DNA from: Zanthoxylum bungeanum
Taxonomy: Eukaryota > Streptophyta > Magnoliopsida > Sapindales > Rutaceae
Direction of reading: 5' to 3'
Assembly (NCBI GenBank): GCA_019454045.1
Contig: SKCR01021400.1
Coordinates: forward strand, 1 to 64,000
DNA: 64,000 nucleotides
Both the position numbers and the translations under genes were made by a program. Position 1 is the first letter of the stretch, and each line of letters begins with the position of its first letter. Positions 1 through 64,000 of this stretch are shown one piece after another. The notes under the pieces were generated by a model. That model had not been told where the DNA came from, made no database searches, and saw only the letters and a list, made by a program, of their open reading frames with translations.

Positions 1-479
1 GAATACCCCCGTGGCATTGGTCATCTCATTTCGGATCCGTAAGAGCATAGCATGGGGAAGGCCTAAGGGTTTCCGTGGCTTTTACAGACTCAGGGTCTGG
101 CTAGCTTGGGAAAAATCTCATTGCGATTGCCGCCCCTTCTATCCATAGCTCGGTTCTTCGGGACATTGAACAGTAAGGTTTAAAATTATTATTTTCGGTG
201 GCATGAGGCATGATATTTTCTCTGGCTCCCTTGTTAATTCTTTTGGGTCTGCACGGGGTATGTGATATATCACCCTCATTTTATTTGTCTTATTTTATCT
301 TGGTTTTATTTTTGGTGGATGACTAGAAGTATGACGTCATTTCCAGTCTCTATGGTGATTTTCGGAGGTCGAAAATCTTTCCTCGTTGTTAAGTCTTAGA
401 AAGAAAATTGATGGTTAGGGGCTGCAATCGTTCTGCCGAGGCCATAGGGTGATTAGATGGCTTGGGGCTAAATTCATTC
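1..479. other. T internal spacer, no gene seen
   Basis: Noncoding sequence of element T to the left of the tandem repeats. I see no ORF or domain. Around 425-530 a short unit (gctgca..cgtt, ..gccat.agggtgatt.gatggct) appears about twice, the beginning of the repetitive zone that follows. Confidence 0.5.
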
Positions 480-1350
480 CATCATGGCCATAAGGTGATT
501 TGATGGCTCAAGGCTGCATTCGTTTCGCCAAGGCCATGTTTATGGCACAAGGAATATACATTCCTTTTTGTCCAATTTGTTTGATGGCTCGGGATCGGGT
601 TATGTCCTACCAATACCTTATTTTGCTTGTTGTCATTAGGTTGGTGTTTTTCCCCCATGGCCAAGTATTGATGGCACAAGGAAGATACATTCCTTTGTGG
701 ACAGTTTTCTTGATCGGCTCGGGGTCGAGTTACGTCCCACTGAGAACTTAGTATGATTTGTTGGCATTGGGTAAGAGTTTTTCCCTCATGGCCAAGTATT
801 GATGGTACAAGGAGGGACATTCCTTTATGGTTAGTTTACTTGATTGGCTAGGGGTCGGTTATGTCCCACCGAGACCTTAGTACACTTTGTTGGCATGGGG
901 TTGGGGTTTTTAACCCATGGCCAAGTATTGATGGCACATTCCCTTGTGGCCAGTTTTCTTGATTAGCTCGGGGTCGGGTTACGTCCCACTGAGACTTTAG
1001 TACGAGTTGTTAGCATGGGGTTGTAGTTTTTCCCCCATGGCCAAGTATTGATGTCACACGGAGGGTACATTCCCTTGTGGCCAATTTGCTTGATCGGCTC
1101 AGGGTTGGTTTACATCCAACCGAGACCTTAGTATAATTTGTTTGCATGGGGTTGGAGCTTTTCCCATGGCCAAGTGTTGATGGCATGAGGAGGGTACATT
1201 CCTATGTGGCCAGTTTTTTTGATGGCTCGGGATTGGGTTATGTCTCATCGAGGCCTTATAGTACTTGTTGGTATTAGGTTGGAGTTTCTCCCCCATGGTC
1301 AAGTAATGAGTGGAAAAAATGGGGACATTCCCTTATGGCTAAGTTGACAC
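480..1350 (+). repeat. Tandem repeat, about 128-bp unit, roughly 6-7 copies
   Basis: The anchor CCATGGCCAAGTATTGATGG and variants recurs with its ATGG near 660, 791, 920, 1040, 1169 and 1297, giving spacings of 131, 129, 120, 129 and 128. Each unit also carries a gatcggctcggggtcgggtt-like block and a gtcccaccgagaccttagta-like block. Copies differ by substitutions and small indels, so this is an old array. The ORFs on either strand here are by-products of the repeat. Tandem repeats in the region between pol and the 3' LTR are known in Tat-lineage elements and can seed satellites. Confidence 0.9.
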
Positions 1351-1587
1351 ACTCGATCGGGTCCAGATGTATTCTCTAGAGTTGGGGAGAAGGTCAGGCA
1401 AAGACCACTAATTTTGAAGAAATGCTAAATTTGCTAAGTCTTTCAAGAAGGAACTCACGTGGGGCTCGGACATCGAGAGTTTTTGAGTGGCGTGACCCCT
1501 TAAGGGAATAAATGGATTAACTTTGGTGAAAATGACTAAGTGTTGAAAGAAATTTTCATGCATCAGGACTTTGCTGAAAGTACATTT

Positions 1588-2212
1588 CTACATGGAAAAT
1601 AAAGAAATTACGAGTGCAAAAAAGAAGTAAATATTCCTTGATTTAGAATTCTTTACAAAGGGCCCCATCAGGGTCACCCATACAAAAATACAATAAAAAT
1701 ATGGACTATTAAGCAGCGGGAGCAGGGGCGAGCTCATCAAGAGCATATTCTGTAGGGGCAAGGGCATCGATAGTAGGGCTGGTAGAATCAGCAACAACAG
1801 TGGGCAAGGAGGGGTCTGAGACCTCTTCAATTGGGGTAGCAGATGTGGAGGGGCCAAGACCTTCCTCGGTAGAAATAGCAGCAGGCGGAGAAGAGCCGAG
1901 ATATTCTTGGGCTGAAGGCACGGTGGATATTGGCTCAGGATCTTGAATGGCCTCGAGGTCTACTGCAGTTTGGCCCAGGCCTCTTCTTCGGTTATCTCCC
2001 ATTTACACCTCTTCAAGAACTTGAGTATTGCGTCTAGATTTAGATCGGGCTGGAGCATCTCAAATATCTGCACGCACTCTTCAAGCCCTTCGACTTTGGT
2101 TTCTGCTTTGGCAACTTCCAAACGACCAAGCTGCTCAGCCTTCATTCTCCTAATGTCTTCAAGAGCCTTCTCAAGTTGCTCTGATTTTTCCCCAATTTTG
2201 GTCTCGGACGAG
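1588..2212 (-). pseudogene. T antisense gene, 3' (C-terminal) part: coiled coil and acidic Pro/Ser-rich tail
   Basis: On the minus strand, Lys/Glu/Leu-rich heptad-like sequence (KSEQLEKALEDIRRMKAEQ, then GRLEVAKAETKVEGLEE) is followed by a second readable segment rich in Pro, Ser, Thr, Glu and Ala that ends with TAA at 1709-1711. The two parts are in different frames near 1960-2000, so the gene is broken. It continues directly into 8630-10620; element A split it and left ACGAG on both sides. This is the C-terminal part of a Transposase_28-like antisense protein. Nothing catalytic is visible and its role is unknown. Confidence 0.6.
2208..2212. repeat. Target-site duplication of A (left), ACGAG
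   Basis: ACGAG at 2208-2212 immediately precedes the TGATTAC start of the left LTR. The identical ACGAG at 8625-8629 follows the TTATCA end of the right LTR. A 5-bp duplication is normal for Ty3/gypsy integrase, and it marks A as one complete insertion into T's antisense gene. Confidence 0.95.
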
Positions 2213-3367
2213 TGATTACACCCAAAAAGTACTCGCAGTTATCGCAGTATAGTTGGGGTGTTGATTCCTCAGAGAGATGGTTACAATGAACTAATTCACT
2301 TAATGAAAATGTTAGCAGTAACTGAATTAAAGAAAGGTTTTAATTGGTAGTTTAGATTAAAGATTATGAAAAACACGTAGGAATTTTTCAATAGATAAAA
2401 GTAGCAAAGCGTCGAGAATCTATTTTGTTTCAAATCCTTATATTCATTAATTGATTCATTTTATTACTCAATTGAAGGTTTCACATCCCAAACCAACAAT
2501 CGGAAGATATTTCAATTCAAAACTTATTAAATTCTAAGGTAATCGATGAGTTATTTTCTCTATGTTAACAGCACACAATGTTATCGTTATGACCTATCTA
2601 ACGTCGACAATATACCCACATGAAATAATGCAGCAGAAGATCAACTCATAAAATAACATTACCAGTCACAACTAGGTTCCCCAATCACACATAGAAGAAG
2701 CATGACTATTCCTATATGCAAAATGGTAAAACACAATCTCTGGATTCATAATCAAAAGATAATAAAGAATAAAAAATTATCAATTATATTAAACGTTGAA
2801 GAGTATTCAGGAATCAAAAATATGAATATAAGAACTTAATTACAAGAGTTTATCTTTAGCTTTACCTAAGAGATTAGTTCCCCATAGAAGAAAAAGATAC
2901 AACCTGGATAGATCGGAGAGACATAATGTCTGGCTTGTAGTTCTTCATTCGTCTTTCTCAAATATGTGATTTCAACTCTTTGTTGTGTATATCTTCTTCC
3001 CTTTTAGGGTTTGGACGAGCTTAGGTTTATATAGGGAATTCCTGGAGTCCTTATATGTGCCGGAATGTGCCGTGGCGGCGCCCAACTTGCGGGAGTTCTC
3101 TATGTGTGAAGTCTGAGGGCGCGTTGCGATGCCAGGAAGGGCACGTCGTGATGCGCGACAAAATTCTGGAATAATGCTTTCTTCGTTTCTACTTTTCCCG
3201 CATGCTTCTAATGCGTCCGTAAGGTCCCGAAACATGTACAATTGGTCAAATCTTCATGTTCCATTGTTTCCTAATAATAAGACATAAAATAAACTATAAT
3301 TAAGATCAAATACATGATAATCAAGCCGAATCAGCAATGTTCAAAATACATTTTCATGTACGTATCA
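2213..3367 (-). repeat. A 3' LTR (left copy)
   Basis: Starts TGATTACACCC and ends CGTATCA, about 1155 bp, matching 7443-8624 along its length. A TATA box (TATATAAACC, minus strand) lies at 3024-3033. GC-rich sequence with CGTCG and GCGCC motifs lies 30-150 bp upstream of it. Relative to the right copy it lacks a segment around 3050-3075. Confidence 0.92.
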
Positions 3368-4640
3368 CAACCCTCAATCAGTTTATTGCTAGTCCCTAGT
3401 AATTCAAGCGCAAAAAGAAAATAAGAACTAAACTAAATTAAAAAAAAAAAACTACCTAACCCACTTTCGTAGGGATCACGATTGCATTTAACATATGCAA
3501 TAAGCTTTTAAGCCCCTAGGTGGCCCTAGTGGACGAGTTATAGTCTCGCAAGGCTTACAGCGACGACACCCACAAACTTCATTCAAAACATGCGCTCAAG
3601 CAAAAATGAAAATAGTCCAATAGTTACACATATTATTTTCCACAAAGAATGCCTAATAATGAAGTCAGAGAACTTTCAAAGTACTCAATGCAACTCAAAT
3701 CCAAGTCCTTGAATAAATTATCTAAGTCAAACTCACAGTGTGTGTAAATGTTCATTCAGAGCTTCACTCCTGGGTAAGCCAACTCAATGATTTCGTTTAA
3801 AAATTGGGATCTGATGGGTCAAACCAACCTAGATATCTCAAATATGCTATGTAATTGCCTTTCTATGCTCAGTATGGTATGAATTTTTTCTTTCTTTTTC
3901 AATTTTTTTCAATTTTTTATTTTTTATATCTTTTTTTTTTAACACACATACCCTTAAGGTAGCATTTCTCCTCATGGTGGTCCTAACGCTCGCCCATAGG
4001 TAGCTTCACGCTTATCGGTTATAAGTGGTCTAATTTCATTCTTTCGAGACTTTCTCCTTTTATTTTTAACCATACCATACATCATAACAATAGCAATTCA
4101 TGATAGACATCTAAGTAAACGGTCATTCATCGACATGCAATTTCTTCAACTAGTCATTGTGTCAACTACCTAGGTTTTCACTGCTAAAAACCTATCATTA
4201 AGTGCTTAAGAGTCTAACCTAGATCAAGTACTCAATGCATCAGATAAAAGTACATTAAAGAACTTATCATTTCTAGGATTTCATCCTAAAGCTAACAATA
4301 TTCATCATTAGACATATGCTTTACTATTAAGGACTAAAAATTAATAATTTTTTATAACAGGTATTATCGCTACATGCGTACACCCCCACACTTAAAAATT
4401 GCATTGTCCTCAATGTAAGATAAGTATAAAGAAACAGGATTAAGGAACAACATTACCATGCATGGAGTTGATCAGGCTCCTACTGGTGAGACTTTGGTTG
4501 TGTGGGCTGTGTAGGTTGTGTGAACACCTGCATAAATACTCATGCAAATAACATGTAATTAGCACACAATAAAATAAAACTAAAGTAAAGAAAATGAAAA
4601 TAAAATAAAATAAAATACAGATGCAAGGGTTACCTCCTCG
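3368..4640 (-). other. A 3' noncoding region with blocks conserved in B
   Basis: No coding capacity seen. A block at about 3462-3560 (tagggatcacg, then TTGCATTTAACATATGCAA, then cccctaggtg.ccctagtgg) matches B at 25625-25750. A second at about 4395-4420 (cattgtcctcaatgt) matches B near 26763, and a third at about 4620-4660 (ggttacctcctcgctagc) matches B near 28370. A T-rich low-complexity run occupies 3890-3945. The two last blocks lie about 230 bp apart here but about 1.6 kb apart in B, where cargo genes sit between them. Confidence 0.75.
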
Positions 4641-4797
4641 CTAGCACTAAGTTTAACGTCTTCAGCTAGACGCAGTCACCCAAGTTGTCATGGTGGCTTC
4701 CATGTAGCGGACCAAATAGTCCCATGTTCTTTCTTCTTCGGCAGACATTGGTGATTAAGGCATGAAAATGAATTTTTGGCTGGCTGCGGCATTGTAT

Positions 4798-5840
4798 CTA
4801 TCGATACCCATGGTCTACTGATGGCTGATATTTTAGGCTACACATAAGGAAAAATTGGCTCAACTTCATTTTTAACTTTCCAGGGATCATCCTTAAGTGA
4901 GCATTAACTCTCATTTTCCTCTTTTTAAGGTTCTTTGGGATTAAGTCCAGATCGGGATGGCGAGATTTATGTTGTAAAGAAGCTGTTTCCGACGAGATTG
5001 TGTCTATCAGATATGTATAATGGCACTCATCGCCATCCCGTGGTTGTTTCTCCATATGAAAGATATTCATCTTCAGTGTCATATTCCCAAATGATAACTT
5101 TATGAGACCATTCCTGCAATTAATAAGAGCGTTAGCTTTAGCAAGAAAATATCTACCTAAGATGAGATGGATTTTTACTCAGTGTTAACCACAAATTGCG
5201 TGTCTAAAATCAGAAAATCAATAGGATAGTAGAATTTATCAATTTGTAGTGAAACTCCTCAACTACTCCCCGTGGTGTTCTGATAGAGCGATCAGCTAAC
5301 TGTAAAACCACAATGTAGGTTTAATCTCTCCAAGTACTAGTTGCATATAGATATAATATGACATGAGATTAACACTAGCACCTAAATCTAATAAATCCTG
5401 ACCAAACTCATATGTGCCAATATGGCAAGCAAGAGTGGGGAATCCCAGATCTTTGTATTTTGGTGGGGCCCTCTGGTCAATTACTGCACTTGCTTACTCT
5501 GTCAAGAATACAATCTTCTTCACATGATACTTTCTTTTCATGGTGCATAGATCCTTTAAAACCTTCGTATATGTGGGAACTTGTTTGATCACATGTAACA
5601 AGGGAAGGTTAATCTTTACTTGCTTTAAATGTTCTAGGAGCTCACCATTAGGGTCTGTAGCTCTCGTAGGAGGCCAAAGAGCTTGAGGGAAAGGTACTCT
5701 AACTGAGAAGTATTTGTACTAACGTCGTAAGGGTCACCTATAGTGTTAGAGGTGTCCTGCAAGCCTACCTTCTTACCACTTCTAGTGATTATGACATTAA
5801 CACCTTTTAAATTGGATGCTTCATGATCAGCCTGTACCAT
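4798..5840 (-). pseudogene. A protease region (gag-pol fragment)
   Basis: Minus-strand translation gives an ITRSGKK segment near 5790 (typical linker before the protease in this clade) and the retropepsin core DLGASVNLM at 5374-5388, within GTYEFGQDLLDLGAS. A basic C-terminal piece runs to 4798. Frames change and stops interrupt between these parts, so no intact protease can be made. No RT or integrase motif follows. The protein would have cleaved the Gag-Pol precursor in the virus-like particle. Confidence 0.75.
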
Positions 5841-6028
5841 GTGTTGCCCTTAAGGATTTGGTTGTGCCTGAGATTGAAACTTTCTTTGTTTTTGCACATT
5901 CAGGACATTAGTCAACTTAGAGACTTGACTCTTTATCTCCTTATTATCTTCAACCATCTGAGCTATCAGTGACTCAAACCTTTGATTAGTTTTACTTTAA
6001 GCCTCTATAAATGCGTGCAAAGTGTCAT

Positions 6029-7140
6029 CTAAAGAATTTCTATGAATGGAAGGTGTGTGATATTATGGGCACTGTAACCTTTAGGTTGTGGTGTCTTACT
6101 GGGATGATGAGACTCATATTTCCAACTAAAATTTGGGTGGTTCCGCCAACCAGGATTATAAGTATATGAGTATAGTGTATAAGGTTTCTTGTACATCCAT
6201 AAGGTATTGCATTGTTCCTTATATATTTCCCTCATCTCACCGTAAAAAGGACACTCTTGGGTCAGACAGTCAATCCCCTTACATATAAAAATACCCATTG
6301 GGGTTCGAACTGGGCTACCACATGCATAGTTTTGCTATCTTTGGCTTTTAAAGCTCTTATCTCTTTCGTTAATAGCTCAACATGTGTTCTAAGACTATCA
6401 TCTTCCCTAAAGTGGCGTATGCCTCCGCTAGAAGGAGTGAGACGTGTCATATCAGTGCTATCCATGACATTGGGTCTAGTCTAAGTGTGAGATTTCTCGG
6501 CTAGGTCATTTAAGTACTCTAATACCTCATCAGGATCATTTCGTATAAACTCACCATTGCACATTGTCTCAACAAATTGGAGATCTCTAGGGGTTAGACC
6601 GTCGTAAAAATAACTTACTAAGCGCCAACTCTCATACCCATGGTGAGGACAACTAGCTAACATCTCCATAAACCTCTTCCAAGTTTGATAAAGGGTTTCA
6701 CTGTCTTTCTGGGAGAAGGAATAGATCTGTCTTTTCAAGGCATTAGTCTTATGGTGTGGGAAATATTTATTGAAAAATAGATGTATCATCTCACATCATG
6801 ATCCTATTGAACGAGGTCTCAAAGAATGCAACTAACCTTTAACTTTATCCTTAAGGGCAAAATGGAAGAACTTAAGTCTAATTGTGTCTGTTATCCTTAA
6901 TCGGTCATGAAAGGTTGCTACAACCTCTTCAAACTCCCTAATATGCACATAAAGGTTCTTATTCTCCAAAACATGAAAGGTTATGAGATACTATATCATT
7001 CCGGGTTTAAAATCTACATGTGGTGCATTAAGGGGAAACATTATGCATGATAGTATAGCTGTGTGAGTGAGATGAATGTAATCCTCAAGAGATCTAATGG
7101 GTGGCCTCTCGTAATCACTCATTTTATCTATGCTAGATCT
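6029..7140 (-). pseudogene. A gag
   Basis: The readable core at 6481-6789 matches the retrotransposon gag domain (hydrophobic, then YSFSQKDSETLYQTWKRF, then CPHHGYESW), and NPGWRNHPNFSW near 6150 is the same motif as in B gag. Upstream, 6790-7140 continues the domain (LKFFHFALKDKVKG.LHSL) with stops. Gag forms the particle that packages element RNA. Several stops and frameshifts make this copy a pseudogene. Confidence 0.8.
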
Positions 7141-7423
7141 AGGTGGTGTGGTAAAAAGGTTTCAAATAGACTTTCTGAATTGGAATCTTCCTCTTCAATT
7201 CTAACAAACCTACCAAACTGATCCCTAAGTCTAGGCATGCACTCAAACACAAGAAAAACAAGAAACGAAATAGAAGAATAAAACTAAAAATCTAAACTAA
7301 AACTAAAATTGAAATAAAATAAATAAATAAATGATAAATAATAAAAATAAATAAAGATGGAATGAAGTTACCGCTTTTTGTTGACTAAACAATCATGTTC
7401 ATGTTGATTGTAAACCGTCTCTC

Positions 7424-7442
7424 TGGCAACGACACTAAAATT
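7424..7442 (-). promoter_or_regulatory. A primer binding site, decayed tRNA-Asp type
   Basis: Next to the 5' LTR the minus strand reads TAGTGTCGTTGCCAGAGA. Against the tRNA-Asp complement TGGCGCCGTTGCCGGGGA (perfect in B) it differs at five positions, all transitions of the C-to-T or G-to-A kind expected from deamination of methylated cytosine. Confidence 0.7.
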
Positions 7443-8624
7443 TGATTACGCCCAAAAAGTACTCACGATTATCGTAGTATACTTGGGGTGTCGATTCCTC
7501 AGAGAGATGGTTACAAGGAACTAATTCACTTAATGAAAACGTTAGCACTAACTGAATTAAAGAAAGGTTTTAATTGACAGTTTAGATTAAAAATTATGAA
7601 AAACACGTAGGAATTTATCAATAGAGAAAAGCAGTAAAGCACCGGGAATACCTCTTGTATCAAATCCCTATATTCAGTAATTGATTCCTTTTATTACTCA
7701 ATTGAAGGTTTCACATCCCAAACCAACAATCGGAAGATATTCAATTCAAAACTTTTTAAATTCTAAGGTAATCGATGAATTATTTTCTCTATGTTAACAG
7801 CACACAATGTTATCGTTATGACCTATCTAACGTCGCCAATATACCCACAAGAAATATTGCAGCAGAAGATCAACTCATAAAACAATATTACCAGTTACAA
7901 CTGGGTTCCCCAATCACACATAGAAGAAACATGACTATTCCTATATGCAAATTGGTAAAATACAATCTCTGGGTTCATAATCAAAAGATAATAAAGAATA
8001 AAAAATTATCAATTATATTAAACATTGAAGAGTATTCATGAATCAAAACATGAATATAAGAACTTAATTAAAAAAGTTCATCATTAGCTTTGTCTAAGAG
8101 ATTAGCTCTCCATATAAGAAAGATATACAACCTGGATAGATCAGAGAGACATCATGTCTGGACTGTAGTTCTTCGTTCTTCTCTCTCAAATATGTGATTT
8201 CAACTCTTTGTTGTGTAGTTCTTCTTCCATTTTAGGGTGTAGACGAGCTTAGGTTTATATAGGGAAGTCATGGAGTCCTTATATGCATAAAACACAACTG
8301 AATTAAGCTTCTGGGACTTTACCGGGGCGCTGCGGCGCCCGAAAAGTGGCTTTGTGGCGCCCAACTTGCGGGAGTTCTCTATGTGTGAAGTCTGAGGGCG
8401 CGTCGCGACGCTCGATAAAATTCTGGAATAATGCTTTCTTCGTTTATGCTCTTCCCACGTGCTTTCGATGTGTCAGTAAGGTCCCAAAACATGTATAATT
8501 GCTCCAATCTTCATGTTCCATTGGTTTCTAATAATAAGACATAAAATAAACTATAATTAAGATCAAATACATGATAATAAAGCCGAATTCACGATGTTCA
8601 AAGTACATTTTCATGCACTTATCA
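7443..8624 (-). repeat. A 5' LTR (right copy), promoter
   Basis: Starts TGATTACGCCC and ends ACTTATCA, about 1182 bp. The TATA box is TATATAAACC (minus) at 8252-8261. Upstream in U3, 8325-8420 holds GC-rich repeats (ggcgctgcggcgcccg) and the palindromic core CGTCGCGACG, a core also found next to the TATA box in B. In this orientation it is the 5' LTR that would drive transcription. Confidence 0.92.
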
Positions 8625-8895
8625 ACGAGGCAACCCACCATGACAAAGACTTAACTTCATCAACCTTTCGGGTCAGCTCAGCCCTGGCATCGCCCCTCTC
8701 TTTCTTCATGAATTCGGAGGCTCGGTGAAGGGAGGCGATCTCTTCAAGGGCTCGGATCTTAGCTTCAGCTTCCTCCAACTGCCTTGACAATTCTTATTCC
8801 TTCTCGGTCAAGCGACTCTACAGTATTTGGGCCTGACCCCCTTCTAAGAGAACACTTTTCATTAAGTCTTTATTGGTGGCCATTATCTAAGCCAT

Positions 8896-8967
8896 CTGTA
8901 ACACATAAAACAAGGTCAGTATAATAGAAAATGGTAAGAACAAGTTTTGAGAGAAGAGTTCGATTAC
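8896..8967 (-). other. Intron in T antisense gene (72 nt)
   Basis: Minus strand: exon ...CTCAAGG, then GTAATCG at 8967, ending TGTGTTACAG at 8896, then ATGGCTTAG. The 3' site has a T-rich lead. Length is typical for plant introns. Inferred from splice consensus and coding-like sequence on both sides. Confidence 0.55.
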
Positions 8968-9514
8968 CCTTGAGAGGGCCTGGCTCGATTTGGTGATGAG
9001 GTCATTAAGCGAGTGACTTTCGTACTCTGTAGCTTTCTCCAAAGTAACGGAATCAGCCATATGATTGAATGATGGGAAGAGGTGAGCAACCTTGTCTCTC
9101 ACATCATAACACCAGGGTCTATTGGGGAGGGACTTCTGGGGCCTTGTCCTTTTGGACTATTGTTTTCCTCCTTGGAGCATTCTCCACCGGCTCATCAAGC
9201 TCATCCCCCCTATCTGAAGGTGACGTCTCTTGCTCAGTTGGGTTAGAACGATTACGGCTTGGACTGGTCTGGAGGTACTTGTAGTTTGAACGGCCGACTG
9301 GGCACGTGTAGGTTGGACTGAAAGGGTCGGGACTATGGTGGTTGATGGGGTGCTTAAAGGCCTTGGTGACAGTGTGATGGTGCATAGGTAGATTTCCACC
9401 TAGCTTCTGGCGAGATTGGTAAAGTCATTCAGGGTCAGAATCTGATGGATCATCCCTGGGAGGCCTGCAGCATCTCTTGGGCACGCTGGAAAAGGTCTGG
9501 GGAGCCAGACATTC

Positions 9515-9625
9515 CTGTAAAAGATAAAAACACTTAGAACATAAAATAAGATATAGGGAAAAGCAAGGTGAAAAATAAACTAAGGCAAACAAAAACATTA
9601 AGTTAGCAGGTCAGTCAGAACCTAC
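9515..9625 (-). other. Intron in T antisense gene (111 nt)
   Basis: Minus strand: exon ...GGCAGACTG, GTAGGTTCTGAC at 9625, AT-rich interior, ATCTTTTACAG ending at 9515, then GAATGTCTGG. Confidence 0.55.
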
Positions 9626-9784
9626 CAGTCTGCCTCGGCTGGGGTGGCGGAGTTCTCGGGATTTGGCCCGAGTCGACAAAGGAGGAGGAATTAATGAGGT
9701 CCCTATAATGACCTTCAAATTTGGTTGCTTTCTTCACCCTGGCCCGGGTCTCGTGGTGGACTTTGGGGAGATCCCCTCATCAAG

Positions 9785-9854
9785 CTGTAAAGGGTTTAGA
9801 GGTTAGAAATCAGTTAAGTCAGAAAAATGGGGAATTCAGAGGTCTGGTCGTTAC
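9785..9854 (-). other. Intron in T antisense gene (70 nt)
   Basis: Minus strand: exon ...TCCGATGAGG, GTAACGACC at 9854, ending CCCTTTACAG at 9785, then CTTGATGAGG. The flanks are coding-like and the interior is not. Confidence 0.6.
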
Positions 9855-10707
9855 CCTCATCGGAGAAGACATTGGAGATCGTGATAAGTTCACCATCAAC
9901 TAGTTGTTGTTGTCCTCAGGGGCCCATAGCGAAGAACCACTTATCTTCGAAGTTCTTATTGGTGGCTGGGAGATTAGTAATGAGGTGGGGAATCCCGACA
10001 TGAGCAAAGAGGTAGTACCAACCCTTGTATTCTTTTGGGTTGGAATTCATCTGGTAACCTCTTCAGTTTGGAAAAGGTCGGCTCTCACAGCCCGGCTCAG
10101 CTCAAGATGACGTACAGGCCGGCCTCCAACTGTTCAGATTTTGTTGGAACAGAGCTATGTACATGGAAGATAGAATCCTTGCGAAGTAGCCTTGGACGGG
10201 CAGCCGAAGTCCCATATCGATTAAATACATGCATTGCCACGACATCATTTCCGAGTCGACTTTTCTGGTCCCACTCCCCTCAGGACGGCTAGGCTGATAT
10301 CCTCTGGAATATCAAACATTTCCCTCGATTGCTTCATCTCAATCACGGTGATTGCTGAAGCCCGGTCAATATCGAGGTTTACGAAGTCATGTCTGGTATG
10401 AATTGTCTCGGGCTGGGGTATCCGTTTGTGGTAGGATTGGTTGTTCTCATCTGAAGTAGTCGAAGTAGTATCATAGTCACTGGGACTCTCAGATCCCGAG
10501 CTGTGTATGGTTGTGTGTGGGGGCGGGGCTGTAGGCAGGACTTCGAGGGGAATGAGGGAGGAATACTCAGACTCAGACCCAAACAATTCTATCAAGATAT
10601 GACCCGGGACGGAAGGTCAGTTCATAATTCGGTTAGTGAAGCACACTAAATCTATAGTTATTCCTCATCCCTATAGAAGTGGCTAACCCTAGAAAGCTCT
10701 AAATGCC

Positions 10708-10975
10708 CTAGCAATGGAAAAATAGTAAGTCTTCCAAAACACAACCAAAATGAAACACATACAAAACCCAGAAACATAAACCCTTCATTCCCAAAAAATC
10801 AAGAAAATAATATACACACAAATCACATATATCTTCATGAGTAAACCCACCCCTCGTAATCCCAATGATCACAAAAAATCCCCAAAAACCCTGAACAAGA
10901 ATACAAACATTCACATCCAATATTATTGAAATCAGAAACATACATCAAAAGAAAGTTAATCGGAGAAGAACTTAC
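10708..10975 (-). other. Putative leader (5'UTR) intron of T antisense gene (268 nt)
   Basis: Minus strand: TTCCCAA then GTAAGTTC at 10975 (consensus 5' splice site), a T-rich interior, and CCATTGCTAG ending at 10708. It lies between the putative antisense promoter and the first coding exon. The ORF inside it is hydrophobic, T-rich intron sequence and not a gene. Confidence 0.45.
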
Positions 10976-11117
10976 TTGGGAAGACTGAAGAGAATGTTAA
11001 AGAACTTATGAAGTGGTTGACGGTTGGAAAGATCGTAGTGGGCAAAGAAGGCATATAAGCTTGCTGATGTTCTTTGGAGAAGACGAAGTGATAAAAGAGT
11101 GAAATATGGTATAATGG

Positions 11118-11187
11118 CCTTTAAATAGGTAGCTCGGTTGATCATGACCGTCAGATCGAGGCCAGTAGCCCGGATCAGTGCCACGTG
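11118..11187 (-). promoter_or_regulatory. Putative antisense promoter in T
   Basis: Minus strand: a G-box CACGTG (within CACGTGGCAC) at 11182-11187, followed about 55 bp downstream by CTATTTAAAGG at 11118-11128, a plausible TATA box. A leader, the putative leader intron and the antisense exons follow in order. It lies outside the LTR, so it would be a promoter separate from the element's own. Confidence 0.45.
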
Positions 11188-11584
11188 TAACATCTATCTC
11201 ATCTGTTGGATTTCAAATAAAGGGACGAGATTGGAACGATTGTTTAGTTAGGGTCCACTATCCAATTAATTCCGATTTTTGCACGCACGAATGTGTGGCG
11301 TCTCGGGGAAACAAAGCTGATGAAACCCTATAGTGATGTGACGGGCATTAAAAAAAGGCAATGATGGCAACACGACTTCCGAAGGATAGTTTGAGAGCTC
11401 GAGAGAAGCATTCAATAAAGCAGCCGTCACCAAGGCAGCCACATGATTACTTTCCAGACCCGGGGAATGTGTAGTTTTATTGACATCAAGATATTAACCC
11501 GAGGACTAGGGGACAATCCAAACCACCATTACAATTTTCGATACCAACTCACAGACTCATTGATACTGAGAACTATGGGACAAA
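11188..11584 (+). other. T spacer before 3' LTR, ending in the polypurine tract
   Basis: No gene seen on either strand. The last bases before the LTR, GAGAACTATGGGACAAA (about 11568-11584), act as the polypurine tract for plus-strand priming. Confidence 0.55.
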
Positions 11585-12637
11585 TGTTGATGGTGATTTC
11601 CTGACTCGAGAAGAGCCGAAGTATGAAGAAGGGTAGTAAAGAGATTTCACTTGCCAAGATGGGGCCCAAGATCTTTAGAAGGATAAGGACTCAAGGGTGT
11701 CTGACTCGACCAGTGGATCCGATTCGGCTACATTTGGATACCGACCCGAGGAACATGTGAACCAGCCGAGACACAGTCACATATACCCGAGTAAGGTGAA
11801 TCACTAGAAGATACAAGCTAGAAGAAAATCATAACAATTCAGATTGTCATCAAGGAAATTTATTTCTCAATGTTCCACATGTCTGTAGCTTAAGCGGTCG
11901 AGAAACTTAATGTCGACTCGACCCTTTCGAAGAGAATATGGGGGAAGTGAAGGCTTTTCTATTCAAAACGACTTGTTAATAGATGCAATAAAGGACGTTA
12001 CTTGTTTCGACGGACCGACCCGAAGATGTTGGTCGGGGTTATAGCATTGTGTTCTTAGATGGGTGATATAAGCCCTAACCAGAGGTTTGGGCTTCCCAAT
12101 GATTGATGAGATAGAATTAGGCCAACGGCTGATAGGACGGAACAGGACTGCAAGCTTATTGACTGACACACGCAACCACATAGGAGTGGTTGGAACACAG
12201 GCTGGCACATGGGAAACGCATGTAACAGTTACAAGAATAGGTAATTTAATGAAGTTCAGATGGAAGGTAATAATGTGTCAGGCGGCTAGGCTATATCCGT
12301 AGGGTAATTGGGGAGAGAGCCTAGGTAATAATGGCTTAGCAACGTGGGTGACGTCATAAGTTGGTGTAATATTAGAATTGACCTAGTATATAAAAGGGTG
12401 GAGAAATCATTGTAAGGGGTTGGCTAATTTATTTCGCACATAACTTGTAAAAAAAAGAGCAAAAGGCTTAAGTGCAAGCGAGAGCTAGTGCATATCGGTC
12501 AACCCGAGCACTTAATGAAGATTTTATATCTCTTGCACTTGTGGACGTGGGTTGGATCCATTTCACCGAACTAAGTTAAACCCTTTGTCTTGTCTGTTGT
12601 TTCTATCTTTTGTCAAGTTTGCATTTAGTTCCCAACA
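11585..12637 (+). repeat. T 3' LTR
   Basis: Runs TGTTGATGG...TTCCCAACA, 1053 bp, with 5-bp inverted ends TGTTG/CAACA. TATATAAAAG at 12387-12396 is the TATA box, with about 240 bp of R/U5 after it. It is called the 3' LTR because a polypurine tract precedes it and no primer binding site follows. The matching 5' LTR is outside the window, so the target duplication cannot be checked. Confidence 0.75.
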
Positions 12638-12957
12638 AACCAAACAAATTCATAGTTGAGGGAGGTTTGTTTGAGGAGTGATTTTCCCGAATAACCCCTG
12701 AAACAAAAAAAACAGCTATCAACAAATAGTGTTACATTAATGTGTTTTAAAAAATAAATTATTAAAAAATATATATACATATTATTAATGGAATATATGA
12801 TATAGATGGAAATGACCTACTACTTCTCATGATTCAAAACAAAAAAAAAACATTGTTATATCTAATAATATATATAAGGTTGTGAGGTTATTATTTATGG
12901 GTGTTCAAAATTACCATCCAATTATATCACTTTACGTGTCTCACCTCAATGATACAT
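12638..12957. other. AT-rich stretch between T and E, no gene seen
   Basis: 320 bp, mostly A/T with runs such as atatatatac. No ORF, LTR or domain recognised. It is the flank of T's 3' LTR and of E's 3' LTR. Its right edge on the minus strand reads ATGTATCATTGAG directly after the LTR end, which loosely resembles a copia primer binding site. Confidence 0.5.
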
Positions 12958-14885
12958 TGTTAGTGTTTTTTTTAGGCGCAGTGGAAGAAGCGCGGTTCGG
13001 GCGAAAATGTAGAAACACCGCGAAATAATATCCAATATTAATAATTCATTCATATTTCACCTAAACATATTTATTCGATATCAAATCACGACATAAATAT
13101 ATAGAAACAACACGCGAAACTTTTACGAAAATATTTTTCCGCAAAATAATATAAACGAACCGACCGACCAATGCACATGGGGGCTGCCCAGGTCAGATCT
13201 AATAGTACTTGGACAGTTCGTGGGATGCCCGAACAGTGACCAACTCACTATTTGGGCAGTCTTTCCCCGATAACGTTGTTTTTTCGCAGTTTTCGTGTAT
13301 TTTCACTTCGAAACTATTTTCGATAATTATTTTTCAAGGGCAATTAAAATAAACTAATTTATTCTAATTATACAATACTCAAAAATATATTATATCCCAA
13401 AAATCAGATTTTTTTTCTCTTAATTACGTGTGAGACCCCAATAGCTTACATTTTGATCATTTTAGTCATAATTTGTCAAATACCAATTTAAGTGATTTTA
13501 AATCACCACAAATGATTTATACATATCATATACATCAAAATATAACTCACAATAAAAATCCCCAATTTCTTGCAAATTGCCGAGAACACCAACAACTTTG
13601 CATTTTGATCAATTTGGTCCAAATTTGTTCAAAATAAGTTTAGATGATTTCCAATCAACACCAAATGATTTTTATATCTTATATACATCAATATACAACA
13701 CATATATGAAAAGCCTCAATTTTGGTTTAAGTTAAGAACCATAATTTCTCAAATTAGTCCAATTAACAAAATTAACTAAAATTAACCAAATTCAACACTT
13801 TAATCTAATCTTTACAACAACAAAATCTCACCACTTTGAAACAACTCAAGAGCAATTCTAGGTCATCAATGAGTAGCCCAACAACTCTAGAATGGCAACA
13901 AGATCATCAAATGATCCCATTTATAAGCATACTTTGTAAAACATTCCTGCAAACATCTTTCATCATGCTTCCAACCATCGTAACACAAAAACAAGAGAGT
14001 AGTAAAAAATTAAGAACAACACATGTTGTAGCCAAGAACAAAAGGAATAATTTTCCTTCTAATGAAAAGTTGGAAATACTTACTAATTTGCAAGATTTCT
14101 TTACTTTCATCTTAACTCTTCTCTTTTTCTCTCAACTCCTTTGTTTATTTCTTCTTGAAAGCCTTGAACTTGTTTATAGAATGAAAAACAAAACTTTATA
14201 TACCTAGGGTTAAGGTGGCCGAAATTCTCAACAAAAATAATAGATATTTTGTAATTTTTATCAAATAAAAGAAGCAAAATTCAATTGATAACCTTTATCT
14301 TTTAATGTAAGAGTCAACATTTACACATTAATCATTCCTTAATAAATATCAACTTAGATAGATATTTTATATTTTTAATTACTTAATCATTTAACAATTA
14401 AATAATAAATAATTATTAAAATACAAATATCCAGATATATGTATTTTATTTATTTTAAATAATCCAAATACATATATTAATGATATATGTCAAATTTCAT
14501 TATTTGACAATTAATTAATGTATATTTAATAAAATCAAGTATTAAATACAAATACACATTAATTAGGAAATGACCAAAAGGCCCCATATACATGTATCTT
14601 TCGTTTAACCGTTAAATGATTTATAAATAATCAGTATTATTCATAAAAGTTGCCCTAGTACTCTACAAGTATATTTCATTAGTGAGACTCTCTAAGTTCA
14701 AACATATCTATCACGAAATCCAATTTCATGTCCATAATTTACCCACCCATAAATTATGACGATCACGAATAAACTTGTTAAACTATACATGTCGAGGTCA
14801 TCGCATGCATATAATCCCTCCGTCATAAGTATTCGGATTATTCCAGAGATATAGATATTAACATCAAATCTCTATAGGTAAAATC
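12958..14885 (-). repeat. E 3' LTR, distal part (interrupted by C1)
   Basis: On the minus strand this is the 3' portion of a copia LTR ending ...CACTAACA at 12958. A TATATAAAG box lies near 14198 on the minus strand. It continues at 39503 beyond C1; joined, the LTR is about 2.7 kb. The solo LTR S (31610-34015) runs without a break across the same point, which confirms that the two parts belong together. Confidence 0.8.
14881..14885. repeat. Target-site duplication of C1 (left), AAATC
   Basis: AAATC at 14881-14885 precedes TGTTGGAC. AAATC at 39498-39502 follows the AACTAACA-type end of C1's right LTR. Confidence 0.93.
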
Positions 14886-16898
14886 TGTTGGACAATTATG
14901 ACCCATATCGTCACTATTTGTACAGATCACGGTGTTGTTGTACAATTAACTATGTGACAAAGGAGATTGCACTCTTATCATTTGTGATTAGATCACCTAG
15001 ATATATATAAATGATAGGAGGTCCTTATGGATGTTCCTGGATTGAGAATGATATGAGACAGTATCAATCCACGAAGGATAAATCATTAAATATCCCTAGT
15101 CAGAGTATTATCGAGATTGGACATCGATAAATACGTAAAAGACTAGTATTACACTTGTGCGCGTTGTGAGGGCACGACGGCATAGTTCTCATATATTTGG
15201 ATATAGGATACTCATGCTAGTGTAATAGGAGGTTGTGTTTTACCGATGGTACGGGAAACAACTTCACTCTGGATAGACCCCGCAGAATCCCATTGGTAGT
15301 ATGACTATGTGTCTATGGGAGTCTGCAATCAGGGTAGGTTGTATTTGGTCTTAACCTGAGACTTGCACCGCTAATACTTGCGATAATCAATATACTTTGG
15401 TTGAGGTCGTCCAGGGTTTTAACCGGTTCTGTGTACGCCAATTCTGGGTATATCGAGAATCATAGTGTGTTGGGTGTGATGTCGAGATGGAAGTGTCACT
15501 CCAGTCATATGGAGTTGATGATCGCGCAGGGATACAGAACTGGCTCTCTATATAAGGTTGCAACCGTCAGGATAATATGACTTGGTCGTGATTATCCGAT
15601 TTTAAAGAGACTAGTTACTCGTAATCCGATATATGCTTCGTACGGGGCAGACACTATACCAGTCCCAGGCCTCGCATGTGATCATCTGATACTGGACAGA
15701 AATACGCAATACTACGTATACTACGCCTGATATAGATCCTTTATTCCTGTAAGGATATTTCCGGAGAATTGGGTAGGCATGACGCTTTGCTAGAAGCCAA
15801 CCTTGTCTTGTAAATCGGTATAAACGTAGTACTAGGTACTTACGTGTTCGGATAGTCCGACGACCGAATTTACTGCCAACATATCCGGGGATCTCATGGG
15901 TCGATTCCCAAATATTCATCGATGACGTATGACTCGCACTTTAATTAATCTGGGATTAATAAGATGATAGAGAAAATTAATCTAGGATTAATTGCGGAGA
16001 TATTTTATCTGGGATAAAATATCAATTAAAGAGAGAGAACGGTTAATTTGGAATTAATCGATTAATTAATATATTCGACATATTAAACGAAATTGGATTT
16101 CGACGTGGAATTAAAATCAGATTTTAATTCGGGCGAACGAATTAATTTAGAATTAATTCGTTAGCGACGTGAATAGTGATTTCGCTAGGCGTAATCATTT
16201 AATTACGACGCAACGGAAAATTCGTTAATTTGGAATTAGCGAACCCGAGCCCGAGATTATTTGTGAGCGCATTCACATTTCGAATTCGAGTGCGGCACGT
16301 CAAATCAAACGTCAAATCGCTAGTCGCATCAAGCGTCAAATCACTTGTCACTTTGAGTGATGTGACTTGACAACTTGTGATTGATGTGATGAGTGATGTG
16401 TGTGGTTGGCAATTAAAGCTAAATGTGTTGGAAATGAATTTGAATTTCATTTCAAGTGTATTAGTTACACTTTTGGTAATCACCAAATACGCATAACACT
16501 TTTCCCTCCTCTCTCTCCTCTCATTCTTCCTCTCTCTCACGCATTTCCTGTTCTGTTTTGGCTGGGCAAAAACCGTGAGCAGTGAAGGGAAGCAAGTGCG
16601 TTTTTGATGCAAAAACAAGAGTGCTAGCACACTCCGGGATCATGCGAAGATGATAGGGAAGTCCACCATGAGCCGGGAATCAAATGACGAAGCTTGGAGC
16701 TTGGTTTCTTGTTGATTGAAGGCCGAAAATCAGAAGCAACAGCAGCCCACTGCCGCCAAAACCAGTGAGCAGAATCTGAATTTTGTTGCGTCCTTCGTCG
16801 CTCAACCACTCGATTTAAGTATTCTGTAACTTCCGTCGTTGTATTCACACATGTTCATGCGTGTTTAATTCGATCTTGGAGACTTAGAATCACTAACA
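14886..16898 (+). repeat. C1 5' LTR
   Basis: 2013 bp, TGTTGGAC...CACTAACA. TATATAAG at 15549-15556 is the likely TATA box. The ORFs inside (for example around 15611-15919 and 16199-16630, minus strand) recur in every LTR of this family only because the LTR recurs; they match no known protein. Confidence 0.92.
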
Positions 16899-16899
16899 A

Positions 16900-16912
16900 T
16901 GGTATCTTGAGC
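16900..16912 (+). promoter_or_regulatory. C1 primer binding site (tRNA-Met type)
   Basis: TGGTATCTTGAGC follows the LTR after one A. It matches the usual copia primer site TGGTATCAGAGC for initiator tRNA-Met apart from a small insertion. C2 has TGGTATCATGAGC at the same place. Confidence 0.75.
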
Positions 16913-16942
16913 TAGTTGAAGAATGAAAAATGTTAGGGTTTA

Positions 16943-17546
16943 AAATTTGGGTAAACTTGATTTTGAGCATGATTAATGAAATTGGATGAATTAGTATGCT
17001 TAAATGTATTTGAATTAAAGATTGATTGGATCAATTTGTTGAAATTATGTTTGGAACATTTTTCCCCAAATTTCTTACCTTGGCCGAATTTGATGAATGA
17101 TTTAATGTCTTGGGATTTTTGATTTTTGATCATTGGATGTATTGGAAATCATTCGGGAATACGATTTAATGTCGATTTTGGAATTAATTGGATTGAATTC
17201 GAATCGGACGTAAAATCCCCAAATTGCCGAGAATGTTACAAAGCATGAAATTGGGTAAAATGAATTTGAGCATGCAATTATGAAATTGGATGATTAAGTA
17301 TGCTTGAATGTGTTTTAATTGATGATTGATTGGATCTATTTGATTAAAAAATTTGGAACAATTTTCCCCAATTTTGATGTGTTGGCCGAATAGGAGTATG
17401 CCCTAAATCTTGGTAATTTTGTTTCGTTGATCATTGGATGACTTGAAACGATTGAGGATGTTGATTTAATGTTAATTTGGATTTAATTGGATTGAATTCG
17501 AAATTGACATAAAATTAGTCCATATTGCCGAGAGTAGTAAAACATG
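16943..17546 (+). repeat. Direct duplication of about 300 bp in C1 leader
   Basis: Copies at about 16943-17247 and 17248-17546 follow the same order: aaattgggtaaa, gagcatg, gaaattggatga, tttggaac, ttttcccc, ttggccgaat, tgatcattggatg, ggattgaattcgaa, attgccgaga. C2 holds one copy at about 55085-55390. The duplication is therefore specific to C1's lineage. Confidence 0.8.
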
Positions 17547-19382
17547 TAATGGATTTGATTTTTGTTAAATTGTGTTGGACATGATTTAATAATAATGAGC
17601 ATGATTAATTGTACAAATTTGGTGTTTTGGAAATATTGATTTGGGTAATTAATAATGCTATACACTTTAGGATTAATTAGATTATGAAATTGGACTTTTA
17701 TGATATAATTATTTGGGCCTTAAATTGGATTTGGGCTTGTTATGTTGTAATTGGGCTAATTGGGCTTAGTTGTACCAAGTTAGGTTTAGGCCAAATGGAT
17801 TGGATCCAATTGGGCCCAAAACCGCCTCCATAAAGCCCAAATGCGACTTAATGGACCTTTAAAGTTTAATTGGGCATAATGGGCCTAAATTGATTTCTGG
17901 GCTTATGGGGTAACTCTCGGATTGGATTTTGGTTATTCGGTTTTACCCGAGTTGACCAAAAGTCCACGCCTTAAGAAATTAATTAAAAGCCCATTGGACT
18001 TTAATTAAATTAATATTGGATATTAATTGGGCTTTGAGACCCGTTGCGATTAAATTTGGAATTTAAATCGTAAAAGGTTTATTAATAAAGTGTAGTATTT
18101 AATTTGGAATTAAATAGTGAATTAGTATTAAATACATATTAAATGGATTTAATGTTGTAGTTTAATTTAATTCAAGAATTCGTACTTTGAGTACTTATTC
18201 GCAAAACGAGTTTGACTCGAACAAATCAAATCGTTGTTTGAACATTGGATGATCACTAAATATCAGATTAATTAATTGGATTAGATTGATTGATAACATG
18301 CTTGTGTGAATACATGGTTGCGATGCATGAATAATGTATATCAGATGGATATTAGATGGGTGGGGCAATTTTAGAAATTGTTGTAATAAATTTGATTTAT
18401 TAATTGGACCTGCGTGTCCAGCCTTATCACCCCCTTATTCTTGTATTCTCTTCTCACCTATTCCCCTCAATGTAAATGAGGTTTCTTTAGAAGTGTAGTG
18501 TAACGGGTAGAAGTAATACATGTGCTAGCTGGAGAGAGAAATGGAGAGATTTGATCTAGGATCAATGTGTAAAGTATCCATCCGCATATCATTATTATTT
18601 TTCATATACGCTTTATTATGTGTTTAGAATGCATGTTTAAGGGTGTATGATGATGAGACCTTAACAAAGATAATAAATTGGTTGCCAATTTGCACTCGAA
18701 AAACCCTCAAATAATATTAAGCGTCTTTCCTTCCATTGAGTGATTCTCACTCAAGATCCGAGACTGGCATTGGCTTGTTGGCCAAAGTCAAGGCCTTTGT
18801 CCGTCGATGATGTGTTTGAATCACGAAGGCTTTGTTCCATATCAGTGTTTGTTCCAAGTTGTGGTTTGTTGGCCAAAGTCAAGACCACTTCTTGTCCATC
18901 GACATTGATTACGAAGCTTTCTATGGTCAATGGGTCGCGATTGACTGGGATCACTAAGTTTGTTGTGCCAAAGCCAAGGCTTAGTTGATTCAGAGGAAAA
19001 AGGTTAGGTAATACATTGGATGTATTGGCATATATAAGATATATGTTTAGGACTTGGATGTCCGCCTACTGGATCTAGGAATTGGATTGGATCCAATTGA
19101 TCTTAGAGATCTACCTAGTTAATTATCATACAATTTGTTGGCCAAAGTCAAGATTGTGTGATATTTAACGGGATCCTAGCCCGCTAGGAAACACGGTTTC
19201 CCGAGTACTCGACAGAGGGTTAGAGGCTCGCTGAAAAATAGTGGGAGGCAAGAATTGAATTTGCAATACTCGTTTAATTACTTTCCATACGCGCTCAAAA
19301 CAAACATCATTCGTCAAATAAATTAAATGTTAGTTGGACTAATATTTAAATTGTTGTTTTAATAAAACAGTTGGATTGTATT
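17547..19382 (+). other. C1 untranslated leader with repeated TTGGCCAA motifs
   Basis: A long noncoding leader between primer site and gag. The motif TTGTTGGCCAAAGTCAAG occurs at about 18775, 18865 and 19134, with a degenerate copy at about 18960. C2 has the same four at matching spacings (about 56605, 56696, 56789, 56967). ORFs at 18740-18988 run through these repeats and show no coding signal. Confidence 0.7.
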
Positions 19383-19594
19383 ATAGTTGATTATATAATT
19401 GGATTATAGTAATCAATATATTTGAATTAATTAATTTCATCTTATAGTTGATTTTATAGTTGGACTATAGTAATCAATATAATTGAGGTTAATTAATTTA
19501 AATTATAGTTGATTGTATAGTTGGACTATAATAATCATTATAATAAATAGTACCAAAATCGTTGATTAAATAGTTGGACTATTAGAATCAAGAT
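19383..19594 (+). repeat. Tandem repeat, 61-bp unit, about 3.5 copies
   Basis: ATAGTTGAT...TATAGTTGGACTATAGTAATCAATAT starts at 19383, 19444 and 19505, exactly 61 bp apart, with a shorter variant at about 19561. C2 has only a single related segment near 57200-57245, so the array grew in C1's lineage. Confidence 0.85.
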
Positions 19595-22578
19595 AAAATT
19601 GAAAGATTGACATTTAAAATATAATCCTAGGGAAAATGTATTTAAATGGTTTAATTTTCAAATGGGAATAAATTTTTAGGATGGTCCTGGAAACTAATAA
19701 GTTAATTTATTTGATAAAATAACATATTGGGCCTAAGCCCGGAATTAAGCAAAAGGTAGAGCATAAATCCAAGGAAGATTTATGTGATGATAACTTAAGT
19801 GCTTAATCCATTATACTTACCGCAGTAGACAAAGTCAAAGATTGCAATAAGCAAGTAGCGCAAGGCGCACCTTACTTCGATATTCTAGAAGGCCATAGGC
19901 TTCTGGAGTGTTGAAAAGGGCAAAGGCAATATCATTATAATCTTCTGGGAAGATAAATGACATATCCCAAAAAGGAATGAAGAACGAGCAAGGCTCCGAC
20001 TTCAAATATGATTGTCATAAATATGTTCACTACTAGTATTAAAAGTAGATTTTAAATACTTAGTGTGATACATAAATATATTGATGTGCAGAATCTGTTA
20101 TGAACATGATACTGACTTCAATAGAGATTTATCTGCGAATTGGAAACGGGACGAAAGTCGCTGCTTTAACCGTAGATACCTAAGTTTAGGAACTACCCTC
20201 GGGTGTGTACTTAAATTTAGAAACTGTTATAATGTAACTAGTTTGACTAGAAACATTATCTCTATATCAGTGTTAAATCATTGCGGATGAACCTTTATAT
20301 TCTAGAACACTAAAGTGTTTTATTATATAAAGATGATATTGAGATAAACACATTAGATGTGAATAACAGAATTTATATTTTGAATATAAATAAATCTCAA
20401 ATATATATAACATGACAAATAAATAGCTCAAACTGATTTGATCAGAAGAAACTAATTTGTGGCATTGTTGTCTGGGACACAATTAAACAAGAATCGTATA
20501 TCCGTACTTTTGAAGAGCGGGTACCTGGACTGATTTGATTCCAATCAAATAAAGTCTATGAATCTAGTTTATTGGGCAAAGTGCCTAAAACACTATTTAC
20601 TTAGTAAAAGTGTAAATGGAACCGACCTGTTAGCCTTAGTTCATAGAGTAGCAAGTGGGCCCATGTATAGCTAGGCTAGATGTGGATATGAATATTGTGT
20701 GACCTTACGGATGTGGCATCGCGTTATGGTTATGTGTTTCTTTTGAAGAACACAAATCGGAAACTTTCAAAGTTTCGACACGAAATAGACAAACAGATCA
20801 GCTAAAGTATTAAACCGTCACGGTAAGACCGTAATGGAAAATACTTAAGCAATAAGTTTCTAATATACTTGAAAGAGTATGTATTCTTTCAAAAGAGGAC
20901 TCCTCCCGGAACTCGTCAAAGTGACGGTGTGTCCGAACTGAGTAACCGAATTTTTTTGGACATGATAAGGTTAATCATGAGTCACTCTGAGCTACAATTT
21001 CCTTCAACGGATAAGCTTTAAACAGTGCAAGAACTTATTTTGAATAAGGTTCCATTAAAATCTGTTTGACAGATATCATATTAGATATTAACGGGAAAGA
21101 AATCGGGTTTCACATTCCTGATATTTGGGAATGCTAGGCATATGTTTGGATGATACCAAACTAAAACCCAAATTGGATAAGTACCAATTGTAGGTTATCC
21201 TAGGGATACATAAGTATAGTACTTATACAACTCACATGAGAACAATGTAATTGTTGTTCACCATGCGGTTTTCCTAAGCGGAATACCGATATGCAGTGGT
21301 AAGTGGGAGGATAGTAAAACTTGATGAAAATCGGAGTAATACTATTCAAGGCACCGTGTCCTAATGGAACACAAATGGTTCATAAAGGATGAAACTATAC
21401 CATAATCTTCGAATACACAAGAACTGCGTATGTCGGAGAGAGTCAGAAAATAACCTAGGGTATGGGTTTCTGATCTCACCTCATAAAGATGTCAATCTTA
21501 TTGAGGTATACCAACGGACTACGTATGAGGAAGTGATACAAGGTATCGACTCCTTATTATGACAAAGTGTCATGAGTCCGAAATGGATTCCATGTATACC
21601 AACTACGTTTGGACACTAGTTGATGTACCGCAAGGTATTGTGCCTATTGGTACTATATAAGTCTTCAAGGAAGACATACATGGAAGGCAACATACCAACG
21701 TATTAAACTAGGCTTGTAGTGAAAAGGTAGAGTTATCAACACTGTGTTGATTACGACGAAACCTTTTACCTGTTGCCACGGTAAATCCATTTGATAATGC
21801 TTGTTGTTGCTACATGTTTCATTTATGAAATATGGCAGCAGAACGGCAAAACCACTTTCGTTAACGGAAACCTTTTGGAGGATGTTTACAACATCCTGTT
21901 GGTTTTTTCGTACCAAAAACTAGCAAACAAGGTTTGCAGGTTATTCGATCCATGTATGGATTGAAGCAAGCATTAGGTTCCTGGAATTATCATTTTGATG
22001 TAATCATAATAGTTTATGATTTAATTCAAAACGAAATGATTCTTGTGTGTATAAGGAAGTTAGTGGGAGCGCGCTAACAGTGAATGTCCGGAATAATAAT
22101 GATAATATATCATTTCTTGGAAATGACATTCCTATAAAATAATCGGTGAAAGCTTGGCTTTCCTGAAAACAACTATAAGTCGCCAACGGTACTATAAAGT
22201 ATGAATAATGGTACAGTGAGCTGGAAATCTTCCAAGCAAGATACTGTTACCGAATAAACAACAAATGCGGGTTATTGCTGCAGTTGAGGAATCAATAGAA
22301 GCCATTTGGGTCGATAACAAATCTAATTAGATTAGAAATAGTTCTGTTAGCCGCTGAGCTAGGCTACAGCACATGCTAAAGAATTAATGGTCTCATCAAC
22401 GATCCAGATATACTTCGATATTCATCTGATTCGTTCAGATCATACATCGTGGCGATGTGATGATCGTATAAATCGCATCAGACGATAATCATGAAATCCG
22501 CTGACGAAAACCTTTTCTCAGCAATTGAGCCAACCGTACATAGTTCGGGTGTTAGACACTCGAGTGACTGGCTATAGG
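19595..22578 (+). pseudogene. C1 gag-pol remnant (copia)
   Basis: The order of segments matches C2: gag start (ttgaaagattgacattt, about 19605), protease surroundings (about 20060-20290), gag-pre-integrase (about 20455, tgtggcattgttgtctggg), integrase (about 20650-21350), RT (about 21550-22130) and RNase H (about 22200-22560). Stops and indels occur every few dozen codons and part of gag is missing, so no domain can be translated. None of the short ORFs here is a gene. Role by homology only: copia Gag-Pol. Confidence 0.75.
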
Positions 22579-22591
22579 CCAAGTGGGAGAT
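22579..22591 (+). promoter_or_regulatory. C1 polypurine tract
   Basis: CCAAGTGGGAGAT lies immediately before the 3' LTR. C2 has the identical sequence before its 3' LTR at 62501-62513. It primes plus-strand DNA synthesis. Confidence 0.85.
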
Positions 22592-23427
22592 TGTTGGACA
22601 ATTATGACCCATAGCGTCACTATTTGTACAGATCACGGTGTTGTTGTACAAATTAACTATGTGACAAAGGAGATTGCACTCTTATCATTTGTGATTAGAT
22701 CACCTATATATATATAAATGATATGAGGTCCTTATGATTTGTTCCTGGATTGAGAATGATATGAGACAGTATCAATCCACGAAGGATAAATCATTAAATA
22801 TCCCTAGTCAGAGTATTATCGAGATTGGACATCGATAAATACGTAAAAGACTAGTATTACACCTGTGCGCGTTGTGAGGGCACGACGACATAGTTCTCAT
22901 ATATTTGGGTATAGGATACTCATGCAAGTGTAATAGGAGGTTGTGTTTTACCGATGGTACGTGAAACAGCTTCGCTTTGGATAGACCCCGCGGAATCCCA
23001 TTGGTAGTATGACTATGTGTCTATGGGAGTCTGCAATCTGGGTAGGTGTATTTGGTCTTAACCTGAGACTTGCATCGCTAATACTTGCGATAATCAATAT
23101 ACTTTGGTTGAGGTCGTCCAGGGCTTTAACCGGTTCTGTGTACGCCAATTCTGGGTATATCGAGAATCTTAGTGTGTTGGGTGTGATGTCGAGATGGAAG
23201 TGTCACTCCAGTCATATGGAGTTGAAGAACGCGCAGGGATATAGAACTGGCTCTCTATATAAGGTTGCAACCGTCGGGATAATATGACTTGGTCATGATT
23301 ATCCGATTTTAAAGAGACTAGTTGCTCGTAATCCGATTATAGCTTCGTACGGGGCAGACACTGTACCAGCCCCAGGCCTCGCATGTGATCATCTGATACT
23401 GGACAGAAATACGCAATACTACGTATA
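22592..23427 (+). repeat. C1 3' LTR, first part (interrupted by B)
   Basis: TGTTGGACAATTATGACCC onwards, collinear with 14886-15719. It stops at ...TACGTATA where B is inserted and resumes at 38334/38339. A TATATAAG box is kept near 23254. Confidence 0.92.
23423..23427. repeat. Target-site duplication of B (left), GTATA
   Basis: GTATA at 23423-23427 and again at 38334-38338. The uninterrupted 5' LTR of C1 has a single GTATA at this point, which confirms it as a duplicated target. Confidence 0.95.
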
Positions 23428-24845
23428 TGACCGGCGTAAACACACACGTATAACGCAAGCGTACGTTTCGTTCAAGTAGTATAAAAAGTATCGATCCCAC
23501 GAGGACTTAATACCTAAGCTATTAATTTTATGAGGTCAAATGACTACTAGTATCTAACAGGTTGATTGATTGATTTGAAATGGTGACGATTCTAAATTTA
23601 AAAGCAAGTAAATAAAATTGTCAAAAGTAGGTTTTAAGAAAATTCAATATTAAAAACTATCTAGGGTTGTGATTTCTTTTAATATCATTTTAAAGATGAA
23701 GTGGTTATCTTAAAGTTGGGTAATATATTGATTTATTAACCTAGAACACTAAATTATGTAAAAGCCTCTTCCGATGGTCAATTACAAATACCTAGTATAA
23801 TCCAATTGAACCATATGTCTATGTCAACCAAATTACCTAGATTCATTAAGATAAAGTTCCCATTAAGGCTATACCCCCGCCCGACAGGTATATTTTTATC
23901 CTGTAAGGAAATCTATTAAAGGGTTATCTATCCTCAAGGAAGATCGTGGGCTATTGAGTCTAAGGTTTTAAACTTAAATCCCTATGTCTAGTTCATTTTA
24001 AGTTTACCTAGTCAATTTTATTAGTGGCCAGTTAATAAAAAGCATTAAGATTAAGACTCAATAAATAAATCTTTATATTACACAAACTTTAATTAACCTC
24101 TTATAAACTGGTGATATTAAAAGTCATCACAACCCCAGATAACTAATTTAGTTACACACATAACTAGGACTAGTACAAACTTGAAAATAAAAGACAAAAA
24201 GTAAAATGCGGTGTAAGTAAATACTGAAAAGTAAATTAAAATAAAATAAAATGCTAAGGTAAAAGGAATTACTTTTACTACTACTAATTTAGATATCTCC
24301 CATAAAATAATATATAAACTTGTGATAATATTACCAACCGACCAATCTGGCGGTATCATAATTAAGTTAAATTAAGTCCAACCAGCCATTAAGGCGGTAA
24401 TATTTGTCCATAAACCAGCCATAAAGGCGGAACCAAATTAAATTACCAACCGACCAATCTGGCGGTATCCTTGATTAGTCAGGTTTAAACCAGATTTAAA
24501 TTAAATTACCAACCGACTAATATAGCGGTATCCTTTTTAAGTCAAATTTTAAATAGTGAATATATTATTTTTAAGGGAGATTAATCTAAATAGCAATAGT
24601 AAAAGAATTACCTTTCACCCTTGCTGGGGAAGTTACCTCCTCATGGTGAATAGTAAAAACTTTAAAAAGTAAGAAAGTAAATTACTATTATTACAGAACG
24701 TAATTAAAATTATTACAAAACTAAAAACTAAAAATTAAAAGAAACTAGAGAGAGAAACTTCTTCTTTACATCAAAGAGATGAGAGAGAGTGGTGCATCTA
24801 AAACTGAAATCTCGAGCTCAATTTATAGACCCCGTTAGGCTTCCA

Positions 24846-24880
24846 GCGTCGCGACGCCAAGGGCTTTGGCGTCGCGACGC
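24846..24880 (-). promoter_or_regulatory. Hairpin of GTCGCGAC repeats beside the B TATA box
   Basis: Perfect inverted repeat: arms GCGTCGCGACGCCAA and its complement, loop of 5 nt. Each arm contains the palindrome GCGTCGCGACGC. It sits about 15 bp upstream of the TATA box on the minus strand. The right LTR has the same structure near 37612-37646 with one changed base, and a further GTCGCGAC core occurs near 25371. Confidence 0.8.
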
Positions 24881-24889
24881 CAGCTTCTG

Positions 24890-25360
24890 TCGACGTGGCT
24901 TGCTAAGGCTTTGACATGTGGCAATTCGGATAAGAAGATAAGGCGACACGTGGCGAGGTGGCTAAGAGCTCAATTATTATGCTGACGGGCGATGATGTGG
25001 CACTGACATGGCAAGGCGGCTGAGAGCAATTGTCGGCACCGTAGGATTGCGACACATGTCACGCTGTGATTGGCTGATGATGACGTGGCATGTTTACGAC
25101 TCGGTTGACCGGATGACGTGGATGAAACGTGGCATCACACGCGTGGCAGAGTTGACTCATTGACCGGATGATGTGGCGACACGTAGGATGACACGTGCAC
25201 ACTTGGAAATAGTAATTGTCGGCACCGTAGGATGATGACACGTGGCATGGCGCACGTTAGCAGATCGGCTGTGATGGTGACACATGGCACGTCGCATGTT
25301 AGCAAAGTCAAACTTCTCAAATTCTGACCCGTTGACCCGGCGCACGTTAGCAGCTCTGGT
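24890..25360 (-). promoter_or_regulatory. B U3 enhancer-like cluster of ACGTG and TTGAC motifs
   Basis: Seven ACGTG motifs are seen (near 24893, 24948, 25082, 25115, 25128, 25193, 25239), five of them ACGTGGC as in G-box/ABRE sites. Several one-base derivatives (gacatgtggc, gacacatggc) lie among them, plus about four TTGACC/TTGACT W-box cores (near 25104, 25152, 25160, 25332). All lie 60-540 bp upstream of the TATA box in the direction of transcription. The right LTR repeats the cluster at 37665-38080. Binding is inferred from motif resemblance only. Confidence 0.6.
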
Positions 25361-25570
25361 GCACATTAGGCGTCGCGACGCGTCCAAATTACCAAAATGC
25401 CCTTTTTCCCAATTTTCACTGTTTTGGTCCAAATCACCTCCAGAATGTCATGAAACTTTATTTATCTACAAAATAACACAAAACACATCAAAATATTCAC
25501 AAAACTCAAGAAACTATACAAAATATTAGGTTAAATGAGTGGGAAATAGTGATAGATTTACCACTCATCA

Positions 25571-26841
25571 CACCCCTAAACCTAACATTTTGCTAGTCCT
25601 CGAGCAAAACACAAAATAAAATAACATTTTAACTAAGCCACTTTCATAGGGATCACGGTTGCATTTAGCATATGCAACAAGCCTTTAAACCCCTAGGTGT
25701 CCCTAGTGGAAGTTGTAGTCTCGTGAGGGTTTACAGCAATGATACCCACAAACATTTTACAAAAGTAAAAAGGTTGTAAAACTAATGCACACAGAAGCAA
25801 AAAGACAAGCGAAAAGAGAATAAAGATGTTAGTGACTAATCAGCTGAAACTTCTACTTCAAGTTACTAGTTGTTTTGTTTCTTTCTAAATTACTGAATAA
25901 GTAAATTCTCTGATTATATTTGTCATTCTTCATATACACAGCCAACATAATATTAAACAACTCATTTTTTCCCACAACAGTCATAAGTGCAGTTGATAAG
26001 AGAGTAATATTTTTGTCCTAAAGTTTTATTAGAATTCACACCTTTTTGCAACAATGAAATAATTTTTCTCATTTTTGATTTTTTTTCTTGATTTTTCTCT
26101 ATTTTTTTTTATTTATATACAATATCTTCCATCTATGTAGCGAGTGTTGAGTCGGTGGCTCCCAAACCAGTTGGCTTTAGGGCACAGGTGTTAAGATACC
26201 CCTACGGACTTAATTACTCAGACTTCAGATATATATATTTTTGCAGCATCTTTGATCCATGGGCACTAGGTGTTAAAACACCCTTACAGACTTAATAACT
26301 CGGATCTCAGATTTTTTTTTTTACTCCATCACTTTTTTGAGATGCTTCCTCCGATTAAACTAGAGCACTGAATATTACAAACTTTTCAATTTTAGCTCAT
26401 GTCCGTATGTTTCCATGTATGTTGATAATACCTGCCAATTGAGCATATGAAGATCCATTTTAGTCAATTTTATGGAGAATTTACAAATTAAATAATTTAA
26501 AAGGAAATAAGTAAAAATTAACTTGTTTCAAAATAGGTTTGAGATACGTCTCAGGAGTGAAAACTCCTTACTCAGCCATCTCTTACCAAATTCACCTTTT
26601 TAGTCAAAATAAAAACACAAAAACACAAATTTTTTTTGTAATTTTTAAAAATTTTTCAATTTTTTTTTGTATTTTTCGAAAAATTTTGGACTAAAAATAA
26701 AAACAACACACAAACTAAAACCAAGGTATTGATCAACTAATTCCCTCCCCCAAACCTAAATGAGACATTGTCCCCAATGTCTTAAACAGTAAAAGGAGAG
26801 TTAAGAAGGTCGTACCTGGTTAGCTGAAAATCGACAGGAAA
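25571..26841 (-). other. B 3' noncoding region and polypurine tract
   Basis: The purine tract GGTTTAGGGGTG (minus) abuts the LTR at about 25571-25582. A block at 25625-25750 with a TTGCAT...ATGCAA dyad matches A at 3462-3560, and cattgtccccaatgt near 26763 matches A near 4397. The rest is low-complexity T-rich sequence (26040-26115, 26300-26330, 26630-26690). No gene seen. Confidence 0.7.
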
Positions 26842-27496
26842 TTAAAGGTTAAGATCCAGATTAGCACGACGCCTATTACCACGATCGTCCTCGGACCAAT
26901 TTATCTTTGAAAGGATAGGGTCAACTAGTGGTTCATAGGCTATGAGTTGGTCTATTAGATCCGAAGCAGTTCTGGCAGTAAAAATGAGTTCTTTTAAAGG
27001 TTTTGACACGAACCAATTTCTCCGAGCATCATCAAGAAACACACAAAGAAAATCATAAAATCCATCAACGTTGAGCAGTCCAATTGGTTTCTGGTGTATG
27101 TTCAGGTTCGCCCAAGATAGCACAATAAAAATTTCCTCCAATGTACCCAAGCCACATGGCAAAGCAATAAAAGCATCAGCACGGTTAATCATTTCTACCA
27201 ATCGTTCAGACATACCTAGCACGATTATTTCCTCTCCGTTTGATGGTTCAATAAGATTTGCCTCTGCCAAGGGTTTTGGAATGATTCCCAAAACGTGACT
27301 GCCTTCTTCCTGTACCGCCTTTGAAACGATCCCCATAAGTCCAAGATTTCCTCCGCCATATATTAAGTGCATATTCTTGCAGCTAAGACTCTCGACCCAA
27401 TTCATGTGCTGCTTCTACGTATTGTGGTTTAGTTCCAGCACTACTACCGCAAAACACAAAGATGTTTTCAACTCGTCTTCTTGAAGTGGCTTCCAT
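26842..27496 (-). pseudogene. LOG-like: LOG-like cytokinin riboside 5'-monophosphate phosphoribohydrolase, captured in B
   Basis: LOG enzymes release active cytokinin bases from cytokinin riboside monophosphates in plant cytosol and nucleus. The reading begins with ATG at 27496 (MEATSRRRVENIFVFCGSSA), has a net +1 shift near 27395, then runs open for 187 codons to 26842. Family landmarks in order: VFCGSSAGTKPQY, LIYGGGNLGLMG, GSHVLGIIPKPL, ADAFIALPCGLGTLEE, KPIGLLNVDGFYD, and a natural-looking C-terminus ending NLDLNL. The total of about 218 codons equals a normal LOG. Plant LOG genes have several introns and this copy has none, so capture through RNA is likely. Changes: the PGGxGTxxE signature reads PCGLGTLEE, and the usual Arg-Lys of the preceding helix reads Arg-Leu. 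It lies in sense with B, after integrase. As it stands the frame break would prevent a full protein; an internal ATG at 27405 could give an N-truncated one. Confidence 0.88.
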
Positions 27497-27739
27497 GTTT
27501 TACTCTGGATGTCTTCAAAAGTGCAATGATGAGTTGAATTTATAACACCTGAAAAAGGTGAGTAAAATAATAGCACTAGTACCTGCCAAATGACAATTAT
27601 TAGTTGAACAAATCGTGATAGTCAAAAAGGTATGGATCCTGTCGGAGAAAATAAAAGAAAACAACAAAACAAATTACAATTATTAGGAAAAGACAAAGAG
27701 ATATAATATTTACAAGAAAAGTAGCGGCTTGATCGACGT

Positions 27740-28288
27740 TTATGCGTCAGGGACAAGCTTCCCATCCAATTTTCTTATAAATTGGCAAACAAGGTCTTTT
27801 TGAGTCAGATTCCCGAGACTTAACAATTGTCTTTCTTTTTGAAATTGTGTATGTAATTTGCGAAAGGCTATTTGAACATATCCACTGGGATGCGTCTCAA
27901 GAGTCGAAGATATATCATCTAAAGACTTCTTACTCAAGCCATCCCTAATGAATTTAATTTTGTCTTCGCGATTATGAGACAACATTCCTAAAGAACGGCA
28001 ACGAGTATTGCAATTCCAACTTGCACATTTATAACAAACACCCATTTTCTTAGCTCTACGTTTCTTTGCATAGGTGCTTCTTCCAAAACCATGCAGATTT
28101 TTAATAAAAGAGTCAGAAGACTCACCTGCCAATCGGACTCATGCTTCAATTACCCAACGAATGTCATTAGGAACACCGTGAATTGTCAGTAACCTCATCC
28201 GTCCCAAGCGAGCTTTGTAGACTTTCATCAGAGATTTTTGAGGGAGAGAAGGAAATTACTTGTGAAGATTTGCGAGAGCTTCTTCCAT
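27740..28288 (-). pseudogene. Unrecognised Cys-rich ORF, B cargo
   Basis: ATG at 28288 opens a 183-codon frame interrupted by TAA at codon 11 and TGA at codon 50 (28139-28141), otherwise open to 27740. From about residue 53 the protein is Gly/Ser, then basic (AKKRRAKKMG), then a C-x2-C-x4-C-x3-C cluster (CYKCASWNCNTRC, about residues 85-97), then a Lys/Leu-rich helical C-terminus (EDKIKFIRDGLSKKSLDDI). The cluster could bind zinc and the basic run could be nuclear or RNA-binding; both are inference. I do not recognise the family. It lies between integrase and the LOG-like gene, same strand, about 240 bp upstream of LOG, and has no counterpart in element A. Confidence 0.55.
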
Positions 28289-28426
28289 ATTGAAATGTCT
28301 TAATCTGTAAAAACTAAACACACAAAATTAAATCACACCAAATCACAATATATACAAAAATTGCATGGGTTGCCTCCCTGCTAGCGCTAAGTTTTAAGTC
28401 GTCGGCTAGACGTGACTTCCTGAACG

Positions 28427-29530
28427 TTATGCTGGATCTGAAAGTGTGACACTTTCTTTTTGCCGCTCAAATGATTCTCCCCAGTAGTGCTTGACACGCT
28501 GACTATTAACTTTGAATGTGTTGTTGGTGTTAGGATCCAGTAACTCAATAGCTCCATAAGGTAAAACCTGAGTGATCACAAATGGACCTGACCACCTAGA
28601 TTTCAACTTTCCAGGGAAAAGTTTCAATCTCGAGTTGTACAACAACACATGCTGCCTTGGTTCTAACTGTCTATGAATTATTTTTCGGTCATGCTATTTT
28701 TTGGTCTTTTCCTTGTACAATTTGGCATTCTCATAAGCCTGTAGGCGAAATTCCTCCAATTCGTTGAGTTGGTGAAGTCTTTTCTCTCCTGCAGCTTGTG
28801 AATCAAAATTCAACTTCTTCAGTGACCAGTACGCCTTGTGTTCAAGCTCAACTGGTAGATGGCACGCTTTCCTAAACACCAATCGATATGGGGACATACC
28901 AATGGGTGTCTTGTAAGCTATCCGGTAGGCCCATAATGCATCATCTGGTTTTGTTGACCAGTTCTTCCTTGTTGATCCAATGGTTTATTTCTAGGATTCT
29001 TTTGATTTCCATGTTTGAAACCTCAACCTGTCCATTTGACTGTGGATGGTAAGATGTGTCAACCTTGTGAGTAACTCCATATTTGGATAGGAGTGCATCA
29101 AAGTATTTGTTGCAGAAATGAGAGTCACCATCACTGATGATTGCACGAGGTGTTCCGAACCGAGTGAAAATATTCTTTTTCAGGAATTTGATCACGACTT
29201 TTGAATCATTGGATGGCAGTGCAATTGCTTCGACCCATTTGGAGACGTAATCTATAGCAACCAAGATGTACAAGTTTCTGAATGATGGAACAAAGGGTCC
29301 ATGAAATCAATACCATATACATCGAATATTTCCACTTCTAGAATGTTTTGCAATGGTCCTTCGTTTCTCTTCTGGAAATATTTCCCATTCTCTGACACCT
29401 GTCACATTAAAAAGCAAAAAGATAAGCATATTTAAAAATAGTGGGCCAGATCAAACCTGATTGTAGGACTTTGGCTGCAGTTTTATTTCTACTGAAGTGT
29501 CCGCCATATGGTGATGAATGACAGTGCTGC
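28427..29530 (-). pseudogene. B integrase
   Basis: Minus strand: zinc-binding region HCHSSPYGGHFSRNK with following CDRC (about 29540-29400), then the catalytic core with Asp in AIDYVSKW, Asp in ISDGDSHF and Glu in NGQVEVSN (29273-28941), then [20 protein letters not shown] and a C-terminal beta domain KLFPGKLKSRWSGPFVI (28694-28427), the GPY/F-type tail. Stops and frame changes lie at about 29280, 28930 and 28690. It would insert element cDNA into the genome. The C-terminus ends just before the ggttgcctccctgctagc block that precedes the cargo. Confidence 0.85.
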
Positions 29531-31113
29531 AAAACACTGTTGATTTCCTCCTGTGGAACACACCGTCTCAATAATTGATCAGCACATCGTTTGAACAGGT
29601 ACGGTTCATCCCAGACATAGTGCTTGACTTCTTTGAAGAACTTCTTCCGTTGCTAAGTTGTCCATTCCAACGGCCATTTTCCTGACACAATGTAGTTGAC
29701 ATAGTCAGCATACCAATGGACTTCCTGTTGTTTCATGGCAAACAGCTGTTCATCTGGAAAAGTTTCTTTGATTGACAGATCTTTGTCAGTTGTTTCCATT
29801 CTCGAGCCTCGATAGATGATCTGCTACCTGATTCTCTGTCCATTTCCTGTCTCTGATCTCCACGTCGAATTCTTGCAGAAGAAGTATCCAACGGATCAAT
29901 CTGGGTTGATTGCTGAATGATCTGTGTAGACCACCACTTTGGGACCTAGCAGATAGGAACGAAATTTGTCAAAATCATACACAACTGCGAGCAACTCCTT
30001 TTCGGTGGTTATGTAGTTGAGTTGAGCTTCATTCAGAGTTCTGCTAGAATAATAAATGGTGTGGAAAATCTTTGCTTACGTTGTCCCAAAACTGCACCTA
30101 CAGCAAAATCACAGTATCGCACATCACTTCAAATGGAAGGGTCCAATCTGGTGCTACAATGATGGGGGCAGAGACCAGCTTCTGTTTAAGATCTCAAAAG
30201 CTTCCTGGCATTCTTTGGTGAAGTTGAAGGACACATCTTTCTCCAGAAGATTGCACAGAGGTTTTGCAATTTTGGAAAAGTCTTTGATAAATCTCCTGTA
30301 AAAACCTGCATGTCCAAGAAAACTTCGAATACCTTTTACTGATGTTGGTGGAGGTAGTGTTTTTCAATTGTCTCTATTTTTTGCTTTGTCTACCTCAATC
30401 CCCTATTGTGAAATCCGGTGTCCAAGAACAATGCCTTCCTGCACCATGAAGTGTGCATTTCTCCCAGTTGAGTACCAGGTTTGTATCTTCGTACCTTTGT
30501 AACACATGTTCCAAATTTTGCAAACAATGGTCAAAAGAATCTCCAAACACAGAAAAGTCATCCATAAAAACCTCCATACTCTACTCCAGCATGTTTGAGA
30601 ATATGGCCATTATGCAACGCTGGAATGTGGCAGGGGCATTACATAATCCAAATGGCATCCTGCGGAAAGCAAAAGTACCATAGGGACATGTAAATGTGGT
30701 TTTCTCCTGATCTTCTGGGGCGATAGCAATCTGATTGTACCCTGAATATCCGTCCAGAAATCAATAGAACTCATGTCTTGCCATTCTGTATAACATCTGG
30801 TCAATGAATGGTAGCGGAAAATGGTCTTTTCTCGTGGCTTTGTTCAGTTTCCTATAGTCCATGATAACTCTCCATCCAGTCACTATTCTTGTTGGGATTA
30901 GCTCATTCTTTTCATTGGTAATCACAGTAATTCCTCCTTTCTTTGGTACACACTGCATATGACTCACCCAACTGCTGTCTGAGATGGGGTAAATGATGCC
31001 AGCATCTAACCATTGATGATTTCTTTCTTTACGACTTCCTTCTTGATTGGATTGAGTCTCCGTTGATGTTCCACTGTGGGTTTGTACTCATCGTTCATCA
31101 GGATTTTGTGCAT
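29531..31113 (-). pseudogene. B reverse transcriptase and RNase H
   Basis: Reading on the minus strand: CVPKKGGITVITNEKNELIP and TGWRVIMDYRKLNKATRKDHFP (RT fingers/palm, about 30960-30830), LDGYSGYNQIAIAPEDQEKT, YGTFAFRRMPFGLCNAPATF (about 30770-30620), and the catalytic VFMDDFSVFG near 30560. RNase H-like sequence follows to about 29800, ending with VADHLSRLE. Several in-frame stops (after HEFY and after SNMLE, among others). Gypsy-type RT by the FMDD box and domain order. Confidence 0.85.
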
Positions 31114-31605
31114 CTAAAATGATGGACTAATGCCTCGAATGTCTGCTATAGTCCAGCCAATGGTTTTCTTGTGCTCTCGTAACACTCTCAGTAAGTTTTC
31201 TTTCTGCTCCAATGTTAGTGAAGAAGAAATAATAACAGGTAATTCAGAAGAGTTTCCAAGAAATGCATACCTGAGATGACTCGGAAGTAACTTCAGCTCC
31301 AACTGTGGTGGTTCTTCAATTGAGGGCTTGATTCGATCTTTCCTTGGCAGTTCCAAGCTTTCAACTGGTGGTGTTTCTTTGAATTGGAATGATTTGTCAA
31401 GGTAGTTGATACATTCCAGGATTTCAGCATCTAGCTCGTTGTCAGTCATGTTGGTGATGCAAGCTTCAAGTGTATATGTGGGATTTGGCTCAGTATTTTG
31501 AACGATATTATCAACAACATCAACTCTGAAGCATTCTTCTTCCTTTTCATTGCTCGGGAATTTCATGGCTTTGAAAACATTAAAGGTCACGTCTTGGTCC
31601 TGCAC
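31114..31605 (-). pseudogene. B pol linker between protease and RT
   Basis: 163 open codons (VQDQDVTFNVFKAMKFP...TIGWTIADIRGISPSF), acidic, ending with the TIADIKGISP-type motif that precedes RT in Athila-like pol. S splits it from the protease: KV before and VQDQDV after the insertion come from the same codons in the CTTTC duplication. A stop separates it from RT. Confidence 0.75.
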
Positions 31606-31609
31606 TTTC

Positions 31610-34015
31610 TGTTGGGGTTGGTGCTCAGAGCGTCAATTCCCGGTTGTATTTCGTTGAATACTTCTGTAAAACATTATTATTATGAATAATATATGCAGTT
31701 TCTATAATATAATCTATATTTCTATATGGTAAGACGTAATGACCCTATAATGATTAGTCATGATACAGTTGCAAAAGCGTCACAACGGACATTGAGAAAT
31801 ATCATGATGTTGTCATTCTCAGACAGTTCCTGGTCAAGGTTTACACTACTTGGTCAGTATAGTAAACCCGTTGAGACCGGTACAGTCGTATACTGGAATA
31901 TATGATTCCAATGGTTTCTCAATGAACCATTAGTCTTGGAGACTAGTATAGACGTGTAGGTGTTTATAAGGCGGATAAACACTGAACGACTCACCGAAGA
32001 TTCTTAATGGATGGTACACCAGCGTCAATAAGAATCTTCTTGGTTGAGTAGCACTTGTGATTCTTAGACTTGAGATGCCATTGTGGGCACATGAGACATC
32101 TTCTACACTTAGACGGCAGTCACGTCACCGATCTATTTAGATCAGACCTCCGCCTGTTCGTTGGGTGTAGACAGATCCTCAGGGTGTCCTATGTGTATCA
32201 AGCTAGGATCCGTCAGTTCTGTGTATCAGAGCATAGGTAGTCCATATGATTAGCAATCAGATAAAACCATGGGCCCGTGGTACAGTTTAGAAGCTAGTTC
32301 TAAACATTCTTTTTGAGATTGCTAATGGAATAGTCGACTGGATAATCCCGATAGAGATTTGACGTTTACATCTATATCTCTGGGATTTATCCGGATAGCT
32401 GTGACGGAGGAATTATACATTTGTCATGACCTCGACCTGTATGGTTCAACGAAATTATCTGTGATCGTCATAATCTACGGGTGGATAGATTATGGACACG
32501 AAATTAGATTTCGTGACGGATATACCTGAATCTAGAGAGTCTCAATAATGAAACATACTCGTAGAGCACTAGAGCAACATTAATAAATAATATTGATTAT
32601 TTATAAAGTCGTTTAAAGGTTAAACGCAATATACGTGCTAAAGAGACTAGATATTCATTTGCTTAATTTTTGTGTATTTACATTTAATACTTGATTAATT
32701 TAAATACACATTAATTAATAGTCAAAATGAGTTATTTGACTTATATCCTAAATGAATATATGTTTTTAATATTTAATGTAAATATTATACATATATTTAA
32801 TATATTTGTATTTGATTAATTAATTAATTATTAATTGTTAAATGATAAATTAATTAAAATATAAATATCTTATGTTAGGATATTAAAGTAATGATGATAT
32901 TAGTTGCTTTTGTTGACTTAAATAAATATCTAATAAAGTTGTATTAAGATATTTATGCAAGTTGATAACATAAGCTTGAAATGAAAATGAAATTACAAAA
33001 CTTGTCTTTGAATTTGTGAAATTCGGCCAAGGCACATTTGGTGCAAGTATATATTGATTTTCATTTCACTTTACACTTAACCTAATACACTTTAAAGAAA
33101 GAGAAAACTCCATTGAAGAAACTAAGGAAAGCTTGAGAAAAGAAAGATAAATCAAAGAAAGCTTGGAATTTTAGTAAGTTTTCAAACTTGCTATTAGAGA
33201 GGAAATTGTTCCTTAGGTTCTAGGCTTCAACATGTGATGTTCTTAGATTATTTCTTTCTTTATTTCTTTGTGTTTTTGTTGATGGAATTTTGATAGAAGT
33301 GTTGAGCATGTATGGTGAAGGAAGGTTGTGACTATTGTAGTTGTAAACTTTCTTTTAAGGTTTTGGAAACCATGCTGCTAATCTAGAGTTATTGACCCAC
33401 TCTTAAATGACCTAGATTTGATCTTGAGTTGTTTCATTGTGTTGAGACTTGGATTGGATGGAAGAATGATGATTAAAGTAATTGATTTAAACTATTTGGT
33501 CTAATTTGTCCAATTTGAGGAAATTGAAAAATTAGGGTTCATGACCAATTCCAAATTTGGGGGTTTTCATATATGTTGTGTATTTGGATGTGTATATGAT
33601 GCATATAAAGTTTCATGTTGATTGGATTACATCTTGATGTGTTTTGAAGCATGAAATGACAAAGTGCACAAATGGCACCTTTAGGGAGCATTCGGCCAAA
33701 GTGATGAAATTGGGGATTTGGTTGCTTTTGGTGTTTTGATGTTTTGAACATGCTAAGTTCATCTTAGAAATGATTTAGAATCATTCAAAATTGATTAGAT
33801 CAATTTCGGACTAAAATGGACAAAATACCAAAGTAAGGGTAATTTGGTAAATTCACTTAAATATGTTTTATTGAATTTATTTTCATAATTGATTATTGGA
33901 ATATTAAATAAATATGTTTATTTAATTAATCCGAGAAAAAATTTTGAAATCTGAAAATCGGATTTTCACCGCTTCCGCTGCGTTATACCAGATTCACCCC
34001 CTAAAAACCCATACA
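31610..34015 (+). mobile_element. S: solo LTR of the E copia family inside B pol
   Basis: TGTTGGGGTTGGTGC...AACCCATACA, 2406 bp, flanked by CTTTC on both sides (31605-31609 and 34016-34020). No interior, primer site or purine tract. Collinear with E's LTR along its length, for example the cgcctgttcgttgggtgtag segment near 32150 against 39680 on the other strand. A solo LTR arises by recombination between the two LTRs of a full element. The ORF at 33539-33751 is not a gene. Confidence 0.9.
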
Positions 34016-34020
34016 CTTTC

Positions 34021-36060
34021 ATGGTCAGTTCTCATTTTTGCACATCAATCACAGTTTTACCTGTAGCCAAGAATGGTCTCCCAAGAATTATAGGTATTTC
34101 TTTGTCTTCTTCCATGTCAAGGATGATGAAATCTGCTGGGAGAATTAGTTTGTCTACTTTCACCAGTACATCTTCAACAAACCTCTTGGAAATGCGAGTG
34201 TTCTGTCAGCAAGTTGCAATGAAACTGAGGTAGGCATTGCTTCTCCAATCTGTAGTTTCCTGTAAATAGAAAAATGCATCAAGTTAACACTAGCTCCTAA
34301 ATCACATAAAGCCTTACCGATATAATGTTCTCCAATGTTGCATGGAACTATGAAACTGCCAGGATCTTTCAACTTTGGGGGAAGTTTCATCTGAATAATG
34401 GCGCTGCATTCTTCCGTTAATGCTACTGTTTCGTAGTCTCCCAATCTCCATTTTCGTGAAAGAATGTCTTTCATGAGTTTGACATAACTGGGCATTTCTT
34501 CCAAGGCTTCTGCAAATGGGATTTTGATGTGCAGCTTTTTGAAAACCTCCAGGAATCGAGCAAACTGCTTGTCCATTTTGTTTTTCTGAAGACGCTGAGG
34601 AAAAGGTGGAGGTGGAATGATTCTTTCTGGTTCTTTTTCTTTTGCTTCTTTTTCCTCCATCTGTTGCTCTGCTTCTTTTGGAACATCTTCAATGGTTGCC
34701 TTGATTCCAACATCTTTATTGATTTCAGTACCACTTTTCAAGGTGATGGCTTGACATTGCTCCTTCCCTCGGTTCCTTGGATTTGGTTCTGTATTGCTGG
34801 GAAGATTTCCTGGTGGTCTGTAACTATGAGCATTGGCCAGTTGTCCGATTTGATTCTCCAGTGCTTTGATAGAAGCATATTGGCTTTGAAATATAGCATC
34901 ATATGCTGCTTGTTGCTTTTTGAACATCTCTGCAATTCATTCTTTCATTTCTGGTTCTTTTTCAAACTCATGGCTTTTGTTATGTTGCTGGAATCCAGGT
35001 GGGGGATAGTTCTTTTGCCCTGAATTGTTACTCCATGAAAAATTAGGATGATTCCTCCACCCTGGGTTGTAAGTGTTGGAATATGGATTATTCCCATGTC
35101 TGTTGAAATTGTTGACATAATTCACCGTCTCTTCAAGTTGGTTTAGTTCTGGTGCTCCTCCATATGGTGAACTTGTGGATCCAGTGGTAAGAGTCTCCAT
35201 GAATTTGCATATCTGATCTAACTTGGCACTGAATGCTGTATTGGCTCCACTTTCATAAATTCCTGCAATTCTTTGGATCATGCTCATTTCTGTTGGCCAC
35301 AAGGAATTGTTATTGGCCATTTCTTCGATTAGTTCCCAGGCTTGATCTTCTCCTTTTGCCATTAAAGCTCCTCCAGCAGCAGCATCGATTGTGGTTCTCA
35401 TTATTCCAGAAAGTCCATTATAGAATGTTTGGACTTGAAGCCATTTTGGAATCTCATGGTGAGGACATTTCCGGAGTAAATCTTTGTACCTTTCCCAATC
35501 TTCGTAGAGAGTTTCGGAGTCTTGTTGCACAAAGGATGTGATGTCATTCCTCAGCTTTCCAGTTCTGGCTGGTGGAAAGTACTTTGCAAGAAATTTGGTG
35601 GCTAAAGTGTTCCAAGTTGTGATGGAACCTGCTGGTAGTGAATGTAGCCAAGCTTTAGCTCTGTCCTTCAAGGAGTATGGGAAAACCGCAATCTCATTGC
35701 TTCTTCAGAATATCGGTTATAATTGAAAGTGCTGCAAACTTCCAGGAAGTTTCTGATGTGGGCATTAGGATCTTCAGTTGCATTCTCCACAAACTGAACT
35801 GACTGGTGAATCATCTGAATTCATGTTTTGATGTCACCTGCGTTTGCTGGTAATGGAGGAAGTACAATGTAAGAAATGAGTCTGTCAACCACCGGAATGG
35901 TTCTCTCTCGAATGGGAATTGGTGGTGCAACTTCCAAAGGTTCAGGTTCCATGTTGACTAAAGCTTCTTGGCCTTCTCGCCTTTCCTCTCAACTGTCTGA
36001 TGGTTCTTTCAATTTCGGGTCAAGCGGTCGAAGTTCAAAACTTCTGGTTCGTCTCATGAA
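34021..36060 (-). pseudogene. B gag and protease
   Basis: From about 36060 down the minus strand: an N-terminal gag region with stops (36060-35680); the retrotransposon gag domain MKDRAKAWLHSLPAGSITTW through CPHHEIPKWLQVQTFYNGL (35671-35400); NPGWRNHPNFSW near 35060; a stop near 34930; AITLKSGTEINKD (about 34740); coiled Lys/Glu linker; protease core CDLGASVNLM (34289-34303); then, after a frameshift near 34160, [19 protein letters not shown] (about 34100-34050). No CCHC knuckle seen, as is usual for Athila gag. Disabled by at least one stop and one frameshift. Confidence 0.85.
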
Positions 36061-36165
36061 GCTTCTAAGAACCTGAAACACAAGAAAACAAAAATAATAA
36101 GTAAAAAGAAATTAGATACAAGTAAAAGTATCTAACCCCTAAACTAATAGTAAAAGATAAATAAG

Positions 36166-36183
36166 TCCCCGGCAACGGCGCCA
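36166..36183 (-). promoter_or_regulatory. B primer binding site, tRNA-Asp
   Basis: Minus strand TGGCGCCGTTGCCGGGGA, 6 nt from the 5' LTR. It is the exact complement of the 3' end of plant tRNA-Asp (GTC), CCGGCAACGGCGCCA, plus flanking bases. Confidence 0.9.
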
Positions 36184-36189
36184 AAAACT

Positions 36190-38333
36190 TGACCGGCGTA
36201 AACACACACGTATAACGCAAGCGTACGTATCGTTCAAGTAGTATAAAAAGTATCGATCCCACGAGGACTTAATACCTAAGCTATTAATTTTATGAGGTCA
36301 AATGACTACTAGTATCTAACAGGTTGATTGATTGATTTGAAATGGTGACGATTCTAAATTTAAAAGCAAGTAAATAAAATTGTCAAAAGTAGGTTTTAAG
36401 AAAATTCAATATTAAAAACTATCTAGGGTTGTGATTTCTTTTAATATCATTTTAAAGATGAAGTGGTTACCTTAAAGTTGGGTAATATATTGATTTATTA
36501 ACCTGGAACACTAAATTATGTAAAAGCCTCTTCCGATGGTCAATTACAAATACCTAGTATAATCCAATTGCACCATATGTCTATGTCAACCAAATTACCT
36601 AGATTCATTAAGATAAAGTTCCAATTAAGGCTACCCCCGCCCGACATGTATATTCCTATCCTGTAAGGAAATCTATTAAAGGGTTATCTATCCTCAAGGA
36701 AGATCGTGGGCTATTGAGTCTAAGGTTTTAAACTTAAAATCTCTATGTCTAGTTCATTTTAAGTTTACCTAGTCAATTTTATTAGTGGCCAGTTAATAAA
36801 AAGCATTAAGATTAAGACTCAAGAAATAAATCTTTATATTACACAAACTTTAATTTAACCCCTTATAAACTGGTGATATTAAAAGTCATCACAACCCCAG
36901 ATAACTAATTTAGTTATCACACATAACTAGGACTAGTAAAAACTTGAAAATAAAAGACAAAAAGAAAAATGCGGTAAAGTAAATACTGAAAAGTAAATTA
37001 CAATAAAATAAAATGCTAGGTAAAAGGAATTACTTTTACTACTACTAATTTAGATATCTCCCATAAAATAATATATAAACTTGTGATAATATTACCAACC
37101 GACCAATCTGGCGGTATCCTGATTAAGTCAAATTAAGTCCAACCAGCCATTAAGGCGGTAATATTTGTCCATAAACCAGCCATAAAGGCGGAACCAAAAT
37201 TAAATTACCAACCGACCAATCTGGCGGTATCCTTGACTAGTCAGGTTTAAACCAGATTAAAATTAAATTACCAACCGACCAATATAGCGGTATCCTTTTT
37301 AAGTCAAATTTTAAATAGTGAATATATTATTTTTAAGGGAGATTAATCTAAATAGCAATAGTAAAAGAATTACCTTTCACCCTTGCTGAGGAAGTTACCT
37401 CCTCATGGTGAATAGTAAAAACTATAAAAAGTAAGAAAATAAATTACTATTATTACAGAACGTAATTAAAATTATTACAAAACTAAAAACTAAAAATTAA
37501 AAGAAACTAGAGAGAGAAACTCCTTCTTTACATCAAAGAGATGAGAGAGAGTGGTGCATCTAAAACTGAAATCTCGAGCTCAATTTATAGACCCCGTTAG
37601 GCGTCCAACGTCGCGACGCCAAGGGCTTTGGCGTCGCGACGCCAGCTTCTGTCGACGTGGCTTGCTAAGGCTTTGACACGTGGCAATTCGGATAAGAAGA
37701 TAAGGCGACATGTGGCGAGGCAGCTAAGAGCTCAATTATTATGCTGACGTGGCAAGGCGGCTGAGAGCAATTTTCGGCACCGTAGGATTGCGACACGTGT
37801 CACGCTGTGATTGGCTGATGATGACGTGGCATGTTGACTCGGTTGACCGGATGACATGGATGATGACGTGGCATCACGCGTGGCAGAGTTGACTCGTTGA
37901 CCGGATGAAATGACAACACGTAGGATGACACGTGGCACACGTGGAAATAGTAATTGTCGGCACCAGAGGATGATGACATGTGGCACGGCGCACGTTATCA
38001 GATCAGCTGTGATGGTGACATGTGGCACGACGCACGTTAGCAAAGTCAAACTTCTCAAATTCTTACCCGTTGACCCGACGCACGTTAGCAGCTCCGGTGC
38101 ACATTAGGCGACGCGACGCCAAGGGCTTGCGCGTCGCGACGTGTCCAAATTACCAAAATGCCATTTTTTCCCAATTTTCACTGTTTTGGTCCAAATCACC
38201 TCCAGAATTTCCTAAAACTTTATTTATCTACAAAATAACACAAAACACATCAAAATATTCACAAAACTCAAGAAACTATACAAAATATTAGGTTAAATGA
38301 GTGGGAAATAGTGATAGATTTACCACTATATCA
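36190..38333 (-). repeat. B 5' LTR (right copy), promoter
   Basis: 2144 bp, TGACCGGCG...CTATATCA. TATAAAT (minus) at about 37581-37592, GTCGCGAC hairpin at about 37612-37646, ACGTG/TTGAC cluster at 37665-38080. In B's direction this copy drives transcription of gag-pol and the cargo genes. GTATA follows at 38334-38338. Confidence 0.95.
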
Positions 38334-39497
38334 GTATACTACGCCTGATATAGATCATTTATTCCAGTATACTAAGGATATTTCCGGAGAATTGGGTAGG
38401 CATGGCGCTTTGCTAGAAGCCAACCTTGTCTTGTAAATCGGTATAAACGTAGTACTAGGTACTTACGTGTTCGGATAGTCCGACGACCGAATTTACTGCC
38501 AACATATCCGGGGATCTCATGGGTCGCTTCCCAAAGATTCACCGATGACGTATGACACGCACTTTAATTAATCTGGGATTAATAAGTTGAGAGAGAAAAT
38601 TAATCTGGGATTAATTGCGGAGATATTTTATTTGGGATAAAATATCAATTAAAAAGAGAGAACGATTAATTTGGAATTAATCGATTAATTAATATATTTG
38701 ATATATTAAACGAAATTGGATTTCGACGCGGAATTAAATTCAGATTTTAATTCGGGCGAACGAATTAATTTAGAATTAATTGTTAGTGACGTGAATAGTG
38801 ATTTTGATAGGCGTAATCATTTAATTACGAAGCAACGGAAAATTCGTTAATTTGGAATTAGCGAACCTGAGCCCGAGATTATTTGCGAGCGCATTCGTAT
38901 TTCGAATTCGAGTGCGGCACGTCAAATCAAGCGTCAAATCGCTAGTCGCATCAAGCGTCAAATCACTTGTCACTTTGAGTGATGTGACTTGACAACTTGT
39001 GATTGATGTGATGAGTGATGTGTGTGGTTGGCAATTAAAGCTAAATGTGTTGGAAATGAATTTGAATTTCATTTCAAGTGTATTAGATACACTTTTGGTA
39101 ATCACCAAAAACGCATAACACTTTTCCCTCCTCTCTCACGCATTTCTTGTTCTGTTTTGGCTGGGCAAAACTGCGAGCAGTGAAGGGAAGCAAGTGCGTT
39201 TTTGATGGAAAAACAAGAGTGCTAGCACACTCCGGGATCATGCGAAGGTGATAGGGAAGTCCACCCATGAGCCGGAAATCAAATGACGAAGCTTGGAGAT
39301 TGGTTTCTTGTTGATTGAAGGTCGAAAATCAGAAGCAACAGCAGCCCACTGCCGCCAAAACCAGTGAGCAGAATCTGAATTTTGTTGGCTCCTTCGTCAC
39401 TCAACCGCTCGATGTAAGTATTCCGCAACTTCCGTCGTTGTATTCACACATGTTCATGCTTGTTTAATTCAATCTTGGAGACCTAGAATCACTAACA
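38334..39497 (+). repeat. C1 3' LTR, second part
   Basis: Resumes with the duplicated GTATA and CTACGCCTGATATAG, matching 15719-16898, and ends CACTAACA at 39497, followed by AAATC. The joined 3' LTR is about 1995 bp against 2013 bp for the 5' LTR. ORFs here (38821-39108, 39083-39268) are LTR sequence. Confidence 0.93.
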
Positions 39498-39502
39498 AAA
39501 TC

Positions 39503-40295
39503 CTGTCGACGTTTATGTTAGCAATCTCATAATAACACTTAGAACTCATTTCTACAATGTACCACGGATCCATGGATTTAACGGAATTGTTAATCCCATA
39601 ATGAATACCTATGCTCTGTACACAAAACTGATAGATCCTATTTTGATACACACAGAATATCCTGAGGATCAGTCCACACCCAACGAACAGGCGGAGGTCT
39701 GATCTAAATAGATCAGTGATGTGACTGCCATCAAAGTGTGGAGGATACCTCATATATCCACAGTGGTATCTCAAGTCAAAGAATCACTATGCTACTCAAC
39801 CTGAGAAGATTCCCATTGACATTGGTGTACCATCTATTAGGTAATCTTTGGTGAGTTCTTCAATATTTATCAAATAAATACCTACACGTCTATACGAGTC
39901 TCCTGAGACTCATGGTTTATTGGGATGAATCATCAGACCAAGTCACGATATACGACATGTACTGGTCTCAGTGGATTTTTACTAATCGATCCATGTCATT
40001 AAATCTTGACCAGGAAATTTATTTGATAATATATATCTAGTAGTGACACTTCCCAATGTCAATTATAAGTTATGTTGTAATTGCGCACTATATTATATAT
40101 TATCGGGTCTCTGTCTAATATAAATATCACTAAACATGATTTAGTTTCAATATAATGAATTAGATCGAATATATATAATAAAAGACAAGAGGTGCAACCA
40201 TAAATAAGTAATATTATGGAAAAAGGCATTGTTCGTATTCATGAATCGGACATAAAGACGATCCGGATTGGCGCTCCGAGCACCAACCCTAACAA
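39503..40295 (-). repeat. E 3' LTR, proximal part
   Basis: On the minus strand it starts TGTTAGGGTTGGTGCTCGGA at 40295 and runs to 39503, where C1 splits it. It matches S in the same order. A purine-rich tract lies directly upstream. Confidence 0.85.
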
Positions 40296-42328
40296 TTTCT
40301 TCCACTTTCTCTAGTGCTAATCCACGGTATCATATACACATCTTAATATGTATCACATACGCATGGCCCTCAATAACTCACATACCACTCAAGAGGTAGG
40401 CAACAACGAGTCGGTCCGCTATAATATATTGAGTTTGTCCAACAAACCCAATTGTTTCCCTTGATCAGCATCAAACATGTTTTGTAGAAACTATATTCTA
40501 TATCAATATGACTTATATGCCACATCAACATTGTGTTTCGGCTACTGAGTTGTCCAAGTATTTAGGGATCAAATCAAAAATACTATGCAGACAACCGCAA
40601 GCACAACACTAATATCAAAACTTCTAATCTATAAGGTCACTATGCAACTTCATAAGTCAATACTTCGTAAGTTGCAACTAATTCCATTCATACAGTAGAA
40701 TCATTTGTGTCACTCTCACTGTATTTTTTCTGACTCTTTATGACGTAGACCATATAACGTCATAATTAGCCTCAAAACTAATCTGACCCTAATGGTTGGG
40801 GACTTTATTCTCCATTAATAAAAAACTTATTCTTAATCTCTCAAAGATAATAAAGAACATGTTTCAAGACCCATCCTATGGTCTACAACATATCAAAATC
40901 GCTCATACCAATTACAATTAAATTGATATCTTTAATCGCACTAAATATAGTATTAATTATGCCATCATCATATGATGCATAAGATTGACTAGACATTCTA
41001 ATCAATTTCTCTTTCGAAAAAGGGATCATCATTTACTAAAGATGAATATTATATATTATAGACACATTAACTGTCAAACAGTTATACTAACTGTCACACA
41101 GATAGTCTCACTTGTCCTTTATTAGATCATATCTAATGTACGACTAATAGGAGCATCTCTCAAGTCTCTTATTTTTATATCATATATAAAACTTTATATC
41201 GAATATAAACAGAGACCACTCCCACTGCTTTCACGGAGAAAATAAGACTCATGTAAACCTTTTACCTCATAAACATCTCATTATTACCTTAATAATGGTA
41301 AGGTCATTATGATGTAAAACACTAGAAAGAAATTTGTATGCTCTCACTTACCCTTCTATTACATGTATTCACTATGCTTTGATAAAATTAGACAATCTGA
41401 CTGATATCAAAATTAGAGAACACAGATTTCCAGAAATCTCATCTGAGTCCATAACATACTTTATAAGCTAGTATATCAAACTATAATTTTAGCAGAATAT
41501 AAACTCCAGGGCCATTCCAAAATGAACTCTTCAAACAAAGAAATCACAATGAATCTCTTATATGAAGAAACCATTCAGAAACGCCACTTTATATTCTAGC
41601 TAAAATACACAGATTAATATTAACATTAACCAACAAATCTTTAATTGTTCAATAAGTACGACTAGAGACAAGTTTCCTCAGAATCTCCAATAGATTGTGA
41701 GTATAACTTTTCTCATTGTTGTACTATAAAGGTCAAACCTTTAATAAGCTCACTTTTTTTTTGCTGCGTAAATCATTTGCATATTTTACGAACGATTCAT
41801 AACTAAAGCTTAATCAAGTTCCAAACTTGATCGTAGTAAGCTATGAACAATCTTAGATCTATGGTTTAATGCTAATTTCCGGAATTGATATCAAATATCG
41901 CTCCCACTATAAGTTATAGGATAATTTCTTCAATAAGAAAATAACAAAACCATTAAGTATCAAATACTTTGGAAATGATTCTGACATCCTGTTGAACTTA
42001 TATGGAAGTAATTAAAGGATATTTTCATCTTATTAATTATGTAGTTCCATTTATAGTTTATCACTCTCACATTTGACTTCAATAAGTCAAGTCTTTTCTA
42101 CAACGGTCAACATCTGATGTTACACACTAAGTAATAAAATAATTTTATAACTCGGGATTGTAGAAAATATATTCTATCAAATAGAATTAATATTATATTA
42201 AATAGAATAAATGATAAACTTCTACTCGTACCTCCAAGGTGCAAGTACTTTTAATTATATAACCATTATACAAAAGAAAGATTCAAATCTTAAACATTTC
42301 AAGATTCAAATTTTCTACTTGTACATAT
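40296..42328 (-). pseudogene. E interior remnant (copia, heavily decayed) with polypurine tract
   Basis: The tract AGAGAAAGTGGAAGAAAT (minus, 40296-40313) abuts the LTR, which makes this the 3' LTR of E and this stretch its interior. The position next to a copia LTR implies the 3' part of pol, but I can read no domain with confidence. The sequence is AT-rich and full of stops, and no ORF here is a gene. It is cut at 42329 by F; the rest of E would lie beyond F, outside the window. Confidence 0.55.
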
Positions 42329-42929
42329 TGTACGGGCCAAAATTAGGCCCAAGGGTAAAACCGACATTTCACTTCTGGGCCAACCACGAGACCAGAGATC
42401 CAAGGCCCATTATCAAAATCCAGCCTAAATCCCACCACCACTGGCTTATCAGCTCAGGATGACCGTTAAAGCCATCAGTTACAGGACATAAACACCTTCA
42501 TCAAGCCATCAGTTACCAGACATAAACACATTTATCAAGCCATCAGTAACCAGACATAAAACCCATCATTAAGTCATCAGTTACAGTGACCCCAACGGGT
42601 AGAAGAAAGACCCCACATCAGGGGACCTATAAAAGAAAAGAGTGATGGCATAGAAAGAGGACATTCTTCTCAGCTTTACAGCATATCACCCGAGAAATAA
42701 CAATACTCAGCCCTCACGGTAAATAAAACGGAGATAGAGGTAACTTCAGGCCCTATTCTCCCTACTTCAGTTTATCCACACTACTGAATTGAGCGTCGGA
42801 CAGCCTACGGCTTCCACCACCCCGGTGGGCAGTACTCCCCGCTCATACTACCCTTGTTTTGCAGGTTCGCTAGTTCCCTTAAAATCCAGAATCTCGATTG
42901 TGGGTCTCAGGTGAAAACCCGCATCCACA
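42329..42929 (+). repeat. F 5' LTR
   Basis: TGTACGGGCC...GCATCCACA, about 601 bp. An alternative start is TGTACATATTG at 42320. TATA box CTATAAAAG at 42628-42636. The 3' LTR is not in the window, so the left boundary and target duplication cannot be confirmed. It contains a short tandem repeat at 42470-42590. Confidence 0.7.
42470..42590 (+). repeat. Tandem repeat, about 35-bp unit, 3.5 copies, in F LTR
   Basis: AGCCATCAGTTAC.GACATAAA starts at about 42470, 42505 and 42540, with a partial copy at about 42575, about 40 bp upstream of the TATA box. It could act as an upstream enhancer; this is inference. Confidence 0.85.
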
Positions 42930-42930
42930 A

Positions 42931-42948
42931 TTTGACGCCCACCGTGGA
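42931..42948 (+). promoter_or_regulatory. F primer binding site
   Basis: TTTGACGCCCACCGTGGA directly follows the LTR. The form TTTGGCGCCCACCGTGGGG is widespread at this position in plant gypsy elements. I do not assign the tRNA. Confidence 0.65.
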
Positions 42949-43009
42949 GCCCTAAGCGAATTATTGCAAACGAAAACCATCTGATTCACTCCCTTCAAAA
43001 TAGTTGATA

Positions 43010-44407
43010 ATGGCTTCTGGCAACGAACAGATGCCAGACCCTATGGCGATACAATTTTCCATGCTCCAAGAACGATTACAAGCTTTAGAATAGGAGAATC
43101 TGACTAGGCGAAACTCCAATGTGAGTCAACAAAAATAGCTGGAGCAGTTGTCCTCAACTTCTCAGCGTCACGACGTCCCTGGTCAAACCGGTAATCTAAA
43201 CAATCCAACAGTCCCGCCCACATCAGATGGGCAGGTTGACGACAACCCACCAATTCCCCATGGCCCGGCTTCCTCTCTCGACCAAACTCAGCAAGTTGCA
43301 TCCACCATAAGAAGAGAGATGATGGAATTCAAAGAAGCAATCATGTCCAGACTACCAAGGGTAAGGCTGTCGATTAGAAAGAGCATAGCTGGAGCAATTT
43401 CTGATACCCTGTTTGTGGAGACAATCGTAGCTGTTGAACTGCCATGAAAATTTAGCCCGCCCAAAATGAAGCTATATGATGGATCCACCGATCTAGACGA
43501 CCATGTAATACACTACAAGAACAAGATGATGTCAACTGGCTTGGCTCCAAGCCAATGGGAAGCTGGAATGTGCAGATGCTTCGGAGAAACATTGGTAGGA
43601 CCGGCGCTGACCTGGTTCATCAACCTACCATACAGATCCATCGAGTCTTACCAAGAATTAGCAGACAAGTTTATGCAGCACTTTGTGAGTTCGTGTAAGC
43701 TTGAGAAGACTACAGATGATCTTAATACCATCCAACAGAATAAATGGGAGTCACTGCGGAGCTATGTAGCTCGCTTCAACAAGGAAAGAATTAATATTTC
43801 GGATCTCCATCAACCTACAACGGTGAAGGCTTTCCGGAATGGACAGCTTTACGAAAGTGGACTCTACAAGAAACTAACAAAGTTCCGATGCTTTATGATG
43901 GACCAGGCCATGGCGCGGGCCCAAGTTGAAATAAGATGGGAAGAAGACAAGAGAAACAAAAGAAGAGAGGACATTCCTAACTCTCAGATTGATAGAAGGC
44001 ATGCTGTCTCCAGGCGACACGACATGGTTGCTCATTCTCATATGGAAAGGAGAATCCAACAGAGAGGAGAACGTAGGCCTTTCCACAAAGACTTTGACAG
44101 ACGACCAAGGCCTTACAAAAATCGGGAGGAAGTGCCAACAAGCAAACCTAGGCTCCCAGACAACAACTTTACAATTTCCCAATGAGAATTGGTCTCGGTA
44201 CTGAAGAAAATGGGAAATGAAGTGCAATGGCCCCCACACTCCAGGGAGAGCTCTACAAAAAAAGATACCAGAAAGTGGTGTGAGTTCCATCGAGACTATG
44301 GCAATACGACGGAAGAGTGTGTAGCTTTGAGATTGGAGGTCCTGGAGCTGTTAAATAAGGGATTTTCTCACATAGAATGGGAAAGCCACCCTGGCACGAA
44401 GGGATGA
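43010..44407 (+). pseudogene. F gag
   Basis: ATG at 43010 (MASGNEQMPDPMAIQFSML) is followed by a stop near 43090. Then a Pro/Gln-rich N-terminus (43148-43447), a stop, and the retrotransposon gag domain MKLYDGSTDLDDHVIHYKNK, ...ALTWFINLPYRSIESYQELA, ...QQNKWESLRSYVARFNKE (43466-43900), an Arg-rich region, and CEFHRDYGNTTEEC (about 44280-44320), the CEFH-type knuckle of Tat gag. Stops at about 43445 and 44185 split it. Confidence 0.88.
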
Positions 44408-45210
44408 GAAAGACGGCCAATGAGAGGCTCCAACCCTGCCACCACCAATTAACAACACTGTTAATGTTATTTCAGGAGGATCAGAAATTAGTGGAGTCTC
44501 ATATTCAGCGGCCAAACGACATTCGAGAGCTCTAGCTAGCAATGTTTCTCACACTACGATGTCAGTAGAAAAGATGTTCACCAACTTGACTATGGAGTTC
44601 CCAGACTATGGAGATTCCCATAAATTGAATCCACACCATGACGCTCTAGTTATCTCTTTGCAAGTGGCCAACTTTATGATCAAACGAGTGTTGGTTGACA
44701 CAGGCTCTTCAGCCAACATCATTTTCGCCACAGCCCTCGCAAACATGGGGGTCGAGTTGGAAAAAATAAACAGATGAATGATAATGCTGATTGGATTTAG
44801 TGGGGAACATAAATTCACAATGGGAGAAATATCACTCCCAGTTTACGTAGCGAGAGTGAATAAAATGACCACGTTCTTGGTCTTGGACAGCCCCTCAGCC
44901 TACAATCTTATCATGGACAGACCTTGGATTCATGAGATGAGAGCGGTTTCATCCACCTATCACCAAGTTCTTAAGTTACCTACCAGATGGGGGATTCAAG
45001 AGATTAAAGGCGATAGATTTGCATCCAGAAGCTGCTACCAGATGACCTTAAAGGTGAAAGCTGAGTCGGTATAGAAATTACAGAGTGGATCTCGTGGCAC
45101 GGAGCCGACGCTACCAAGTCTTGAGGAGCTTGACGAGATCCAAATTCACTCTCAATTTTCAGATAACAATGCACATATTGGAGCTAACTTGGATCCCAAA
45201 CTATGAGCCG
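44408..45210 (+). pseudogene. F protease
   Basis: VLVDTGSSANIIF (about 44690-44730) is the retropepsin active site, preceded by HHDALVISLQVANFMIKR and followed, after a stop at 44776, by the LVLDSPSAYNLIMDRPWIHEM flap/C-terminal segment (44778-45074). It would process Gag-Pol. Broken by stops and a frame change before RT. Confidence 0.85.
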
Positions 45211-46600
45211 ATTTGATCGAATTCCTGAAAAGGCGACACGATAGTTTTGCATGGTCTCACAAAGATATGACGGGAATCGACCCCGAGCTGATTACTCACG
45301 TATTGCACGTAGATCCAGACCACACCCAGTCAGGCATAAGAGAAGGAAGTTCACCCCAGAAAGAAACCGAATCATTGATGAGGAGGTTCAGAATTGTTAC
45401 AAAATTGAGCTGTCAGGGAAGTGCAGTTTATAGAGTGGCTTGCTAATGTGGTTGTTATTAGAAGAAGAATGGAAAGTGTAGAGTCTGCATTGACTTTACG
45501 GATCTGAACAAAGCCTGTTCGAAGGACTCATTCCCACTACCACACATAGACTCGATGGTCGACGCTACAGCTGGGCATGAATTGTTGAGTTTCATGGATG
45601 CGTATTCAGGCTACAATCAGATCATTATGCATCCAAACGACCAAGAGAAGACGGCCTTTGTCACCAGCCGAGGCATATACTGCTATAAGGTTATGCCGTT
45701 TAGCCTAAAAAATACAGAGGCCACATATCAACGGCTGGTCAATAAGATGTTCTCCAATCAAATTGGGAAGAAAATTGAGGTTTACATAGATGACATGCTG
45801 GTGAAGTCCTCTAAATCAGAACAACATCTTGAGCACCTGGAAGAAGCCTTCAATATCATGGACATGTACGGGATGAAGTTAAATCCTACTAAGTGTGCAT
45901 TTGGTGTTTCTTCAAGGAAATTCTTGGGATACGTAGTCACTCGATTAGGAATTGAAGTGAATCCATACCAGATCAAGTCAATCCTCGAAATCCCCTCACC
46001 TTCCAGCCTATAGGATGTCATGCGATTAGCGGGGAGGATAGCAGCACTGAACAAGTTCATCTCCAAGTCCACGGACAAGAGCTTTTTGCTCTTCTCAGCC
46101 TTAAAAAGGCCAATAACTTCGAGTGGACTCCCGCTTGTGAAGAAGCTTTGGAAGGACTCAAGCAATATCTTACCACCCCACCTTTGTTGTCAAAGCCACT
46201 CGACAACGAGAGGCTATTTATCTACCTGGGGGTCTCGGAACACGTGGTTAGTACAGCCTTAATCAGAGAGGAGGTGGAAGCACAACTCCCAGTCTACTAC
46301 GTAAGTAAAGCACTGTTGGGAGCAGAATCTCGCTACCCACTAATGGAGAAGTTGATAGTCATTTTGATAACGGCTGCAAGAAAGCTTAGACCCCACTTTC
46401 AGGGACATCCAATCACGGTGTACACTACATATCCTTTGAAAAGCATACTCCATAAACCAGAAACATCGGGGAGATTGATGATGTGGGCGATTGAAGTCGA
46501 GGAACACGACATCACGTATCTACCCAGGACCGCCATCAAATCTCAAGCCTTAGCAGACTTTATAGCCGACTTAACTCCCAGCCTACTTGCTGCAACTGAA
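45211..46600 (+). pseudogene. F reverse transcriptase and first RNase H
   Basis: HDSFAWSHKDMTGIDPELI (pre-RT), CRVCIDFTDLNKACSKDSFP, FMDAYSGYNQIIMHPNDQEK, YCYKVMPFSLKNTEATYQRL, catalytic VYIDDMLVK (45780-45805), then LGYVVTRLGIEVNP to 46013. After a stop and shift, LYLGVSEHVVSTALIREE and VYYVSKALLGAESRYPLMEK (RNase H) reach about 46600. At least three frame breaks. Confidence 0.9.
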
Positions 46601-47130
46601 ACAGAAGTCTATTCTGTTCATTCGACCATTCCATGGAAAAGGGGTTGTGGCCTCAGAATAATGATTACCACTCCGAAAGGCCACATTTTACAACAAGCAA
46701 TAAAGTGCGGCTTCAGAGTCACCAACAAGGAAGCAGAATATGAGGCACTGATAGCAGGGTTGTCCTTAGCTAAAGAACTCGGAGCTATAAAGATATAAGT
46801 AAAGTCTGATTTAAAACTGATTGTCAACCAGATCTAGGGGTCGTATCACGTACGAGGTCCACATATGGCATCCTACTTACAAAAGGTAAAAGATATTCAG
46901 TCGACGTTTGAGGAACTCACTATAACCCAAGTCCCCAGAAGCGAGAACTCCCAAGCGGATGCTCTGGCCACCCTCGGTTCAATGATGGAGGGAGACAAAC
47001 CACGTTCAATACCAGTAGTGTACTTGAAATGGCCAGCAATTTGGAAAGAAGAAAGAATAGTCGCCTCAGTCAATTCAATCGACTCGTGGTTGACACCTAT
47101 TGTCGAATATCTGCAAGAAGGCGTGCTTCC
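46601..47130 (+). pseudogene. F second (archaeal-type) RNase H
   Basis: After the first RNase H comes a second RNase H-like domain: GCGLRIMITTPKGHILQQAI, VTNKEAEYEALIAGLSLAKE (Glu), VKSDLKLIVNQ (Asp), and SENSQADALATLGSM (Asp). This extra archaeal-type RNase H is characteristic of Tat elements. The first catalytic Asp expected near 46620 in a VDGASN-like motif is lost in a rearranged segment, and a stop lies at 46797. Confidence 0.8.
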
Positions 47131-48304
47131 AGACGACAAAATCCAAGCCAGAAAAGTCCAGAGACAATCTACAAGGTTCACCTTATTCGACAGTCAGTTG
47201 CTAAAAATATCATTTTCAGGACCTTACCTGAAGTTCCTCACACACGACGAGGCACAGCATATGTTGGCGGAGCTACATGAAGGGGAATGTGGGAATCACT
47301 CCGAAGGTAGGAGCTTGGTACTTTGAGCCCATTCAACAGGCTACTATTGGCCTACAATGAGGTCCGACTCAGCTGAATTCACTAAGAAGTGTGAAAACTG
47401 TCAAAGGTTTGCTCTAGTCTCACATCTCCCACCAGAAAGACTCAATCTCATTTTATCTCCTTGGCTGTTCATGAAGTGGGGAATGGACATCGTTGAGAAA
47501 CTCCCAGCCGCCCCAGCCAGCGAGTCTACATGCTTGTGCTGACGGATTACTACTCGAAGTGGATCGAAGCAGAATCATTCGCCAGGATACGCGAAAAAGA
47601 GGCACAAATATTCGTCTGGAAGAATATCATTTATCGGTTCGGCATACCCAGAGAAATCGTATCTGACAATGGTTCATAGCTCATTAGCCATCATTTTCAG
47701 GATTTATGCAAGAACTGGGGCATAAAGTTAAGCTTCTCAACTCCATGTTTCCCACAAGCTAATAGCCAAGCTGAATCGTCTAACAAGACGATATTGAACA
47801 CATTGAAGAAAATATTAAAGAAGGCTAAGGGTACTTGGGCGGACGAACTCCCGGGTGTGCTGTGGTTTTACAGAACAACGGCCCGGTCATCAACAGGCGA
47901 AACCCCATTCTCACTGGCTTTTGGTATGAAAGCAGTGATACCAACCAAAGAGACCATCCCATCCCCACGCTACCATTGGCTCGATGATGAGTCGAATCGA
48001 TAACTAATGAATTACAGTCTCGATATAATTGATGAAGTCAGGGACCGAGCTTCCATTCCACTAGCAGCTCACCAACAGAAGATGGCCAGATACTCTAACA
48101 AAATTGTTCGGAGTAGAACTTTCAAGGAATGAGATTGGGTTTTGCGCAGAGTTTTTTAGAACACAAAGGAAGTTGGAAATGGTAAACTGGGAGGGTCCGT
48201 ACCTCGTCACCAAAATCGTTGGGAGAGGAGCCTACAAGCTAAAAACCATGGAGGGGACTCTCATTCACAATAGTTGGAACGTCGTTCATCTCAAGCGATT
48301 CTAA
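47131..48304 (+). pseudogene. F integrase
   Basis: KCENCQRFA (zinc-binding end, about 47390), WGMDIVEKLP, then across frame shifts LTDYYSKWIEAE (Asp), IVSDNGS (Asp, followed by a stop) and FPQANSQAESSNKTIL (Glu) in the D,D35E pattern. Next come GTWADELPGVLWFYRTTARS and the C-terminal VNWEGPYLVTKIVGRGAYKL (GPY/F-like), ending HLKRF at 48304. Stops at about 47540, 47678 and 48000. Confidence 0.88.
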
Positions 48305-48537
48305 TGGTAATACATGCAATATTTAGTTATCTTTCGAAGTATGCACGCAATACTTAGTTGTCTTTCAATTCTTAGTTTTCTTTCAAAGTATCAGAATAAA
48401 GAGATTAGTTATTTGCGAAAAATCATTCGACATATTGGAATAAAATTCATTCATTTGAAATTCCTTTTCATTCGAAAAAATAGCTTACTTTGTACAAGAC
48501 TTAAAAAAAACTTAGTTACATTAGATTAGCTATGTTC
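48305..48537 (+). other. F spacer between pol and antisense gene
   Basis: AT-rich noncoding sequence with short repeats (gcaatatttagttatctttc, gcaatacttagttgtctttc). No gene seen. T has a long tandem array in the equivalent interval. Confidence 0.5.
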
Positions 48538-50041
48538 TCAAACTTCTGGAGCACTGGCTGGTTGATCTTCAACAGCCACGGAAATACTGGCAGAATCATC
48601 TTCTCCTTGGACTTCAGGCTCGACCCTCGCATCAGTCTCGACCCCAGCCGGTCCAACGTCCCCTGCTTCCTTCATTCGTCCATCGGTCTCTCCAATTTCA
48701 AACTCAGGAACTGCTACCAATTCAACCTCACTTTTCCTTGACTCGACTTCTTCGCCTTTTTCTTCTTCACCACCCTCAATCGACGAGGAAAGCCCAGCTA
48801 TATCTCTTTCATACTCCTGAATCCACTTCTCAGGCTTCCAATCAATATGCTTCCCAGCAAGAAATTCCTTCATCAAATCATATCTATCATTCAACATGGA
48901 TTCGATGACTCCCTCCAATTGTTCAAGTAGCTGTTCATTTTCTTTTTTAACATTGTCAAAACCCTGCTTGTAAGCTTCGATTGTTGCTTCAGACGTCTCC
49001 TTCTCGACTTTAAGTGTGGCCTTTGTTTCTTTCAATTCCTTCTCCAGTCTCTTCTTTCTTTTCTCAGATGCAACCAACCCAGAGTTCAACTCTGACGCTT
49101 CCTTCCTCATTGCCGACATGACCTTATCCAAATCCCTAATTCTCATTATACTCGACTCGATATATTTTTGCATATATAGGCTGCACTCCAATGCTTGGAA
49201 AAATTTATGGTTAGAAATCATTCGACCAGAAAATTAGGAAATTTAAAAGAAATATTAAGTGTACATATTTGATAGTTCAAATTCGTCGCTTTCTTCATTG
49301 CTTCAACCGGGCCTATCTTAGTCAACCTTTCTTCATCCTCCCCAGAAGAAGCCCTTTCACAAATATGTTCAAACTTGAGGGGTCTGAGATTGCAGTCGAC
49401 CCTAGAGGAATTCTTATTATGACGTTGTCAGTCTCTTCTTCCACCTCAATTGCGGCTTTCCTTTTCTTCCCAGACGACATCATCTCAATCGACTTCCCAT
49501 TCTCCACAACAGCTTCACTCGATACGACATCTTTGGGTCGAAGTCCCTCTACATTCTCAACTTCAGGCTCCTTCACCTTCAACTTCCTGGCCTTCTTTCG
49601 GCTCTTCATTTCATCGAGTGATGACACTACGAATGGCCCAAACATTATTTCCTCTGCGCATAAAATTTCTTCAGATGTTAAAGACTTGATAAATGTCGAC
49701 TCGCCATATAGCTCTCGACACGACCAATTACAGTATATCACGGCCAACACGTGTTTACAAAGAGCCAAAAGTGTACCTTATCGTTGATGGATTTCCCTCC
49801 ACAATATACTTGCTCTCAATCTTTTCTCTACCAAGATATCTCTTTAGTCTCTTTCTTCGGCAGGCATAGCTAATATTGCTTTAGTGTTAGAAATGGTTCG
49901 ACTTGATGTTGTATCGAACGACCTATTTCTCAAAGGATCTGCAAAAATAAACATTAGGTCAGTCTAATTAATATGTATGTTCGAAGAATACTCATATTAA
50001 AGAAAAATACTCACTCGACAAGCACCATATTATGGGATTCG
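48538..50041 (-). pseudogene. F antisense gene, 3' part: coiled coil and acidic tail
   Basis: Minus strand: exon end YYGACR at about 50015, intron 49939-50014, then DPLRNRSFDTTSSRT with stops; a Lys/Glu-rich domain (49768-49322: ALCKHVLAVIYCNWSCRELY ... MSSGKKRKAAIEV); a gap at about 49322-49221 that may hold another intron; then 227 codons of coiled coil (IRDLDKVMSAMRKEASELNS ... KKENEQLLEQLE), an IDWKPEKWIQEYERD motif and a Glu/Ser/Val acidic tail ending at 48538. Same plan as T's antisense gene: Transposase_28-like N-terminus, then coiled coil, then acidic tail. C2 cuts it 27 nt upstream of the intron. Function unknown. Confidence 0.7.
49939..50014 (-). other. Intron in F antisense gene (76 nt)
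   Basis: Minus strand: exon CTTGTCGA, GTGAGTATTT at 50014, T-rich end TTTATTTTTGCAG at 49939, then ATCCTTTGAG. Both splice sites are close to plant consensus. Confidence 0.65.
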
Positions 50042-50046
50042 ACCAG
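50042..50046. repeat. Target-site duplication of C2 (left), ACCAG
   Basis: ACCAG at 50042-50046 and at 63795-63799. The right LTR end has lost one base of the expected AACA (reads AAA). Confidence 0.9.
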
Positions 50047-50924
50047 TGTTAGACAATTATGACCCATAGCGTCACTATTTGTAAAAGACATTGTGGTTTT
50101 TGTACAAATTAATTATGTAGCAATGGAAATTGCATTTTATCATTTTGTAATTTGATTACTTAAATATATAAATGATAAAAGTCCTTATGATTAGTTCCGG
50201 ATTATAAGATATGAGACAGTATCAATCCATAAAGGTTTAATCATTAAATATCCCTAGTCGTAGTATTATCGAGACTGGACATCGATAATGCGGAATAGAC
50301 TAGTATTGCACTTGTGCGTGTTATGGAAGCGTAAAAACATAGTTCTCATATATTAAGTAATGGATACTTATGCAAGTGTGATAGGAGGTTGTGTTTACCA
50401 ATGGTACGGAAACAGCTTCGCTCTGGATAGACCCCGCGGAATCCCATTGGTAGTATGACTATGTGTCTATGGGAGTCCGCATCAGGGTAGGTGTATTTGG
50501 TCTTAACCTGAGACTTGCATCGCTAGAGCTTGCGTCAATCAATACGCTTTGGTTTTGGTCGTCCAGGACTTTAACAGGTTCTGTGTACGCCTCTTCTGGG
50601 TTTATTGAGAATCGTAGTGTATTGGGTGTGATGTCAAGATGGAAGTATCACTTCAGTCATATGGAGATGATGATCACGCAGGGATACAGAACTGGTACTC
50701 TAAATGGTTGCAACCATCGGGATAATATGACATAGTCATGATTATCCGATTAAAGAGACTAATTGATTGTAATCCGATATATGCTTCGTACGGGGCAGAC
50801 ACTATTTCAGCCCCAGGCCTTGCATGTGACATCTGATACTGGATCGCAATACGCAATACTACGTATACTACACCTGACAAAGATTATATATTCCATTAAG
50901 AATATTTCTGGAGAATTGGGTAGG
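50047..50924 (+). repeat. C2 5' LTR, first part (interrupted by G)
   Basis: TGTTAGAC through GGGTAGG. Resumes at 54019/54024. Joined length about 1.89 kb. In place of the TATATAAG of C1 it reads ctctaaatgg near 50697. Confidence 0.9.
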
Positions 50925-51596
50925 TGTAGGCACTGCATTTTTACACATGAGTCCCTATGATGAGTCTCATTTTGGAGACACTACCTTTTAAGTCACGGAG
51001 GTCACGGGAAACGGACATCGGAAGGGGAAATTCAGAATAAACAAGGTTCACTGTTTTCGTTCGTGCTACGTTCGTGTTTACGTTCGAACGTCAAACGGAT
51101 TGCGGGCGTTCGTGCCGCGTTCGAGGAAGCGTTCGAACGGTGTCGGTAATTCTGATTTTGCTGCTAGCCTCACATCCAGCCCAATTAGCCCCCCCAAAGC
51201 CCATAAAATACATCCCAATTTAAATAAATAAATATTAATTAAAACATTAACTAAATAATATAATAATTAAATTAATTAAATGATTAAATAAAACATTTAA
51301 ACCATTTACCAATTAAAATAAACAATTACCAACTTAAACTAAAATCATGCCTAAATTAAACAAATCACATACTAAATCAAAATATAATCATACCAAATTA
51401 AAATCAATCCTAACCAATTAAAGCCAATCATATATTTGACTTCCTAATTCAATAAGATATCCACCAATTTAAAAGTATTGACTTCCTAATCTAAACCAAT
51501 TTGTCCCCCCCCCCAATCTTTGACCTTCCTTGCTAAACACTAAATCATATCCTAATTAAATGCACAAAATCCCTTCTCTTGTCAACCCTAACCCTT

Positions 51597-51608
51597 CTCT
51601 ATATAAAC
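51597..51608 (+). promoter_or_regulatory. G TATA box
   Basis: CTCTATATAAAC, followed about 35 bp later by ctccttgaca and a pyrimidine-rich leader (ctctctcaaaatctctctag), as in plant LTR promoters. Confidence 0.6.
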
Positions 51609-52327
51609 AACCCCTCACCAAAGCCTTGTCTCCTTGACACATAGAATTCACACCCAAACTCTCTCAAAATCTCTCTAGACTCTCTCTACACACCCAAGAC
51701 CAAACAAGCAAAAAGAGAAAACACTTCACACATACACAAGCAAGAAAACAAAGAAACCACCACAAGCCACCTCCCCCTGTAGCCGAAACAGCCATCTATA
51801 CAGCAGCCCTCCACCACCGAAAATTACCACAAAAAACCACACCCTAAAACACGCCTAAACAACCTCCTAAATCACCTTAACAGCAGCCCAAATCTTTAAA
51901 AAACAGTAACATAAAACTACATATACAATCTTAAAAATAATCATATTTAATTGCACTAAGAACCCACACAACTTGGAATAGTTCTTTGAAAACATTGAAA
52001 CAGGTAGCTCGTGCAGTGAGCAGCAAAATAGGAGCCGAATAGGAGCAGAACGGAGTTCGAATCGTAAGCAAAGCAGCGAAACAGTGAGCTAGGACGTTGA
52101 ACCAGCGGACCAGAAAAAGTTGCGGAGCTTTATCCCCTTCCGATCTTCGTGGAACGTGAGTCCGAGAGACGGCTTAAAAGGTTAGACCTGAGGGTATCTT
52201 TCACACTTATTCTCATTTTTAATTTTTTAGTCATTTATTTTGATTATATTTTCTGTATTTGTGGTATCCGTTGTGTGTATGATGTATGTTGTGGGTATTG
52301 GATGAATGAGAGATGTGTCAACTCTCG

Positions 52328-52426
52328 CGGTATATCGGATGGAAACCCGGACATAAATTTCATAGCCGATTCCGAATGGACGGTAATATGATCTGTACTC
52401 GGGCCACAATTCCACGTACCGCTTGG
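52328..52426 (+). repeat. 99-bp repeat in G, copy 1
   Basis: CGGTATATCGGATGGAAACC ... CACGTACCGCTTGG. A second copy at 53473-53571 differs at about eight positions. Direct orientation, 1145 bp apart. Confidence 0.9.
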
Positions 52427-52499
52427 GTAAACAACCACCATCTTTCTTTTGTTGTGTTGTTCTTGTTTATTTAGTTTGTTTTACCTAAACTCAATATGT

Positions 52500-52990
52500 C
52501 GTTAGTTATGCATGATTCAACCAAGCGCATGGGCTTAGTGAGTTAGTCCAAAGGTCCTCCATTTAGGAGACAAAGAGCCGAAAAGGCCACCTTTGTGACA
52601 CTACTTCACCGCGTCGGTTGATGTATGTTCGGTTGGACGCGAGATACGTTCAATCGGGCATACTTAGTTTGATATTGTTATCTTTATTTTCGTATGTATA
52701 AGTCAATCGAGCGCATGGGCTTAGTAAGTGTGTTGTGAGATCCCCTATGGGGAGGGGCTAAAAGCCCTTTACCACGATGCTTTGCCGCGCCGGTTGATGT
52801 GTGTTCAGATTGGATGTAAGATGTGTTCAATCGGGCATACTTGGTTGATATGATTGGTTCTATTCTTGTATGTGTGATGTGACGCGCATGGGCTTAGTAT
52901 GTTGGTCTAAAGGTCCTCTCTTGAGAGATCAAGAGCCCCAAAAGGTCACCTTTACGGCAGTGCTTCGCCGCGCCCTTTTATTTTCTGTAT
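52500..52990 (+). repeat. Tandem repeat, about 180-bp unit, 3 copies, in G
   Basis: GCGCATGGGCTTAGT occurs at about 52525, 52711 and 52884, each followed by a segment with aaggtc/cccct, aaagccc and ttcgccgcgcc-like blocks. Units are diverged. Confidence 0.8.
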
Positions 52991-53017
52991 TGCATCCTAT
53001 TTCATGCATCAGGTCCG

Positions 53018-53345
53018 TGTCCGTTCGAATGCGTTTGCAAACGCAACTCGAACGCGCATACATTTTGCCTTATCATGCATCAGGTCTCCTTTCCATTCGA
53101 ACGCGTTTACGAACGCTACTCGAACGTGAGAATTCTGTTTCATTTCCGTTCGAACGCGTTAACAAACGCCATACGAACGTGAGCATTCTGTTTCATTTCC
53201 GTTCGAACGCGTTTACGAACGCTACTCGAATGTGAGCATTCTGTTTCATTTCCGTTCGAACGCGTTTACGAACGCTACTCGAACGTGAGCATTCTGTTTC
53301 ATTTCCGTTCGAACGCGTTTACGAACGCTACACGAACGTGCACAC
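53018..53345 (+). repeat. Tandem repeat, exact 53-bp period, 5 copies plus one diverged, in G
   Basis: TTCCGTTCGAACGCGTTTAC ... CTCGAACGTGAGCATTCTGT starts at 53091, 53144, 53197, 53250 and 53303, with a diverged unit near 53018. The same TTCGAACG core is dispersed at 51058-51140 near the start of G. Confidence 0.92.
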
Positions 53346-53472
53346 ACTGAACTGAGTCTGTCTTATTATATTCATGCATAATTGCCTATTGGTTGATCTT
53401 TCTTATGCAAATGTGTCAATGTATTACCATTCATATGCTCGTGTCATGATAACATTTGAGTATTATTTCTTG

Positions 53473-53571
53473 CGGTATATCGGATGGAAACCCAGACGTA
53501 AATTCCGTAGCCGATTCCGAATGGACGGTAGTGCGGTCTGTACTTGGGCTACAATTCCACGTACCACTTGG
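53473..53571 (+). repeat. 99-bp repeat in G, copy 2
   Basis: Partner of 52328-52426. Carries CACGTACCACTTGG where copy 1 has CACGTACCGCTTGG. Confidence 0.9.
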
Positions 53572-54018
53572 AAAAGTGCCCATATGTTGTGCTTGTATGG
53601 TTACCATGTGTGCTTGTATGGTTAATATGTGTGCTTGTGTTTTTCCTGAATATGATATGCAAGTAAAGATGTATGTTAGTTGCTATCTTGATATATGTTA
53701 AGCATGCAATCTTATATATGAAATACATGTATATTTAGGCGCATATTTTATTTTATAAATGTGAATTTAGAAGCATGATACCTCTAGAAATAATTGTTAC
53801 TTCAGCTTGTTTAAATTATTATATAAATCCTTTCATTACAAGTGACATAAGTAAGGGACCATTCCGAACCCAACGGTTTGAGGTCTTCCCTTGCGAGGGG
53901 TGAGTGCGGCCTTAAATCTTTGTCCCGGTTCACACCGGGTGGCGACTCCATGTTATGTAATCCTTCCCAACTAGGTCGCGAGCCTAGGAACGGCGTCGCC
54001 CAGGTTCTGTGTCCTACA

Positions 54019-55038
54019 GTAGGCACGGTGCTTTGCTAGAAGCCAACCATGTCTCGTAAATCGGTAAAAACGTAGTACGAGGTACGTACGTGTTCGGATA
54101 GTCCGACGACCGGATTTACTGCCAACATATCCAGGGATCTCTTGGGCCACTTCCCAAAGATTCACCGATGACGTATGATTCGAACATAATTAATCTGGGA
54201 TTAATTACGGAGAGATTTTATCTAGGATAAAATACTATTTGAAGAGAGAGAATGATTAATTTAGAATTAATCGATAAAATAATATATTCGATATATTAAA
54301 TGAAATTAGATTTCGACGCGGAATTAAAATTGGATTTTAATTCGGGCAGACAAATTAATTTAGAATTAATTTGCGAGAGCGACGTGAATAGTAATTTTGC
54401 TGGCATAATTATTTAGTTAAATTTGATTTAATTACGTCGCAAGGGATAATTCGTTAATTCGGAATTAACGAACCCGAGCCCGGGATGTGTCGCGGGCCCA
54501 CTCGGATTTTGAATCAAGTGGGGCCCACATGTCACATCACTTGTCACTTTAATTACTTTAGGTGATGGATTTTGGTGAAAGGAATGGTGATGACTTGTAT
54601 TACACATTTTGTGTGTAATCATGAGATTGACTTTTACCAAATTTTGAGATTTGGTATATGATATTTTGTTTTTTGAAAACAAGATAAAAAAGTCATTTTT
54701 TCATCTCCCTCTCTTCTCTCTATTACCGAAAATTGGCACTCTCCCTCTCAAAATTTGGCTTGGCCGAAACTTGAAGAAAAAAGAATAAGTTTTTGTTGCA
54801 AAAATTTCTAAGTGCTAGCACACACAAGAATCATCCAAACCATCCCAAAAGCTTGGAATCAAATGACAAAGCTTGGAGCTTGGATATTGGAGATTGGTCG
54901 AAAACTTGGAGCAAAAATTTTTTGTGTTTGACGCATCCTAAATCTGTTCAATGTAAGTATGATTCCGCCATACTTTACTTTTGTATTCACTTTATTTCAT
55001 TGCTTATATGATCTTGGATAATGTCTTAGAGACCAACA
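54019..55038 (+). repeat. C2 5' LTR, second part
   Basis: Starts with the duplicated GTAGG and continues CACGGTGCTTTGCTAGAAGC as in 62756 onwards; ends GAGACCAACA. ORFs within are LTR sequence. Confidence 0.92.
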
Positions 55039-55039
55039 A

Positions 55040-55052
55040 TGGTATCATGAGC
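55040..55052 (+). promoter_or_regulatory. C2 primer binding site (tRNA-Met type)
   Basis: TGGTATCATGAGC one base after the LTR end. Confidence 0.8.
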
Positions 55053-57248
55053 CTTGAATAAACATGAAATTAATTTAGGGTTTATATACTAAAATTTGGG
55101 TAAAATTTGATTTGAGCATGATTTAACCAAATTGTTTATTTGAGCATGCATGTATATGGATAACTTGGAGTTATATGTGATCAATTTGAAGAAAATTGAA
55201 TTGGATTAATTTTCCCCCAATTTTTTGCATGTTGGCCGAATGCAAATAGCCCTAAAAGTCATGGTATTTTTTGTTCTTTGATCATTGGATGAGTTTAAAG
55301 ACTTGGGATAAATTGATTAATGATTTAATTGGATTGAAATCGAAATCGGTTTAAAAATCCCTCAAATGTCGTGAGCTTCAAAGCATGAAATTAGATGATT
55401 TTTTGTTTCAATAATGTTGGACATGTGTTGAAAAAATTAAAACATGATTAATTAATTAAATTGATTTTTTGGAAATGTTAATTTAGATAATTAATTAATG
55501 TAATACACTTTAATTAATTAAATTATGAAATTTGGAATTTAAAAATTTGATTAATTAAGCTTAATTTAGAATTGGGCTTAAAATGTTGTCTTGGGCCTAA
55601 TGGGGTTGGTTGGGCCAAGTTGATTTAGGTCAATTGGATTGGATCCAATTGGGCTTAAATCATTCCATTAAGTCCAAATATGACCAAATGGGCATTTTAT
55701 GTTTAATTGGGCCTTATGGGCCTAAATTGGTTTCTTGGCAAATATGGTGATTCTTTATTGGGCTTTGGTATTTGGGTTTGACCCATATTGACCAAAGTCC
55801 ATGCCTTAAGAAATTAAGAAAGCCCATTGGACTTTAATTAAAAACATTGGATGTTAATTGGGCTTTGAGATCCATTTAGATTAGATTTCGAATCTAAGTC
55901 GTAAAGGCACATTAAAAAATGTAGTTAATTAATTTGGAATTAAATATAAAGAATTAGTATTGAATACGAATTAAAATAGATTTAATTGTAGTTCGATATA
56001 ATTCAAGAATTCGTACTTTGAGTACTTATTCTTAACGAGTTGGACTCGCGCAAAATCAAATCGTTGTTTGAACATTGGATGATCACTTTATTCAAGATAA
56101 TTAATTGGATTAGATTGATTGAATACATTGCTTTGTGTGAATACATGGATTGTGTTGAATGAATAATGTATATCGGATGGATATTAGAAGGGAAAAGGCA
56201 ATTTTGGAAATTGTTGTAAATTTAGAATTTATTAAATTGGACCTGCGTGTCCAGCCTTATCTCTCTTGATTCTTTGTAATTCTCTTCTCACCTAATTCCC
56301 CTCAATGTTAATAAGGTTTCTTTCATTGTATTATGTAATTGGGTAGAAGTTAGAATAGTACTAGCCGGGGAGAGGAAATGGAGTGATTTGTTCTAGGAAC
56401 AATCTGTGAGATATCCATCCGCATATCATTATTAAATTATTTTCGCGCCTTATTATGCTTTTAGAATGCATGCTTAAGGGTGTATGATTAGACCTAACAA
56501 ATATAATAAATTGGTTGCTAATTTACGCGAAAAAACCCTCAACAAATATTAAGCTTTTTCCATCCATTGAGTGATTCTTACTCAAGATCCAAGATTGGCA
56601 CTGGTTTGTTGGCCAAAGTCAATACCTTTGTCCATCGCGGATGTGTTTCAATCATAAAGGCTTTGTTCCATATCGTATGTCTTGTCCAAGTTGTGATTTG
56701 TTGGCCAAAGTCAAGATCACTTCTTGTCTATCACATCGATTACGAAGCTTTCCAAGTCAATGGGTTCCGCTTAACTGGAATCATTAAGTTTGTTGTGCCA
56801 AAACCAAGGCTTAGTTGATTCAGAGGAAAAAGTTAGGAAAATATATTGGATATATTGGCATATATATTGTATATATGTTTCGGACTTGGAGGTCCACCTA
56901 CCGGATCTAGGAATTGGATGAGATCCAATTGATCTTAGAAATCTACCTAGTTAAATATCATACAGCTTGTTGGCCAAGTCAAGGTTGTGTGTTATATTAA
57001 ACGGGATCCTAGCCCACTAGGGAACTAGGTTTCCCGAGTACTCAACAGAGGGTTAGAGGCTCGTCGAAAAATAGTGGGAGGCTAGTATTGAATTTGCAAT
57101 TTCGTTCAAATACTTAGCTTTACGCGCTTTCAAAATTATTTCGTCAATTATTTTTATTAGTTGGACTAATATATTATTATTTTTTCTTGTAACAGTTAGA
57201 CTGTACTCATACATCGTTAATCGAATAGTTGGACTATTGCGGTTAAGA
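55053..57248 (+). other. C2 untranslated leader
   Basis: 2.2 kb without coding sequence. One copy (about 55085-55390) of the segment that is duplicated in C1, and four TTGTTGGCCAAAGTCAAG-type motifs at about 56605, 56696, 56789 and 56967. The ORF at 56567-56818 runs through these repeats and is not supported as a gene. Confidence 0.7.
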
Positions 57249-58145
57249 TGACAGGAAAGTTAAGCATTAGAGATATTGTCATGGGCGACAATGTCTTTAA
57301 TGGCAAAAACTTTCAAGACTGGGATATGAATCTCAGAATTGTTCTGGGATCCAAGAAGTTACTCTACACATAGAAAGACCTCTGGGCCTAAGCCCCGATC
57401 TGATCAGTTGCTTGAGCTAGAGCTTTAGAAGACCCAAAGCGATGACAACGCGACCACTCAATCGGTAATGCTTGCTGCTATGACTCCACAATTCCGTCCT
57501 CAAAACAAGGGTTTGGATCCCTATGAGATGATGGCGAAGTTGCATGATCTTCACCAATCTAATCTTATATCGCAAAGATATGAGTTGCAGAAGAAGCTCT
57601 TCCGCGCTCGCATGTCAGAGGGTACGTCTGTTGAGCACCATGTGTCACAGATGATTGCTGACATTGAGCAGCTCGGACAGATGGGCATCATCTTTGAGGC
57701 TGAGACTTCAATAGATTTGATTTTACAGTCTCTCCCCGACACTTGGAGTGGGTTCATCATGAACTAAAACATGTTGAACCAAGACCAAACTCTTGGAGAG
57801 TTGATGTCCACTCTGCGTGAAGCAGAGAAAGAGCTTCAAAAGAGCAAGAAGTTCGAGTCGCACTTTGCTTCAACATCTCAGGCTCCAAGGGCTTGGCCCA
57901 AGGCGACTGGAGGTGTCAAGAAGAAGAAGCATAAGAAGAAGGGCAATGCCAAATCGTCAAAGGTTTCTGGGAAACCTAAGGACAAATCCCATGATGTATG
58001 TCTCCAGTACGGCAAGCGGGGTCACTGGAAGTGTGACTACCGCGAGTACAAGGCACACATGAAGGAAATCAAAGCGGGCAATGCGCCGGCTTCAGGTATG
58101 TTTGTTATAGAAATAAACATGTCTACTACTAGTTTTAAAAATTGA
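57249..58145 (+). pseudogene. C2 gag (copia)
   Basis: ATG at 57249 (MTGKLSIRDIVMGDNVFNGK) begins a UBN2-type copia gag. A stop at about 57370 and shifts to 57440 interrupt it. Then AAMTPQFRPQNKGLDPYEMM ... SLPDTWSGFIMN (57468-57767), a stop, and ...LREAEKELQKSKKFE (57771-58145). A Lys-rich basic stretch (KKKKHKKKGNAK) precedes a zinc knuckle that reads CLQYGKRGHWKCDY. The expected second and last Cys are Tyr, so it could not hold zinc normally. Gag packages element RNA. Confidence 0.85.
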
Positions 58146-58458
58146 TTTTGATTCTGGTTGTGGAACTCATATATGTACTGATGTGCATGATCTGCAGATT
58201 AGCAGGAGACTGGCCTCAGGAGAGATTGACTTCCGCGTTGGAAATGGGACACAGGTCGTCGTTTTGGCCGTTGGCACTTTTGTTTTGGAACTACCCTCGG
58301 GGCATGTACTTAAACTTACAGACTGTTATTATGTACCTAGTTTGACTAGGAATATTATTTCTGTATCTATGTTAGCCCAATGTGGGTACACTTTTGTATT
58401 TAGAAACACTGGGTGTTTTACGTATAAAATGATATGGAAATTTGCACTGCTGATGTAA
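58144..58458 (+). pseudogene. C2 protease (copia)
   Basis: DFDSGCGTHICTDVHDLQ at 58144 is the copia protease active site (DSGC). LPSGHVLKLTDCYYVPSLTR and NIISVSMLAQCGYTF follow, as usual. It is out of frame with gag (shift near 58140) and ends in a stop at 58458, before integrase. Confidence 0.85.
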
Positions 58459-58550
58459 ATAATGGTCTATATATTTTGAATATGAATCAATCTCAAACAT
58501 AAAATGTAACAAACAAAAGGCTTAAAGTAAGTAACAAAGATGAAACTTAC

Positions 58551-59588
58551 ATGTGGCATTGTCGTCTGGGATACATAAACAAGACACATATATCCACACT
58601 TTCGAAGAGTGGGTACTTGGACGGATTTGATCCAAATTCATATGACGTCTACGAATCTTGTTTATTAAGCAAGATGCCTAAATCACCTTTTAGCGGTAAA
58701 GGTGTACGTGCCACCGAACTGTTAGCCCTCGTTCATAGTGACGTTTGTGGGACCATGTCTAGCCAGGCTAGAGGTGGATATGAATACTTCGTAACCTTTA
58801 CAGATGATGCATCGCGTTATGGTTATGTGTATCTTATGAGACACAAGTCGGAAACTTTTGAGAAATTCAAAGAGTTTCGACACGAAGTAGAAAAACAGAC
58901 CGACAAAAGTATTAAGACATTATGGTCGGACCGTGGTGGCGAATACTTGAGCAATGAGTTTCTTAATTACTTGAAAGAATATGGTATTGTTTTGCAGTGG
59001 GCTCCTCCTAGAACACCACAATTAAACGGTGTGTCCGAACGGAGAAACCGAACTTTGTTAGACATGGTAAGGTCTATGATGAGTCGCACAGAGCTACCTA
59101 TTTCCTTATGGGGATATGCATTGAACAGTGCAATACTTATTTTGAATAAGGTTCCATCAAAGTCTGTTCAACAGACTCCGTATGAAATATGGACAGGAAA
59201 GAAACCGGGTTTCTCATTCCTGAAGATTTGGGGTTGCTGGGCATACGTCAAACGTTTGGAAGGTACCAAACTTGAACCCAAATCGGATAAATGCCTATTT
59301 GTAGGATATCCTAGGGAAACCAAAGGATATTACTTCTATCACCCACAAGAGAACAAAGTATTTGTTGCTCTACATGCGGTTTTCCTTGAGAATGAATTCC
59401 TAAATGCAGTGATAAGTGGGAGGAAAGTAAAACTCGATGAAAATCGGAGTGTTATTGTTCCTGGCATAGAATCCTTAAGGGAACAGGAACAGTCCATCAG
59501 GGATGAGACTGTACCACAATCTTCGAATACACAAGGACCGCGTAGGTCAAGAGAGTTAGAAAACAACCTGAGAGGTATGGGTTTCTGA
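58551..59588 (+). pseudogene. C2 integrase (copia)
   Basis: 345 open codons. Gag-pre-integrase MWHCRLGYINKTHISTLSKS and a CLLSKM motif in which the first Cys of the usual CxxC is Tyr (YESC). Then the core: Asp in LVHSDVCG, Asp in LWSDRGGEYLS and Glu in NGVSERRNRTL, the last two 35 residues apart as in D,D35E. Then PYEIWTGKKPGFSFLKIWGC, CLFVGYPRETKGYYFYHP and VFLENEFL. The longest open domain in the window; it starts and stops mid-polyprotein, so it is a fragment of pol. Confidence 0.92.
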
Positions 59589-60636
59589 TCTCACCTCATG
59601 TGGATATTAATCTTATTGAGGAAGACGAGTTGGCTACGTATGAGGAAATGATACAAGGTATCGACTCCTGTTTATGGCAAGATGCCATGAATCCGAAATG
59701 GATTCCATGTACACCAACCAAGTTTGGACACTGGTTGATGCACCAGAAGGTGTAAAGCCTATTGGATGCAAATGGGTCTTCAAGAGAACCTGACATGGAT
59801 GGCAATGTACAAACGTACAAAGCTAGGCTTGTAGCGAAAGGGTATCATCAACGACATGGTGTCGATTACGATGAAACTTTTTCACCCGTTTCCATGATTA
59901 AATCCATTAGGATAATGCTTGCTATTGCTGCATATTTCGATTACTAGATATGGCAGATGGACGTCAAAACCGTTTTCCTTAACGGAAACCTTTTGGAGGA
60001 TGTTTATATGCAACAGCCTGATGGTTTTATCATACCAAGACTTACAAACAAGGTTTGTAAGTTAAATCGATCCATTTATGGATTGAAGCAAGCATCGCGT
60101 TCTTAGAACCAACTTTTTGATGAGATCATAAAAGAATATGATTTCGTTCAAAACGAGGATGATCTTTGTGTATATAAGAAGGTTAGTGGGAGCGAACTGA
60201 CATTCATTGTCCTTTAGGTGATGATGTATTGCTTATTAGCAATGACATTCCCATGTTAACGTCGGTGAAAGCTTGGCTTTCATTAAAATTCTCCATGAAA
60301 GATCTGGGAGAATCAGCCTTTATTCTAGGAATAAAGATCTACCGGGATAGATCTAGAAAGATGCTTGGACTCTCCCAGAGCACGTACATTGACAAAGTGT
60401 TGAAGAGATTCAACATGGATCAGTCCAAGAGGGGACTGTTGCCAGTGTCACATGGCGTCACTCTATCTAAGGACATGTGTCCTAAAACTCAAGATGAGAG
60501 AGACATCATGAGTCGGATAATGTTCACCTCGGCAATCGGATCGATCATGTATGCCATGATATATACGCGACCTGATGTATCGTATGCTTTGAGCATGTGT
60601 AGTCGCTATCAGTCCGATCCATGTGATGGTCACTAG
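59589..60636 (+). pseudogene. C2 reverse transcriptase (copia)
   Basis: [20 protein letters not shown] and [18 protein letters not shown] (59815-59940), then [19 protein letters not shown] (about 59955-60010), [13 protein letters not shown], the catalytic region near 60215 where the frame shifts and YVDD reads as a damaged GDDVLLISND, and GESAFILGIKIYRDRSRKML through TRPDVSYALSMCSRYQSDP (to 60636). Stops at 59946, 60102 and 60217. Shift near 59640-59790. Confidence 0.9.
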
Positions 60637-61120
60637 ATGGCGGTTAAGAATATCCTTAAGTATCTTAGACTAACTAAGGATGCTTTCTTAATCTATGGAG
60701 ATGGAGAACTTCAGGTAATTGGGTATACCGATGCAAGTTTCCAAACCGATAAAGACAACTGCAAGTCACAATCCGGGTACATATTTTGTTTGAATAACGG
60801 AGCAGTAAGCTGTAAATCTTCCAAGCAAGAGACTGATGCTGATTCAACAACAGAAGCGGAGTACATTGCTGCAGCTGAAGCAGCAAAAGAGGCAGTTTGG
60901 ATCCGTAAATTCCTAATTGGATTAGGAGTAGTTCCGTTAGCAGCTGAGCCTGTTCCATTGTATTGTGACAATAACGGGGCTATAGCGCAGGCTAAGGAAC
61001 CGCAGTCTCATCAACGATCCAAGCATGTTCTTCGACGTTTCCATCTGATTCGTGATATCATACATCATGGCGATGTAAAGATCAGGAAGGTCGCATAAGG
61101 GATAAAATTTCAGATCCGCT
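60637..61120 (+). pseudogene. C2 RNase H (copia)
   Basis: After a stop at 60636: AVKNILKYLRLTKDAFLIYG, VIGYTDASFQTDKDNCKSQS (Asp), TTEAEYIAAAEAAKEAVWI (Glu), LYCDNNGAIAQAKEPQSHQR (Asp), HVLRRFHLIRDIIHHGDVKI, ending near 61098. The typical copia tail continues in another frame (SDPLTKAIPQQKFERHV) to the H insertion at 61169. Confidence 0.9.
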
Positions 61121-61160
61121 GACAAAAGCTATTCCTCAGCAAAAGTTTGAGCGACATGTA

Positions 61161-61168
61161 CTTAGCTC
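61161..61168. repeat. Target-site duplication of H (left), CTTAGCTC
   Basis: CTTAGCTC at 61161-61168 and 62461-62468, eight bases as expected for hAT transposases. Confidence 0.95.
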
Positions 61169-61215
61169 CAGTGGCGGAGCCAGGAATTCAACACAGGAGG
61201 GGCTAAGTTAAAAGT

Positions 61216-61515
61216 TCAACTGGCTATTTCATATTGAAGTTGATGAGCAAAACGATGAATAAAATAAGCACATTTATTATCCTCTAAAATGAATGCTTTA
61301 AGGCCATTGAACTCGCCTCGCATATTACTAGCTCCATCATACCCTTGGCCACGCAACCTAGACATACTCAATCCATGACTAGAAACTAGCTTAGCAAGTG
61401 TAGCATCTTTTTCTATACTCAAACAATATATCACCACCACTTTGTTTACCATTCTCTTCATAAAAAGATAACAAAAAAGACAAAATGTAGCATCTTTTTC
61501 TATGCTATATTCCAA
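61216..61515 (-). pseudogene. hAT transposase fragment (DUF4371 type)
   Basis: LSMSRLRGQGYDGASNMRGE, FNGLKAFILEDNKCAYFIHR and FAHQLQYEIAS match the DUF4371 region of hAT transposases of the zinc finger MYM-type 1-like group (GQGYDGASNM is diagnostic, with the catalytic-domain Asp). About 50 residues of domain are kept; the TTF zinc finger and the C-terminal dimerisation region are gone. The first 35 codons are of unclear origin and contain a repeated SIEKDAT. Confidence 0.85.
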
Positions 61516-62408
61516 CCAAGATCCAAAATTTTCAAACCAGGTTGAGACAAACCGTCGTTTTTGATTTCCAAAGTTTGATAATTTAAAGTCGAGATTTTTA
61601 GGTTGAACATGACCTTTTTGTAGGTACGCTCTTCGGACTTCATCTCAGATATTATGACTATAATAAGAGATTCGAGGTCTTAATATAGGATATGTAGGAA
61701 GATCTTGTAAATTAACTTCTACATCTTCGTTTGAACAATATTTAGTTTTCTTTGGAGAAAGTTGTAATGTTGATTTTCTTTTAAAATATTTCTCGATAAC
61801 TATATCAAATAAACAAAAGAATAATTCAGTTTCTTGTAAAAAAAATTCATTGGAAAAAATCTAAAGGAATCAACAAATCATTATTAGGTTTCAAAATTAA
61901 TATCATATTGTTCAATTTCTTTTTTTTTTTAAAAAGTGATTGTGTTAAATTAATAAAAACTTGACTATGTTAAAATTACAACAAAGTTCTTTGGCAGCAA
62001 AAAAAAAATTATTTTTTTTCCTTGCTGATCACATCCAGAGAATTTCGTTGGAGCAAAATTGACTTTGTTAAATTAATTATTTTTTTCTTGTTGATCAAGT
62101 CTAGCAAAAAAATTAATTTGAACAATACGATAATAATTTCAAAACTTAAAAATGAGCATAAAAATATATAAAGAGTGTCATACTGAATTGTTGGAGAATG
62201 ATCTATAAAAGTGGAACCGCCTCTGTAAAATTGGAACCCTACTTTACTTTGTGTAACTGCTTTCTCATCTTTGAATTTCGTTGTTGTCTTGCTGATGACT
62301 TGTTGTGTTTGTTTCTTAACAAGTTTCAGAATTTATGGAAAAATAGGAACAAGAGATTTGATATAAAATAAATTTTATTTTTTTTAATTAATTTGGAATT
62401 TTTTTTTT
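61516..62408. other. H interior, no gene seen
   Basis: AT-rich sequence with long T/A homopolymers. Short minus-strand segments near 61540-61720 look like more decayed transposase, but I cannot read a domain. Confidence 0.4.
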
Positions 62409-62442
62409 GGGCCCAGCAGGGGCTACAGCCCCTGCTGGGCCC
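62409..62442. repeat. Perfect palindrome near H end
   Basis: Arms GGGCCCAGCAGGGGCT (62409-62424) and its exact complement (62427-62442) with a 2-nt spacer AC. It lies 18 bp inside the right terminus. Subterminal palindromes occur in hAT elements and may bind transposase. Confidence 0.9.
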
Positions 62443-62500
62443 AACGTGCAACCGCCCCTGCTTAGCTCAGGTATTAGATGCTTGAGTGACTGGCTATAGG

Positions 62501-62513
62501 CCAAGTGGGAGAT
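62501..62513 (+). promoter_or_regulatory. C2 polypurine tract
   Basis: CCAAGTGGGAGAT, identical to that of C1. Confidence 0.85.
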
Positions 62514-63794
62514 TGTTAGACAATTATGACCCATAGCGTCACTATTTGTAAAAGACATTGTGGTTTTTGTACAAATTAATTATGTAGCAATGGAAATTGC
62601 ATTTTATCATTTTGTAATTTGATTACTTAAATATATAAATGATAAAAGTCATAGCTTGTGACATCTGATACTGGATCGCAATACGCAATACTATGTATAA
62701 TACGCCTAACAAAGATTATATATTCCATTAAGAATATTTCCTGAGAATTGGGTAGGCACGGTGCTTTGCTATAAGCCAACCATGTCTCGTAAATCGGTAA
62801 AAACGTAGTACGAGGTATGTACGTGTTCGGATAGTCCGACGACCAGATTTACTGCCAACATATCCAGGGATCTCTTGGGCCGCTTCCCAAAGATTCACCG
62901 ATGACGTATGATTCGAACATAATTAATCTGAGATTAATTACGGAGAGATTTTATCTAGGATAAAAAACTATTTCAAGAGAGAGAATGATTAATTTAGAAT
63001 TAATCGATAAAATAATATATTTGATATATTAAACAAAATTAGATTTTGACGCGGAATTAAAATTGGATTTTAATTTGGGAAGTCGAATTAATTTAGAATT
63101 AATTTGCGAGCGACGTGAATAGTAATTTTGCTTGGCATAATTATTTAGTTAAATTTCATTTAATTACGTCGCAACGGATAATTCGTTAATTCGGAATTAG
63201 CGAACCTGAGCCCGGGATGTGTCGCGGGCCCACTCGAATTTTGAATCAAGTGGGGCCCACATGTCATATCACTTGTCACATCACTTGTCACTTTAATTAC
63301 TTTAGGTGATGGATTTTGGTGAAAGGAATGGTGATGACTTGTATTACACATTTTGTGTGTAATCATGAGATTGACTTTTACCAAATTTTGAGATTTGGTA
63401 TATGATATTTTGTTTTTTGAAAACAAGATAAAAAAGTCATTTTTTCATCTCCCTCTCTTCTCTCTATTACCGAAAATTGGCACTCTCCCTCTCAAAATTT
63501 GGCTTGGCCGAAACTTGAAGAAAGAAGAATAAGTTTTTGTTGCAAAAATTTCTAAGTGCTAGCACACACAAGGAATCATCCAAGGTGATAGGGAAACCAT
63601 CCCAAAAGCTTGGAATCAAAGGAAAAAGCTTGGAGCTTGGATATTGGAGATTGGTCAAAAACTTGGAGCAAAAATTTTTTGTGTTTGACGCATCCTAAAT
63701 CTGTTCAATGTAAGTATGATTCCGCCATACTTTACTTTTGTATTCACTTTATTTCATTGCTTATATGATATTGGATAATGTCTTAGAGACCAAA
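62514..63794 (+). repeat. C2 3' LTR, with internal deletion
   Basis: 1281 bp. Matches the 5' LTR except that sequence corresponding to about 50184-50822 (roughly 640 bp, covering the core-promoter region) is missing and replaced by about six filler bases (atagct) at 62651. Ends GAGACCAAA, one base short of the usual GACCAACA. Confidence 0.9.
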
Positions 63795-63799
63795 ACCAG

Positions 63800-64000
63800 C
63801 TCCAGCCGACCCAAAAATACCCTCACCCTTCATAAAGAAGTAATCAGACTGCCAGTTTCCCCTATCATTCGTTGGATGTCCAGTGACTAAATGTTTCTTC
63901 CTCTGGCGAAGAAACAAGGTATATCGTCCCTTCTCAGTCAAATGTTCCTTTAAGTAGTATATGGTCAGAACATCATTCACCTCAAAAAACACTCCCAATT
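63800..64000 (-). pseudogene. F antisense gene, 5' part (continues past the window)
   Basis: Minus strand: MGVFFEVNDVLTIYYLKEHL, then GRYTLFLRQRKKHLVTGHPT and RGNWQSDYFFMKGEG, matching the order R-x-LVTG-x-P-(x)n-W-x2-xFF of the Transposase_28-like putative gypsy transposon domain also seen in T. It joins 50041 across C2 and the ACCAG duplication. The N-terminus lies beyond 64000. No stop is seen in this piece before the C2 junction. Confidence 0.65.

Follow-up and report, generated by a model that had tools for sequence, protein, structure and literature searches.

A YgdH/LOG domain in plant Gypsy retrotransposons is already published: PMC9289625 reports it in Gypsy consensus sequences of Citrus sinensis and C. 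clementina and, without a five-consensus filter, of Populus trichocarpa, and cites Steinbauerova et al. 2011 as in line with this finding. The same paper describes AlkB (2-ODD, m6A demethylase) carried by Phalaenopsis Gypsy elements that are sister to Ogre. These resemble the element studied here in that a host enzyme was captured, became fixed in a Gypsy lineage as an additional ORF and is proposed to work in the element's favour; however, enzyme and lineage differ, and the AlkB protein was tested in vitro. A further comparison is the Athila lineage, whose features as given in PMC6317226 were applied to our element: both are large Gypsy elements with extra ORFs between pol and the 3′ LTR, although here these ORFs are NABP-like and LOG. 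The accessible part of PMC7264820 makes no mention of LOG or cytokinin. In section 12 of PMC9289625 the Citrus and Populus elements are described by the domain only, whereas the present family adds a genome-wide word count, the position of LOG, selection, an LxLxL tail and an NABP-like neighbour. No report of purifying selection across such a family, of an EAR-like tail that is conserved or of a virus-type NABP gene carried alongside LOG was met in the literature searched. To our knowledge, captured genes in plant LTR elements have seldom been shown to be kept by selection, and the many natural copies of one family allow use and decay to be separated statistically.

The window, the 64,000-nucleotide stretch of Zanthoxylum bungeanum contig SKCR01021400.1 that was analysed, holds a Gypsy LTR element on the minus strand with both ends complete (23428-38333) and with LOG inside, between the integrase and the 3′ LTR (Table 1). 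An empty site, free of insertion, is present in the sister LTR of the host element within the same window. The two LTRs of the LOG-carrying element (each ~2.14 kb; 23428-25565 and 36190-38327) are 94.5% alike with gaps counted and diverge by a K80 of 0.031, which we take to mean an insertion age of ~1.2-2.2 million years at rates of 1.3e-8 and 7e-9. Gag and the zinc-binding and core domains of the integrase pass their Pfam cut-offs, all in one orientation. The protease and the RT/RNase H frames are presumably so named, by motif, and TGGCGCCGTTGCCGGGGA is probably of tRNA-Asp type. The element probably belongs to the Athila lineage, a name that we base on the resemblance of gag/protease and the primer-binding site. 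LTRs, gag, integrase, a tRNA-type primer-binding site and a 5-bp target duplication are present but are not specific to Athila, and a Pfam scan of ten element frames gave no match to Athila ORF-1. For the additional RNase H that marks Tat elements, the position considered was the gap between the integrase frame (up to 29652) and the RNase H-like frame (starting from 29789; presumed by motif), which spans only ~140 bp.

Table 1. Features of the LOG-carrying element and its insertion site, in window positions
Feature	Position	Strand	Basis or remark
TSD, left copy, GTATA	23423..23427	.	single GTATA at 15716-15720 of uninterrupted sister LTR
TSD, right copy, GTATA	38334..38338	.	5 bp
Host LTR split by the insertion	22592..39498 (22592-23427 + 38334-39498)	.	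uninterrupted copy 14886-16899
3′ LTR of LOG-carrying element	23428..25570	-	LTR pair alignment; termini TG...CA
LOG ORF (217 codons in unbroken copies)	26842..27496	-	one frame break near residue 36; PCG for PGG; tail ...NLDLNL
Candidate 3′ splice site 5′ of LOG	27634..27667	-	pyrimidine tract ending CAG|G; sequence reading
NABP-like ORF, carlavirus-type nucleic-acid-binding	27743..28288	-	in-frame stop in window copy; full span by tblastn
Integrase region, split over several frames	28430..29652	-	PF00665 E=3.1e-15 in 28944-29306; PF17921 E=3.2e-7 in 29410-29652
RT / RNase H region, decayed (names presumed)	29789..31087	-	open frames; PF00078 weak, E 0.03, below cut-off
gag + protease region (protease presumed)	34160..35704	-	PF03732 E=1.1e-21 in 34940-35704
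Primer-binding-site-like TGGCGCCGTTGCCGGGGA	36166..36183	-	sequence directly read, next to 5′ LTR
5′ LTR	36190..38333	-	LTR pair alignment

The window copy of LOG is recognisable over its whole length. Using an unbroken 217-aa copy as tblastn query, residues 1-35 align at 27496-27392 and residues 37-217 at 27387-26845; the start and the natural end are therefore both present, with a single frame break (net +1). A 187-aa piece matches Pfam PF03641 (Lysine_decarbox) at E=7e-34 (117.3 bits against a cut-off of 27) and Arabidopsis At2g37210 (2a33) at E=9.9e-46; as sequence matches, both are far above chance level. Introns are absent from 27496-26842. These results bear out the sequence-only reading, which had described an intronless LOG running from ATG to its natural C-terminus with one net +1 shift, in sense with the element and between integrase and 3′ LTR. 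The glycine motif reads PCG, so PGGxGTxxE is not found in this copy. The putative splice acceptor before LOG is a speculative guess, since 1,231 of the 1,521 non-coding windows compared show higher conservation.

The 3.96-Gb assembly containing the window contig was searched for further copies. A PF03641 profile search gave 47,331 first-look candidates; among the best 150 scored, a best-first list and not a fair sample, each covers no fewer than 130 of the 131 profile positions and 147 lack an internal stop. An exact 29-base word over the LOG PGG motif occurs 9,248 times genome-wide (4,688 + 4,560; reversed-pattern control 0), a count of words and not of whole LOG genes, and the data look like an element family that carries, in thousands of copies, LOG, a gene resembling that of the cytokinin-activating enzyme. 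Twenty of the 150 candidates were taken with up to 10 kb of DNA, and in all 20 the same element stretch comes after LOG, with the LTR next in most (L027 excepted). A sample chosen independently of LOG comprised 12 of 150 integrase matches; one stretch fell off its contig, and each of the 11 usable ones contains LOG and at least one flanking element stretch. Three of these 11 LOGs are partial, L058 running off the end of its stretch while L052 and L057 look truncated. LOG is thus present in every sampled copy of the element. Frame integrity varies with how copies were chosen: an undamaged LOG frame is seen in 13/22 fully covered copies ranked by PF03641, in 12/18 ranked by LOG exon and in 1/8 ranked by integrase. 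Apart from the separate host loci L029 and L030, all LOG copies read in the sampled loci are flanked by element sequence. These two host loci consist of several exon-like blocks without an LxLxL tail, in agreement with the earlier statement that plant LOG genes have several introns. Carriage of a spliced LOG by an LTR element, as opposed to a lone pseudogene, had been proposed from the window and is supported by the element relatives, with LOG in 11/11 integrase-selected stretches. A separate processed LOG pseudogene inserted in this one element, which the absence of introns would suit, was rejected on the co-occurrence of LOG with the same element stretch in 20/20 LOG-selected loci and with flanking element in 11/11 integrase-selected ones, and we leave it a negligible probability.

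The evidence for selection lies in the distribution of codon variants. From 55 LOG pieces of at least 300 bases, 49 copies were retained after dropping L001 (distant), L006 and the second piece of L015 (near-duplicates of L010 and L015) and L052, L057 and L058 (<600 bases); L003, L005, L007 and L008 were represented by longer refetched loci. Among single-step codon variants private to one of the 49 copies, the nonsynonymous to synonymous (N/S) ratio is 140/57 = 2.46, against a neutral expectation of 2.37 that assumes our chosen 4:1 transition weight. Variants found in two copies number 29 N and 22 S, and those in at least three copies 45 N and 69 S, a ratio of 0.65 (Fisher p 5.7e-8 versus private); as the copies are mutually related, the Fisher values for LOG and for the NABP-like ORF overstate certainty and serve as a guide only. 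Private variants are near neutral while shared variants are short of amino-acid changes; purifying selection therefore acted on LOG during the element's replication, whereas its decay after insertion was near neutral. Pairwise dN/dS is ~0.24 among 14 unbroken copies, and variation by codon position is 0.074 at position 3 versus 0.018 at position 2. Mean major-allele frequency is 0.956 in LOG versus 0.953 in the non-coding stretch 3′ of it. Since LOG as a whole is no better conserved at the nucleotide level than the 3′ stretch, the codon pattern constitutes the evidence for selection.

The checks proposed in the sequence-only reading thus gave unbroken copies with PGGLGT elsewhere in the genome and the low dN/dS among copies just cited. 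Its suggestion that capture was recent, or that the ORF was kept for some time, holds in its second part. A recent single capture is ruled out by the 9,248 PGG words, the selection on shared variants and the grouping of the protein with 22 relatives in a tree (below). The near-complete frame of the window copy agrees with long selection plus a young insertion. That its motif is PCG was correct, and this change is perhaps not restricted to the copy, since the PCG version of the word occurs 532 times genome-wide.

A neighbouring NABP-like ORF and the LxLxL tail are additions to the earlier reading. The 132-aa open part of the ORF in the window (27743-28138) scores 26.9 bits against PF01623 (Carla_C4; cut-off 20.9) and 23.2 bits against PF05515 (Viral_NABP; cut-off 23, barely passed), and 14/18 and 16/18 aligned members match these respective profiles at E<=0.001. 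It shares with the viral proteins a basic and Cys-rich core that passes the Pfam cut-offs, but it lies in a retrotransposon, is ~182 aa long and has conserved N- and C-terminal parts of its own. Relatives at E<=0.001 number 383, and among the best 120 of these are proteins bearing the names of Populus, Xanthoceras, Acer, Rhamnella and Orobanche. Its codon variants (N/S 89/31 private, 23/9 in two copies, 20/35 in at least three; expectation 2.44, p 3.7e-6) show that this ORF, too, looks maintained by purifying selection. At least 400 bases of it are covered in 23 of 51 loci, although many of the 51 do not extend far enough to include it, and it is absent from some long loci such as L019 and L022. 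Its structure is predicted with low confidence (pLDDT 64, pTM 0.32). A carlavirus-type NABP within a retrotransposon was not met in the titles and abstract openings of the literature searched, subscription papers lying mostly outside that reach. The element seems to use the LOG and NABP-like genes, not merely to drag both along.

The LOG protein of the family shares the fold and the PGGxGTxxE motif with canonical plant LOGs (2a33, 1ydh), whereas its gene is intronless and the protein has a basic LxLxL tail, carries Leu in place of Lys after the Arg and belongs to a separate clade. The C-terminus of its relatives combines a basic patch with LxLxL (for example LDLNL, LDLSL or LTLSL). Of the best 120 among 2,651 relatives, 92 carry the motif in their final 12 residues, and several of those without it are truncated, versus none of the best 120 of 7,982 canonical LOG1/3-type sequences, a list that does not sample all LOG groups. 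Within the last ten LOG codons, variants in at least two of the 49 copies are 3 N and 7 S versus 11 N and 1 S among private ones. LxLxL is an EAR repression motif, and by motif the tail may be called EAR-like; the literature matches listed, as far as accessible, held nothing relevant on EAR motifs in captured retrotransposon genes. In the 49 copies, most of them chosen by LOG score and the window copy not included, both glycines of PGGxGTxxE are kept throughout and the Arg of MSER in 48; the residue that follows is Leu in 48 versus Lys in the five canonical LOGs aligned. PCG was found in none of 52 well-covered fetched copies, and its 532 occurrences may reflect an amplified subfamily or recurrent mutation; if the former, catalysis would be dispensable or supplied in trans.

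A model of one relative, P0001 (mean pLDDT 85, pTM 0.82), resembles LOG structures from Arabidopsis and from bacteria, 2a33 being the best PDB match (E 2.3e-20), and suggests that the LOG fold is kept in the family, with the tail predicted to be disordered. In a tree of 35 proteins, one branch (96/94) sets apart an unbroken family copy together with 22 relatives, some of them named as Populus, Paulownia and Reevesia proteins, and a different branch (99/95) sets apart 11 canonical LOGs; P0038 and P0041, which have the canonical MHERK, branch first. Viral contigs searched for relatives of a Populus LOG yielded 12 pattern-matching stretches, none of which encodes a relative.

We consider it fairly probable that a Gypsy element, probably of the Athila lineage, took up a spliced LOG mRNA long ago and has since kept it between integrase and 3′ LTR to serve as an accessory gene, with the NABP-like gene just upstream in many copies. 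Under this proposal the element's own transcript would express LOG, which would make active cytokinin, or act on related nucleotides, in cells with an active element; cytokinin would favour dividing, meristematic cells, and new copies could thereby reach the germ line. The NABP-like protein would protect or handle element RNA or blunt silencing, and the basic LxLxL tail may bring LOG into the nucleus and into contact with a TOPLESS-type corepressor. On sequence grounds, the pair is most likely a putative accessory module that would shift host hormone state and silencing or transcription to the benefit of the element. Against this proposal, Lys is replaced by Leu in 48/49 copies; undamaged frames are rare among integrase-selected copies (1/8, with L052 and L057 also looking truncated); and the 532 PCG words, the LOG nucleotide conservation close to that of the 3′ stretch, the splice site without special conservation and the copies lacking NABP all weigh on the same side. 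That LOG was a neutral passenger, captured once and copied along without use, would fit the broken state of the window copy and of most integrase-selected copies as well as the equal nucleotide conservation of LOG and the 3′ stretch; however, we judge it very unlikely in view of the shared-variant N/S of 0.65 against 2.37 expected and the concentration of variation at codon position 3.

A further reading is that of a LOG-like protein kept for a non-enzymatic or altered role, as a nuclear adaptor acting through its tail or on another nucleotide substrate, and not for making cytokinin. The restriction of LxLxL to the relatives in the comparison above, the shared variants of the last ten codons, the predicted disorder of the tail, the Leu beside the Arg and the PCG words speak for such a role, but PGGxGTxxE, the catalytic motif, persists along with the LOG fold, and the EAR reading comes from the motif alone; we hold this to be possible, though on the doubtful side. 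In our view it is unlikely that the LOGs with an LxLxL tail belong to an ordinary group of host paralogues from which the element took copies on more than one occasion. Tailed proteins bearing Populus, Paulownia and Reevesia names, known here as proteins only, and the early branching of P0038 and P0041 would suit a host origin, but the LOG copies read in the genome are flanked by element sequence, the host loci L029 and L030 are built of exon-like blocks and lack the tail, and the domain is reported in Populus and Citrus Gypsy consensus sequences in PMC9289625.

Returning to the retained accessory gene, a wider reading would be that of a eudicot LTR lineage with a selected two-gene module, a LOG with a nuclear/corepressor tail and an RNA-virus-type NABP that is possibly silencing-suppressing, which would manipulate cytokinin state, transcription and silencing in a virus-like manner, with gene exchange between one RNA-virus family and LTR elements; as a whole we regard this as tentative and rather improbable. 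Were LOG active, a transposon would have taken over a growth-hormone step, and if the NABP-like protein works as its viral relatives do, transposons and RNA viruses would share anti-silencing tools. Transposon copies can also inflate LOG gene counts in plant genomes.

Several loci depart from the standard structure. L015 and L020 contain tandem arrays of LTR fragment, NABP and LOG with a period of ~3.5-3.6 kb, the best units being 98-99% alike; these are long tandem repeats derived from the transposon, which multiply LOG. In L010, L012, L014, L017 and L018, gag-protease is followed by a partial integrase, RT/RNase H being absent and LOG and NABP kept, and these are likely non-autonomous derivatives; the DNA of the RT/RNase H stretch is in place in 5/20 LOG-selected loci (L016, L019, L021, L026 and L028). 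Within the window, the only LOG and NABP found are those of the LOG-carrying element. Remnants of another element on the plus strand (13650-14878 and 39500-40016), 74-80% alike to its internal region, are split by the LTR element that itself holds the LOG element, forming a three-level nest. At 53084-53340 a short direct repeat recurs every 53 bp.
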